From: a virus
DNA length: 42,929 nucleotides
Direction: 5' to 3' (one strand)
Virus record (IMG/VR): IMGVR_UViG_3300020156_000047
Span: 1-42,929 of that record
The notes under the pieces were generated by a model. That model saw only the letters and a program-made list of their open reading frames with translations, was not told where the DNA came from and ran no database searches. Shown here one piece after another: positions 1 to 42,929 of the stretch. A program made the position numbers and the translations under genes. Positions within the stretch are counted from its first letter, which is position 1, and each line of letters begins with the position of its first letter.

Positions 1-165
1 TCCGCTGTTCCAGTCTCCGCTGTTCCGGTTTCCGCTGTTCCAGTCTCCGCTGTTCCGGTTTCCGCTGTTCCAGTCTCCGCTGTTCCGGTTTCCGCTGTTC
101 CGGTTTCCGCTGTTCCAGTCTCCGCTGTTCCGGTTTCCGCTGTTCCGGTTTCCGCTGTTCCCTAA
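1..165. repeat. 15-bp tandem repeat array, left part
   Basis: Eleven head-to-tail units, ten of the form TCCGCTGTTCC(A/G)GT(C/T) and a diverged eleventh ending CTAA, with no indels. On the minus strand each unit encodes N-S-G plus D-W (GACTGG) or N-R (AACCGG), so the variable bases track the last two residues. The array is identical in kind to that at 42843-42929. Confidence 0.95.
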
Positions 166-486
166 ACCTGTATTTCCACGCCCCAGGTTAACCAAGCCCA
201 AGACTTCGTGCCAAGTCAGCTCACGAACGATACGAATCTTGTTGGTAACCGATTTATCATCGCCTCGTTCCACTTTCCCAAGAGCTTCAATTTCAGCGAC
301 CTTGTTATCGATGTTGAAATCGTAATAATTGAAGCAATCAGCGAGCTTCTCGCAAAAATGAAATCCCGAATCACAAAGCCCCATACGGCCTTCATGGGTA
401 TACGTCTTGCCGACAGCATATTGAAATGAGCGGCAAGTCCAGTCCGGATTAAACACCTTAAATCCTTTGACAACATTGTTTTCCAT
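1..486 (-). CDS. NSG-repeat protein, N-terminal part (gene continues at the other end of the window)
   Basis: The frame opens at ATG 484-486 behind a GAGGAG ribosome site and runs open to base 1. Residues 1-107 are a non-repetitive head (begins MENNVVKGFKVFNPDWTCRS, with FHFCEKL and a REL-W-EVL segment). From about residue 108 it becomes pentapeptides of the form N-S-G-(N/D)-(R/W), encoded by the 15-bp tandem repeats. The C-terminal part is at 42546-42929; a direct join keeps the frame and gives about 289 residues. Similar head-plus-NSG-repeat proteins occur in phages and bacteria with no established function; the repeat may form a beta-solenoid (inference). It sits in the early operon between the small genes and the AbrB-like gene. 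The true repeat number is uncertain because the assembly ends inside the array. Confidence 0.85.
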   Translation of the reverse strand, partial: MENNVVKGFKVFNPDWTCRSFQYAVGKTYTHEGRMGLCDSGFHFCEKLADCFNYYDFNIDNKVAEIEALGKVERGDDKSVTNKIRIVRELTWHEVLGLVNLGRGNTGLGNSGNRNSGNRNSGDWNSGNRNSGNRNSGDWNSGNRNSGDWNSGNRNSGDWNSG

Positions 487-542
487 TGATTTTCTCCTCT
501 CGGTCAGCTAAACTGACCTTAGAATAGTTTGATTTGCGGCCT

Positions 543-722
543 CTAAGCGACTCTCGCCTCGCTAGAGGTCTTTTCTATTGCGTCGATCTCTTGATCCAAC
601 CACCACAGTGCCCCGTCCCGTGTTGCCTCGTCGCAGCACTTAATGCGACCATTACGGATGCCCCAGCGGATCCGCATCAGTTCGAATTTGCGGATTAGCA
701 AGTCCAGATTGTTCAGATTCAT
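543..722 (-). CDS. hypothetical early protein, 59 aa
   Basis: ATG at 720-722 overlaps the TGA of the upstream gene (TGATG), so translation is probably coupled; AAAGG lies about 5 nt upstream. The product (MNLNNLDLLIRKFELMRIRW...) is helical and charged, with a Trp-rich stretch GALWWLDQEID. No known family recognised. Two earlier in-frame GTG codons are less likely starts because they fall in the ribosome site. Confidence 0.7.
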   Translation of the reverse strand: MNLNNLDLLIRKFELMRIRWGIRNGRIKCCDEATRDGALWWLDQEIDAIEKTSSEARVA

Positions 723-1096
723 CACCACCTTTCAAGTGCGCTTAATGTCTCGATTGCCTTGTTCAAAGCCGCAATTTCTTTTCTTGCATGTTCAACAGCA
801 AGGTCGGCGGCTCCGAACTCCGATTCAGCTGCTACAAAATGCCCTGTTGTCTGTGCGATTGATTCTAGATAATCGATAACCTGCTTTATGCCAGGCGTTT
901 TTCTTGATACCGGAAATCCGTTGACGTTTCGCATAGCTTTACTAACTTCTGACCGAAGATGCACGATATGCACTCTGGCGCTTTTCGCCGCAAGTCTAAT
1001 GTACTTGGCGTTTATCGCAATCTCTGCATCGGACAGCTCCGCTATTTTGGATAGACGTTCAACTGTCTCGGAGCGGCTGAGCGTACTCTTGTCCAC
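722..1096 (-). CDS. hypothetical early protein, helical, 124 aa
   Basis: GTG start at 1094-1096 behind AAAGGAGG with 8-nt spacing. The protein is almost entirely alpha-helical by composition (Ala, Glu, Lys, Leu rich), for example EHARKEIAALNKAIETL, and could form a coiled coil. No domain recognised. It is translationally coupled to the 59-aa gene behind it. Confidence 0.75.
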   Translation of the reverse strand: MDKSTLSRSETVERLSKIAELSDAEIAINAKYIRLAAKSARVHIVHLRSEVSKAMRNVNGFPVSRKTPGIKQVIDYLESIAQTTGHFVAAESEFGAADLAVEHARKEIAALNKAIETLSALERW

Positions 1097-1136
1097 TTTT
1101 CATACCTCCTTTCAAGTACGCTAAATTTTCGACTCA

Positions 1137-1484
1137 CTATTTTTCTTGGATTTCAAACGCCTGTCTGTACTGCTCATTTGTGATCTCTATAAAAACTGGA
1201 TCATAGTTCTCACATACACCCTCAAAATCCAGTCCGATTATGGCATTATCTCCGTACTTGTCTATCATTCTTTGCTTGTGCGCAGCATGCCACCGCTGAT
1301 GATCCTCGAAGTCTTCTAAGGTTGGTTGTTGCAAATCTTTTCTGGCTATCAGATAGGCGCATGTGACATCTTCTATCGTTACGTCAAGCCATTCATGATC
1401 CCAATCTCCAACATCTGGAGATGCCGCTAAATATCTATCAGGTTCCCGCTTATTTCTTAAGATAATTACAGGTACTTTGTTCAT
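1137..1484 (-). CDS. hypothetical early protein, 115 aa
   Basis: ATG at 1482-1484 behind AAGGAAGGGG. The acidic protein begins MNKVPVIILRNKREPDRYLA, where a beta-strand and YLA(A)S pattern suggest a small phage domain that I cannot name; the middle is Trp- and Asp-rich (DVGDWDHEWLDVT). The start lies 35 nt inside the preceding gene. No function can be assigned. Confidence 0.75.
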   Translation of the reverse strand: MNKVPVIILRNKREPDRYLAASPDVGDWDHEWLDVTIEDVTCAYLIARKDLQQPTLEDFEDHQRWHAAHKQRMIDKYGDNAIIGLDFEGVCENYDPVFIEITNEQYRQAFEIQEK

Positions 1485-1749
1485 ACGTTTCCCCTTCCTT
1501 CGCTATTTGTGCCGGATAGTACCTGTGTTGCTGGTCACTAGTGCCCACTCCTGCGCTGGCAGAAAACAGGAATGCTCCAGGAGCTTCATTCTGTTTGACA
1601 GGTACTCCGAATTGCTGGCAACGTCTCCTTGTCAACAGGACAGCAAAACGGTAAGGCTTGCTTGTCCAGCGGCTGGAGCGAGGAATGTAAACCGGCAATC
1701 CGCTGCGCTTCACTTCAAGTTTGTTATGTCGTCCCTCTTTGTTTGGCAT
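1450..1749 (-). CDS. hypothetical early protein, basic, 99 aa
   Basis: ATG at 1747-1749 is preceded by GAAGGAGG at good spacing. The protein is basic and proline-rich at the N-terminus (MPNKEGRHNKLEVKRSGLPV), contains YRFAVLLTRRRCQQFGVPV, and ends in YYPAQIAKEGE. It overlaps the next gene by 35 nt. The reading frame on the opposite strand over the same bases has no ribosome site. No family recognised. Confidence 0.65.
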   Translation of the reverse strand: MPNKEGRHNKLEVKRSGLPVYIPRSSRWTSKPYRFAVLLTRRRCQQFGVPVKQNEAPGAFLFSASAGVGTSDQQHRYYPAQIAKEGETYEQSTCNYLKK

Positions 1750-1785
1750 GCCTTATCCTCCTTCGCTATTTTTTCGTACTACGTA

Positions 1786-1953
1786 TCAGATCATCACCGA
1801 ACGAGAAGCGCGGTCACTATCGACTTTATCCCAATGCTCTTTTTTCTTGGTCTGCATAATCTCCCAGGCTTTAGCATGGGCAGCAGCATAAGTCATTTTG
1901 TCTTCGAGAATAAATCCATCGATTAAATTTGTTAAATCCTCAGAATAGTTCAT
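1786..1953 (-). CDS. small hypothetical early protein, 55 aa
   Basis: ATG at 1951-1953, GGAGG about 12 nt upstream, TGA at 1786-1788. The product begins MNYSEDLTNLIDGFILEDKM and continues with a helix rich in Ala, His and Lys. It fills what would otherwise be a gap in a tightly packed operon. Function unknown. Confidence 0.65.
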   Translation of the reverse strand: MNYSEDLTNLIDGFILEDKMTYAAAHAKAWEIMQTKKKEHWDKVDSDRASRSVMI

Positions 1954-2008
1954 TTACTTCTCTTTCCTCCTTCACTTTTTGGGTCTTATGGGACACTAAG
2001 GCTGCGGA

Positions 2009-2356
2009 CTATTCAGTAAGCATCTCCGGTTCCAACATACGAAGCAACCGTTCGGCATCGGTCGGCGTTCCCTGACCATTTAGGACGCGATATCGGAAAT
2101 CATCGTCTAGCGGACCCCAAAGAATAAACTTGCCATTCTCATAATCGTCGCAATACCCTTCCCCGAATGCCAGGGCTAGGACACAAAAGGATTCATCGTC
2201 CCCATACTTTTTGATTGTTTCGGATGCCACTCCAACTGCTGCCAGTTTTTCCTTCACCACATCATTATTGTCAACCATCATGTAGGCATCGTCGCCTCCC
2301 TGCTGATCTACAACCTCAAGGCTATTTAATACATCTAAAATCGCTTGTTTGTTCAT
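2009..2356 (-). CDS. hypothetical early protein, acidic, 115 aa
   Basis: Start chosen at ATG 2354-2356 because AGGGAGG lies 8 nt upstream; a longer frame to 2395 lacks a ribosome site. Begins MNKQAILDVLNSLEVVDQQ and contains GDDAYMMVDNNDVVKEKL and ESFCVLALAFGEGYCDDY. A small acidic alpha/beta protein typical of early phage regions. No named family. Confidence 0.75.
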   Translation of the reverse strand: MNKQAILDVLNSLEVVDQQGGDDAYMMVDNNDVVKEKLAAVGVASETIKKYGDDESFCVLALAFGEGYCDDYENGKFILWGPLDDDFRYRVLNGQGTPTDAERLLRMLEPEMLTE

Positions 2357-2398
2357 TTCAAATTCCTCCCTATTTTTGATTTGCGGCGTTGCCACGTA

Positions 2399-2635
2399 CT
2401 ATTCAGCAGCTTCCATTTCTTCCTGACTCAGGATGCCGATAACCCACATTCCTCCATCTTCGTCTTCCCCAACCTTTACGATGTAATCAGTCGGGTCCAT
2501 TACGTTGAAAGGGATGTTGCGCCAGTTATGGAATAACACAGCATTGCCGATATCGTCAGAGAAACAATCGGCCCCGCTTTGCTCACGCAAATACTCTTCG
2601 TGGTCACCAATTTTGCAAGCTATTGCATATTTCAA
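2399..2635 (-). CDS. hypothetical early protein, 78 aa
   Basis: TTG start at 2633-2635 behind GAGGGAGG with 8-nt spacing. Begins MKYAIACKIGDHEEYLREQ; the pattern of strands with GNAVLFHNWRNIPFNV and YIVKVGEDEDGGMWVIGIL suggests a small beta-rich fold. No family recognised. It lies between the ASCH-domain gene and the 115-aa acidic gene in one operon. Confidence 0.75.
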   Translation of the reverse strand: MKYAIACKIGDHEEYLREQSGADCFSDDIGNAVLFHNWRNIPFNVMDPTDYIVKVGEDEDGGMWVIGILSQEEMEAAE

Positions 2636-2681
2636 TTAAAAAACCTCCCTCGCCAATAAGTCTGTAGCCGCGGAATGTACA

Positions 2682-3038
2682 TCATCGCGCATGTATCAAA
2701 TCGTGCAACTTAACCCAAATCACAGCTCCCTGCGGGTGACTGTAGGGTACAGGTTCTGAGAAAATGACAGGATTTTTAACAACCCACGCCCATGCTTGGT
2801 TATAATGAAAGGCCATCTTTTGCTCCTTAATGCAGTGCTTTTCCTTGTAAGCCATAAATCGACCAACAGTGCAAGGTATACAGTCTATCAACTCCACTGT
2901 ACCAAAGACCTTCCCACTTCCGCTTTTGATAATACCTATTGTGCCGCGCTTGTGAGTACGACTCCCTCTAATTTCCCAAGTCTTTTGACCGGATAAAATT
3001 AAGTCAGCCCATTTATCTTTTACAATTAAACCTTCCAA
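2682..3038 (-). CDS. ASCH-domain RNA/nucleotide-binding protein, 118 aa
   Basis: The N-terminal third has the ASCH signature, a GxKxxExR motif (SGQKTWEIRG, residues about 16-25), followed by GTIGIIKSGSGKVFGTVEL, the strands expected of the PUA-like fold. ASCH proteins bind RNA or modified nucleosides; some are amidohydrolases acting on N4-acetylcytidine. The TTG start at 3036-3038 is chosen because AAGGAGG lies 7 nt upstream. In a phage it may act on host RNA or modified bases, but no substrate can be read from the sequence. Confidence 0.8.
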   Translation of the reverse strand: MEGLIVKDKWADLILSGQKTWEIRGSRTHKRGTIGIIKSGSGKVFGTVELIDCIPCTVGRFMAYKEKHCIKEQKMAFHYNQAWAWVVKNPVIFSEPVPYSHPQGAVIWVKLHDLIHAR

Positions 3039-3093
3039 CGTAGTTCCTCCTTCCTTATTGGATTTGTGCGGCACTAAGGCCGCGAAATATGCA

Positions 3094-3297
3094 TTAACTC
3101 TTGAATTTCCTTGTCGCTTGTTTCACACGTCTTTTGTCTCGGAAATCTAACAGCTTTTGAGACACCTCATCATGCGATTCTCTCACCGTATAAAATGATC
3201 CATTCCACTTGATCTCCGTCCCATTTTCCCTCGGCCTGTACGCAATATCGACAGGAAGGTAAATAGGATTACCTTCTTGATTGGTCAACTTAATCAA
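3094..3297 (-). CDS. small FlbD-like protein, 67 aa
   Basis: TTG start at 3295-3297, with GGGAGG 7 nt upstream. The pattern IKLT-x3-G-x-PIYLPVDIAY...GTEIKWNGSFYTVRES-x-DEV matches the layout of the FlbD/YlzI family (I-L-T, a short loop, then G-x-x-Y-x-V-x-E-s-x-x-E-V). FlbD homologues are linked to flagellar genes but copies of unknown role occur in phages. The basic C-terminus (RDKRRVKQATRKFKS) is additional. The link is by sequence pattern only. Confidence 0.65.
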   Translation of the reverse strand: MIKLTNQEGNPIYLPVDIAYRPRENGTEIKWNGSFYTVRESHDEVSQKLLDFRDKRRVKQATRKFKS

Positions 3298-3326
3298 CCT
3301 GTGTCCTCCCAACTGCGTTTAATGGG

Positions 3327-3455
3327 TCAATCCTCTAACTCATCATCCGTCATTGGCCGCTCATAGTTGCAGCCATCAATAGGGCAAGATGCCTTACCGC
3401 CCCAATAATCAAGAGGCACCCCGCATTTAGGGCATTCTTGTTGTTCTTCATTCAC
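3327..3455 (-). CDS. zinc-ribbon micro-protein, 42 aa
   Basis: GTG start at 3453-3455 with GAAGGAG 8 nt upstream, TGA at 3327-3329. The product has two Cys pairs, C8-P-K-C11 and C24-x4-C29, the layout of a single zinc ribbon, with an acidic tail (MTDDELED). Likely a small DNA-, RNA- or protein-binding adaptor. Partner unknown. Confidence 0.65.
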   Translation of the reverse strand: MNEEQQECPKCGVPLDYWGGKASCPIDGCNYERPMTDDELED

Positions 3456-3492
3456 TGTCTTCACTCCTTCGCTCTTTGGGTCAACAGCATAC

Positions 3493-3687
3493 CTACTCCC
3501 TCGGCGGCCAGTTCCAACCGCCTAAGTGCTTCCCTGGCTCAATACAGGTCATGTGCGCGATCTTCCCGTCTGGCCGGAACACCTGAAGGTTAACGGTCTC
3601 ACCGTTGGTATGAACATGAGTTACGATAGCTGCGGCCACACCATAGCTGCTGTTGTAATGCACGATACGTCCGATGCTAGGCTTCAT
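3493..3687 (-). CDS. hypothetical early protein, SH3-like, 64 aa
   Basis: ATG at 3685-3687 lies inside the last codons of the preceding gene, with AAGGAGG at ideal spacing. The sequence (MKPSIGRIVHYNSS...AAIVTHVH...VNLQVFRPDG) has the short-strand pattern of a small SH3-like barrel found in many phage early regions. Ends WNWPPRE. No biochemical role known. Confidence 0.75.
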   Translation of the reverse strand: MKPSIGRIVHYNSSYGVAAAIVTHVHTNGETVNLQVFRPDGKIAHMTCIEPGKHLGGWNWPPRE

Positions 3688-3856
3688 CCTTATCCTCCTT
3701 CCCCGCGATCACCGTCACGGCTCCCAGCTTAGCCACCAGACAGGCGCCGGAGCATACCAGCTCATGGCCGACTCGCATACATGCTTGTCCAAAGTGGATC
3801 GGAGCGCCGCAGGACTCGTTGGCGCAGTTGTCGATGATTCCATTACTGTTGGTCAT
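3677..3856 (-). CDS. small Cys-rich protein, 59 aa
   Basis: ATG at 3854-3856 behind AGGAGG, TAG at 3677-3679. Residues C11, C16, H21, C26, H31, C35 and C39 could form a zinc site. The stop overlaps the start of the next gene by 11 nt, so the two are likely coupled. No family recognised. Confidence 0.65.
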   Translation of the reverse strand: MTNSNGIIDNCANESCGAPIHFGQACMRVGHELVCSGACLVAKLGAVTVIAGKEDKDEA

Positions 3857-3901
3857 ATGGTTGCCTCCTAAGTTTGAATGGCTTGTCCGCTATGGCAACT
3901 C

Positions 3902-4045
3902 TTAAGAGTCGCCGCTATCTCTCTCCTCGGTTGTTTCAGGCTCGGGTTCTTTAAATGTTCCATTCTTGATCGCTCTTTTAATTGCGTTCGCACAAAGAAG
4001 ATGAATAAAGTCCTGCGTTTCTTGTGAAAACTGGTTAATGTGCAT
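3902..4045 (-). CDS. small hypothetical early protein, 47 aa
   Basis: ATG at 4043-4045 preceded by AGGAGGGG; TAA at 3902-3904. Product begins MHINQFSQETQDFIHLLCAN and ends in an acidic tail (ETTEERDSGDS). It is a better candidate than the overlapping frame starting at a TTG a few bases upstream, because only this frame has an ATG at ribosome-site distance. It directly follows the Cro-like gene. Confidence 0.6.
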   Translation of the reverse strand: MHINQFSQETQDFIHLLCANAIKRAIKNGTFKEPEPETTEERDSGDS

Positions 4046-4097
4046 TGCAATCCCCTCCTGTTAAAGTTTATGAAGAGACCAATAGCGGACGACCCTA

Positions 4098-4322
4098 CTA
4101 ATTCGCCTTGCGCCGTTGTGTCTTTTTAAGACACTCAACTTCAAAAAAATTTTGCATGTCCACCTTGAATAGATCGCTTAAAACAACAACTTCATCAATA
4201 TAGAACTTGGATTTACCTTCTTCTTTCTTGGTGTATCCGCTAACCGATAAGTTTAGTTGTTGAGCAACCTGTTTTCTCGATAGACCGGCGATGACGCGAG
4301 CTGCTTTGATAGTCAGTGGCAT
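4098..4322 (-). CDS. Cro-like XRE-family repressor, 74 aa
   Basis: A single helix-turn-helix domain: ARVIAGLSRKQVAQQLNLSVSGYTKKEEGKS, with the Q-A-A-L spacing of XRE proteins. It is divergent from the S24 repressor at 4483 and is the first gene of the leftward early operon, the Cro position. Start ATG 4320-4322 is preceded by GGGAGGTGAC. The 3' end of the coding region contains an exact copy of the operator found in the promoter (4118-4134). Expected to repress the CI promoter and tune early transcription. Confidence 0.85.
   Translation of the reverse strand: MPLTIKAARVIAGLSRKQVAQQLNLSVSGYTKKEEGKSKFYIDEVVVLSDLFKVDMQNFFEVECLKKTQRRKAN
4118..4134. promoter_or_regulatory. operator copy inside the cro coding region
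   Basis: Exact copy of the 17-bp palindrome GTGTCTTTTTAAGACAC near the 3' end of the Cro-like gene, about 225 bp from O1. It encodes part of ...ECLKKTQRR. Could allow looping or silence elongation; this is inference. Confidence 0.65.
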
Positions 4323-4342
4323 TATGTCACCTCCCTCTCACC

Positions 4343-4359
4343 GTGTCTTTTTAAGACAC
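4343..4359. promoter_or_regulatory. repressor operator O1 (17-bp perfect palindrome)
   Basis: GTGTCTTTTTAAGACAC is a 7-bp inverted repeat around a TTT centre, placed between the early promoter -10 and the Cro start. The same 17-mer recurs exactly at 4118-4134. Confidence 0.8.
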
Positions 4360-4363
4360 CTTA

Positions 4364-4392
4364 ACTATAGCACCGAACCTTACCACGGTCAA
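4364..4392 (-). promoter_or_regulatory. early leftward promoter (PR-like)
   Basis: Read on the minus strand: TTGACC, 17 bp, TATAGT. It lies between the divergent repressors and reads into the Cro-like gene. One operator abuts the -35 (4394-4407) and another lies just past the -10 (4343-4359). Confidence 0.85.
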
Positions 4393-4393
4393 C

Positions 4394-4407
4394 CACAAAA
4401 AGACACG
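4394..4407. promoter_or_regulatory. operator O2
   Basis: CACAAAAAGACACG, abutting the early promoter -35. It shares the AAGACAC half-site with O1 and is the exact reverse complement of the box at 4430-4443. Confidence 0.7.
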
Positions 4408-4429
4408 ATTTGATTTTTTTGTTGCTTTT

Positions 4430-4443
4430 CGTGTCTTTTTGTG
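4430..4443. promoter_or_regulatory. operator O3
   Basis: CGTGTCTTTTTGTG, the exact reverse complement of O2, located about 40 bp upstream of the CI-type repressor start, where binding could autoregulate the repressor promoter. Confidence 0.7.
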
Positions 4444-4482
4444 TTTAAATTGGGATATATTTTAAGAGGAAGGCGGACAAAA

Positions 4483-5133
4483 ATGTCTAATAGCAATGGT
4501 TCAAAACTGTTTTATCTGGTTGTTGGAAACAACATCAAAAAATATCGTGCAATTCGTAATTTCAGTCTTCAAGACCTAGCAGAGCGCGTTGGGCTGACGA
4601 AAAAAACAATTCAACGCTATGAAAATGGTGAGATTAAAATAGACATGGATCGTTTGGATGATATTTCCTCAGCTCTTGAAGTTGGCATTCCTCAGCTCAT
4701 TGAAGGAGCTGAGTCATTTCTCGGCTTGAGTCTTGAAGAGTTGAACACAGTGAATTTGCCTATAGTTGGACGTGTTTCTTGTGGTAATGGAGTCGTTGCA
4801 TATGAAGAAGTTGAAGGCTACGAACCAACACCCAAAACATGGATTCGTGGCGGGGAATATTTTTATGTCCGTGCAACTGGTGACAGTATGAATAATGCTC
4901 GAATCTATGACGGAGATCTTTTGCTAATTAGAAAACAAGATGATGTTGAAGACGGTGAAATCGCAGCTGTTCTAATTAATGAAATTGTTTATTTAAAGAG
5001 AGTATTTAAAAATGATGGAATGTTAGTCCTTCAATCAGAAAACCCTAATTATGCACCTATTTTTAAAACAGACGAGGACCAGGATTCCATAAAAGTTCTA
5101 GGGAAATTAAAAAAGGTCGTCATTAACTTATGA
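4483..5133 (+). CDS. CI-type repressor, XRE HTH plus S24 (LexA-like) peptidase, 216 aa
   Basis: Residues about 17-70 form an XRE helix-turn-helix (FSLQDLAERVGLTKKTIQRYENG). Residues about 92-216 are an S24 peptidase domain with catalytic Ser135 in TGDSM and Lys172 in YLKR, and a likely Cys100-Gly101 cleavage bond in GRVSCGNG. The family maintains lysogeny by binding operators and is inactivated by RecA-stimulated self-cleavage, so the prophage should be SOS-inducible. Start ATG 4483 is chosen because AGAGGAAGGCGG precedes it; the upstream GTG at 4441 falls inside operator O3. Followed after 14 bp by the integrase on the same strand. Confidence 0.92.
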   Translation: MSNSNGSKLFYLVVGNNIKKYRAIRNFSLQDLAERVGLTKKTIQRYENGEIKIDMDRLDDISSALEVGIPQLIEGAESFLGLSLEELNTVNLPIVGRVSCGNGVVAYEEVEGYEPTPKTWIRGGEYFYVRATGDSMNNARIYDGDLLLIRKQDDVEDGEIAAVLINEIVYLKRVFKNDGMLVLQSENPNYAPIFKTDEDQDSIKVLGKLKKVVINL

Positions 5134-5147
5134 GTGGGTGAGATGAT

Positions 5148-6569
5148 ATGTATGCTGCTATTTATGTCCGCGTATCGACAGAGGAGCAAGCAGAACAAGG
5201 ATATTCGTTAGACGTTCAAAAAGAAAGACTGATTGCATTTTGTAAATCCCAAGGATGGGATGATACTAAAATTTACATAGACGATGGTTACACAGGAACA
5301 AACTTAGAACGACCTGCTATGAAAAGAATGATTAGGCATATTGAAGAGAAGAAAATCCACACTGTTGTAGTTTTTAAGCTTGATCGGTTGAGTAGAAAGC
5401 AAAAGGATGTTTTAAAATTGCTGGAAGATGTATTCGAACCAAACAATGTTGTTTTCAAATCAGCAACAGAGCCTTTCGAAACGTCAACTGCTTTCGGTAA
5501 GGCAATGATAGGTGTGTTGGCCGTATTTGCTCAGCTTGAAAGAGATATGATTGTTGAAAGAACAACAAGCGGAAGACGCGAAAAAATTAGACAAGGAATT
5601 TGGAGCGGAGGAAGAATTCCTTTCGGATATAGTTGGAATAAGAGCTTGCAAAAATTTGAAATCGTCCCAGAAGAAGCTTGGATCGTGAAAGAAATATTTA
5701 GGCGTTACCTTTTAGGGAATTCAAGGTTGTCTATAGCTGAATGGGCTGCCGATCGGACAAATGAAAGAACTATCGACCACAGCACCATTAGAGACATGAT
5801 AGCGAGACCTGTATACAAAGGCGACCTAGTTAACGCCGACCAAACTTATGAAGGCAGTCATGAGCCGATCATCGATCCGGAAGTATGGGAAGCTGCACAA
5901 CGAGAAACATTGAAACGAAAAGAAGGGGCCACTCCAATAGGAGAGTATTTACTAACTGGGTTGCTAAAGTGTGGCGTCTGTGGTGGTAACATTGTTCACG
6001 TTTTGAGGAAAGATAAGAAATATGGGAAAGTTTATATTTATAATTACTACACATGTAAAAATCAACATGTCAGAAAAAAAGACAGCACAAATAACTGTAG
6101 CCTTAACTATATCCCCAGGGAAAGAATTGAAAAATTTGTTATAGATGAAATTAAAGAAACTTTTTTGTACCCTTCAAGAATGAAGTCATTGTTAGAATCA
6201 AGTGATCAAGAAGATGAGTTTGATTATTCTGAAAAAAACATTAAAGAGCGAGTTAAGAAAATTGAGGCAGATTTAGAGAACCTCTATGACGCTATTCAAA
6301 GTGGTGACATAAAGGCTTCTGCTGTTAGTAGTCGTATAAAAAAATTAGAAGAAGAGAAGGAATTTTTAGAAAATGATCTTGACGAAATAAATTTGAATAA
6401 CTATACATCGACAATAAGTAAAAATGAATTTAAAGCCGCCATAAAAGATGTTGGTGTTGCTTGGGATTACATGACCGAAGAAGAACAAAAAAATGCACTG
6501 CGCAGACTTATTTCCACAGTAACATTAAATAGAGACTCCGACCCTGTAATTGAATGGAATTTTTTTTGA
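5148..6569 (+). CDS. int: large serine integrase, 473 aa
   Basis: The N-terminal resolvase domain contains YVRVSTEEQ with catalytic Ser10, followed by FKLDRLSR and LERDMIVERT. The recombinase domain follows (WSGGRIPFGY, residues about 152-250), then a zinc ribbon with Cys275, Cys278, Cys303 and Cys317, and a coiled coil at about residues 350-405 (IKERVKKIEADLENL, IKKLEEEKEFLENDLDEI). This is the standard order of large serine recombinases, which join attP and attB without host factors. Length is normal for the family. A GGGTGAG ribosome site precedes the ATG. The gene lies just behind the repressor, so both may be on one lysogenic transcript. Confidence 0.95.
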   Translation: MYAAIYVRVSTEEQAEQGYSLDVQKERLIAFCKSQGWDDTKIYIDDGYTGTNLERPAMKRMIRHIEEKKIHTVVVFKLDRLSRKQKDVLKLLEDVFEPNNVVFKSATEPFETSTAFGKAMIGVLAVFAQLERDMIVERTTSGRREKIRQGIWSGGRIPFGYSWNKSLQKFEIVPEEAWIVKEIFRRYLLGNSRLSIAEWAADRTNERTIDHSTIRDMIARPVYKGDLVNADQTYEGSHEPIIDPEVWEAAQRETLKRKEGATPIGEYLLTGLLKCGVCGGNIVHVLRKDKKYGKVYIYNYYTCKNQHVRKKDSTNNCSLNYIPRERIEKFVIDEIKETFLYPSRMKSLLESSDQEDEFDYSEKNIKERVKKIEADLENLYDAIQSGDIKASAVSSRIKKLEEEKEFLENDLDEINLNNYTSTISKNEFKAAIKDVGVAWDYMTEEEQKNALRRLISTVTLNRDSDPVIEWNFF

Positions 6570-6573
6570 TTCT

Positions 6574-6623
6574 TCTTCATTCTTATAGGTAATCGGTAAG
6601 AGAAAACATAATCAGAATGAAGA
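6574..6623. other. attP: candidate attP site
   Basis: Exactly 50 bp bounded by a perfect 10-bp inverted repeat (TCTTCATTCT ... AGAATGAAGA), starting 4 bp after the integrase stop. Serine-integrase attP sites are about 50 bp, imperfectly symmetric and commonly next to the integrase gene. The inner sequence is only weakly symmetric, so the assignment is inference. Confidence 0.45.
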
Positions 6624-6625
6624 TA

Positions 6626-6652
6626 AACAAGACCCCGTCATGGGGTCTTGTT
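6626..6652. terminator. bidirectional terminator after int
   Basis: An 11-bp perfect stem (AACAAGACCCC / GGGGTCTTGTT) with a GTCAT loop, followed by GCTTTATTTA on the plus strand. It lies between the convergent integrase and small HTH genes and can serve both. Confidence 0.85.
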
Positions 6653-6655
6653 GCT

Positions 6656-6829
6656 TTATTTAGATGGATTTCTATAGATTGAAGTCAACTTATAATAAAC
6701 ATCAATAGGGGTTTTCCCCGGATTTCTTTCGTAATTCAAAAGTGTTTGCGAGGACACATTTACCATGGAAGACACTTTTTTTACAGAATACCCACTGTTT
6801 AATCTAGACTCTCTAAGGTTATTTTTCAT
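6656..6829 (-). CDS. small XRE-type HTH protein, 57 aa
   Basis: ATG at 6827-6829 with AAAGGGGA about 9 nt upstream, TAA at 6656-6658 next to the terminator. The sequence LRESRLNSGYSVKKVSSMVNVSSQTLLNYERNPGKTP has the XRE pattern (L-R-x-x-R, V-S-x-x-T-L-x-x-Y-E-R). It is divergent from the HTH gene at 6926 and convergent with the integrase. It may be an excision or lysogeny regulator, but no direct evidence shows that. Confidence 0.75.
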   Translation of the reverse strand: MKNNLRESRLNSGYSVKKVSSMVNVSSQTLLNYERNPGKTPIDVYYKLTSIYRNPSK

Positions 6830-6858
6830 GTTTAAAAATCCCCTTTGCTGAATTGGAG

Positions 6859-6887
6859 TTTACTGGGACAGTGCTACATGGTACAAT
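6859..6887 (+). promoter_or_regulatory. promoter of the 73-aa HTH gene
   Basis: TTTACT, 17 bp, TACAAT on the plus strand, ending about 39 bp before the GTG start. The -35 is imperfect (4 of 6) and the -10 is 5 of 6. Confidence 0.55.
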
Positions 6888-6918
6888 TTACCGTTGACAG
6901 GACATAATCGAAAGGGGC

Positions 6919-6945
6919 CTCCCACGTGTACTTTACTCGTGGGAG
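6919..6945 (+). promoter_or_regulatory. hairpin enclosing the start codon of the HTH gene
   Basis: CTCCCACG and CGTGGGAG form a perfect 8-bp stem with an 11-nt loop. The GTG start (6926-6928) sits at the top of the 5' arm and the AAAGGGG ribosome site is just outside it, so folding could limit initiation. Confidence 0.45.
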
Positions 6946-7147
6946 AAGTTTGCTCAAGGTCCGCTTAAAAGAGCGGGGTATCAGCCAATCTGAGTTAGCT
7001 AGACGATCCGGCATTTCTCGGCAGATGATATCCCAATATGCTAATAATAAATCCTCAATGTCAGTAGAGGCCATGAAGACAATTTCTTATGTACTTGGCT
7101 GCCACATGGAGGACCTTTATCAGTGGGAGCGGCACAATAAAGAGTAA
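6926..7147 (+). CDS. XRE-family HTH regulator, 73 aa
   Basis: GTG start with AAAGGGG 8 nt upstream; a TTG at 6950 is a possible alternative. The sequence is a complete XRE HTH domain (LKERGISQSELARRSGISRQ then MISQYANNKSSMSVEAMKTI) followed by GCHMEDLYQW, the usual ending of the small YozG-like regulators of Bacillales. It lies after the integrase and before the late-operon terminator, with its own promoter. It may be a lysogenic regulator unrelated to the CI/Cro switch. Its target is not visible. Confidence 0.85.
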   Translation: MYFTRGRSLLKVRLKERGISQSELARRSGISRQMISQYANNKSSMSVEAMKTISYVLGCHMEDLYQWERHNKE

Positions 7148-7370
7148 GCTTCTCCCCGAGATAAATGTAAGGTGACACTTTACAAACATTATCACCTCAT
7201 ACCACAACACCCACATCCTTCCTTTTTTATTTATCGCCCCCCCTTAAAATGAGTAGTATTCATATTCTAACACCAATATAGTGTCGAATGCCGTCGAATA
7301 ATTGGATTAAAAAAATTAATTTAGCGCTTTATATACGAACTTATGTTCTTGTTTAGATTATAAGACGGAC

Positions 7371-7403
7371 TTACCAATTTGGCAATACATATTACCGGAC
7401 TGG
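7371..7403. repeat. paired TTACCN(4)TGG boxes, 21 bp apart
   Basis: TTACCAATTTGG (7371-7382) and TTACCGGACTGG (7392-7403) are direct repeats spaced two helical turns apart. In addition CTTACCA at 7370-7376 and TGGTAAG at 7401-7407 form a perfect 7-bp inverted repeat. This is the layout of a two-site operator; the binding protein is unknown. Confidence 0.4.
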
Positions 7404-7418
7404 TAAGGGACAAATAAA

Positions 7419-7449
7419 AAAGCCCCCAACCACATAGGCCAGGGGCTTT
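7419..7449 (-). terminator. late operon terminator
   Basis: On the minus strand, AAAGCCCC pairs with GGGGCTTT and is followed by TTTATTTG. It lies a few bases after the endolysin stop and ends the leftward late transcript. Confidence 0.9.
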
Positions 7450-7453
7450 ACTC

Positions 7454-7654
7454 TTACTCATTGACTCTCAATCCTACAGCCAGCACTCGCCACTCACCGA
7501 GCGTAAACTCCGGATCGCTGATCTTGCCGCGCAGGTCGCCGCTGCCAAACTCCGCAACAAACCACTTAGGAGCCGGCACACGTTTAGCCGCTGCTTCCAG
7601 CTCCGTTACCCTTGCTACCACTTTATCAAATGCTGCTTTCTCTGTTGCTGTCAT
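7454..7654 (-). other. internal translation product of the endolysin gene (predicted, 66 aa)
   Basis: In-frame ATG at 7652-7654 (Met167) is preceded by AAGGAGG at 8-nt spacing, a better ribosome site than that of the full-length gene. It would make the C-terminal domain alone. Endolysins that co-produce a free binding domain from an internal start are known in other Gram-positive phages. Confidence 0.65.
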
Positions 7655-8152
7655 ACTGTCGTCCTCCTTATTGATCTTAGCCAGAGCCTTAGCCATGGCT
7701 GTCTCCGTTGGTTGTCTGCCTGCGCGGTATTGTGCTGTGGTCAGGCCAAAGCACATCTCAAAATGCGGATAATCCTTAAAGCTCTTCCAATCCCCGCCCC
7801 ATTCAAATCCAAGAGATTTCGCGATCTCCACAACCTTCATCCACGCCGGACCGACCGTCCACGATACCGATTTACCGTCCGGCTGCAGCAGGCAAAAATC
7901 GATAGCAACCCCAAAGTTATGATTACTATAGCCCCCTCGGGCATTGGTGACGATCTTGCCAGGCTTACTCCGACCCTGCGCATACAACGCGTCCTGCTCA
8001 GCAATGCTCCGTAAGCCTTGGGTAATCAGGATCGGCACACCGCTAGCAAAAGATCGCTCGATTAAGCGCTCCGTAGCCTGCCGGACGACTGGATGTAAGC
8101 CAGATAACCTACTTGCTGATTTAGCCTTTACGTAGTCCAGTGTCAGCGTCAT
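7454..8152 (-). CDS. endolysin, M15 (VanY/CwlK-like) peptidase with C-terminal domain, 232 aa
   Basis: Residues about 12-150 form an M15 zinc peptidase of the L-alanyl-D-glutamate peptidase class: zinc ligands His78 and Asp85 in SNHNFGVAIDF, and His130 in DYPHFEM. These enzymes cut the peptide stem of murein at the end of infection. Residues about 167-232 are a separate domain (EKAAFDKVVARVTELE then PKWFVAEFGSGDL), likely for wall binding or oligomerisation. A strong internal ribosome site precedes Met167. The start overlaps the holin gene by 32 nt, the usual holin-endolysin pairing. Confidence 0.92.
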   Translation of the reverse strand: MTLTLDYVKAKSASRLSGLHPVVRQATERLIERSFASGVPILITQGLRSIAEQDALYAQGRSKPGKIVTNARGGYSNHNFGVAIDFCLLQPDGKSVSWTVGPAWMKVVEIAKSLGFEWGGDWKSFKDYPHFEMCFGLTTAQYRAGRQPTETAMAKALAKINKEDDSMTATEKAAFDKVVARVTELEAAAKRVPAPKWFVAEFGSGDLRGKISDPEFTLGEWRVLAVGLRVNE

Positions 8153-8549
8153 TGTCCTGGTCGCCTCCTTTGCCCCTTAGCACCGCGATAGCCTTTTGCA
8201 ACATCGGCGGGATCGGAGCTCCCAGCCGGCCGGCATTTTCAAGCAGACTCAATAATTCATTACTCAAATAAAAAAAGATTGCTGCATCCCGGAATAGGTG
8301 TGCATCACCTAATGCTGTATCAACCAGGTGGGCTACAGCCACGATAGCCAAGATCATGATCTTGCGTGCAATTCCCCAGCCTCCAACCCGGCTGCTCAAC
8401 TTTCCCTCATATCCGGCAGCGACCACGCCAGATATATAGTCCCCCACCATAAAGACCAGCAAGATTGTAAGCAGCACCGACCATCCTCCAAACAAAAAAC
8501 CAGCTACGACACTAAGCGTTGGCAAAATTGCTTTGTACACGTTATCCAC
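8121..8549 (-). CDS. holin, phage_holin_4 / TcdE-like family, about 142 aa
   Basis: Two or three hydrophobic helices (residues about 9-40 from ILPTLSVVAGFLFGG to LLTILLVFMVGDYISG; then KIMILAIVAVAHLVD; and AAIFFYLSNELLSLLENAG) match the Bacillus-type holin family with the conserved DYISG and E-L-L-S-x-L-E-N motifs. The C-terminus is charged. The GTG at 8547-8549 has GAGAGG 9 nt upstream; two ATG codons just before it (8555-8560) are possible alternative starts. Accumulates in the membrane and releases the endolysin. Confidence 0.88.
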   Translation of the reverse strand: MDNVYKAILPTLSVVAGFLFGGWSVLLTILLVFMVGDYISGVVAAGYEGKLSSRVGGWGIARKIMILAIVAVAHLVDTALGDAHLFRDAAIFFYLSNELLSLLENAGRLGAPIPPMLQKAIAVLRGKGGDQDNDADTGLRKG

Positions 8550-8574
8550 TCTCATCATCCTCTCAATATAAATA

Positions 8575-8594
8575 GCCCCCGGTCTCCCGAGGGC
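8575..8594 (-). terminator. hairpin between the 1445-aa gene and the holin gene
   Basis: On the minus strand GCCCTCGG and CCGGGGGC form an 8-bp stem with a GAGA tetraloop, followed by TATTTATATT. The T-run is weak, so it may attenuate transcription or process the lysis mRNA instead of ending it. Confidence 0.5.
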
Positions 8595-8615
8595 GTGAAG
8601 CTTATTTGTGTTCAA

Positions 8616-11600
8616 TTAGTACGGCACCACCTCCCGAGCAAGGGAGTTACCCATCTCGGCCATACGATTGATCCGCTCCTGCAGCTCACGAAGTTTGGCA
8701 CGTTTATCCGCATTACTTAGACTCGTGTCTCCCTGTACCTCTCTGATCTCCTTGCGCACGGCGGACATGTTCTGGCTGATCTTATTCAACCGCTTGCGCA
8801 GGGGGTCGCTATACCACTCAGGCAGGTCAACCAGCGCTCGGTCGGCATACGCCTGATCGAGTTTATCCTTATAGTTGTAAAACTCCGTCGATAGATCATT
8901 GCTGAATACCGGATCGGCAGTCATCTGCTGAGACAAGGCGTAGCCAACGTCACCCCCAGGAGACAGGAGCGGCTGTCCGAATTGTCCAAGGAATCCTGAA
9001 TACTGCCGGGCCAGGTAGTCTAATTTCTTCGGACTCTGCTCGAACGGTGTGCCGTAAGTCTGCTCCCCGATCCATCGAGCGATATCTGTCGTCTTAGCGT
9101 CTGCCTGTAGTCCAGGAGACAGCCTTTCTAGATTACCGGGCACAATAGGAGCTCCGCTGAAGGTTTCATTTGCGGCGACGTCAGCAACAGGACCGAGAAT
9201 CGTATCACCGACCGCACCAAGCAATCGGTCAGTTAGACCTCCACCCTTAGCGGCACCTTGTATCCCTGGAGGCAATAGCGTTGTGCGTAATCGGTCAGCA
9301 AAGTCCCTGAATGCGGCTGGATCCTCTTCGGCCAACAGGCGCATGAGGCGTTCCGGAATATCTGAAAAGATGGTCCCTTGCTCCTGCGGCTTTGCAATCT
9401 TGATGAAGGTTCCGCCCCCCTTGGGGATCATGAGATAAGCATCCTTTGTCCGATTGCTTAGCTGCTGGTAATTAGGGTCGTCATGGTTAATCGCATACAG
9501 CGCCAGAGTCGGAAGCGTGATAGCTAGAATCGACTTGACCAACGCCTTTGCCGGATCGTCTAGGTACGTACGCACCGTCTTATCCATCCCCTGCATTGCG
9601 GCGTTGAAATAAGGAAATACCTTATCAACCTCACCTGATAATGCTCCGCGGCGCTTAAAGTTAACCGTCAAATCCTGCGCCTCTTTCAGCGCTGCTTGGA
9701 TATCCCCGCCCTGGCGCTGAATCCGTTTGAACTCCGATAGGCGCGGGGCAATCTCCACCGCGTTAAGGACGTTCTCATAAGCATCCTTGACTCTACCTAA
9801 TGTGGGGCGTAAGCCGCTCTGAGGAAGAATCGCTCTCTTGCTCTGAGCCAGCAGATTACGGTCTGCAGCTATTGCGGAAGCGTGCCCGCCGCCGACATTT
9901 AGGAAATCTCTATACGCACCTCGTTTTAACCCGATGTCAACCGCTGCGCTAGCCAAATCCACAACAAATTCTAGTGGATTGTTGGTTGTCTTACTGGCGA
10001 TGTATGCCTGCGGAATGTCCCGGAACAAGTTACGAGTCAAGGAGAACACAGGGTTACTACCCGTAGTAAGCAGCTTCATTGTGTTGGTTAGCTTTCCTAC
10101 AGCATTCAGGAGGAATCCGGATTGTTCTGGTCCAAGTGCCGTTAGCGCACTCAGCAGTTGCTTGTCTTTGATCTTCACGTGCTGTGCTTCTCCATCTATT
10201 AGAACCCGGACGATATTATCCTTGTCCAACTGCGTCCGCTGCATCGCTTTATCAAAGTCGGCAGAGAATCGGAATAACAGTTCATCCAGACCGCCCTCGT
10301 CCAGAACGATCTTTGCAATATCCTCCGGTTTCTCAGGCTGCTTGACGATCTCAGCCCAAGGTTCGAAATCCTCCGGAGCCCGCTGTATGTTCTCGACATA
10401 CTGCTGCATGACCTTGTTCCGCTTAGCCGATTTAACGAAGGCGTCCACGTTTTCGATCATGGCTTCGATTGGAGATATAATCAGGCGCTGAGATCCTCCG
10501 ACCTGATACCCCTTAACCGGATTGGACTGATTTCCGAATCCTTTCTTCTTGCCACCGAAGCCTAATCCCGTTTTCTCCAGATCGGAGAAGAAACGTTTAT
10601 TCGGTACATAGAATGGATTCTTCTCTATCCAGGCATTCAGCATATCCTGCGGTATCATACCCGTGTCTACGAGCCACTTCTGCGCCATTTGATTCTGAAA
10701 TTCATAGAGACCCTCAGACATCTCCTTGAACTGTGGGAACATCCGCTCATACTCAGCGACCTTCTGCGAACCGTAGGTAGGCGACCAATTCAGGTCATCC
10801 CTAAACACCTTCTCGCCGCGCTCAAACCGAGTGATAGCGTGCTTGTTTAACAGATAATCTTCAAAGTCAACATAGATGTGCTTATTCTTCTTCATGAGCG
10901 GTTTTAGTGGGGACAGGATGTTCTTAAGTGAATCCCCCACTACTTGGCCGTTAGCGTCCACCAGACCATCAGTGATAATCCGCTTTGCCACGACGTCAGC
11001 ACCGCGGGAAGCCAGTCCAAGGTCGTGTACTCGCTGATTCGTTGGTATTTTCTCACCCATAACTGCGTCAAGAATTTTATCTTGCTGGTTCAGCGGGTGA
11101 AGATCGTCAACCAAAGCCGTATAAAGTCGATCCGGCTTAATCGTTAATCCCTTAATCGCATCCTTCTGCCTACTCGTCAATTGCGACCGCGTATCCGTTT
11201 TAAGAGAATCATACGGGTCGAGCTTCTTGACCGCCGATATTCCGAGCCCGGACGGTTCGTCGAATTGACCTGGACGAAGGATAGGTTCAGCACTTGGATC
11301 GAAGGTTGGAAGATTCGGAGATGTGCTCACTGCCGGGTCTGCGTTTTGGGCTAAGAGTAAATCCAAATCATCTTCTGATATCTGCCCGCCATTCATCAGG
11401 CGCTCGTTAATATCATCAATCTGTGCCGTCGGTTGCTGTCTTCTCTCGCCTGGCGTAATACGTGTATCCCGAAGCTCCTGCGATACGAGAGGCTGGTCAA
11501 CTACTCGCAAAGCAGGATCAATCTCGCGTATTCCGTTCTGCAGATTCTCCCGAACAGCCACCAGTCCAGACAGTTGATCATCGTAACCATTTGTCTCGCG

Positions 11601-12953
11601 CCAAGAAGGAACCTGGCCTGCTTCATCCATGAATCCATTATCGACCCGTTCACGAGCTAGGGCGTATAGGTCCTTATTGGAAGGCTTCTTACCATTAGCC
11701 GCAAAGAACTCCTGATACCACAGCGGATTATCCGAGATTCGCCCAGTACGTCCAATAACATCTCCTGCCGCGTCTCGCTGTAAGCCTCCCTGCTGCAACC
11801 CGCCCCGGGTATCCCGGCTCTCTTTCAAAAACTTATATTCATCAATGACGGCTTGCTCATAGCGAGTATTCAGTTCATTAATTGCCTGATCGATTTCCTT
11901 CAAGGCCGTACGCCCTTCTGCCGCATTCTCGGCAACCGCCCTTGTGCCAGGCGTAGCTTCCGGCAGATCAAAGGTGTAATCGTTAATAATCGGATCAGTG
12001 CCGGCTGCAAGGTTAGATCGTTCCGCTGCTGCGGCCAAGCGGGTATCCAACTCCCCTTCAGGTAAGGCGAGGATTTCAGCAATCTCATTCTCCGGAATAC
12101 CGTTTCGTTTGAGCAGCTTAGACAAGCCTGATCCGACAATTGGCATCAGACCGCCAAGACCAACCCCAAGCGCCCCTCCAGTTGCTGCTGAGACAAGCAA
12201 GTCCTTATTATCTGTGTCTGCCGTCATCATGCCTGTTGCCAAGCCCTGAACCGTTCCCGCACCGCCTTCTCGGATCGCTTCTCGGGTGATCTTCTGTGCC
12301 AGTTGCGGTTTGAACCCTTCTGCCAGCTTATTAGCAATTCCCTGTTCCACTCGCTGAGCCGCAGGCAGGGACATCAGGTCATCAGTCAACTTATAAGATC
12401 CGGCAAGCGGTCCTGTATTAACCGGAGCGCCCGTAGGGACCGCTATAGTCAGTCCCACACCTGCAATGTCAGCTACCTTGTTGGCTATCTTGCTGCCGGT
12501 ATCCGGTTGGATGGTAGCAGGCTTGCCGCCAGACAGTACACTATCGGCTTGGTGACCAGCACGGGATATAAACTTGCCGACAGGGTTGCCATAGGTCAGC
12601 CAGTTCATTGCTTTGGCATATGCTTTAATCGGTGCAGGAGCGCCGCTCGCATTGATATCAGAAATACCTTTTTCGTACTCTGTAATCTGAGGTTGCTCCG
12701 CCTGCTTAGACAGCGAGTCGTATACTGCGGCATTCATAAGATTTAGCGGTGTGACTACTCCGTACTTGGGCTGTAACTCAGACATCGGCGTCCCGATATT
12801 GCTTGTTGGAACGGTCGACCTCTTCCGGATTGCATCAAACTTTGAAGATGTCACGGCAGGAGCAGAAGCGGGATTATTAACCCGCTCCATTACTCGCTTT
12901 CTAGCTTCATCCCCTCGTTCGCGGTTACGTATTAAATCAAACTGACTTGCCAC
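8616..12953 (-). CDS. giant internal virion / DNA-injection protein, 1445 aa
   Basis: The GTG start follows AAGGCGGTGA. The N-terminus carries two related charged motifs (SQFDLIRNR and SKFDAIRKR). A glycine-rich hydrophobic stretch occurs near residues 250-275 (GALGVGLGGLMPIVGSGL), and the C-terminal third holds a region resembling the 'large polyvalent protein associated domain' LPD38 (GGGTFIKIAKPQEQGTIFSD). The end is a charged helix. Very large proteins in this position of short-tailed phages are packed in the head and ejected with DNA. The neighbouring lytic transglycosylase and 501-aa protein support this. Assignment is by position, size and composition. Confidence 0.7.
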   Translation of the reverse strand: MASQFDLIRNRERGDEARKRVMERVNNPASAPAVTSSKFDAIRKRSTVPTSNIGTPMSELQPKYGVVTPLNLMNAAVYDSLSKQAEQPQITEYEKGISDINASGAPAPIKAYAKAMNWLTYGNPVGKFISRAGHQADSVLSGGKPATIQPDTGSKIANKVADIAGVGLTIAVPTGAPVNTGPLAGSYKLTDDLMSLPAAQRVEQGIANKLAEGFKPQLAQKITREAIREGGAGTVQGLATGMMTADTDNKDLLVSAATGGALGVGLGGLMPIVGSGLSKLLKRNGIPENEIAEILALPEGELDTRLAAAAERSNLAAGTDPIINDYTFDLPEATPGTRAVAENAAEGRTALKEIDQAINELNTRYEQAVIDEYKFLKESRDTRGGLQQGGLQRDAAGDVIGRTGRISDNPLWYQEFFAANGKKPSNKDLYALARERVDNGFMDEAGQVPSWRETNGYDDQLSGLVAVRENLQNGIREIDPALRVVDQPLVSQELRDTRITPGERRQQPTAQIDDINERLMNGGQISEDDLDLLLAQNADPAVSTSPNLPTFDPSAEPILRPGQFDEPSGLGISAVKKLDPYDSLKTDTRSQLTSRQKDAIKGLTIKPDRLYTALVDDLHPLNQQDKILDAVMGEKIPTNQRVHDLGLASRGADVVAKRIITDGLVDANGQVVGDSLKNILSPLKPLMKKNKHIYVDFEDYLLNKHAITRFERGEKVFRDDLNWSPTYGSQKVAEYERMFPQFKEMSEGLYEFQNQMAQKWLVDTGMIPQDMLNAWIEKNPFYVPNKRFFSDLEKTGLGFGGKKKGFGNQSNPVKGYQVGGSQRLIISPIEAMIENVDAFVKSAKRNKVMQQYVENIQRAPEDFEPWAEIVKQPEKPEDIAKIVLDEGGLDELLFRFSADFDKAMQRTQLDKDNIVRVLIDGEAQHVKIKDKQLLSALTALGPEQSGFLLNAVGKLTNTMKLLTTGSNPVFSLTRNLFRDIPQAYIASKTTNNPLEFVVDLASAAVDIGLKRGAYRDFLNVGGGHASAIAADRNLLAQSKRAILPQSGLRPTLGRVKDAYENVLNAVEIAPRLSEFKRIQRQGGDIQAALKEAQDLTVNFKRRGALSGEVDKVFPYFNAAMQGMDKTVRTYLDDPAKALVKSILAITLPTLALYAINHDDPNYQQLSNRTKDAYLMIPKGGGTFIKIAKPQEQGTIFSDIPERLMRLLAEEDPAAFRDFADRLRTTLLPPGIQGAAKGGGLTDRLLGAVGDTILGPVADVAANETFSGAPIVPGNLERLSPGLQADAKTTDIARWIGEQTYGTPFEQSPKKLDYLARQYSGFLGQFGQPLLSPGGDVGYALSQQMTADPVFSNDLSTEFYNYKDKLDQAYADRALVDLPEWYSDPLRKRLNKISQNMSAVRKEIREVQGDTSLSNADKRAKLRELQERINRMAEMGNSLAREVVPY

Positions 12954-12965
12954 TATATCACCGCC

Positions 12966-13304
12966 TTAGTACCACTTATTTTTATCCCAATGCTCCAGCG
13001 CTTTCTCCGGCGTCTTATAGCGATCCTTGATGTACTTAAGCCCAGCGAGAGCCTGCTGATAAGGATCGCTCCAGTCCACTTTGTCGCCGCCGTAATTAGC
13101 CCTGGTAGCATCGAGAAACTGAAATAAGCCCTCTGCAGAGGACTTGGGATTTTTAGCTTTATGATTAAAGCTTGACTCGCGCGCAACCAATTCAAGAGTA
13201 GGAGTTATCCACTCCGCCGGAAGCTTAAGTGTCTTGATTGCTCTACCCACAGCTGCCGATGCGGCAGTAAATCCCGCGGGGTTACCTGCAGCGTCCTGTT
13301 TCAT
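12966..13304 (-). CDS. lytic transglycosylase domain (likely made by -1 frameshift from the 501-aa gene)
   Basis: Contains the SLT (lysozyme-like) core: ELVARESSFN with the catalytic Glu, then SAEGLFQFLDATRANYGG, and a final ALEHWDKNKWY. Such domains in internal virion proteins open murein for DNA entry. The first Met (13302-13304) has no ribosome site upstream. The frame is open upstream without a stop, through the hairpin to the end of the 501-aa gene, and is -1 relative to it. I therefore read it as the C-terminal part of a fusion of about 630 residues, adding 129 residues after codon 501. Confidence 0.82.
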   Translation of the reverse strand: MKQDAAGNPAGFTAASAAVGRAIKTLKLPAEWITPTLELVARESSFNHKAKNPKSSAEGLFQFLDATRANYGGDKVDWSDPYQQALAGLKYIKDRYKTPEKALEHWDKNKWY

Positions 13305-13329
13305 CTTGTAATAGTTGGTGTACTTACTG

Positions 13330-13361
13330 GCCCCGGACTTGCCGGGGCTACTCAGTTTCCC
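13330..13361 (-). promoter_or_regulatory. programmed -1 ribosomal frameshift signal
   Basis: On the minus strand, the heptamer G-GGA-AAC (13361-13355) is in register with the zero frame (TCG GGA AAC TGA), directly before the stop. A 6-nt spacer leads to a perfect 7-bp stem GCCCCGG/CCGGGGC (13348-13342 with 13336-13330) with a CAAGT loop. After a -1 slip translation continues CTG AGT AGC ... into the transglycosylase frame. All three elements match the X-XXY-YYZ model. Confidence 0.8.
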
Positions 13362-14857
13362 GAAGAAGCTCCGTATTTCTTCATGTACTTGTCTATTTCC
13401 GTCTTTGTCATACCGAGTGAATTGAGAATCTGATTTGTCTCCGCGTCAGACAAGCCCGAATCGACGACGTTAAGGAACATCTGCTCTCGTTGGGCAGCAT
13501 CGGTTGTAATTTTGCTTCCCGTCTTTGTTTGATTGCCGAACTCATCAGTTGTAAAAGTCGGGACGGTGTACAGACTTTGCATGGATTGGAGTACTTGGTT
13601 TGCAGTCAAGCCACCGCTGGAAGAGGATGAAGGATTGCTCATCTCGTAATCCAGTTGAGCCCATGCTCGTGCGTTATCATCCTGCGAAAGCGCCAACGAA
13701 GCTTGACGGTATGCCTGCTGGTTATTCTCCGCGAGCATTTGCAATCCGTAGTTAAGCCCAAACTGCTGAACGCTCTGATCAAACTGCATTTTCCATTGTT
13801 GATCCGAGATAGCGTCACGTGCTTTCTGGTATGCGAACTGCTCTTGGCTAAACTGTTGGTTGAACGCTTGATCGTTACGCGCCAAGTCAAGTTGTTGGCC
13901 TGCCAGAGTTCTAATACCCGGGTTATTACTGCTCGCCTGGTCGCGGGTACGATCCGCTCCATAGAAACTAGGATCAATTCCCATAGCTTGTAACTGACTT
14001 CGAAGCGTGTCAGCCTGCTGGCTAAGCCCTGCTCTTTCCTGAGCAGTTACACCCGAAGACTCTGCTTGTTGTTTCAGTCCGAGAATTTGATTAATAACCT
14101 GCCTCGCTTCTGTCGGCAAGTAGTTACCTGTTAGCTGAGCTTCAGTAATCGGCTTCTGGAAATACTCGTTGTCTTGGAGGCCGTACAGATTGCTTAAATT
14201 ACCGATCGCATCCTGTCCAACACCATAGTTAAGCTGCTGCACTTGAAGATTTCGGTTAGCATCATCGTTATATCGTTGGTATGCCTGTTGCATCAGGGCA
14301 GGAACAAGGTCATTTGCAATACTCTTCATGGCATTCGTTCCGATCTGGTTCGCAACCGTCTCGGACCAAGAAGACTGCCCCTGACCACTCGCCCGAAGCA
14401 TAGCATTCGTATCGATCTGCTGGTTCTCTACATTTCGCTTAGCCTCTGCAAGCTGTGCCTGATACGCTGGATCCGTCGTTTGATCGTAAGAAAATGCTTC
14501 TGGAGTCGTGTATTGAAAAGCCGCTTGCTTACTGATGAAGTCGTTAATCCGACCGAGAGTATCCGCGGTGGGGCTCGTTGGTGGCGTATAGGTCGCCTGT
14601 GGTGTTGATTTAACCGTATTTGCCGCCTGCACCATTGGGCTTGTCGTCGGACTTGCTTTGCTGGGCTGACTGTACTGGTTCCAAGTGCTGTCAAAATTCT
14701 GCTGAGAAGTTAAAGCCCTACCGTTGTTACTCGCGTCAGACTTGATAAAATTCTTACCGTCGATCGTGACATATCCGTTTGAATAGCCGATCCGTGCATT
14801 ATCGACTCCCTTCTTGTTTAGGGCGTCCCTGATGCCGTAATCATAGATTGTAGCCAT
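13352..14857 (-). CDS. internal virion protein, 501 aa (zero-frame product)
   Basis: ATG at 14855-14857 behind GAAAGGAGGG. The N-terminus (ARIGYSNGYVTIDGKNFI) resembles the short beta repeats found in stalk-like proteins. Residues about 120-400 are Gln- and Ala-rich helices (ENQQIDTNAMLRASGQGQSS, QQFSQEQFAYQKARDAISDQ), as in ejected internal proteins of P22- and T7-like phages. The C-terminus is ITTDAAQREQMFLNVVD then EIDKYMKKYGASSGN. It is followed by the frameshift signal, so a fraction probably carries the transglycosylase domain. Confidence 0.75.
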   Translation of the reverse strand: MATIYDYGIRDALNKKGVDNARIGYSNGYVTIDGKNFIKSDASNNGRALTSQQNFDSTWNQYSQPSKASPTTSPMVQAANTVKSTPQATYTPPTSPTADTLGRINDFISKQAAFQYTTPEAFSYDQTTDPAYQAQLAEAKRNVENQQIDTNAMLRASGQGQSSWSETVANQIGTNAMKSIANDLVPALMQQAYQRYNDDANRNLQVQQLNYGVGQDAIGNLSNLYGLQDNEYFQKPITEAQLTGNYLPTEARQVINQILGLKQQAESSGVTAQERAGLSQQADTLRSQLQAMGIDPSFYGADRTRDQASSNNPGIRTLAGQQLDLARNDQAFNQQFSQEQFAYQKARDAISDQQWKMQFDQSVQQFGLNYGLQMLAENNQQAYRQASLALSQDDNARAWAQLDYEMSNPSSSSSGGLTANQVLQSMQSLYTVPTFTTDEFGNQTKTGSKITTDAAQREQMFLNVVDSGLSDAETNQILNSLGMTKTEIDKYMKKYGASSGN

Positions 14858-14881
14858 AGTAACCCTCCTTTCGGATAATAG

Positions 14882-14906
14882 AAAAGAGCCCTCACTTGGA
14901 GGACTC
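14882..14906 (-). terminator. terminator of the two-gene membrane cassette
   Basis: Minus-strand GAGTCCTC / GAGGGCTC stem (8 bp, one G-T pair), CAAGT loop, followed by TTTTCTATT. It lies 10 bp after the 108-aa gene and directly before the ribosome site of the 501-aa gene. Confidence 0.85.
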
Positions 14907-14915
14907 CACCTAAGC

Positions 14916-15242
14916 CTATTTATTATTTTTTAATTCATCTACTGCTCGTTCTAGATCCTCTATTTTGGTAATAACTAACTCATCAAACTCCATTTTATCC
15001 CTGATGTGCCTGACCAGGACGCTTTCCCCAAAAGCCAAAATCATAGAAAATAAAAAACTGGTAACAAGTGCATCTGCCCATTTCTCGTAAATCCAGAAAG
15101 GTAATACTATTGAATAGACAATGGTCACTAGAAAGAAAAAGCGACGCCATTTACCATATATGCTATCTGCCACGAGAGCGATCAAATAATATATAGCCCA
15201 AGAGCCCACGATTGAAGCTATGCCCAAAATAATTATAGTCAC
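14916..15242 (-). CDS. small membrane protein with C-terminal coiled coil, 108 aa
   Basis: Three hydrophobic segments (IIILGIASIVGSWAIYYLIAL, FFFLVTIVYSIVLPFWIY, ALVTSFLFSMILAFG) are followed by a charged helix (MEFDELVITKIEDLERAVDE). The start overlaps the stop of the secreted stalk-domain protein by 4 nt, so both are co-translated. No family recognised. Lower GC than neighbouring virion genes. Likely an inner-membrane partner of the upstream product. Confidence 0.8.
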   Translation of the reverse strand: MTIIILGIASIVGSWAIYYLIALVADSIYGKWRRFFFLVTIVYSIVLPFWIYEKWADALVTSFLFSMILAFGESVLVRHIRDKMEFDELVITKIEDLERAVDELKNNK

Positions 15243-15841
15243 TTCGTGGCTTTCGATTCAACTAGTTGGGTTTCTAATTGAACGAGTTCTCTCTCCCACA
15301 GAGGAAGATTTAATTCAGCATCATCAAGTATTTTTTGAAGGTTGTTCATTTTCTCAAGCTCAACCTTACGGTACTCCTCAGAATATAGTTCGCTTCCGCT
15401 ATCTTTGAATTTCTCATAATTGGTTAGATATTCTTGGCTGGTTTTAATTTGCCGCAGCGCACCCTCCTTATTAGCCAGTACCGATTTTGCATTCTTTATC
15501 TTCTTATTTAGCTCTGAGATTCTTTCATTTATCTCACTAGCGTTTACGTTAGGCGCAACATCGATATCATTTGATGGTTCAGACAAAACAACTTCTTTTG
15601 AATCCACTTTGAGAACCTCCATTCTGGCTTCTTCCGCGATAACTCTTAGAGGGACGAGAGTTGTTCCGTTTATAACCGCCCCTTCACCGATTGACTTATC
15701 CGCAATTTTAACGTCCAGAACTACATTTACTTTACTGCCTAATAGTTTTGATGTTGCCGCTTCAAGTGTCGGAACATAAGCGAAGGCAACACCGAGTACG
15801 AATCCCGCAACAACTAATAATAGACCTTTATATTTCTTCAT
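15239..15841 (-). CDS. secreted/anchored protein with stalk (copper amine oxidase N-like) domain and coiled coil, 200 aa
   Basis: Signal or anchor segment at residues 4-24 (YKGLLLVVAGFVLGVAFAYV). Residues about 37-92 carry the stalk-domain pattern (INGTTLVPLRVIAEEARMEV), common in Paenibacillaceae wall proteins. Residues about 100-200 form a coiled coil (INERISELNKKIKNAKSV, LNLPLWERELVQLETQLV). ATG 15839-15841 follows GAGGTG. The gene has its own promoter within the end of the preceding virion gene and is lower in GC than its surroundings. Probably a host-derived surface gene (moron) used in lysogeny, for example to alter the envelope or exclude other phages; the function is inference. Confidence 0.8.
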   Translation of the reverse strand: MKKYKGLLLVVAGFVLGVAFAYVPTLEAATSKLLGSKVNVVLDVKIADKSIGEGAVINGTTLVPLRVIAEEARMEVLKVDSKEVVLSEPSNDIDVAPNVNASEINERISELNKKIKNAKSVLANKEGALRQIKTSQEYLTNYEKFKDSGSELYSEEYRKVELEKMNNLQKILDDAELNLPLWERELVQLETQLVESKATK

Positions 15842-15874
15842 ACAGGCAGCACCTCAGTGTAATATTTTGGCACT

Positions 15875-15902
15875 ATTATACCATATACAGGCTACCCATC
15901 AA
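15875..15902 (-). promoter_or_regulatory. promoter of the stalk-domain/membrane gene pair
   Basis: Minus strand: TTGATG, 16 bp, perfect TATAAT, about 35 bp upstream of the ATG. The -35 lies in the last codons of the 223-aa gene. Together with the terminator at 14882-14906 it makes the pair an independent unit inside the late operon. Confidence 0.75.
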
Positions 15903-16563
15903 GTTGATCTCTGAGTGAAGTATTGGTTTCAGTATCAAATAATTGAGAGAATGGGACGTTCACCCGACCAAAAGAAAGAGGGCTTAAGTTAATATCCACT
16001 CCAAACAAGGTAAGTCCTGCTGGACCGCTAGCAAGTATGCCAGATTGTCCACCTTGTTGAAAAAGAGTCATGCTTCCTTGTCCACTATTAACAGATACCT
16101 CTGGCGAACTCGCCTGGCGACCTACCGCTTCTATTTTAACGTTACTAACAGCAGATTGACTCGCACTGAACAAATTATCTATATTGCTCATTTCAGCCCG
16201 GGGATAACCTATTCGATTCGTCGATATATATGACCCGTAAATTTCTACAGCTTCTATTAATCCTGCCAGGATGTGTCCCAAGTTCGCCGAGATTGCCGAC
16301 AACTCATTCACGTCGATCTTTTCTGCAATAACCGCACCCGCTTGAAGCTTATCTGTCGTAATGGCTTCTGCCTTGATATTCTTTGCTTCAATGCCTTCAG
16401 CTCGGATGTTATCAAAGGCAACATTACCGTTCAGAATAAACTCCAGATCCTTTGCCATCTTTGCAACCGTATTGGCCAGACCTTTCACATAATCCAAGAT
16501 CACAGCGACATCATTTGTTTGCGGCGGAGACGTAAGCCGCGGCGAATCGTTCCATAGAGACAT
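15892..16563 (-). CDS. tail fibre or needle-type protein, 223 aa
   Basis: ATG behind AAGGAGGG. The N-terminal helix (DVAVILDYVKGLANTVAKMA) is followed by a repetitive stretch FDNIRAEGIEAKNIKAEAIT and TTDKLQAGAVIAEKID, a heptad-like pattern typical of trimeric phage fibres and needles. The C-terminal half is Ser/Gly-rich beta sequence. It lies directly after the gp10-like hub gene, as P22 gp26 does, so a needle or plug is possible; a minor fibre is the alternative. Confidence 0.6.
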   Translation of the reverse strand: MSLWNDSPRLTSPPQTNDVAVILDYVKGLANTVAKMAKDLEFILNGNVAFDNIRAEGIEAKNIKAEAITTDKLQAGAVIAEKIDVNELSAISANLGHILAGLIEAVEIYGSYISTNRIGYPRAEMSNIDNLFSASQSAVSNVKIEAVGRQASSPEVSVNSGQGSMTLFQQGGQSGILASGPAGLTLFGVDINLSPLSFGRVNVPFSQLFDTETNTSLRDQLDG

Positions 16564-16577
16564 ACATTATCCCTCCT

Positions 16578-17975
16578 TCAGTACAGCGGCAACTGCCGCG
16601 TTTGTCGTGTAAACTCGTGAATCTTCGCCCAACCGGTTCCGCTGAACTTCACTCGAACCCAATTTTCACGAGCGAAGCTTGCAACAGGTATGATCACACG
16701 CCTTACTTGTGTGCCGGATCCCGTTAGCGTCTGAACCAGCGACCAATCCTCGCCCTGAATCGATGGAGATAGATGTATCTGCATCGTTCCTGATAGCTCA
16801 ACAACCATCCACATCTTGTACCAACGCATCTTCTGAGCGGCTGAGCCGCCGTTAAAGGGCTTGGTTGTCGCTGACCAAGAGATATCATTTCCGTTATCAG
16901 TTGTCCCTTCCAGGCGAAGCATACGCCCCTGAGCGTCCCCGATATACAACTTGTTTTGCATGACGGAGAAATGGACCGCACGAATCCCGCTCCACTTGCT
17001 CCAAGCCTGAATTCCGGATCTCGGGTCAAATACCAGCATGCGATCAGAAGGGATGTTGAAATAGAGCTTTCTACCATCCGAACCCGCAGCGCTTTGGTCT
17101 GTGATCCCGTCTATGAATCTTCCGACGATTTCGGAGAAAGATTTCTCCGGCGGCATACCGCCACCGTACTCATATATCCCGCTCGAATGCATGAACCGCA
17201 TGAATCCATCCTGCGTGATTGCGGCTTTGTGATTCGCTAGCCCTGTATCCTCGGTGATCAGCTTCGTATTGAAGTCGGAAGGAAGCGAACCGTATAACTC
17301 GTGCAGGCTACCCGGCATACCGATCGTAAGCTTGGATAGGCTACCGGAAAGCATGTTAATATCCTCACCACGGCGGGACTCAATCTTCTTCCGGTAGCTA
17401 TCATCGAGGTTTCCTGTAAACTTATCCCATGTCGTCGGCTTGTCCTGCGCACAGGCCCATAACTCCTTCCCTACCGCGCACCATAGTCTGTTCTGATAGG
17501 TGGTCATATACTTCCCGTTCTGCGGCGCCCCGCTCAGATTGGTCACGCTGGAACCGTCATACTTCTTTACAGGATCCACTCCATTGCAACCAATTAGGTT
17601 TACGTCGGAGAGGTTGCCTTGAAAGTTGGTAAACGACCATTCAGCAGTTGTACTGAGACCAGTTGCCAATGTACTCCAGGACGACCCATTCCAGCGCCGC
17701 CAAGTTCCGTCATTGAATACGACATGCAGCTCACGATCTTTCCAAACTCCTATCCCGAGGACACGGGATCCACCGCTACCTATAACCGAATAACCCGGCC
17801 TAGTGGAGATGGCCGGATAGTCGTCAGACGTCATATTCTGCATATTCGTAAAGTAGTTCTCGCCGATGGATAACGGATCAAAACCATTAAGGCCCTTAAA
17901 GTCTCGAATAGGTACAGGGGGTAGTACACCAGGCAAAGGTTGTTTTTCGGAAGTTGCATACTGAATAACCTTCAT
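16578..17975 (-). CDS. tail hub / DNA-stabilisation protein, P22 gp10-like, 465 aa
   Basis: Start TGATG-coupled to the preceding gene, with GGGGGTGA upstream. The sequence consists of repeating beta blades (VLGIGVWKDRELHVVFNDG, TYQNRLWCAVGKELWACAQD, AVHFSVMQNKLYIGDAQGRM), a propeller-like pattern. The length is close to P22 gp10 (about 470 residues), which closes the portal channel below gp4. The order adaptor-like, hub, needle-like matches. Homology is inferred from pattern and position. Confidence 0.65.
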   Translation of the reverse strand: MKVIQYATSEKQPLPGVLPPVPIRDFKGLNGFDPLSIGENYFTNMQNMTSDDYPAISTRPGYSVIGSGGSRVLGIGVWKDRELHVVFNDGTWRRWNGSSWSTLATGLSTTAEWSFTNFQGNLSDVNLIGCNGVDPVKKYDGSSVTNLSGAPQNGKYMTTYQNRLWCAVGKELWACAQDKPTTWDKFTGNLDDSYRKKIESRRGEDINMLSGSLSKLTIGMPGSLHELYGSLPSDFNTKLITEDTGLANHKAAITQDGFMRFMHSSGIYEYGGGMPPEKSFSEIVGRFIDGITDQSAAGSDGRKLYFNIPSDRMLVFDPRSGIQAWSKWSGIRAVHFSVMQNKLYIGDAQGRMLRLEGTTDNGNDISWSATTKPFNGGSAAQKMRWYKMWMVVELSGTMQIHLSPSIQGEDWSLVQTLTGSGTQVRRVIIPVASFARENWVRVKFSGTGWAKIHEFTRQTRQLPLY

Positions 17976-18529
17976 CAGCTATCACCCCCTTGGTAGTTCT
18001 GAGCTGCGACGTTCCATGCCGCTTTATACTCATTCTCATAATTGGCCGCCTTAACGCTATCATCCTGTGAGTTTGCTAGGTGCGCAGCCAGCGCCGGTAC
18101 ATAAGTCCAGTGATACTCCTCGGGAGCATCCGGAGAAGCTAGCAGGTTTGACGACGTGAAGGCGGTGGTTGCAATTCTTCGATAGCGCAAGACGCCCTGT
18201 AGAACGGAATAGGGGGCGGGATAGAGCGTCAGCGTACGACTCGAATCATCGAAGCTATAGGCATTCTGTGCAGGCGTTACTGCCTCTCGGTCAAGGCTCA
18301 TATAGCGGAACATCCCGACCATGACCAGATCGATATTCTTCGATCGAACATCATCAGACAGAATATAATCCTGCATAGCCGCAGTAGTCGAAAACTTCGC
18401 AATTTTCGGTATCTTGACTACGTTGAAAAAATCCTGGTTAATCGCATTGATCCAAATTAGCTTGTCAGCAGCCGGCACTTCATTCGGAACGAGCAAATCC
18501 GCTTCGCCGATGATCTCACCAATATTCAT
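17975..18529 (-). CDS. head-tail adaptor-like protein, 184 aa
   Basis: ATG 18527-18529 is chosen because AAAGGAG lies 8 nt upstream; an upstream in-frame extension lacks one. Helical N-terminus (NIGEIIGEADLLVPNEVPAA), a central beta part (LTLYPAPYSVLQGVLRYRR) and a C-terminal helix (LAAHLANSQDDSVKAANYEN) resemble the small connector proteins built on helical bundles. It shares general layout with the 188-aa protein at 21875. Role: neck/connector, inferred. Confidence 0.6.
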   Translation of the reverse strand: MNIGEIIGEADLLVPNEVPAADKLIWINAINQDFFNVVKIPKIAKFSTTAAMQDYILSDDVRSKNIDLVMVGMFRYMSLDREAVTPAQNAYSFDDSSRTLTLYPAPYSVLQGVLRYRRIATTAFTSSNLLASPDAPEEYHWTYVPALAAHLANSQDDSVKAANYENEYKAAWNVAAQNYQGGDS

Positions 18530-18550
18530 TTTCACAACTCCTTTCCGAAC

Positions 18551-18583
18551 AAATAAAGAGCGCACCCAGGAAGGGATACGCTC
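18551..18583 (-). terminator. terminator-like hairpin
   Basis: Minus strand: GAGCG(T)(A) paired with (T)(G)CGCTC and an inner CCC/GGG, about 10 bp with one bulge, followed by TTTATTTG. It lies between the 61-aa gene and the 184-aa adaptor gene. Confidence 0.65.
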
Positions 18584-18610
18584 GCGGTATTGATCATCAT
18601 CCTATTCGTA

Positions 18611-18796
18611 CTATCTCAACAAACCCTGCTCAGTAAGAAACTCACGAAAAGCAGAAACAACTTGAGCATCATTCTCTACTAGATTACCGTGAACAAATAT
18701 ATCGCCGTTGTTTTCGAATCTCAGGATTTCTCCCTGCTTTCCGCGGATGGTCATTAGGTTTGTATTTTCACAAATGGTTCCTATGAATGCTTCCAC
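18611..18796 (-). CDS. small hypothetical protein, 61 aa
   Basis: GTG start at 18794-18796 with GAGGGTG upstream. MEAFIGTICENTNLMTIRGK starts a beta-rich segment (GEILRFENNGDIFVHGNLVE) followed by a helix. The pattern of a short beta barrel with a HGNLV turn is seen in small proteins near phage tail and capsid genes; function unknown. Confidence 0.65.
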   Translation of the reverse strand: MEAFIGTICENTNLMTIRGKQGEILRFENNGDIFVHGNLVENDAQVVSAFREFLTEQGLLR

Positions 18797-18864
18797 ACTA
18801 GCACCCTCTTTTCTTTGGATTATTGCTGCGCTAAATCGTCCAAAAGTGCAATAAAATTAATAAG

Positions 18865-19560
18865 CTAGACTATTAATTGCTGATAAATATCAAGATAGTA
18901 AGCATCTGTATAATGAACAGGAGATTTGCCCCAGGTATGACGAACATCTCCAATAGGTTTAGATGATACTATTTTTAATCCCGGGCAGAAAGATTTGAAT
19001 CTTTCATAATATCTTTTAAGCATAGCATTGTTTTTTTTGATTTGCTCCGGGTTATCAAATCGTTCTATTACTCCGTCTTGATTTAAAAATGAATCGGCCC
19101 AATATGCTTCATGCAATACGATTCGATCAACTGGAATGATGGATACTAAACGACTAACGAATATCTCTAGGCTGCTTTCCCATAACTTATGGGTAGGTTC
19201 TTGGAATCTTGGTATTTTTTCAAACCTGTAGGATGCTTCAAGACCACTATTTAAAAATTCAACAGATCGAAGTAAATAAGAATCTCCATATCTAACTAAG
19301 TCAAATCGCTCGTCGACAAAATCAATAATTAAAATTTCAGAATCAAGTATGGTATCATTAAACCCTTTTTGAACATCATTCATAACCATTCTCTTTTGGA
19401 ACCCAGATTCAAGATTTATCTTGTCTATGAATTCCAATACAGGCCTGCTCATTTGGCTGATTACAGATGTACGTGCGTGATAATTGAAATTAACATTCGT
19501 AATACCAGCCACTCTGTAAACATCTCTGGTTACACAACTGCCGAAAATAGAAATTTTCAA
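18865..19560 (-). CDS. DUF6270-like (SGNH-type fold?) protein, 231 aa
   Basis: Begins MKISIFGSCVTRDVYR; the FGSC block after the first strand followed by R-D is the hallmark of DUF6270 proteins, which resemble SGNH hydrolases and are often found near surface-glycan genes. A late HYTDAYYLDIYQ block supplies a conserved His/Asp pair. Start is TTG 19558-19560 with AAAGGTGAT upstream. AT-rich compared with neighbouring virion genes and placed just after the tailspike gene, so it may modify or bind a host glycan. Activity is not demonstrated by the sequence. Confidence 0.65.
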   Translation of the reverse strand: MKISIFGSCVTRDVYRVAGITNVNFNYHARTSVISQMSRPVLEFIDKINLESGFQKRMVMNDVQKGFNDTILDSEILIIDFVDERFDLVRYGDSYLLRSVEFLNSGLEASYRFEKIPRFQEPTHKLWESSLEIFVSRLVSIIPVDRIVLHEAYWADSFLNQDGVIERFDNPEQIKKNNAMLKRYYERFKSFCPGLKIVSSKPIGDVRHTWGKSPVHYTDAYYLDIYQQLIV

Positions 19561-19625
19561 TATTTATCACCTTTTATAATGTACTTAATTACGTGGTTTA
19601 TTAGGGAATATTATACACTATTTGG

Positions 19626-21869
19626 TTAAGGCACTACAGTCCCATTATTATAATTTCCTGATTTTACGAGAGTGCCTGATATTATAGTAAAAAAGCTTGC
19701 GGTTGCTATACCAGACAAAATATTGTTATTCGCCATAACTAATCCCAAAACATTGTTTCCGGTCCTTAGAAAATTTTGCGGTTGTGTTGTGCCCGAAATT
19801 TGCATGATGTTATCAGTTACTAGAATGTTTCTAATGGATTCAGCGTATATACACCTGAACGAAGTAGCGCTGGGATCGATTGTTGTTCTTAATGTATTGC
19901 CTCTTACGATTATATTGGCGTCAAAGTCAACGTAACCTGATTCTCCTGTTACGTATGTTTGAACATATAAAAAAGAGTTTGTTGCATTTGTGATTTGATT
20001 GTTTTCAACAATGGCAGTAAATTTGCAGTCGGATATATGAATGCCATTGTAAATACCGGAAACTTCATTATCCGTTATAGTTGCATTTTCAAAGTTTGAT
20101 ACATACACTCCATAAGCATTTAACCCAACATACGGAACTATGTCACATATATTACCAGATATTATGATGTTCTTAGCTTTTCCACTTGGGGTAAAACTTT
20201 TAGAAGAACCAATTACGGATATACCTGTGCCATTAACATTACTGATGATATTATTTGTAATCTGGTAGTTATCGTGGATTTCGAAATGCGTCCCTCGATT
20301 TATTGCAATCCCGTATCCGCGATCCATAGTATTAGCATCAACATACATACCATCGATAATATTATTATTCACAATAATATTTTTGGCGTTTGTTTTACCG
20401 CGAATAGCCGAGTTGTATATGTTCCTAAATTCGTTATTAGAAACTATGATTCCATCGCCGGATGCATAAAACTCAACTACACCTATACCACCTAAACCCG
20501 ACATTGATTGGCGACCGTAACCATCGAAATAGTTATTCATAATAACTGACGATATAGATGCTTCTTCAGTTGTATCCTCGGTTGAAATAGTAATTGCACT
20601 TAACCCTCTTAATGATATCGCCTCATTTTTTATGAAACGATTTGATTCAATAACAGTTCTCGTGTTTCCATTTACTGAGACAATATTCGTATCAATGTAA
20701 CCCGCGTAATTCTCGTAGCCTTTTTCAAAATAACTATTCTTTATCAATATAAAGAACTTTTTACTTGGAACATTGTTAGCCGTTTCTTTGTATCCTTGTA
20801 AATATAATGCATTTGATGTCGTGTTAATAAAATAACAATTATCTACATAGATATAGGAGTTTTTATCCACTACTGTGTTGCGTGAATGTCTCCACTGGAT
20901 TATCCGATAATATAACGAATTAGAAGCATTTGGTTGTGTGTGTGCGTCCTTATTGCCATCAAAAATAATTCCTTTGAACTCAACATTAATACCATTGGTT
21001 GTGATGCTAAACATATTAGTTACTGTATTAAGGCCGTTTTTGAATCTTAATGTTGCCCCGGTAGAGGTGAATAGGGTGCTTGCACCTACTGTTACGGAGG
21101 TTATAATGTAAATTCCAGCAGGAATCAATACCGTACCTCCACCGATAGCAGCAACTGCATTTATAGTGGATTGGAACGCTGCTGTGTCGTCTGTCGCCCC
21201 GTCCCCTTTAGCTCCATAATCTTTTACGTCAAACCAGCGCTTATTCGCTTTTTCCGCCAACTGCGCAGTAACGTCCGCGATCGCATCGGCATTCCCTTTC
21301 ACCGTTTCCGTTGTTCTGCCGGCGCCGGCTAGGCTCTCGACATCCCCAACGACCGAGGCAAGAGCCGCTTTATCGGCAGCGCTCATCAACCCACTGACCG
21401 TCTCGGTGGCCTCCGGGATCGGATCTGCTCCGTTTCCTACATGTTCTGTTCCGTGCGGTCCAGGGATAGCCGTACCGGTGCTAGTAATTCTGATTTCCTT
21501 ATTAGTTGGATCCGGTGTAACCGTGATACCTACTCCTGCTGTAAAGGTTACACCATCCTCTTTTTGACCGGCCGAGATGTCGTTAATGCGCGAAAAAGCA
21601 TTTTGATTAACCTCTGCACCGGCTTGGATGTCATTCAACTTGGCCTGATCCGCGCCGGAAATAAATCCCGCCTCGCCACCTGGAACGGCTAGTGCGTGGG
21701 CTTCGCCCCCAGTCCCAACGTGAGCAGCCAGCCTTTCATCGGAATACTCCTTTGCATCCCGCTCAGCCTTATCTGCTTTTTCCTGGGCTCCTGCCGGAGT
21801 CTCCCATTGCGGTTTTGATTGCTCTGCAATGTCCTCGCTCGTGTCCCTCCATGGGAATCTGCTTCTCAT
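19626..21869 (-). CDS. tailspike with right-handed beta-helix (pectate-lyase superfamily fold), about 747 aa
   Basis: The N-terminal ~100 residues carry virion-attachment helices (RFPWRDTSEDIAEQSKPQWE, AQEKADKAERDAKEYSDERL). A linker follows with PHGTEHVGNGADPIPEAT, and at about residue 210 the classical block FDVKDYGAKGDGATDDTAAF opens the beta-helix domain, which runs to the C-terminus with Asn-rich turns. Such spikes bind or cut surface polysaccharide. Start taken at ATG 21867-21869 with GGTGA upstream; ATG 21879-21881 overlaps the previous stop and is an alternative. The second half is AT-rich, suggesting exchange of the receptor-binding part. Confidence 0.88.
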   Translation of the reverse strand: MRSRFPWRDTSEDIAEQSKPQWETPAGAQEKADKAERDAKEYSDERLAAHVGTGGEAHALAVPGGEAGFISGADQAKLNDIQAGAEVNQNAFSRINDISAGQKEDGVTFTAGVGITVTPDPTNKEIRITSTGTAIPGPHGTEHVGNGADPIPEATETVSGLMSAADKAALASVVGDVESLAGAGRTTETVKGNADAIADVTAQLAEKANKRWFDVKDYGAKGDGATDDTAAFQSTINAVAAIGGGTVLIPAGIYIITSVTVGASTLFTSTGATLRFKNGLNTVTNMFSITTNGINVEFKGIIFDGNKDAHTQPNASNSLYYRIIQWRHSRNTVVDKNSYIYVDNCYFINTTSNALYLQGYKETANNVPSKKFFILIKNSYFEKGYENYAGYIDTNIVSVNGNTRTVIESNRFIKNEAISLRGLSAITISTEDTTEEASISSVIMNNYFDGYGRQSMSGLGGIGVVEFYASGDGIIVSNNEFRNIYNSAIRGKTNAKNIIVNNNIIDGMYVDANTMDRGYGIAINRGTHFEIHDNYQITNNIISNVNGTGISVIGSSKSFTPSGKAKNIIISGNICDIVPYVGLNAYGVYVSNFENATITDNEVSGIYNGIHISDCKFTAIVENNQITNATNSFLYVQTYVTGESGYVDFDANIIVRGNTLRTTIDPSATSFRCIYAESIRNILVTDNIMQISGTTQPQNFLRTGNNVLGLVMANNNILSGIATASFFTIISGTLVKSGNYNNGTVVP

Positions 21870-21874
21870 CGTGT

Positions 21875-22441
21875 TCACCATCTTTCTTTTACGACATATT
21901 TTTCAAAGCCGCTATTTGCAGTTTTCCAATCATTCAATAACTGCTGGTACAATCCGTCATACCCTCCGGAGAGCTCCCGGAGGACTCCATAAACAAGCAC
22001 CATATCGTAATCCGGATCAAATCCGGTCATCCCGTCCATATCCGAAACAGTTAGCGGCGCCAATACCGGTATATGAAAAAGCTTCAATCCCTGAGTAATG
22101 TCACCATCTGGGGCGGGAACAAGCCCTATCACTCCCGCCTGAAAATAGTAATAGGGCTTAATCGAATCCTGATGGAACTGACGAAAGGTCAACCTGCGCC
22201 AGTCGCCTTCCCAAAGGATATCGACATCAACGACATTACCTGGTGGGCATGGTAGGCTATACTGACTCTGCCCTTCAACTATATCGATGGCCGTACATAC
22301 TGTTTCAGCCTGCTGTTGTGCCGAACCTGATTCCCTAAGAAGTCGGTCCCTTACCTGAGTTATTTTCCGCAGGATCGACTGCGGTGACAGGTAATTCGGC
22401 GCCTTTTCTGCGATTTCCTCCACTACGTCCCTTACGAGCAT
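21875..22441 (-). CDS. head-tail adaptor (connector) protein, 188 aa
   Basis: ATG behind GAGGAGGGG. Helices at the N-terminus (VVEEIAEKAPNYLSPQSILR, ITQVRDRLLRESGS) lead to a beta insertion (LVPAPDGDITQGLKLFHIPV) and a long C-terminal helix that ends WKTANSGFEKYVVKERW. This is the layout of short connector proteins placed after the capsid gene in phages. Overlaps the upstream 72-aa gene by 107 nt. Confidence 0.65.
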   Translation of the reverse strand: MLVRDVVEEIAEKAPNYLSPQSILRKITQVRDRLLRESGSAQQQAETVCTAIDIVEGQSQYSLPCPPGNVVDVDILWEGDWRRLTFRQFHQDSIKPYYYFQAGVIGLVPAPDGDITQGLKLFHIPVLAPLTVSDMDGMTGFDPDYDMVLVYGVLRELSGGYDGLYQQLLNDWKTANSGFEKYVVKERW

Positions 22442-22553
22442 CCTGCTGCCCCTCCTCTCTATGCTTGGAACTCAATAGTTGTTCCAACAGTTCATTTGTC
22501 CTACACTGTTCTGCATGAATTGCATTCAAAGCATCAAGTTCATCACGGAACAT
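22335..22553 (-). CDS. small protein with coiled-coil N-terminus, 72 aa
   Basis: ATG with AAGGAAGG upstream. Residues 1-32 form a coiled coil (FRDELDALNAIHAEQCRTNE, LLEQLLSS) followed by a basic, disordered tail. Short genes of this kind follow capsid genes in several Gram-positive phages, role unknown. The last 107 nt are shared with the next gene in another frame; in one of these frames codon usage must be compromised. Confidence 0.65.
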   Translation of the reverse strand: MFRDELDALNAIHAEQCRTNELLEQLLSSKHREEGQQDARKGRSGGNRRKGAELPVTAVDPAENNSGKGPTS

Positions 22554-22605
22554 TACTCCACCTTCCTTCTTTTAAAGACTCAAAGCATGAATGCTTAAAA
22601 CAAGG

Positions 22606-22628
22606 AAAGGGAGCCGGAAGCCCCCTCT
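22606..22628 (-). terminator. terminator after the capsid gene
   Basis: Minus strand: AGGGGGC / GCTCCCT stem with one G-T pair, TTCCG loop, followed by TTCCTTG. It lies between the capsid stop and the 72-aa gene, where partial termination would keep capsid mRNA more abundant. Confidence 0.65.
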
Positions 22629-22642
22629 ACTTGATTGCTGTA

Positions 22643-23602
22643 TTACTGGACGTTATGTCCATAGATGAACGAGTAGTTCGTGAAGCCGTAGCCCCAGCGA
22701 CCGATTGCCTTGTGCTTAGTTGCTTCTGTATCAAAGTCGGTCATCGTGCCGTTCTCGACCTTTCGTCTCCACTGCCAGATGTTGAATTGCTTCATTCTTG
22801 CTGAATCGGCGGCGAACCAGTTTTTGCGATTCTTCGGACTGATGAACGGATTGACAATAACCTTGATATTGCCCATATACATATTAGCATCAAAGTTATT
22901 GCTTCCTGGTTCGTACTTAGGAAGCTCCGCGTCCGGCAGGCCTGCGATCTTAAATGCTGCACGAGCATTGTAAGGAGCCACAATCAGAGTGTCTGGGATA
23001 ACGGCCATGGTGTTGCCCTTATCATCTACCCATTCCTGCATCGCTACCGCTGTAGCGTCCCACGAATCAATAGTTAGCGCCGATGTGCCCAGGTTGGACT
23101 GCACGTCTGTGCTGTTCGTAGGGCTGAATGGGTGATCCTCTGCACAGAGAGGTTTTCCGTCAGGCCCCACATAACTCTCATCACGACCGCGCCAGTTGGG
23201 GCCGGTAGCGGTGAAGGCATTTACTAGGAATTCTACGGCTTGAAGTTGCTGCGTCTTGTAAACAGAGTCAGCAAGGGAAGCAATGCGTCGCTTGATCTCA
23301 GTTAGCTGAAGATCATCAATGAAATCTCGCTCGATGATACGGCCGTCAGAGAACTTGCGATTCTTGATGACCTTCTGCCAGAGCTCGTCGATGTCCTCAT
23401 AATAGACCTGATTATTCGAACGACTCCATTCTTCCATCAAGCCCTCGCCGCCGATACCGTCATAAGACTCCATTCTCTTTGACGATGTCGTAACGTTATA
23501 AAGCAGCGGGATAAAGTCCTTCTTGTTTTTCATTTCCAACGAGTAAAGTTCTTTGAAAATTGGTTCCAAGACTCGCGGATCCCAACGAAGTGCTGTTTGC
23601 AT
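22643..23602 (-). CDS. major capsid protein, Mu gpT-like, 319 aa
   Basis: ATG behind AAGGAGG. Length and position after scaffold and decoration genes are right for a capsid protein. YNVTTSSKRMESYDGIGGEG, WRGRDESYVGPDGKPL then CAEDHP, MAVIPDTLIVAPYNARAAF and IKVIVNPFISPKN follow the order seen in Mu-like major head subunits, which have the HK97 fold. A C-terminal stretch HKAIGRWGYGFTNYSFIYG is a common ending of the family. Confidence 0.85.
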   Translation of the reverse strand: MQTALRWDPRVLEPIFKELYSLEMKNKKDFIPLLYNVTTSSKRMESYDGIGGEGLMEEWSRSNNQVYYEDIDELWQKVIKNRKFSDGRIIERDFIDDLQLTEIKRRIASLADSVYKTQQLQAVEFLVNAFTATGPNWRGRDESYVGPDGKPLCAEDHPFSPTNSTDVQSNLGTSALTIDSWDATAVAMQEWVDDKGNTMAVIPDTLIVAPYNARAAFKIAGLPDAELPKYEPGSNNFDANMYMGNIKVIVNPFISPKNRKNWFAADSARMKQFNIWQWRRKVENGTMTDFDTEATKHKAIGRWGYGFTNYSFIYGHNVQ

Positions 23603-23630
23603 AGGGTATTTCCTCCTTATCCTTTATCGA

Positions 23631-24050
23631 TTAAGAAAACTGACGGTTCTTAACTTTGACTCGAGCCGTCTTCTTGTTGGTATTAATAGACAAAACGGCT
23701 ACAGCCCCATCAGCAACAGTAGCCGAATCAACGGAAAGTCCGTCAGTTGCTAGTGCTACCTCGGTCGCACCAGAAACAAATCCAGCATCTGCCGTTCCGG
23801 TATATGGGGCATCGTACCAGTCTCCCTCGCGGGCTAGGATTACTTCACAAGCTTGGTCCGTGCCTCCGGTAACATTGGAAGTCAAAAATCCACCAACGGC
23901 ATCTGTACCGCTTGCCTTTGTCCATCGACCATTTACGAGTTTAACGGCTTCTCCTGCGCTACCAGCCTCGCTGTTCGTCATCAGAAATTCTGTGATACGG
24001 GTCGGATCCTTCCCGTAATCGTTGTACACATACTTAAAACCTTGCGCCAT
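23631..24050 (-). CDS. capsid decoration-like protein, 139 aa
   Basis: ATG behind AGGAGGCG. Ala-, Thr- and Gly-rich beta protein (EAGSAGEAVKLVNGRWTKAS, GGFLTSNVTGGTDQACEV) lying between scaffold and capsid genes, the usual place of a decoration or head-stabilising protein. Composition and length agree; family not certain. Confidence 0.7.
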   Translation of the reverse strand: MAQGFKYVYNDYGKDPTRITEFLMTNSEAGSAGEAVKLVNGRWTKASGTDAVGGFLTSNVTGGTDQACEVILAREGDWYDAPYTGTADAGFVSGATEVALATDGLSVDSATVADGAVAVLSINTNKKTARVKVKNRQFS

Positions 24051-24063
24051 CCTTCAACGCCTC

Positions 24064-25020
24064 CTAATTTTCAAAGTTTTTTGCGTACTTGTTTGCTTGT
24101 TTCGGATCCAGGCCGAACATGGCGAATGCGGAAGTAAGCTCTTCCGGTGCACCTGGCTCCAAATCTGCACCGCCCGCCTTCTCAACCTGTGACCGCTTGT
24201 TCAGCCGCTGATTCTTAATGACCGATTGTTCTGCACGCTTCCGCTCGTCCGCCAGGATGTTATCGCGGTGAACAAGCTCATAGGCGTCCACCGGATCATA
24301 TCCGCGTTGTAGACGGGACTGCATCTCCTGTGTAAGCCATGTCGCTGAACCCTTCTCAGCGTCCACCTGGTCAGCGAGTTGCGGATATTTACGGAACAGC
24401 GTCTCCCATCCCTGCAAGAGTTGTTGCTGGCTCTTCTCTTGCTGGCGTTTCTGTTGGTCCTGCTCACTGCGGGAGACAACCTCTCGGGCCTGTTTCAGCA
24501 GCGGATGGTTGTCCAGATACTGATCAAGGATATTAGGATCGATGCCCGAAGCTTCCGCATCATCACGAAGTTGCTTCTTCAACTGATCAAATTGGTCGCG
24601 CTGCTGCTGAACCTGTTTCTGCTCGATGGCATCCAAGTTGGCCAGCAGATCAGCGTGGTCCTTGAATCCCTGCTGTCTGGCCAAACGATCAAGGGCCGAC
24701 TCATATTGCTTCGCCCGGCCTTCGACCTTGTCATAGTTCAGGCCTTTGCGAGCGTGAACAGCAACTTCTTCATCCGGAATAAATACGTCCTTGCCGTTGT
24801 ACTTGACTGTAATCCCCTTTTGAGGTTCATCGGGTTCACCGTCTGTGGGTGGATCGGCTTTTCCGTCCTCTTCGGTTTCTTCCGTCTCTTTTGGATAATC
24901 AAGGCCAAAAGAGGCATAGGCAGATTTCAAAGCGTGCGCTTGCTCGTCGGCCTGTGGGTTGGCCGGCTGTTCTGTGACTTCCTCGCTATGGGGGGCGGGC
25001 TGATTCACTTCATTTTCCAT
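24064..25020 (-). CDS. capsid scaffolding protein, 318 aa
   Basis: ATG behind GAGGAGG. Acidic, low-complexity N-terminus, a short beta segment GITVKYNGKDVFIPDEEVAV, then long Gln-rich charged helices (QKQVQQQRDQFDQLKKQLRD, SRSEQDQQKRQQEKSQQQLL) and a helical C-terminus. This highly charged helical composition directly before capsid genes is typical for scaffolds, which co-assemble with and then leave the procapsid. Confidence 0.82.
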   Translation of the reverse strand: MENEVNQPAPHSEEVTEQPANPQADEQAHALKSAYASFGLDYPKETEETEEDGKADPPTDGEPDEPQKGITVKYNGKDVFIPDEEVAVHARKGLNYDKVEGRAKQYESALDRLARQQGFKDHADLLANLDAIEQKQVQQQRDQFDQLKKQLRDDAEASGIDPNILDQYLDNHPLLKQAREVVSRSEQDQQKRQQEKSQQQLLQGWETLFRKYPQLADQVDAEKGSATWLTQEMQSRLQRGYDPVDAYELVHRDNILADERKRAEQSVIKNQRLNKRSQVEKAGGADLEPGAPEELTSAFAMFGLDPKQANKYAKNFEN

Positions 25021-25066
25021 GGTTATCCTCCTCGAATCCGCTATGGGTGGCGGCAGTAATAAAATA

Positions 25067-25091
25067 GGCTTACGCAGTCTCAGCGCAAGCC
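25067..25091 (-). terminator. hairpin between portal and scaffold genes
   Basis: Minus strand: GGCTTGCGC / GCGTAAGCC, 9 bp with one mismatch, TGAGACT loop, followed by TATTTTATT. Overlaps the last codons of the portal gene. Likely partial terminator. Confidence 0.6.
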
Positions 25092-27167
25092 CGGTATAAC
25101 CTGATTTGATTTCATGATTTCGTTAGCTGTCTTAGCAGCATCCAGTTCCAGACGCTGTTGCTTCATTTGCTGATCCGCTTGGCGGGTTTGCATTTCCTGC
25201 TGTACTTTCTGGTCCGTCAACTGCTGCAGGGCTACTTGCATCTGCTGATTCTCCTGCTGAAGCTGCTGCGATTGCTGAACAGCCTGATTGAACTGCTGCT
25301 CTCGTCCTGACTGATCCTCAATTCTGCGCTTGATTACGTCCATAGATTCCATTCGCCCCGTTTGAATTACATAGCGAACGGCCTCGGCGTCGATCATCGG
25401 GAGCCCTGTAATCGGGTCTTGCATCTTCATGAGGTTGAAAGCTAGCTGCAACCAGTACTCCCGATCCTGTGGCTTATCAATCCCGATATTGACCACCAAG
25501 TCAAACTCAGGCACGAACTCCTCTTGCACAGGACGAATGTCCAGCAACATCTCTCCTGTCTCCGGCTCTAGTACCTGTTCGCCCGCATCGTATTCCGTCG
25601 GAACGCGAGAAACAAGAGAATCTCGACTCATACTGACCTGACGACCGGTCACCCGAGCAATCCTCTCCTCAGTATAGAACTGAGCGATCAATTCCACATA
25701 CTGTGCAAATACATCCTCCAGCGCCTCTGATATCAGATCAGACACTGTATTCAACCGAGTGCCTGCCGCTGCTATCAGGGCCTTCGCTTGCTCCCCGGAG
25801 GTCACACTGCTATTCGAGGCTCCATTTGCTGAGTCGAACATGCCTGGAATCTTCTGCAGCATCTCATCGTAATAGCTGAGGCTGTTGAAAATAGTTCCCG
25901 GTACGCTGACACCTTGGAGCTCCTTCACGTCACCCATACGCCCCTGAGCAACTGGAAGCATCGCGCCGGGCATACCTCGTTGCTCCTGCCACGTGCGTGG
26001 CTTAGTAATGGCACCTTCTTCATACATGATTCCGGAGCCGCCTTGCTTGGCCATCGTCTCAATCGCAATCTCCGAATACTTGTTCTTGAAAATCTGTGGC
26101 TTGATCATGTCACGCATGAAGCCCTTTCCCCATGGGTTACCCTCTTCGGGGTACAGTGTTCTTGCCGTAAACGGATATTGGCCGTGATCGTACACATAGG
26201 CTTTATGCTCCAAAAATACGCCGGATGTAGACACGTAGATGCAATGGACACCCTCCATGTTTCCTTCTGCTTTAGCCAAGGCTTCCGACGGGTCAATTCC
26301 TTGCATCAGACGATCATTAGCCAACTCAGCAAATAACTCTTTGTCCTCTTTGCTCACAATTTTAGGCAGTCCTCGATACCAGTATTCGATTAGTCCTGCT
26401 GTCTTGTCATTCACCTGCGTATCAGATGATGGACTTCCTCCGATTGTGTCATAAACATCCGTGCTGAAAATTTCCGCGTCTACACTGGTGTTGTCCTGCA
26501 TCACCTTGGGTCCCTGATTCTTCCATCGCTTTTTAAAATACTCTAAGGGCCTGCGAGTGTGGACGATGATTGCAGACATATCCTGCAAATAGATAAAGTC
26601 AGAAATACGAGGATCCGGAAAGAAACTGCCCAAATCAACCGGAAGAATATCGTTCCGTCCGGTGTACCGCCTCAAACCTCGACCACCTTCGACTGTCGGG
26701 TCGAATATCGTCTTGTAAATCAGCGGTCCGTGAATCACGCACCTGCGCACTGCACGGATATGCTTATGCCTAAACTTAATCTGCCGCAACTCATACGGCA
26801 TGAAATCATTCAGGTCCCGAGCCTTTTCTTCATCGCCCGGCTCCATAGCCTCAAAATCCGGATACGGCATCCATCCAGTCAACTTACCGACAATGGATTC
26901 TATCTGGCTAAAGGTGATGTTCTCCACGGCATCAGGCCGAAGCTTAGAGACAGCTTCCGACCGCAAGCCGCGCCAATGGTCGCCCATGTAGAAACGTTGT
27001 TCTTGCCGCCATATTGACTCCATCGGCTGCCGTGCAGACTTGAATATTTGATAATCCTGATTTACCGTATCCCAGATATGCTGCTGTTCTGGTGTGTTCG
27101 GGTTGGTTGATGCCTGGCGCTCAGTATCATCCGTGAAGATTCCTCGGACCTTCTGCAATAAGCTCAT
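25080..27167 (-). CDS. portal protein, P22-like, 695 aa
   Basis: The size is that of P22-class portals. It starts with a charged N-terminus, then YQIFKSARQPMESIWRQEQR, FYMGDHW, a region with ARTLYPEEGNPWGKGFMRDM, and a SNSSVTSGEQAKALIAAAGT segment, all in the order of this family. The C-terminal ~90 residues are a very Gln-rich coiled coil (QQFNQAVQQSQQLQQENQQM), like the barrel helix. It forms the dodecameric ring for DNA entry. The start overlaps the upstream gene (ATGA). Confidence 0.88.
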   Translation of the reverse strand: MSLLQKVRGIFTDDTERQASTNPNTPEQQHIWDTVNQDYQIFKSARQPMESIWRQEQRFYMGDHWRGLRSEAVSKLRPDAVENITFSQIESIVGKLTGWMPYPDFEAMEPGDEEKARDLNDFMPYELRQIKFRHKHIRAVRRCVIHGPLIYKTIFDPTVEGGRGLRRYTGRNDILPVDLGSFFPDPRISDFIYLQDMSAIIVHTRRPLEYFKKRWKNQGPKVMQDNTSVDAEIFSTDVYDTIGGSPSSDTQVNDKTAGLIEYWYRGLPKIVSKEDKELFAELANDRLMQGIDPSEALAKAEGNMEGVHCIYVSTSGVFLEHKAYVYDHGQYPFTARTLYPEEGNPWGKGFMRDMIKPQIFKNKYSEIAIETMAKQGGSGIMYEEGAITKPRTWQEQRGMPGAMLPVAQGRMGDVKELQGVSVPGTIFNSLSYYDEMLQKIPGMFDSANGASNSSVTSGEQAKALIAAAGTRLNTVSDLISEALEDVFAQYVELIAQFYTEERIARVTGRQVSMSRDSLVSRVPTEYDAGEQVLEPETGEMLLDIRPVQEEFVPEFDLVVNIGIDKPQDREYWLQLAFNLMKMQDPITGLPMIDAEAVRYVIQTGRMESMDVIKRRIEDQSGREQQFNQAVQQSQQLQQENQQMQVALQQLTDQKVQQEMQTRQADQQMKQQRLELDAAKTANEIMKSNQVIPGLR

Positions 27168-27400
27168 GAGTCATCACCTCTGACGTCTGGAATATTCGGG
27201 TCATCGTACCAGCTAATAGGTTTCCGGCTAGTTAGATCCGGAGGCGGGTCTTCTCTTGCTCTGGTCATGGAAACATACTCTGTGTAGTTCCTCGCCATTA
27301 GCTTGTCGGTCAGCTCCCGGATCGTCTTATCCTGGACGTGGATCCGCAAGCACAAGAACCCGATAACAGCCAAAGCCAAAAAAGTGAATGCATATACCAT
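27164..27400 (-). CDS. small membrane-anchored protein, 78 aa
   Basis: One N-terminal transmembrane helix (VYAFTFLALAVIGFLCLRI) is followed by a charged segment and a Pro-rich tail (AREDPPPDLTSRKP). Translationally coupled to the portal gene (4-nt overlap). Function unknown; the tail could bind virion parts during assembly at the membrane. Confidence 0.75.
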   Translation of the reverse strand: MVYAFTFLALAVIGFLCLRIHVQDKTIRELTDKLMARNYTEYVSMTRAREDPPPDLTSRKPISWYDDPNIPDVRGDDS

Positions 27401-27416
27401 CTTTCAGTCCTCCTTT

Positions 27417-27671
27417 TCACAAGTTATGTAATTGCTTCTTAAGCTCAGTTAATCTATCTCGTAACACGTCTAAAACTCTGTTCTTCATTTCGGTATCCAT
27501 TTGGTATTCTTCGGATGACAGTGCGCCGTAACCATTGGTTCTAAATATGAATTTTGATATTCTCTTGATGATTTTACCTGTCCATACCTTTTCTGCTCGG
27601 CTTATAAACTGCTCTAACTCCTTAATCTCATCTGCAAGCAAATTAGCCTCTTTTAATTCCTCAGGTGTCAC
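27417..27671 (-). CDS. hypothetical protein, 84 aa
   Basis: Helical, charged product (MTPEELKEANLLADEIKELE ... RVLDVLRDRLTELKKQLHNL), with a middle part KRISKFIFRTNGYGAL. Start at ATG 27669-27671 with GGAGGG upstream. It is the first gene after the terminator at 27732-27760. No family recognised. Confidence 0.7.
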   Translation of the reverse strand: MTPEELKEANLLADEIKELEQFISRAEKVWTGKIIKRISKFIFRTNGYGALSSEEYQMDTEMKNRVLDVLRDRLTELKKQLHNL

Positions 27672-27731
27672 TTTGTTTCACCCTCCTTACTGCATATTTA
27701 TGCTTTTTATCTGAACTCTTCTAAAATCAAA

Positions 27732-27760
27732 AACCCCGCAACCATGCAGGTTCCGGGGTT
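27732..27760 (-). terminator. terminator behind the terminase genes
   Basis: Minus strand AACCCCG(G)AACC / GGTT(G)CGGGGTT, 11 bp with one mismatch, followed by TTTGATTTTAG. It lies between the large terminase and the 84-aa gene. The flanking 27761-27888 contains no supported gene, only a CCCTT/AAGGG hairpin. Confidence 0.85.
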
Positions 27761-27888
27761 CGTGTATATTCTATGCATAAACCAAACTTAGCGAGAAATT
27801 GAAAAACCCTTATACATCAAGGGATAAGCGATTTAGACATATTCACAAAATCTTGTGTTTTGTGAAGTAGTCCTGCATACCGTATTCA

Positions 27889-29340
27889 TTACCAGAACCC
27901 TTGAACCTTGGGTTGATCGTCTTCATCGTCATCCTGGTCAAAGTCAGAACGTCGGTCAGGTAGTGACTCAGGATTAGCGCCCCAAGCCCCCTCACCTCTA
28001 GCTGGCGTCGGCTGACTCATCACCCAATAGCGGAGTGCGTCCGGGATGTGGTCAAGCGGGTGTGCAGCTACGTCCTCAACCTGCTTATCATCGTGTACCA
28101 TTGCCGGAATCGCTTCGATAGCCTTAAGACATGTGCTAAATATTTTAAGTTTGGCTGTCCGGTATGTGTTACCTGTCACGTGATCAATAGCGTCATACGG
28201 GTGTAGCCACTCACGTAGCCGCTTCCAGCCATTCACGCGCTCTTTTTTTGCCTGGATAAGTGGTACATCCTTCTGCGAAAATATCTCTGCCGGTGTGATA
28301 TTCTCCGTCTTGGATTTATTCCAAAAGGAGGTATCTGCGACACTGTACTGATAGAGCTCTGATACCGGGCTGTTAAGTCTAACTCGCTCCACTTGCTCTG
28401 AAGTGAGGAGCTTTGTCTGGGACAACTCCCGGTATAGGTAAGCTGTCTCATCTGGAGCCAAGGCGATCCACAAGCATACAAATGGATCCGTATAGCCTTC
28501 ATCCAGCGCCCTGTACCTCTTCCACTCGCGCGGGATATCGAAAGGCTCCACGACGTGCAAGACGCGGCTGAACTCGCTGAAATACTGCCCCGCAAACGTG
28601 TCCCAATCCCCATCAAGCAACTGCTTACGCTCCTGCTCGGGAAGTTGCATCAGTCGCACAATGTAATTAGGATCAGCATCCAGCAGCGCTGGATTATCCT
28701 GCACCTTCGCCGGGATAAAGATACGCCGGGAAATGACCGGCTCTCCGGTATCGGGATGGACAAGCGGCGTACCGCTATCGTCCGTTTCCTGAACCTCGTG
28801 CACCCGCTCCCATACGCCAATATCTATAAACCGCTTTTTAACCCACGCATGTCCAACACTCCCTGGGTTAGTTGTACTCTTAACGTACCGCGGATACGGC
28901 GTAGATCCCCGAAGCCGGGACAGCATGAAGGTGTACCAACCCTCTTCGAAGTGGGTTAGCTCCTCCCAACGGATAACATCGTACTCTGCGCCCGCATAAT
29001 TAGCCTTGTGCATGTCGCTATCGAAATAGGCGAGCTCGATAATAGATCCGTTAACAAATACCCATTCATGCTTAGAGGCGTTGTACTTGCCTAGCTCCTT
29101 GGGATAGGTGACGATTGTCCGGGCGATAATGGACCGCTGCAGGTCGGGAAACGTGCGCCGGAAGATGATCTGACGGCTGCCTGGGTATTGCATGGCATAC
29201 TTGAGAGCGTCCCATATGGTCGCCTCTGACTTACCTCCGCCTGCAGCTCCGCCATACAATAGCTCGTCGATATCGTTGGTCTGGTGGTAGAGTTGCTGCC
29301 TGGGCTGCGGCTTATAGGGTATGACAACTGTGTTACTCAT
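27889..29340 (-). CDS. terL: terminase large subunit, 483 aa
   Basis: Walker A GGAAGGGKSE at residues about 30-39, a Walker B/coupling segment DVIRWEELTHF, and a C-terminal nuclease half with the Asp-containing RALDEGYTDPFVCLW, YSVADTSFW and a late HPLDHIPDALRYWV. This is the ATP-driven DNA packaging motor and headful nuclease. Start ATG 29338-29340 overlaps the small-subunit stop; the longer frame to 29385 has no ribosome site. The C-terminus is acidic (DFDQDDDEDDQ). Confidence 0.93.
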   Translation of the reverse strand: MSNTVVIPYKPQPRQQLYHQTNDIDELLYGGAAGGGKSEATIWDALKYAMQYPGSRQIIFRRTFPDLQRSIIARTIVTYPKELGKYNASKHEWVFVNGSIIELAYFDSDMHKANYAGAEYDVIRWEELTHFEEGWYTFMLSRLRGSTPYPRYVKSTTNPGSVGHAWVKKRFIDIGVWERVHEVQETDDSGTPLVHPDTGEPVISRRIFIPAKVQDNPALLDADPNYIVRLMQLPEQERKQLLDGDWDTFAGQYFSEFSRVLHVVEPFDIPREWKRYRALDEGYTDPFVCLWIALAPDETAYLYRELSQTKLLTSEQVERVRLNSPVSELYQYSVADTSFWNKSKTENITPAEIFSQKDVPLIQAKKERVNGWKRLREWLHPYDAIDHVTGNTYRTAKLKIFSTCLKAIEAIPAMVHDDKQVEDVAAHPLDHIPDALRYWVMSQPTPARGEGAWGANPESLPDRRSDFDQDDDEDDQPKVQGFW

Positions 29341-30034
29341 TTTTTGCCATCCCCGAATCAAAGATAACTTGAAGCGGGCCGCCATCCTTGCCGCCGATCT
29401 CCACCTTATCTTTCAGCATGCCGAGGTGCCGAGCTATGCTATCAAGCGCCTTATCCTGATCGCGGAACTTAATCTCCAGTCCTGTCGCTGTTGTCTTAGC
29501 GCCAGCATATAGCGCTTTGGCTCTCGGGCTCAGATCGCGAGTATCGTTGATATGCAGTTGCCCGTGCCCCTCGCCATGACATTTCGGGCATTTCGGATGC
29601 GGGCGTAAAAGCGGATCGAAGCCGTAGCCGCCGATATCAGTCGGAATTTGAACAAGCTTATCCTTCATTTCTGCCTCCGCCTGAATAGCAGCTATAGTCG
29701 CTTCATACTCCTTCTCATCGATCCATTGATACTCGTGGTCGACCCCGAAGCAGTACCGACAGCAGACGCGGCGGAAATGAATAATCTCATTTGGATCCGC
29801 AAAGGCGATATCGATCCATCGCTGTAAGACCTGTTCGGCGGTGATTTCCACCTTCACCGCGCGTTTATTCATCGCTTCTTCAATTGCTGCCTGAATGTTA
29901 GGTTTTGTCAGGTTTTCAGCTCCGATTGCTCTTGCTGTCTTCTCCTTGTATCCTGCCCTGATCGCTGCCTGCGTGGCATTGAGATCAACCAGGTATTCTT
30001 TGACGAATAATTGCTGCTTGGCCGTCAATGCCAT
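29333..30034 (-). CDS. terS: terminase small subunit with Cys4 insertion, 233 aa
   Basis: The N-terminal half is a Terminase_2 DNA-binding domain (LTAKQQLFVKEYLVDLNATQ, AAIRAGYKEKTA). Residues C92-x2-C95 and C149-x2-C152 flank an insertion and look like a zinc-binding site. C-terminal helical region (RDQDKALDSIARHLGMLKDK) serves oligomerisation or TerL contact. Start ATG 30032-30034 has GAGGAG upstream; the extension to 30082 has none. Recognises the packaging site. Confidence 0.9.
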   Translation of the reverse strand: MALTAKQQLFVKEYLVDLNATQAAIRAGYKEKTARAIGAENLTKPNIQAAIEEAMNKRAVKVEITAEQVLQRWIDIAFADPNEIIHFRRVCCRYCFGVDHEYQWIDEKEYEATIAAIQAEAEMKDKLVQIPTDIGGYGFDPLLRPHPKCPKCHGEGHGQLHINDTRDLSPRAKALYAGAKTTATGLEIKFRDQDKALDSIARHLGMLKDKVEIGGKDGGPLQVIFDSGMAKNE

Positions 30035-30053
30035 CGCACTCAACTCCTCTCGG

Positions 30054-30082
30054 AAAATAAATTTTAAAAAAATGTTTGACAA
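30054..30082 (-). promoter_or_regulatory. candidate late promoter upstream of the terminase genes
   Basis: Minus strand: TTGTCA, 17 bp, TATTTT, about 20 bp before the terS start. It overlaps the -35 of the divergent plus-strand promoter at 30076-30104, so the two could compete. Confidence 0.45.
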
Positions 30083-30104
30083 AGTAAAACATAGGTGCTA
30101 TATT
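30076..30104 (+). promoter_or_regulatory. promoter 1 of the plus-strand cassette
   Basis: Perfect TTGACA, 17 bp, TATATT. It leads to the 48-aa gene. Overlapped by the 13-bp box at 30079-30091. Confidence 0.85.
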
Positions 30105-30123
30105 TGATTTACAAAGTAAAACA
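30079..30123. repeat. paired 13-bp boxes at promoter 1
   Basis: ACAAAGTAAAACA occurs exactly twice, at 30079-30091 and 30111-30123, start-to-start 32 bp, about three helical turns. One copy covers the -35 and spacer, the other lies past the -10: a typical repressor layout. Confidence 0.7.
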
Positions 30124-30146
30124 AAACAAAAACGGAGGTAATGAAA

Positions 30147-30293
30147 ATGACAAGAAATCAAGCGATAGAAAAAGCAACCAAATTAGCTCAAGAATCAAAC
30201 GCAAGAAAATCCCGGGATCAAATCCAACGGGATCACAAAGAACTGAACAATCTATTCAAAGCTTTCAATCTGACTTGGAACGAACTAGTTTAA
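30147..30293 (+). CDS. small hypothetical protein, 48 aa
   Basis: ATG 30147-30149 with GGAGG 8 nt upstream (an ATG 6 nt earlier is too close). Product MTRNQAIEKATKLAQESNAR continues as a basic helix and ends FNLTWNELV. First gene of a plus-strand cassette opposite to all neighbours. Unknown function; size and charge suit a regulatory micro-protein. Confidence 0.65.
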   Translation: MTRNQAIEKATKLAQESNARKSRDQIQRDHKELNNLFKAFNLTWNELV

Positions 30294-30312
30294 AAGGGGC
30301 TTCGGCCCCCTT
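30294..30312 (+). terminator. hairpin after the 48-aa gene
   Basis: GGGGC-TTCG-GCCCC stem-loop with a stable tetraloop, flanked by AA/TT pairs, directly after the stop. It is followed by TCTAAAAA, a weak T-tail, so it is a partial terminator at most. Confidence 0.5.
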
Positions 30313-30322
30313 CTAAAAATGT

Positions 30323-30351
30323 TTGACATAATAAAACAGTATTGCTATGAT
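30323..30351 (+). promoter_or_regulatory. promoter 2 of the plus-strand cassette
   Basis: Perfect TTGACA, 17 bp, TATGAT, similar in sequence to promoter 1 (both are TGTTTGACAnAnTAAAACA). Reads into the 64-aa and 137-aa genes. Confidence 0.85.
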
Positions 30352-30369
30352 GATTTATAAAATAAAACA
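30326..30369. repeat. paired 13-bp boxes at promoter 2
   Basis: ACATAATAAAACA (30326-30338) and ATAAAATAAAACA (30357-30369) are variants of the boxes at promoter 1 in the same positions relative to -35 and -10, with 31-bp spacing. Likely the same binding protein. Confidence 0.6.
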
Positions 30370-30384
30370 ATGGAGTGACTGGAT

Positions 30385-30579
30385 ATGGAAAAAGAATTAA
30401 AAAAGCACCTTTTACATTATGGGCAAAATGCAGACTGGGTTAAAGCAGAACTGCCTGCCATGATCGAAAAAGGTATGCAATTGCTGAGTAGCGAAAAAGC
30501 CCAGCAAGCCATAAAAGAATACGGCAGAGACAAGGTAATCTCTGATGCCGCATTTAAGGTAATTGACTCGTATTATTAA
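30385..30579 (+). CDS. hypothetical protein, 64 aa
   Basis: ATG with GGAGTG upstream. Helical: MEKELKKHLLHYGQNADWVK ... MQLLSSEKAQQAIKEYGRDK. No family recognised. Lies 20 bp before the HTH gene and shares its promoter. Might be the partner of the HTH protein. Confidence 0.75.
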   Translation: MEKELKKHLLHYGQNADWVKAELPAMIEKGMQLLSSEKAQQAIKEYGRDKVISDAAFKVIDSYY

Positions 30580-30599
30580 TCATTCAGGAGGTAACCAAA

Positions 30600-31013
30600 A
30601 TGAAAATCACAGAATACACGATCTTAAAATTAAGCGAAGACCCTGTTTCTGGTTACGATATCAAGTTAGGTGATGACCTGTTCTACGCAGGTTATGATTC
30701 CGACAAGGGAATTTTAACAACCAGAAACCGAGGATTCAGCCTTCGGATCGCAAATGAAAAGTTCGCGATTGAACATGTCGGCTTCTTGCAAAATTTCTTC
30801 GACACCGATGGAAAAATCCGCCAAGAAAACATTGGCAAGGTAATCCCTCCACTTGTAGGGGTTTCGGAAGCCGCTGAAATGCTCGGCTGGAAGAAGCAAC
30901 AGATCAGCGTTTATATGGATCGTGGGAAATTCCCCGAACCAATCCAACGGCTTGCTAGTGGTCCAGTCTGGACATATAAACAAATCGAAGACTACCGGGA
31001 CTCTCGAAAATGA
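30600..31013 (+). CDS. two-part regulator with C-terminal AlpA/excisionase-type HTH, 137 aa
   Basis: ATG behind AGGAGG. Residues about 1-80 form a beta-rich domain that I do not recognise (ILKLSEDPVSGYDIKLGDDL). Residues about 88-137 are a winged HTH of the MerR/AlpA type: VGVSEAAEMLGWKKQQISVY then GKFPEPIQ and WTYKQIEDYRDSR. This places it among DNA-binding regulators or excisionases; the cassette's paired boxes are a likely target. The stop codon lies inside the terminator hairpin. Confidence 0.78.
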   Translation: MKITEYTILKLSEDPVSGYDIKLGDDLFYAGYDSDKGILTTRNRGFSLRIANEKFAIEHVGFLQNFFDTDGKIRQENIGKVIPPLVGVSEAAEMLGWKKQQISVYMDRGKFPEPIQRLASGPVWTYKQIEDYRDSRK

Positions 31014-31025
31014 GAGTCTTTTTTT
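30999..31025 (+). terminator. terminator of the plus-strand cassette
   Basis: GACTCTC / GAGAGTC 7-bp stem, GAAAAT loop, then seven T. The TGA stop of the 137-aa gene overlaps the loop and 3' arm. Confidence 0.92.
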
Positions 31026-31032
31026 ATGCACA

Positions 31033-31056
31033 GAAAAAGCACCCCGAAGGATGCTT
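31033..31056 (-). terminator. terminator of the Tad1-like gene
   Basis: Minus strand AAGCATCC / GGGTGCTT, 8-bp stem (one T-G), TTCG loop, followed by TTTCTG. It overlaps the stop codon of the gene and converges with the plus-strand terminator. Confidence 0.85.
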
Positions 31057-31429
31057 AGTTTCTTGCTATTGCCGCATTGGCCCACATAACCGCTTCTTCT
31101 AGCTTAGTCATCGCTAGCGACTTCTCTCGGACATCTAGCGCCAAGTCATCAATCAGGTAAGCGAGTTCTTTCGCTTTTTCCCGAATCGCGATATATGCCT
31201 CTGGTTGACCTTCCCTCGGCACGTGATAGCTAAAGTTATGCTCAATCTGCGGGTTAGCAACACGAGATTCGGGAAAATATGTTGTAGAAAATACGGCAAA
31301 TGGCTCTTCCCATTCATCATCTGATCTGCCGACATTACGTACAATCATTCCTGTTTCTGTTTTTCCAACAACTTCAACGACTGAGCTTTTGCGGTACGTA
31401 ACGTATTCTCCGCCCATATGCTTAATCAT
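31055..31429 (-). CDS. Tad1/Acb2-like anti-defence protein, 124 aa
   Basis: Residues about 8-60 are beta-rich (GEYVTYRKSSVVEVVGKTET, GMIVRNVGRSDDEWEEPFAV). The C-terminal ~60 residues carry the Acb2/Tad1 hairpin signature: YHVPREGQPEAYIAIREKAK, ending LAMTKLEEAVMWANAAIARN. Tad1 has an N-terminal beta domain plus this hairpin and sequesters the gcADPR signal of Thoeris; Acb2 has the hairpin alone and binds CBASS cyclic nucleotides. This architecture is nearer to Tad1. Start ATG 31427-31429 is preceded by AAGGGTGA; a GTG at 31441 has no room for a ribosome site. It has its own terminator. Confidence 0.82.
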   Translation of the reverse strand: MIKHMGGEYVTYRKSSVVEVVGKTETGMIVRNVGRSDDEWEEPFAVFSTTYFPESRVANPQIEHNFSYHVPREGQPEAYIAIREKAKELAYLIDDLALDVREKSLAMTKLEEAVMWANAAIARN

Positions 31430-31458
31430 ATACTTGATCACCCTTTTTCATAAATTTA

Positions 31459-31478
31459 CCGCCACCCGAAGGCAGCGG
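31459..31478 (-). other. UUCG hairpin upstream of the Tad1-like gene
   Basis: Minus strand: CCGCTGCC / GGTGGCGG, 8 bp with two wobble pairs, TTCG tetraloop, 30 bp before the start codon. No T-run, so processing or mRNA stabilisation between the tRNA and the gene is more likely than termination. Confidence 0.5.
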
Positions 31479-31502
31479 CAAGGAAGGAGAGGTTATGGAA
31501 AA

Positions 31503-31576
31503 TCCGAACGGCAGGATTTGAACCTGCGACTACTTGCTCCCAAGGCAAGCGTGCTACCTGGCTACACTACATCCGG
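31503..31576 (-). tRNA. tRNA-Pro (anticodon TGG)
   Basis: The full cloverleaf can be drawn: acceptor CCGGATG / CGTTCGG (two wobble pairs), D stem GTGT/GCAC, anticodon stem CTTGC/GCAAG with loop CTTGGGA, T arm GCAGG-TTCAAAT-CCTGC. The 3' CCA is not encoded. It likely helps late translation or replaces a host tRNA cut by defence nucleases (inference). Confidence 0.92.
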
Positions 31577-31583
31577 TTAATGA

Positions 31584-31664
31584 CACTGGCACCGGGATGC
31601 GAACCCGGATCTCTGCTGCTGTTTTATAGGGCCCTGCCCGCTCTGCCGATTGAGCTATACCAGT
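31584..31664 (-). tRNA. tRNA-like gene with abnormal anticodon arm (isotype unclear, possibly degenerate)
   Basis: Acceptor ACTGGTA / TGCCAGT, D arm GCTC-AATCGGCA-GAGC and T arm CCGGG-TTCGCAT-CCCGG are all sound. Between D and T arms lie 31 nt, about 8 too many, and no 5-bp stem with a 7-nt loop can be formed; a GGGC-AGG-GCCC hairpin is present instead. It is either a broken tRNA or one with an unusual structure. Confidence 0.6.
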
Positions 31665-31667
31665 GAT

Positions 31668-31716
31668 AAAGACGCAGCCGCCGAACGCCATTTAGGTCAT
31701 TGACGGCTGCGTCTTT
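31668..31716. terminator. long hairpin between the ArpU-like gene and the tRNAs
   Basis: Perfect 13-bp inverted repeat AAAGACGCAGCCG / CGGCTGCGTCTTT with a 23-nt loop. On the minus strand the 3' arm ends in TTTAT. May end the early transcript or act as a processing site for the tRNAs. Confidence 0.6.
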
Positions 31717-31741
31717 GATACACTTTCACAATTTCAGTATA

Positions 31742-32167
31742 TCAGGAAAAATCAATTTTATTTTTCACTCTTTTTGCACTCCGAATTCGACTGCTGATTT
31801 TTGAAATAAAGCTGTATGAATACCCCAGTTCGTCAGCAATCTTGTACAGCGGCTTCCGCTCGATATCCCGCATGTACGCTACCTTGTACTCAATCCCCTG
31901 AAAGTCTCGTATGTTCGCCTCGATTTTCTGTCTAATCAGTTTCTTCGCTTCAAGAGTGTTTGAGGCCTCCCCGATCTTGCGGATAACTGCATCGTAATAT
32001 TCAAGAGCCTTGTCCAAGGGGACGTGTACCGGAAGCGGGTCGGAAGGTAACTGACCGGAGAAGCAAAGCTTCCGCGCCTCTCTCAGCTCGCCTTCGAGGT
32101 CGATCAGCCGCAGCTCTATAATCTCAATCTCCTTGTTGATGTCGTTGTAGTACCGGATAAAGTCCAT
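31742..32167 (-). CDS. ArpU/sigma-like late transcription regulator, 141 aa
   Basis: Helical N-terminal region (INKEIEIIELRLIDLEGELR) and a C-terminal helix-turn-helix like sigma region 4: AYMRDIERKPLYKIADELGY then SYSFISKISSRIRSAKR. Proteins of the ArpU/RinA/Xtr type occupy the end of early operons, just before the terminase genes, and activate late transcription. Start lies directly after the previous stop (TAGATG). Confidence 0.8.
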   Translation of the reverse strand: MDFIRYYNDINKEIEIIELRLIDLEGELREARKLCFSGQLPSDPLPVHVPLDKALEYYDAVIRKIGEASNTLEAKKLIRQKIEANIRDFQGIEYKVAYMRDIERKPLYKIADELGYSYSFISKISSRIRSAKRVKNKIDFS

Positions 32168-32326
32168 CTATCTCTTCACGCTCCCTTCCATCCTCCACCA
32201 TTTCACCTTACGTCCATGCCGCCGCTGGTACTCCTCTGCGGCCTCTTGAATCCAAGACAGCCTCACACCCGGCTCGTGGTAAATAATCTGCAATAGCTCC
32301 GAATCGGTAGCCTGCTTCCAGTTCAT
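32168..32326 (-). CDS. small hypothetical protein, 52 aa
   Basis: ATG 32324-32326 overlaps the upstream stop (ATGA) and has AGGTGA upstream; the longer frame to 32365 is not supported. MNWKQATDSELLQIIYHEPG and WIQEAAEEYQRRHGRKVKWW: a helical, C-terminally basic protein. Such short genes accompany ArpU-like genes in many Bacillales phages. Function unknown. Confidence 0.7.
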   Translation of the reverse strand: MNWKQATDSELLQIIYHEPGVRLSWIQEAAEEYQRRHGRKVKWWRMEGSVKR

Positions 32327-32547
32327 TTCGGCTTCACCTGCTTCTCGTAAACTTCCTCCAGCCATTCGGTCATCATGACCATTTGCTTGATCGCCAGGCG
32401 GTGCTCATTGTATTTCTTGCAGAGGGCCCCGGCGGAATCAGCAACCCACTGCCAGAACTCTGGCTTATCCATCCCGTACTGCATAGCTGCCTGGTTGGCC
32501 TGGCCGATCCAAACCTGAACATCTGCGAAAAACGCTCCGTAATCCAT
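32323..32547 (-). CDS. hypothetical protein, 74 aa
   Basis: ATG behind GAGGAG. Mostly helical with several Trp: MDYGAFFADVQVWIGQANQA, EFWQWVADSAGALCKKYNEH. Lies 3 bp after the RusA gene and is translationally coupled to the 52-aa gene. Function not recognised. Confidence 0.75.
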   Translation of the reverse strand: MDYGAFFADVQVWIGQANQAAMQYGMDKPEFWQWVADSAGALCKKYNEHRLAIKQMVMMTEWLEEVYEKQVKPK

Positions 32548-32550
32548 AGG

Positions 32551-32949
32551 CTACAGCTCCTCAATTCGGATGTAGATACCTGGCTTGTTAGCCCAAAATT
32601 TCTCAATGATCTCCGAGGCAACCAGCGCGTCATCCTTCCAGTAACCACAGTCGGTCATGCAGTCCTTAAGCAGCTTCTGCAGATTGTCCGTGTCTGGCTT
32701 GGTGGCCTTGTATTCCCCGTCCTGATGCTTGCCCTTGATCGGGAAGCACCATTTCACTAGCAGCCGAACAGCGCCGTTGTATTTCTTCTTTGGCACATGC
32801 TGCCCCAGGTGAGCCATAAGCTTTGCATGGGCAGCCTTCAATTCGTCCGGCTCATAAAATACTGGCTTGCCATTCACGACAGAAACCTGCTTCTGCTGGT
32901 GCGTGATTGTGGGAGGGGATTTCATCGGCATGAAGAATTCAGTCGTCAT
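32551..32949 (-). CDS. rusA: RusA-family Holliday junction resolvase, 132 aa
   Basis: The conserved core KPDTDNLQKLLKDCMTDCGY followed by WKDDALVASEIIEKFWA contains the acidic catalytic residues of RusA (D-x-D-N and D-D). The enzyme resolves branched DNA before packaging. ATG 32947-32949 has AAGGTGA upstream; the first codons overlap the end of the 79-aa gene. N-terminal half (MKSPPTITHQQKQVSVVNGK) is typical for phage RusA. Confidence 0.9.
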   Translation of the reverse strand: MTTEFFMPMKSPPTITHQQKQVSVVNGKPVFYEPDELKAAHAKLMAHLGQHVPKKKYNGAVRLLVKWCFPIKGKHQDGEYKATKPDTDNLQKLLKDCMTDCGYWKDDALVASEIIEKFWANKPGIYIRIEEL

Positions 32950-33178
32950 CTTGCTCACCTTCAGTCATCTCCTCCCAGTCAGTGACCAATTGCCGGAGGT
33001 ATCCAGGGGCTTCTTCGCTTGAAAAAAGCACCGATCTATCCAGGACAAATTTGACGATGAACTTCCCGTCCAGCTTTACACCGAATTGTAACTTCCCGGC
33101 TTTATCAAAGCAGCGCATAAAATAATTACCGAACTCTATTGTTTCAGGCGTTTCATTCTCCCAATACTTTTTCGCCAC
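32939..33178 (-). CDS. hypothetical protein, 79 aa
   Basis: GTG start at 33176-33178 with AGGAGAGG upstream. Beta-rich core (NYFMRCFDKAGKLQFGVKLD, GKFIVKFVLD) and an acidic C-terminus (DWEEMTEGEQDDD). The acidic tail could mimic a single-strand-binding-protein tail, but no family was recognised. Coupled to RusA by overlap. Confidence 0.72.
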   Translation of the reverse strand: MAKKYWENETPETIEFGNYFMRCFDKAGKLQFGVKLDGKFIVKFVLDRSVLFSSEEAPGYLRQLVTDWEEMTEGEQDDD

Positions 33179-33477
33179 AAGTCGCCTCTCCTTTTTTTCT
33201 CTCGCGCCAACGTAAGACTAAACGTGAGTGTAGGGGGGATAGCCGACCGATAAGGGGAGGCGGCAAGTCCCCTTCTCACTCACTTACGTTTACACTAGTA
33301 GATTAATCATTAGTTTATTTATTACATCGCGCGTTATATTTATATATAATATATAAGGGTTTCAAATCTCGGCGGCGGCGACCATAAAACTAAGGTGTTC
33401 GCCGCCATTTACTTAGTTCAGCGGCGGCGGCAATGACCATGATCACCGCTATCATTTGCTGTATGGCGGCGGCGGTA
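33179..33477. other. structured intergenic region, candidate replication origin
   Basis: No supported gene. It holds: inverted TAAACGT(G/A)AGTG boxes at about 33214-33225 and 33283-33294; an AAGGGGA/TCCCCTT hairpin at 33254-33276; an AT-rich stretch (33297-33358) with TATATTTATATATAATATATAA; and a cluster of GGCGGCGGCG motifs (33371-33475) in both orientations, with GGCGGCGA/TCGCCGCC and AACTAAG/CTTAGTT inverted repeats. An AT-rich unwinding element beside clustered repeats and next to the primase gene fits an origin; not proven. Confidence 0.45.
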
Positions 33478-35727
33478 TTAACCATGGTCTTCGCCGTCAT
33501 ATCTGACGATTACTCCACCCTGCAAAACATACCCATAACGTTTGATTTGGTCCCTAACCGTCCGTTCAGAGACCTCCTTTCCGGACTTTCCAAACCATTC
33601 GACCAGGTCTTTGACGGTCGGAGGATCTCCGAAATTGCAGTTATTCACGGCATCCTTAAACTGTGCTTCCTTGCTTCGTTGTTCCTTCTGCGCCGATTCC
33701 TTCCGCTTATTTGTAGCCTTCTTATATGGCGGCGCTTCGCCCTCCGGATCGATGTCCTTCAGGCTGCCTACGTCGTCCACCCGATGAATCGGATACTGGA
33801 ACCACATATTCACCGGCTCAAACTTGGCATACTCCCGAAGCGTGCCTTCTACGCGCCAAGCGGAGCGGCCCTTCACAGCCTTCAGGACCTGCTCTATGGT
33901 CGGCATGATGTTTGCCATAACCTGCGGCATTGCCCGCTTAGCGTGATCCTCCATCGCCTTCGCGCTGAGCTCATCATCTTGCGAAACGTGCTCCAGCAGG
34001 TAGGTTGGGTTATGCTGCTCAAACAGCCACTTGTACATAGCACATATAGCCTTGTTTTCCTCTTGCTTCATAAGAGCTTCCGTTACGTCCAGCTCCACCA
34101 AGTCAATCAATGCATCCGGATCCCGGGCAAATACACCAGAACCAGAAGCTCGGTCCATAGACTTCTTACCGCCCTGGGCACCCTTGGAATGGTGATGGCA
34201 GTAGATCACGCTGGCTCCGAGTTCCGTAGCCACTTTGTCAAACTGGTTCGTAAAGTGAGCCATCTGATCCGCACTGTTTTCATCGCCGGTGAGCACCTTG
34301 TAAATCGGGTCGATAATAACCGCGATATACCCTTTTTTAGCTGAGCGGCGAATGAGTTTAGGGGCCAATTTGTCCATAGGCACCGTCTTGCCGCGCAGGT
34401 TCCAGATATCGATGTTACTAATGTTGTTGGGCTGCAATCCTAATGCTTGATATACATCTTTGAAACGATGCAAGGCGCTGGCACCATCTAGTTCCAGGTT
34501 GACATACAGGACTCGACCTTGCGTACATTGCCATCCAAGCCACTTCATGCCCTCTGCAATGGCAATGCTAAGTTGAATCTGTAAGAATGATTTCCCTGCT
34601 TTTGATGGACCGGCCATGAGCATTTTGTGACCTTGCCTCAGCACTCCTTCAATTAATGGTGGTGACAGCTTCGGCATGTTGTTCCAGTAATTCTCCAAAC
34701 TCTCCGGATCCGGAAGGTCATCATTTACACCCTCAATCCATTCATGCCATTCGGCCCAACTCGCCTTACCGATGTTCGTATCCACAATGAACTGCTTCTT
34801 ACCGTTACGCTCGATGCCCGGCATGCGGGACAGCCTGGAAGGGTTACGGTTCTGGTTATCAGTGTTCAGGCCGTTCCGTTTACAAACGTTATAGAGGTAA
34901 TCGACACGCTTACGATATTCGTCATAATTGGCCGCCTCGACCCGGACAATAGCGTGGAGACTCTTGCCGCCGCTGTACACCATGACGGCGATAGGCAATT
35001 CTAGCTCCCGCATGATGGCGTTCTGCTTCTCGATGTCCATTGTGTCCGACTCGACAAGTGCATACCGGAACTCGGTTACGTTCTCATTTTTCACGCCGTT
35101 TCCGTCCAGCGGGTTGAAGCGAATCCATGCCCCTGCCGCTGGATCGTAATCGCCCAACACGCTACCTATATCCCCGTCACATTGATTGAGCAGTTGAATC
35201 AGCTCGCCGGCAGTCCGGTCCCAGGCTCCCTTTGTCGGTAGATACTTGCCTTCGTCGTTTTTCCAAGTGTCCGTGACATACCCGACCTGCTCCGATGCTT
35301 CGAACAACGTGCTCAGGTACGTGGTGAGCTGCTGCACCGGATTCCAGACGGCAGGCTCGTGGATCTCCTTTCCTTCAATCCAGTTGCGATCCACGACAAC
35401 ATAATCGCCGCCGGATATCTCATCATCCCAGCCGAGCTCCCGGTCTTCTCGATCACCACCGGACCGGGGAGCCCAGCCGTTATCCTTTGCCATTTGGGTA
35501 ATCGTCGCACCGGTAACCGGATTCGCTGTACCCTCGAAGCTCGTCCACTTTTTGAAGCACTCCCCTGGATGGTAACGACCGCCATCCCGCTTGCTCCAAT
35601 CATCCCAATCACTGGCCGTATACCCTTCATATTTCAGAGCCATACCAACGTTGACCCATTCTTGATAAGAACAAAAGCTAGGATCAACATAGTCTAGCAA
35701 TGAAATAAGATCCAGTTTGTGCTCCAT
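33478..35727 (-). CDS. primase-helicase fusion (PriCT-2, AEP-like primase, RepA-type ATPase), 749 aa
   Basis: The N-terminal ~90 residues match a PriCT_2-type module (LLDYVDPSFCSYQEWVNVGM, DWSKRDGGRYHPGECFKKW). Residues about 190-330 contain the primase-like AVMVYSGGKSLHAIVRVEA and the RLSRMPG motif. A RecA-fold ATPase follows with Walker A MAGPSKAGKSF, Walker B YIAVIIDPIYK and a CHHHSKG block (RepA/AAA_25 type). The C-terminus has a winged-helix segment (KDLVEWFGKSGKEVSERTVR). Initiates phage replication. RBS AAGGGAGAG. Confidence 0.88.
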   Translation of the reverse strand: MEHKLDLISLLDYVDPSFCSYQEWVNVGMALKYEGYTASDWDDWSKRDGGRYHPGECFKKWTSFEGTANPVTGATITQMAKDNGWAPRSGGDREDRELGWDDEISGGDYVVVDRNWIEGKEIHEPAVWNPVQQLTTYLSTLFEASEQVGYVTDTWKNDEGKYLPTKGAWDRTAGELIQLLNQCDGDIGSVLGDYDPAAGAWIRFNPLDGNGVKNENVTEFRYALVESDTMDIEKQNAIMRELELPIAVMVYSGGKSLHAIVRVEAANYDEYRKRVDYLYNVCKRNGLNTDNQNRNPSRLSRMPGIERNGKKQFIVDTNIGKASWAEWHEWIEGVNDDLPDPESLENYWNNMPKLSPPLIEGVLRQGHKMLMAGPSKAGKSFLQIQLSIAIAEGMKWLGWQCTQGRVLYVNLELDGASALHRFKDVYQALGLQPNNISNIDIWNLRGKTVPMDKLAPKLIRRSAKKGYIAVIIDPIYKVLTGDENSADQMAHFTNQFDKVATELGASVIYCHHHSKGAQGGKKSMDRASGSGVFARDPDALIDLVELDVTEALMKQEENKAICAMYKWLFEQHNPTYLLEHVSQDDELSAKAMEDHAKRAMPQVMANIMPTIEQVLKAVKGRSAWRVEGTLREYAKFEPVNMWFQYPIHRVDDVGSLKDIDPEGEAPPYKKATNKRKESAQKEQRSKEAQFKDAVNNCNFGDPPTVKDLVEWFGKSGKEVSERTVRDQIKRYGYVLQGGVIVRYDGEDHG

Positions 35728-35745
35728 CTTGCTTCTCTCCCTTGT

Positions 35746-37545
35746 TTAAAGTGAAAATTCCATCTGTCCTACTGCAGGCTTGTACCGTTCAAATGCCAGC
35801 GCCTTACCAGACCCTACACACATCTCCGGCAAATTCGCCCGGACCAGCGCCTCAGCAAATGGAGGAGGAACAGCATTTCCGCAACGGGCAACTTGGGCGC
35901 TCTTCGGGTACCTCTTCCCATCAGCATCCACATCGATGATGTAGTTGGCCGGGAAACCCTGTGCCGCAAACAGTTCGTGTGGCTCAAGCATCCGCATGCC
36001 GATATCAACGATCTGGTAGTCAACGCCCTCGACCGTAACTAGCCCGAAACGGTCCTTTGTAGTAACTGTGTGAAGCGGCTCGTCCAGCTGTTGACCGTTG
36101 TCGGCGCTGCCGTAATATTTGAGCAAGAATGCCCGAACCTCTCCGACATGTAGCCCGCCAGCGGTGATGGTCGGCATCGGCTCTGTGACCGGTTGGCCGT
36201 CCGCGCATGTCCCGCGCAGCTTGACCAAGTGTGAGGTGACAAGCCCACTCTTTCCGCCTCCCCCAGCAGTAATTGTGCCAAGTGGTGTGTCTGTTTGATT
36301 TCCGACGGACTCCCCGAAATGCCGGATGACATGAGCTGTGACCAGCGCATTATGATCAACGGTCGTTATGGTTGGCGCTGGATCCTGCAGGTCTGCACCC
36401 GGTCCGTTGTAATTTCCGCCGTAGTGTTTCGCCAAGAAAGTTGCTACAAGTGCATGTTTTCTTCCACCGGCCACAACCGTTCCAAGTGGCTTATGCAACC
36501 CCGGCGCTCTTGGCGCTTGCCCCGGACCCTCTCCGTAACCAATTTCTATAAGCGTTGGACTTATCAAACAATGCTCCGCTTTGGTTGTGACGGTTGTCAG
36601 GGGATCATCCACTTCATATTGCAACCGATCTCCGCCGAATCCAGTCTGTCCGATCCGTGCTATATATGGCGTTACTACTCCCCATCCATTCTTTGCCGTG
36701 ACTGTTTGAAGTGGTTCGTCAATTGGCTGCCCCCGGAATTGTTCTCCATGATGATTTACCTTGACAACAAAAGGGGCTATGAATGGATTGGGATTATCTA
36801 AAATAAATCGTTGTAGCCCCCTGGCGATGCGGCGTAGTGTATTATCTGCCAGCGGCTTTTTACGTTCAAAAATGCTATTGCATGGAATTGACCAATCTAT
36901 AATCTCAGCTGCTGTACGCCACGGCTTCCGCTTGCCTGTGATGACTTCCTGGCTTTCTGGTGCTCCATGTGTCGGCTCCGGCCAGACAATAGGTTTACCG
37001 TCCCGTCTAAATATCATGAATAAGCGCTTGCGTATTGTCGGCGCACCATAGTCACATGCTCGCAGTTCACGCCATTCCGCCTTATACCCATGGCGCCGCA
37101 TCGCATTGATAAAAGATTTGAAGGTTCTCCCTGCTTGCTTCTTGATGGGATAACCATCTTTATCAAGGGGCCCCCACGAAACAAATTCTTCAACGTTTTC
37201 GATAATAATAACTCGAGGCTTAACTGTTGCCGCCCAGCGGACGGCTACCCATGCCAGACCACGAATATTCTTCTCACGAGGTTTTCCTCCCCGTGCTTTG
37301 CTGTGATGTTTACAATCAGGAGAAAACCAAGCCAGGCCAACTGGTCTGCCTCCGGTTGCTTCCCTCGGATCAACGTCCCACACATTTTCGCAGTAGTGTT
37401 CTGTTTCCGGATGATTCGCTCGGTGCATAGCTATAGCTGCGGGATCATGGTTAATGGCAATGTCTACACTGCGGCCTGTGGCTAATTCGATTCCGGTGGA
37501 AGCTCCGCCCCCGCCGGCGAAATTATCTACGATGATTTCTGGCAT
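35746..37545 (-). CDS. DNA (cytosine-5) methyltransferase, 599 aa
   Basis: Motif I DNFAGGGGASTGIELATG, motif IV variant WFSPDCKHHSKARGG (SPDC instead of PPC with the catalytic Cys), motif VI IIENVEEF and motif VIII RKRLFMIFRR are present. The target-recognition part (residues about 250-500) consists of several repeats of the form P-(L/M)-x-T-(V/I)-T, such as DEPLQTVTAKNGWGVVT and DTPLGTITAGGGGKSGLVTS. The late motif EPHELFAAQGFPANYI is motif IX/X. ATG 37543-37545 has GGGGAG upstream. It protects phage DNA from host restriction. Confidence 0.93.
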   Translation of the reverse strand: MPEIIVDNFAGGGGASTGIELATGRSVDIAINHDPAAIAMHRANHPETEHYCENVWDVDPREATGGRPVGLAWFSPDCKHHSKARGGKPREKNIRGLAWVAVRWAATVKPRVIIIENVEEFVSWGPLDKDGYPIKKQAGRTFKSFINAMRRHGYKAEWRELRACDYGAPTIRKRLFMIFRRDGKPIVWPEPTHGAPESQEVITGKRKPWRTAAEIIDWSIPCNSIFERKKPLADNTLRRIARGLQRFILDNPNPFIAPFVVKVNHHGEQFRGQPIDEPLQTVTAKNGWGVVTPYIARIGQTGFGGDRLQYEVDDPLTTVTTKAEHCLISPTLIEIGYGEGPGQAPRAPGLHKPLGTVVAGGRKHALVATFLAKHYGGNYNGPGADLQDPAPTITTVDHNALVTAHVIRHFGESVGNQTDTPLGTITAGGGGKSGLVTSHLVKLRGTCADGQPVTEPMPTITAGGLHVGEVRAFLLKYYGSADNGQQLDEPLHTVTTKDRFGLVTVEGVDYQIVDIGMRMLEPHELFAAQGFPANYIIDVDADGKRYPKSAQVARCGNAVPPPFAEALVRANLPEMCVGSGKALAFERYKPAVGQMEFSL

Positions 37546-37550
37546 GAATT

Positions 37551-39131
37551 TCACTCCCCACGATATTCCTTAGGATTTACGCCTTCTGGCACGCGCCAGC
37601 CATTCCCAGCAATCCGGTCAATCATCCTCTTGGCTGTATCAAATGACCAAGTTCCCACGTGTTGAAATCCCCGTTGTTCCAGGAAGCGAATCTGCTTCGG
37701 AGTCGTGAGCCCTTCAGACCGGCGCTTATCCAGACGTTCCAGCAACTTCGTCGCTTTCCCAGCGTTGTCTATCTGATCGGGAAGGATTCCTAGCTTCTCC
37801 AAGGTCTTCACCTGAGCGTCACTAGGAGGAGACATTTCCCAACCGAAGGATGGTACATAGGAAGATAAGTCTTCTGCCTGGATAGACATTTCAAACTGCA
37901 ACGGATCCACTAGAGTACGCTTCCGGCGCTTCATTTCCTCCAATTGCTTCGCCAGCGCTTCCTCGCGAGCCGCGACAACATCTTCAGTGGCCTGCTTCTC
38001 GACGGCTTCCAGGTCGAGCGGGACGCCCGCTTCTTCGATCTGCTTGGTCATGGCCTTCGCGACTTCCTCATTTTCCGCGATCAAGTGCGCCGGATGACAA
38101 AGCTCGTGCCGTTCCGTGTGCCAAAGGAAATCCAACAGAAGCAATTCTTCCTTGCCGGGGAATAGCCGGGTACCTCGCCCAACCATCTGGCTATATAAGC
38201 TGCGGACCTTCGTCGGCCGCAGGACAACAACACAATCCACACTGGGACAATCCCAGCCCTCAGTAAGCAGCATGGAATTACAGAGTACGTTATATTTGCC
38301 GGCATCGAAGTCGGCCAACACTTCCGCCCGGTCTTGCGACTCGCCGTTTACCTCTGCTGCCCTAAATCCAATTGCATTTAATATAGAAGTAAATTTCTGA
38401 CTGGTCTTCACCAGTGGGAGGAAGACGACTATCTTTCGATCCTTGGCGACCTTCCACATTTCAGCAGCAATAGATTCAAGGTAAGGGTCCAATGCCGCGC
38501 CCAAGTCCTGCGACTTGAAGTCACCAGCCTGCTGCCCTACAGCCGACAAATCTAGTTTCAAGGGAATTGTCATGGCCTTGATCGGGCTCAGGAATCCTTC
38601 CTTGATCGCCTTCGGCAGCGTATACTCATAGGCTAAGCTCTCGAAGTAGGAGCCCAGGTTACGCATGTCCCCACGGTCCGGCGTGGCGGTAACTCCCAGC
38701 ACCTTCGCATTCGTAAAATGCTGAAGCACACGCTGATAGCTGTCAGAAATACAATGATGAGCCTCATCGATGATGATCGTGTCAAAATGATCGGGCTTAA
38801 ATTGCTGTAGTCGCTTATCGCGCATCATCGTTTGGACACTGCCGACGACTACACGAAACCAGCTGCCAAGGGAAGTCTGCTCTGCCTTTTCAGTAGCGCA
38901 GCCAAGTCCGGTAGACTTCGCCAACTTATCGGCAGCCTGATCTAGCAACTCACTCCGGTGGGCCAGGACGAGCAAACGCTCGCCCAACCTTACCCTGTCT
39001 TCGATCACCTTACTAAAAACAATAGTCTTACCGCATCCAGTCGGAAGGACAAGCAATGTCCGCTGTACGCCCTTTTCCCACTCCGACTGAATGTTAACTC
39101 GTGCCTCCTGTTGATATGGTCTAAGTTCCAT
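37551..39131 (-). CDS. SF2 DEAD/DEAH-box helicase, 526 aa
   Basis: Motifs in order: Walker A LPTGCGKT, LAHRSELL, GSVQTM, DEAHH (motif II), VTATP (motif III), and QMVGRGTRLF (motif VI). The C-terminus (about 415-526) contains an AGKATKLLERLDKRR and FLEQRG segment as found in phage Rad25/XPB-like helicases. Likely unwinds DNA for replication or recombination. ATG lies 8 bp after the DUF669 gene. Confidence 0.92.
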   Translation of the reverse strand: MELRPYQQEARVNIQSEWEKGVQRTLLVLPTGCGKTIVFSKVIEDRVRLGERLLVLAHRSELLDQAADKLAKSTGLGCATEKAEQTSLGSWFRVVVGSVQTMMRDKRLQQFKPDHFDTIIIDEAHHCISDSYQRVLQHFTNAKVLGVTATPDRGDMRNLGSYFESLAYEYTLPKAIKEGFLSPIKAMTIPLKLDLSAVGQQAGDFKSQDLGAALDPYLESIAAEMWKVAKDRKIVVFLPLVKTSQKFTSILNAIGFRAAEVNGESQDRAEVLADFDAGKYNVLCNSMLLTEGWDCPSVDCVVVLRPTKVRSLYSQMVGRGTRLFPGKEELLLLDFLWHTERHELCHPAHLIAENEEVAKAMTKQIEEAGVPLDLEAVEKQATEDVVAAREEALAKQLEEMKRRKRTLVDPLQFEMSIQAEDLSSYVPSFGWEMSPPSDAQVKTLEKLGILPDQIDNAGKATKLLERLDKRRSEGLTTPKQIRFLEQRGFQHVGTWSFDTAKRMIDRIAGNGWRVPEGVNPKEYRGE

Positions 39132-39139
39132 GGGCTACC

Positions 39140-39667
39140 TTAGAACTGACCCGGAGTAAAACCGCCGCCCTGCTGCTGAGCCCCTGGGAATGGAGCTTGG
39201 TTATACTGCTGTTGCTGAGGTGGCTGCTGGTTCAAGTCTTCGTAGGAATAAAATGATTTCACTTGATTGTTCGTTCTCTCTTGACCGTCATTTCCTTTGA
39301 ACTTGTTAATCTCAAGTTTCAAACGACCACGAGCACCAACGACGGCATTCCAATTCATTCGCAGGGGCTCCCCTTTCTTTTTCTGGCCGATCCCGGCGAA
39401 GAAGTTAGATAACAGGCCCTCTGTTTTCGTATGAAGGAACAAATTATGAAAGATAACCACATCGCCATGTTCTGGGGAATGCACTGTAATCTCAAGCTTA
39501 GCCTGATTACAAGCCGGCATCTTGGCACTACCGGCAAAACGACCCCGTTCAAACTTGGTCACCGTGAAGTCGTAGTCACCTGCAGGAAGGAGAGTGAATT
39601 CTCCTCCATCCTTCTGAATTGTGTCATCCCAGCCGAGTTCTCGTTCGATGTTGTTTTGAGTAGTCAT
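39140..39667 (-). CDS. DUF669 protein with SSB-like C-terminal tail, 175 aa
   Basis: ELGWDDTIQKDGGEFTLLPA and GDYDFTVTKFERGRF are the conserved start of DUF669, seen in phage recombination operons. A beta-rich core (KLEITVHSPEHGDVVIFHNL) looks OB-like. The C-terminus is Gln-rich and ends GGGFTPGQF, an aromatic tail like that of single-strand-binding proteins, though without the acidic residues. Probably binds ssDNA as partner of the Sak4-like protein. RBS AGGAGG. Confidence 0.85.
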   Translation of the reverse strand: MTTQNNIERELGWDDTIQKDGGEFTLLPAGDYDFTVTKFERGRFAGSAKMPACNQAKLEITVHSPEHGDVVIFHNLFLHTKTEGLLSNFFAGIGQKKKGEPLRMNWNAVVGARGRLKLEINKFKGNDGQERTNNQVKSFYSYEDLNQQPPQQQQYNQAPFPGAQQQGGGFTPGQF

Positions 39668-39691
39668 GTATAAAACCTCCTGAATGATTTA

Positions 39692-40753
39692 TTAAAATGG
39701 CATTTGACCTCTTGCTTCAAGGACCATTCCGAACACTTGACCCCACGCGCCGACCAGTACACCATCAATGAAGCCAGGGTCGTAATTGGTGATTGGTGTA
39801 TCCGCGGTATAATATCCCTTCTTGCCTACAACCGCCTGAATCTCCAACTCTGTCACGTTGTTTTGCGTCATCAAATCACGCAGCGATTGAGGAATAATAG
39901 GATTAATACCAGATTGCTGTGCTGGTGGAGCGGACGGCGGCTGTGTCGGTGTGCTTGGCGGTGGTGCCGATTCCACTGGCGGAGCAGTTTGCGCCGGAGG
40001 TGGTGTCTGCTGCTGAACTGGCTGATTGAAGATATGAGCAATCCGACTATAATCAAGCGGTAACTCGTCCGGTAGCCCGTGGCGGTTCTTCGCATCCCAC
40101 GCTGGATGATGTGTCGTGTACATGGTCCGGGCTCCGCCTTGAGCCTTGTTCTTCTTGCCGTCCTTATCCACGGCAACGCTGAACGTCTTGTAATTAATGA
40201 AGAGGACCATATCAGCCCATTCCTTAACGAGTGGCGCTGTTCGGCTGCTGGTCTTCTGTCCAAGCTTGAGCTGGTAGCGATCATAGGCGCCCATTTCGTC
40301 CGGCTGCTCGAATTTGATAATTTGAGCATGAGCTGTCAGCACAACGTGGATACCGGCCTCTACTACATCGCTGAGCAGGTTGAGAAAGCGACCGATTTCC
40401 TCAGCGACAAAGATGTAGCCTTTCCCATATCCAAAATCTTCAACTCCAGTCTTGCTGTGAGCCGCGCAGACACCTTCAACACAAAGCATTTCCGCCCAAT
40501 CAACGGTATCTATAATGAGAGAACCGAATACAGAGGAACCTTGCTGCTTCACCCATACAGCTTGCTGTTTAAGCATTTCCCAGCTTGAGGGTTTAGGAAG
40601 ACGCTTAACGTTCAATCGCTTGGTTGAACCCTCCGTATCGATAAACACGGGATTGGGGAACTGTGCCGCTAACGAAGATTTACCAATCCCCTCGGGTCCG
40701 TACAACACAACCTTTTGTGCCGACTGAACAGTTCCACTAGTGACTTCAAACAT
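39692..40753 (-). CDS. Sak4-like RecA-fold recombinase, 353 aa
   Basis: Walker A YGPEGIGKSSL (residues about 18-28), Walker B SLIIDTVDW, and AHAQIIKFEQPDE match AAA_24/Sak4 single-strand annealing ATPases. Residues about 245-300 are Pro/Gln-rich (QQQTPPPAQTAPPVESAPPP), a linker, before a C-terminal domain (VTELEIQAVVGKKGYYTADT). Coupled to the SMC-like gene by TGATG overlap. Part of the SMC-like, Sak4, DUF669 cassette. Confidence 0.88.
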   Translation of the reverse strand: MFEVTSGTVQSAQKVVLYGPEGIGKSSLAAQFPNPVFIDTEGSTKRLNVKRLPKPSSWEMLKQQAVWVKQQGSSVFGSLIIDTVDWAEMLCVEGVCAAHSKTGVEDFGYGKGYIFVAEEIGRFLNLLSDVVEAGIHVVLTAHAQIIKFEQPDEMGAYDRYQLKLGQKTSSRTAPLVKEWADMVLFINYKTFSVAVDKDGKKNKAQGGARTMYTTHHPAWDAKNRHGLPDELPLDYSRIAHIFNQPVQQQTPPPAQTAPPVESAPPPSTPTQPPSAPPAQQSGINPIIPQSLRDLMTQNNVTELEIQAVVGKKGYYTADTPITNYDPGFIDGVLVGAWGQVFGMVLEARGQMPF

Positions 40754-42090
40754 CAGAACTCACCCGCTTTCCAAGTCGGTGCTGGAGCAGATTCGTTCCA
40801 ACCTTCGCCTGGATCAATCTCGCTAGGCGGCTGTTGAATTTGAATCCCTTCCTGGCCGGTAACATATCCATCAGAAATTATCACTGAACACTCTTCCCCT
40901 GTGCTGACCCGGGTAGCAATCGCCTGAAGACCTTCCTGTTCCAACCACTGGCCGAACTCTCTGAGGCTGTCCATATCCATCTGCTCAAGCTTATCCAGCA
41001 AGATAAATCCGCAGTTGGGCTTAAGCTTACGCACGATAGCCGCAGCGACCTTAAGTTGATCAGCTCCGCTGATGTTGTCCCAGCGCTGATCGTTATACAG
41101 CAGCTCGCCATTCTCAACCGATAGCCCTGGCAACGGAAGATCCGCGTTCGTCAGGAGATCCGTCTTTTGCTGGCGAATCGTACTGATCTCGGTAGTCAGC
41201 GTATCGTATTGCTGGCGGTAATCTGCTGCGTCTGTCTCGGCTTTGTCCTTATCCAGATTCGCCCTAACCTTCCGGTTAATCTCGTCAATCTGTTGGATAT
41301 TAGCTTCCAGTGCTGCCGTTGATTCGTCGTGCAGGTCCAAAGCGTCCGTTTGCGCAATTGTCAAATCTTTGGTGAGTGTCTCAAGCTTGTTCTTGGCTTC
41401 GCTCAACATAGATTCCAGGCGTTGCACCTCACTAATTGCCGCCTCGTATGCCGCTTTGATTTGCTCGACTCGTTGGCGCTTCCGCTGGTTCTCGCCGTTT
41501 TTCGCAAGAATGGCCTGCTGCTGTTGAATCAGCTCCGAAGCGGAAACAGGTTCCTTTGGTGCATCCGTGTAATAAGGCTGCTCTTTGGCGAACTTGGCCT
41601 TTTGGTCAGCGATCTGACCAATGGCATGCCGGCGGTTATAAACCTCTTGCTCCTTCAACTCCAACTCGGTCAACTGATTGCCTACACCAATGATCTGCAG
41701 CAGGTGATTAGCCTTTTCTTTGCTGGATGCATTTAGAAACTTAGGTAGATTGATAGCTAACTCCTCAACAAAACTGTCCAGGAGCTGCTGCCCTGCCTTT
41801 TGCCCACTTGGATCAATGACCTTCAGGTCGCTATTTTTCCCCTTCCGTTCGACGACCAAGCCATTAGAAAGAGTCAGTCGTAAGAATGGCGGTACGGCTG
41901 ATCCAGTACGCTCGGCCTGAGAAGGCCGATACTTGTTACCCCCAAGAGCCCAAGCAATGGCATCCAGCACGCTAGTCTTGCCTTGGCGGTTATTACCTCC
42001 GACAATTGTCAGGCCTGTGCTGCTGGGCTCGATCTTAACGGCCTTGACCCGCTTGACGTTTTCGATTTCCAATTTATTGATTGTAATCAT
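40753..42090 (-). CDS. SMC/RecN-like ATPase, 445 aa
   Basis: Walker A GGNNRQGKTSVLD at about 32-44, central coiled coil (residues about 180-310), then a C-terminal half with a SGADQLKVAAAIV signature-like segment and a Walker B FILLDKLEQMD. The Glu expected directly after the Walker B Asp is Lys here, so hydrolysis may be altered. Short SMC-like ATPases of this kind pair with Sak4 in phage recombination operons. ATG behind GGGAAGGG. Confidence 0.85.
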   Translation of the reverse strand: MITINKLEIENVKRVKAVKIEPSSTGLTIVGGNNRQGKTSVLDAIAWALGGNKYRPSQAERTGSAVPPFLRLTLSNGLVVERKGKNSDLKVIDPSGQKAGQQLLDSFVEELAINLPKFLNASSKEKANHLLQIIGVGNQLTELELKEQEVYNRRHAIGQIADQKAKFAKEQPYYTDAPKEPVSASELIQQQQAILAKNGENQRKRQRVEQIKAAYEAAISEVQRLESMLSEAKNKLETLTKDLTIAQTDALDLHDESTAALEANIQQIDEINRKVRANLDKDKAETDAADYRQQYDTLTTEISTIRQQKTDLLTNADLPLPGLSVENGELLYNDQRWDNISGADQLKVAAAIVRKLKPNCGFILLDKLEQMDMDSLREFGQWLEQEGLQAIATRVSTGEECSVIISDGYVTGQEGIQIQQPPSEIDPGEGWNESAPAPTWKAGEF

Positions 42091-42128
42091 TTATCTTCGT
42101 CCCTTCCCTTTTTGATCAATATGCCGTT

Positions 42129-42281
42129 TTATAAAGAATCAATATTTTCAGTCATTGCGTAAATGACAGTCCCGTTATTAGACTTCAATTTATGCCAAGT
42201 TCGGGCTACTCCCCAAATATCTATGACCTCAGCGGTTTCACCCGATTTCAATTTGACTATGTCTCCCTTGGAACAAATCAT
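42129..42281 (-). CDS. small hypothetical protein, 50 aa
   Basis: ATG 42279-42281 overlaps the AbrB stop (ATGA). MICSKGDIVKLKSGETAEVI then DIWGVARTWHKLKS form a short SH3-like beta barrel pattern. Coupled translation with the AbrB-like gene is probable because the ribosome site itself is weak. Function unknown. Confidence 0.65.
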   Translation of the reverse strand: MICSKGDIVKLKSGETAEVIDIWGVARTWHKLKSNNGTVIYAMTENIDSL

Positions 42282-42529
42282 TGCTTATGAAGCCTTGCAG
42301 CCTCACCGATGCACTTGTTATAAATCTGCTTGTCATAAAACGTCTGCAAGCCGTCCAAGCTGCCACAGATAAAGCAGCCAGGCTGATACTTACGCAGAAT
42401 AATACTCTTATCGTGAGTAAAGATTTCAAGCCCATCGCCTGTTTCTACTTCAAGCGTCCGGCGCAGCTCCATTGGCAGAGTTACACGTCCAAGCGGATCA
42501 ATGTGGCGAACAATACCCGTTGATTTCAT
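42278..42529 (-). CDS. AbrB/SpoVT-type transcriptional regulator, 83 aa
   Basis: The N-terminal 50 residues are a swapped-hairpin AbrB domain: GIVRHIDPLGRVTLPMELRR then GDGLEIFTHDKSIILRKY. The C-terminal part has two Cys (CFICGS). AbrB-type proteins bind DNA as dimers; in Bacillales they control transition-state genes. As an early phage gene it may steer host or phage transcription. RBS GGGAGG inside the spacer after the NSG-repeat gene. Confidence 0.9.
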   Translation of the reverse strand: MKSTGIVRHIDPLGRVTLPMELRRTLEVETGDGLEIFTHDKSIILRKYQPGCFICGSLDGLQTFYDKQIYNKCIGEAARLHKQ

Positions 42530-42545
42530 TTCAGATCAGCCTCCC

Positions 42546-42929
42546 TTACACCCGGATTCCGGTGATTTCTTCGAACACCTTGGCGTCAAAGTTCGGAATG
42601 CTCTGAACGATGATCTTTTCTTCGTTGTCGAGACTCTCCCAAAGTTTCGCCCAGGATTCCTTGTAAGCTACAGGCTTGTACTCCTCTCCCACCTTTTCGA
42701 CGACTTCCAACCGACGGCAGATATAATAGGCTCGGCTGCTATAGAATTCATCGCGGCTAATAGGACTTGGTTTATTGAATAGAAGGAACTCGGGCTCGGA
42801 AGAGCAAAATGCCCCAGATGAATGATTGCAAGAATTAAAGTCTCCGCTGTTCCGGTTTCCGCTGTTCCAGTCTCCGCTGTTCCAGTCTCCGCTGTTCCGG
42901 TTTCCGCTGTTCCGGTCTCCGCTGTTCCG
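42546..42929 (-). CDS. NSG-repeat protein, C-terminal part
   Basis: Read from base 42929 downward, codons continue the N-S-G-(N/D)-(R/W) repeat for about six units and then a unique C-terminal domain of about 95 residues. That domain contains FLLFNKPS, a KESWAKLWESL segment and the ending IPNFDAKVFEEITGIRV before TAA at 42546-42548. This ending, following an NSG array, is what the family normally shows, so this is the tail of the protein that starts at 486. At the join one unit has four residues instead of five, which suggests that whole codons were lost or the array was collapsed in assembly. The AbrB-like gene starts 17 bp downstream. Confidence 0.85.
   Translation of the reverse strand, partial: RNSGDRNSGNRNSGDWNSGDWNSGNRNSGDFNSCNHSSGAFCSSEPEFLLFNKPSPISRDEFYSSRAYYICRRLEVVEKVGEEYKPVAYKESWAKLWESLDNEEKIIVQSIPNFDAKVFEEITGIRV
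42843..42929. repeat. 15-bp tandem repeat array, right part
   Basis: Five full units plus a 12-base partial unit of the same 15-bp repeat as at the left end. The partial unit meets base 1 in frame, which is what would be expected if an assembler opened a circular or permuted genome inside the array. Confidence 0.95.

Follow-up and report, generated by a model that had tools for sequence, protein, structure and literature searches.

The analysed window is a stretch of 42,929 nt comprising positions 1 to 42,929 of the IMG/VR virus record IMGVR_UViG_3300020156_000047. On its minus strand, a gene of 501 codons (13352..14857) encodes a phage protein belonging to an unnamed, mostly helical family with 109 distinct homologues. 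This gene ends with TCG GGA AAC TGA, whereby the slip heptamer G_GGA_AAC (GGGAAAC, 13355..13361) is read as XXY YYZ in the 0 frame and directly abuts the TGA stop codon (13352..13354). A spacer of 6 nt that includes the stop codon (TGAGTA) separates the heptamer from a putative stimulatory stem-loop at 13330..13348, in which the arms GCCCCGG (13348-13342) and CCGGGGC (13336-13330) form 7 bp closed by the 5-nt loop CAAGT. The 57 nt starting at the last base of the TGA have a folding energy of -15.4 kcal/mol (z=-2.5), and an Rfam search gave no match. The stem was also considered as a terminator and rejected, since it was not called as such and is not followed by a T-run. Another hairpin, terminator-like in appearance, lies at 13126-13145 within the transglycosylase frame, and equally many of this kind are expected by chance in shuffled sequences.

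The -1 frame on the same strand (12966..13361 from the slip site to its TAA) remains open for 129 codons past the heptamer, up to the TAA at 12968-12966, so that the predicted fusion comprises about 630 aa. This frame encodes an SLT lytic transglycosylase, as its match to PF01464 (E=6.5e-9) beats the curated Pfam cut-off and the RESSF motif containing the catalytic Glu is invariant in 14 relatives. An ATG-initiated ORF of 112 aa (12966..13304, minus strand) lies within this frame and is probably no separate gene. An X_XXY_YYZ heptamer in the 0 frame, a structure downstream of it, for which a distance of about 5-9 nt is expected, and an open -1 coding region are therefore all found in the window. 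The initial annotation had described the heptamer in its correct register, the perfect 7-bp stem with a 5-nt loop 6 nt further on, and the open transglycosylase frame; the heptamer was recovered exactly, and the other two features were likewise confirmed.

For the upstream protein, searches of Pfam, PHROGs, PDB and BFVD gave no convincing family or fold match outside the SLT domain, to which the tape-measure-like matches were confined. Homology to known ejection proteins was found in neither the sequence nor the fold searches. The AlphaFold model of a naturally fused relative (L009; pLDDT 74, pTM 0.29) is almost entirely helical, the junction being spanned by a linker of low confidence, and Foldseek with this model returned no significant PDB match, while the best viral match was a tape measure protein at weak significance (E 0.03). 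A tblastn search of 50,697 phage records revealed no homologue of the 501-aa protein, nor did a DNA search with one relative, and the collected phage genomes displayed only weak portal similarity.

The window encodes a P22-like portal, two SU10-type adaptors, a beta-helix tailspike-like protein, a holin and an M15-type endolysin, and serine-recombinase-like and repressor-like genes were recognised by reading the translations. The upstream gene is situated after the adaptor and tail genes and before the holin and endolysin genes; the gene next to it (8616..12953, minus strand) encodes a 1445-aa LPD38 protein (PF18857, E=1.7e-42), possibly a co-ejected polyvalent protein. This position presumably approximates that of the P22 ejection genes and, together with the helicity, is the basis for reading it as a putative ejection (internal virion) protein. 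Alternatively, the frameshift may be real and the upstream protein a tail or assembly protein, a reading favoured by the missing family and fold matches and by the restriction of the tape-measure-like matches to the SLT domain. We regard this as possible, though less likely, because the portal, adaptors and tailspike-like protein suggest a short-tailed phage and because the gene lies ahead of the LPD38 gene, about where P22 has its ejection genes. The presence of two SU10-type adaptors (21875-22441 and 17975-18565) in one phage perhaps reflects a duplication, and a DUF6270 protein (18865-19560) adjoins the tailspike-like gene.

A profile of the 501-aa protein was used to screen 222 loci, which yielded 109 distinct junctions; L024-L032, unrelated small SLT proteins, were omitted, and L047 and L048 from the Bacillus side were excluded from the counts as too distant. 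Relatives were found in Paenibacillus, Cohnella and Gorillibacterium genomes. A slip motif occurs in 89 of the 109 distinct homologues, canonical (X_XXY_YYZ) in 74 and near-canonical in 15, and in all 89 it gives access to a -1 frame that stays open for at least 70 codons and encodes a hydrolase. The stop codon follows the heptamer at a distance of 0 nt in 79 of these 89 loci. GGGAAAC is the most frequent canonical heptamer (43 loci), followed by GGGAAAG (17), AAAAAAC and CCCAAAC (3 each), GGGAAAA and AAAGGGG (2 each) and others (4), whereas the near-canonical motifs are GGGGGAG (13) and TTTTCAG (2). Elsewhere in these genes, canonical in-frame heptamers are present at only 0.26% of codons, compared with 74 of 109 loci in the last codons. 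Among the homologues, the +1 frame contained no recognisable hydrolase, the register being always -1 or in-frame.

Some loci depart from this pattern. In L012, L021, L091 and L100, TTT CAG TAG replaces the canonical heptamer in front of a strong stem (CCAGCGG/CCGCTGG), which would be compatible with a single-tRNA slip on U_UUU. Twelve homologues of the upstream protein (L164, L169, L171, L197, L199, L205, L210-L213, L215 and L219) contain no recognised hydrolase module, and therefore the fusion is dispensable or has been replaced in some lineages. Of the two distant loci, L048 has its SLT domain in frame at the junction.

The stem is conserved together with the heptamer. Its mean best-helix score was 20.9, compared with 11.6 +/- 0.36 for a null of codon-shuffled downstream sequence, which places it ~25 SD above, and the 45-nt folding energy dropped from a background of -6.9 kcal/mol to -16.7 kcal/mol at the site. 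When the 5' arm was fixed six nucleotides past the heptamer at 95 sites, a partner arm pairing at 7/7 positions was found at 70 of them. All seven stem pairs covary, with at least four standard pair types at each pair position, and the heptamer-to-stem spacing is 4-7 nt in most loci. The information content reaches 0.9-2 bits in the heptamer, while the upstream nucleotides are nearly random, mostly with <0.5 bit.

If the transglycosylase were a separate gene, it would need its own start at ATG 13304 or reinitiation after the TGA. Such an ATG does exist in the window, in frame and 50 nt past the start of the stop codon, and it is the sole ATG, GTG or TTG of the cargo frame in the relevant stretch; however, no Shine-Dalgarno pairing was detected at it. 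A start search in 89 loci covered the cargo frame from where it opens upstream to 100 nt beyond the stop, and 39 of these cargo frames contain no ATG, GTG or TTG at all, while 74 contain no ATG. The best cargo-frame starts pair with the anti-Shine-Dalgarno sequence at a mean of -3.2 kcal/mol, as opposed to -9.6 kcal/mol for the starts of the 0-frame genes. Furthermore, homology of the transglycosylase frames among relatives extends to the slip site and covers the part ahead of the window's ATG, which is conserved at the protein level, and independent initiation explains neither the retained heptamer and stem nor the fixed register. The lack of starts in so many cargo frames makes separate initiation of the hydrolase very improbable, and most of the cargos could hardly be produced without a frame shift. 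Gene callers may annotate a truncated orphan hydrolase at such loci.

Slippage of the RNA polymerase instead of the ribosome would also provide a second protein form. Runs of G or T are present at some loci (G5, T6), and the distant locus L047 contains an 11-G run at its junction with the SLT domain in the -1 frame, where slippage, frameshifting or an indel are all conceivable. However, no base is repeated more than three times in a row in the dominant GGGAAAC, and an X_XXY_YYZ register followed by a stem at about 5-7 nt is a signal to the ribosome, so that we give this explanation very little credence. The idea that decay or sequencing errors split what was once an in-frame fusion gene, for which one might cite seven existing in-frame fusions and one truly broken cargo (L138, where an early indel in the glucosaminidase frame behind an intact slip site and stem marks a pseudogene or a sequencing error), is barely credible, as it is contradicted by the same -1 relation in 89 distinct loci, the conserved catalytic sequence, the heptamer and the covarying stem.

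Thus, the -1 frameshift fusion proposed in the initial annotation is strongly supported by conservation, covariation, the missing cargo starts and the natural occurrence of these domains fused in frame. An alignment of related phages had been proposed there as a check, and heptamer and stem proved to be conserved beside variable upstream bases; the absence of a Shine-Dalgarno sequence at the first ATG held in the pairing analysis, and homologues whose hydrolase has a clear ribosome site of its own, named there as an argument against the fusion, were looked for and none was found.

The enzyme behind the slip site is variable. The -1 frame encodes an SLT domain in 50 loci, a glucosaminidase (PF01832) in 27, a VgrG3-like lysozyme (PF21277) in 11 and an M15 peptidase (PF08291) in 1, as counted from sequence clusters with the Pfam identity checked on representatives (PF01464, PF01832, PF21277 and PF08291). 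The sole M15-peptidase cargo, in L159 (junction near 5480), follows an AAAGGGG/GGGGGAG slip site, and its enzyme class broadly resembles that of the window endolysin at 7454-8152. Mapped on a tree of the 0-frame proteins, cargo types require at least 36 changes compared with a mean of 41.1 for shuffled labels, and therefore the link between cargo and ancestry is only weak. In eight sister pairs, the DNA similarity mostly ends at or near the heptamer or stem and returns beyond the cargo; for example, L003 and L082 share 85% similarity up to 17 nt past the heptamer start and then again further on. At the sequence level, the slip signal is a fixed joint, behind which the hydrolase is exchanged as a cassette.

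In seven homologues (L009, L017, L119, L137, L168, L193 and L198), the hydrolase is in frame with no intervening stop, and seven separate in-frame conversions are required on a quick tree of this fast-evolving mosaic protein. Except for L168, which has no canonical heptamer, these fusions keep a junction heptamer in frame (GGGAAAC twice, CCCAAAG twice, CCCCCCG and GGGAAAG), and in all six the -1 frame terminates after 3-5 codons. Each of the six also keeps a stem above its own codon-shuffled null (P <0.002 to 0.028). These relatives, as distinct from the window itself, hence display a reversed frameshift arrangement of the dnaX type. That the in-frame relatives mostly keep a slip signal of reversed polarity suggests that selection favours the presence of both protein forms. 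This need for both forms is probable and not proven, because the immediate -1 stop in L009 and L017 may be mere inheritance from the TGAGTAGC motif, which is absent from the other four heptamer-keeping fusions, and because a recent fusion could keep its heptamer passively.

Several known systems resemble this arrangement in part. In lambda G/GT and other tail-assembly chaperones, a -1 shift at the same types of heptamer near the end of a phage gene likewise generates a C-terminally extended form. However, the G/GT products act as chaperones that mature virions lack (PMC5009743) and are encoded before the tape measure of long-tailed phages, whereas here the portal is of the P22 type, the phage looks short-tailed, the extension is a hydrolase and the next gene encodes the LPD38 protein. 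GGGAAAC has been reported in phage Colossus (PMC3556154), and it slips with low efficiency in E. coli, yet is very likely used by insertion sequences (PMC4066793). Retroviral Gag-Pro and Gag-Pol are frameshift fusions of a structural protein with an enzyme, which allows carriage of the enzyme into the particle (PMC5009743). The -1 fusion predicted here is alike in this respect, but it involves a phage, a murein hydrolase, a simple stem and an interchangeable enzyme, with no sign of proteolytic processing.

Ig-like domains are mobile C-terminal extensions of phage structural proteins, attached by frameshift or in frame (T3, A2 and others), and the direction (+1, -1 or in frame) has been judged indifferent (PMC5009743). 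By contrast, the extensions described here are catalytic and joined only in the -1 register or in frame through a conserved, covarying signal. In the reversed relatives, an in-frame long form and a -1 shift that meets a stop almost at once resemble E. coli dnaX (tau/gamma); reversed dnaX candidates have been proposed, and a single change can reverse such roles at an efficiency near 50% (PMC5009743). Unlike dnaX, both polarities occur here within one phage protein family, with the in-frame state reached seven times separately. Wall-cutting enzymes are also fused to entry proteins in other phages. T7 gp16 is a virion-associated entry protein with a murein hydrolase domain. Such domains are likewise present in the tape-measure proteins of T5, TM4 and P1 (Sit) (PMC9024508), but in all of these the fusion exists in every copy and needs no recoding.

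In the papers searched, phage frameshifting concerned tail chaperones, coat and tail proteins, and Ig-like extensions. Our literature search found no frameshift joining a murein hydrolase to a phage structural protein, which is weak evidence of novelty given its thin coverage of subscription papers, and the main text on podovirus API480 of P. larvae mentions neither a transglycosylase nor a frameshift. The device is of a known kind; what appears to be new is the hydrolase cargo, its swapping and the two polarities.

Combined, these data make it very probable that -1 slippage at a conserved signal fuses a hydrolase to a fraction of the upstream phage protein. Ribosomes finishing the 501-aa gene would encounter GGGAAAC and the stem, where some would terminate at the TGA while others would slip back by one base and read on in the hydrolase frame. 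The resulting 630-aa product, presumably the minor form, would consist of the same phage protein extended by a flexible C-terminal tail that bears a murein hydrolase. Both forms may then be built into the particle, from which they would most likely be ejected along with the DNA, and the tailed copies could cut peptidoglycan during entry; selection would act on having both. That the enzyme is swapped while the slip site stays suggests that these phages keep two protein forms on purpose. Slightly more likely than not is the broader view that the slip signal serves as a recombination joint, behind which unrelated murein hydrolases are exchanged, and as a dosage device, that the in-frame cases reuse the slip to make an enzyme-free form, and that the mix of tailed and untailed copies per particle is the selected trait.

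For a large group of Paenibacillus prophages, an enzyme is thus predicted to be added to some copies of one phage protein, and the slip signal indicates where wall-degrading enzymes of phages are joined in modular fashion. With a single conserved slip signal, four enzyme types that replace one another, dozens of such swaps and seven changes of frame, the family constitutes a natural experiment, which makes it testable why a virus would need a mix of enzyme-bearing and enzyme-free copies.
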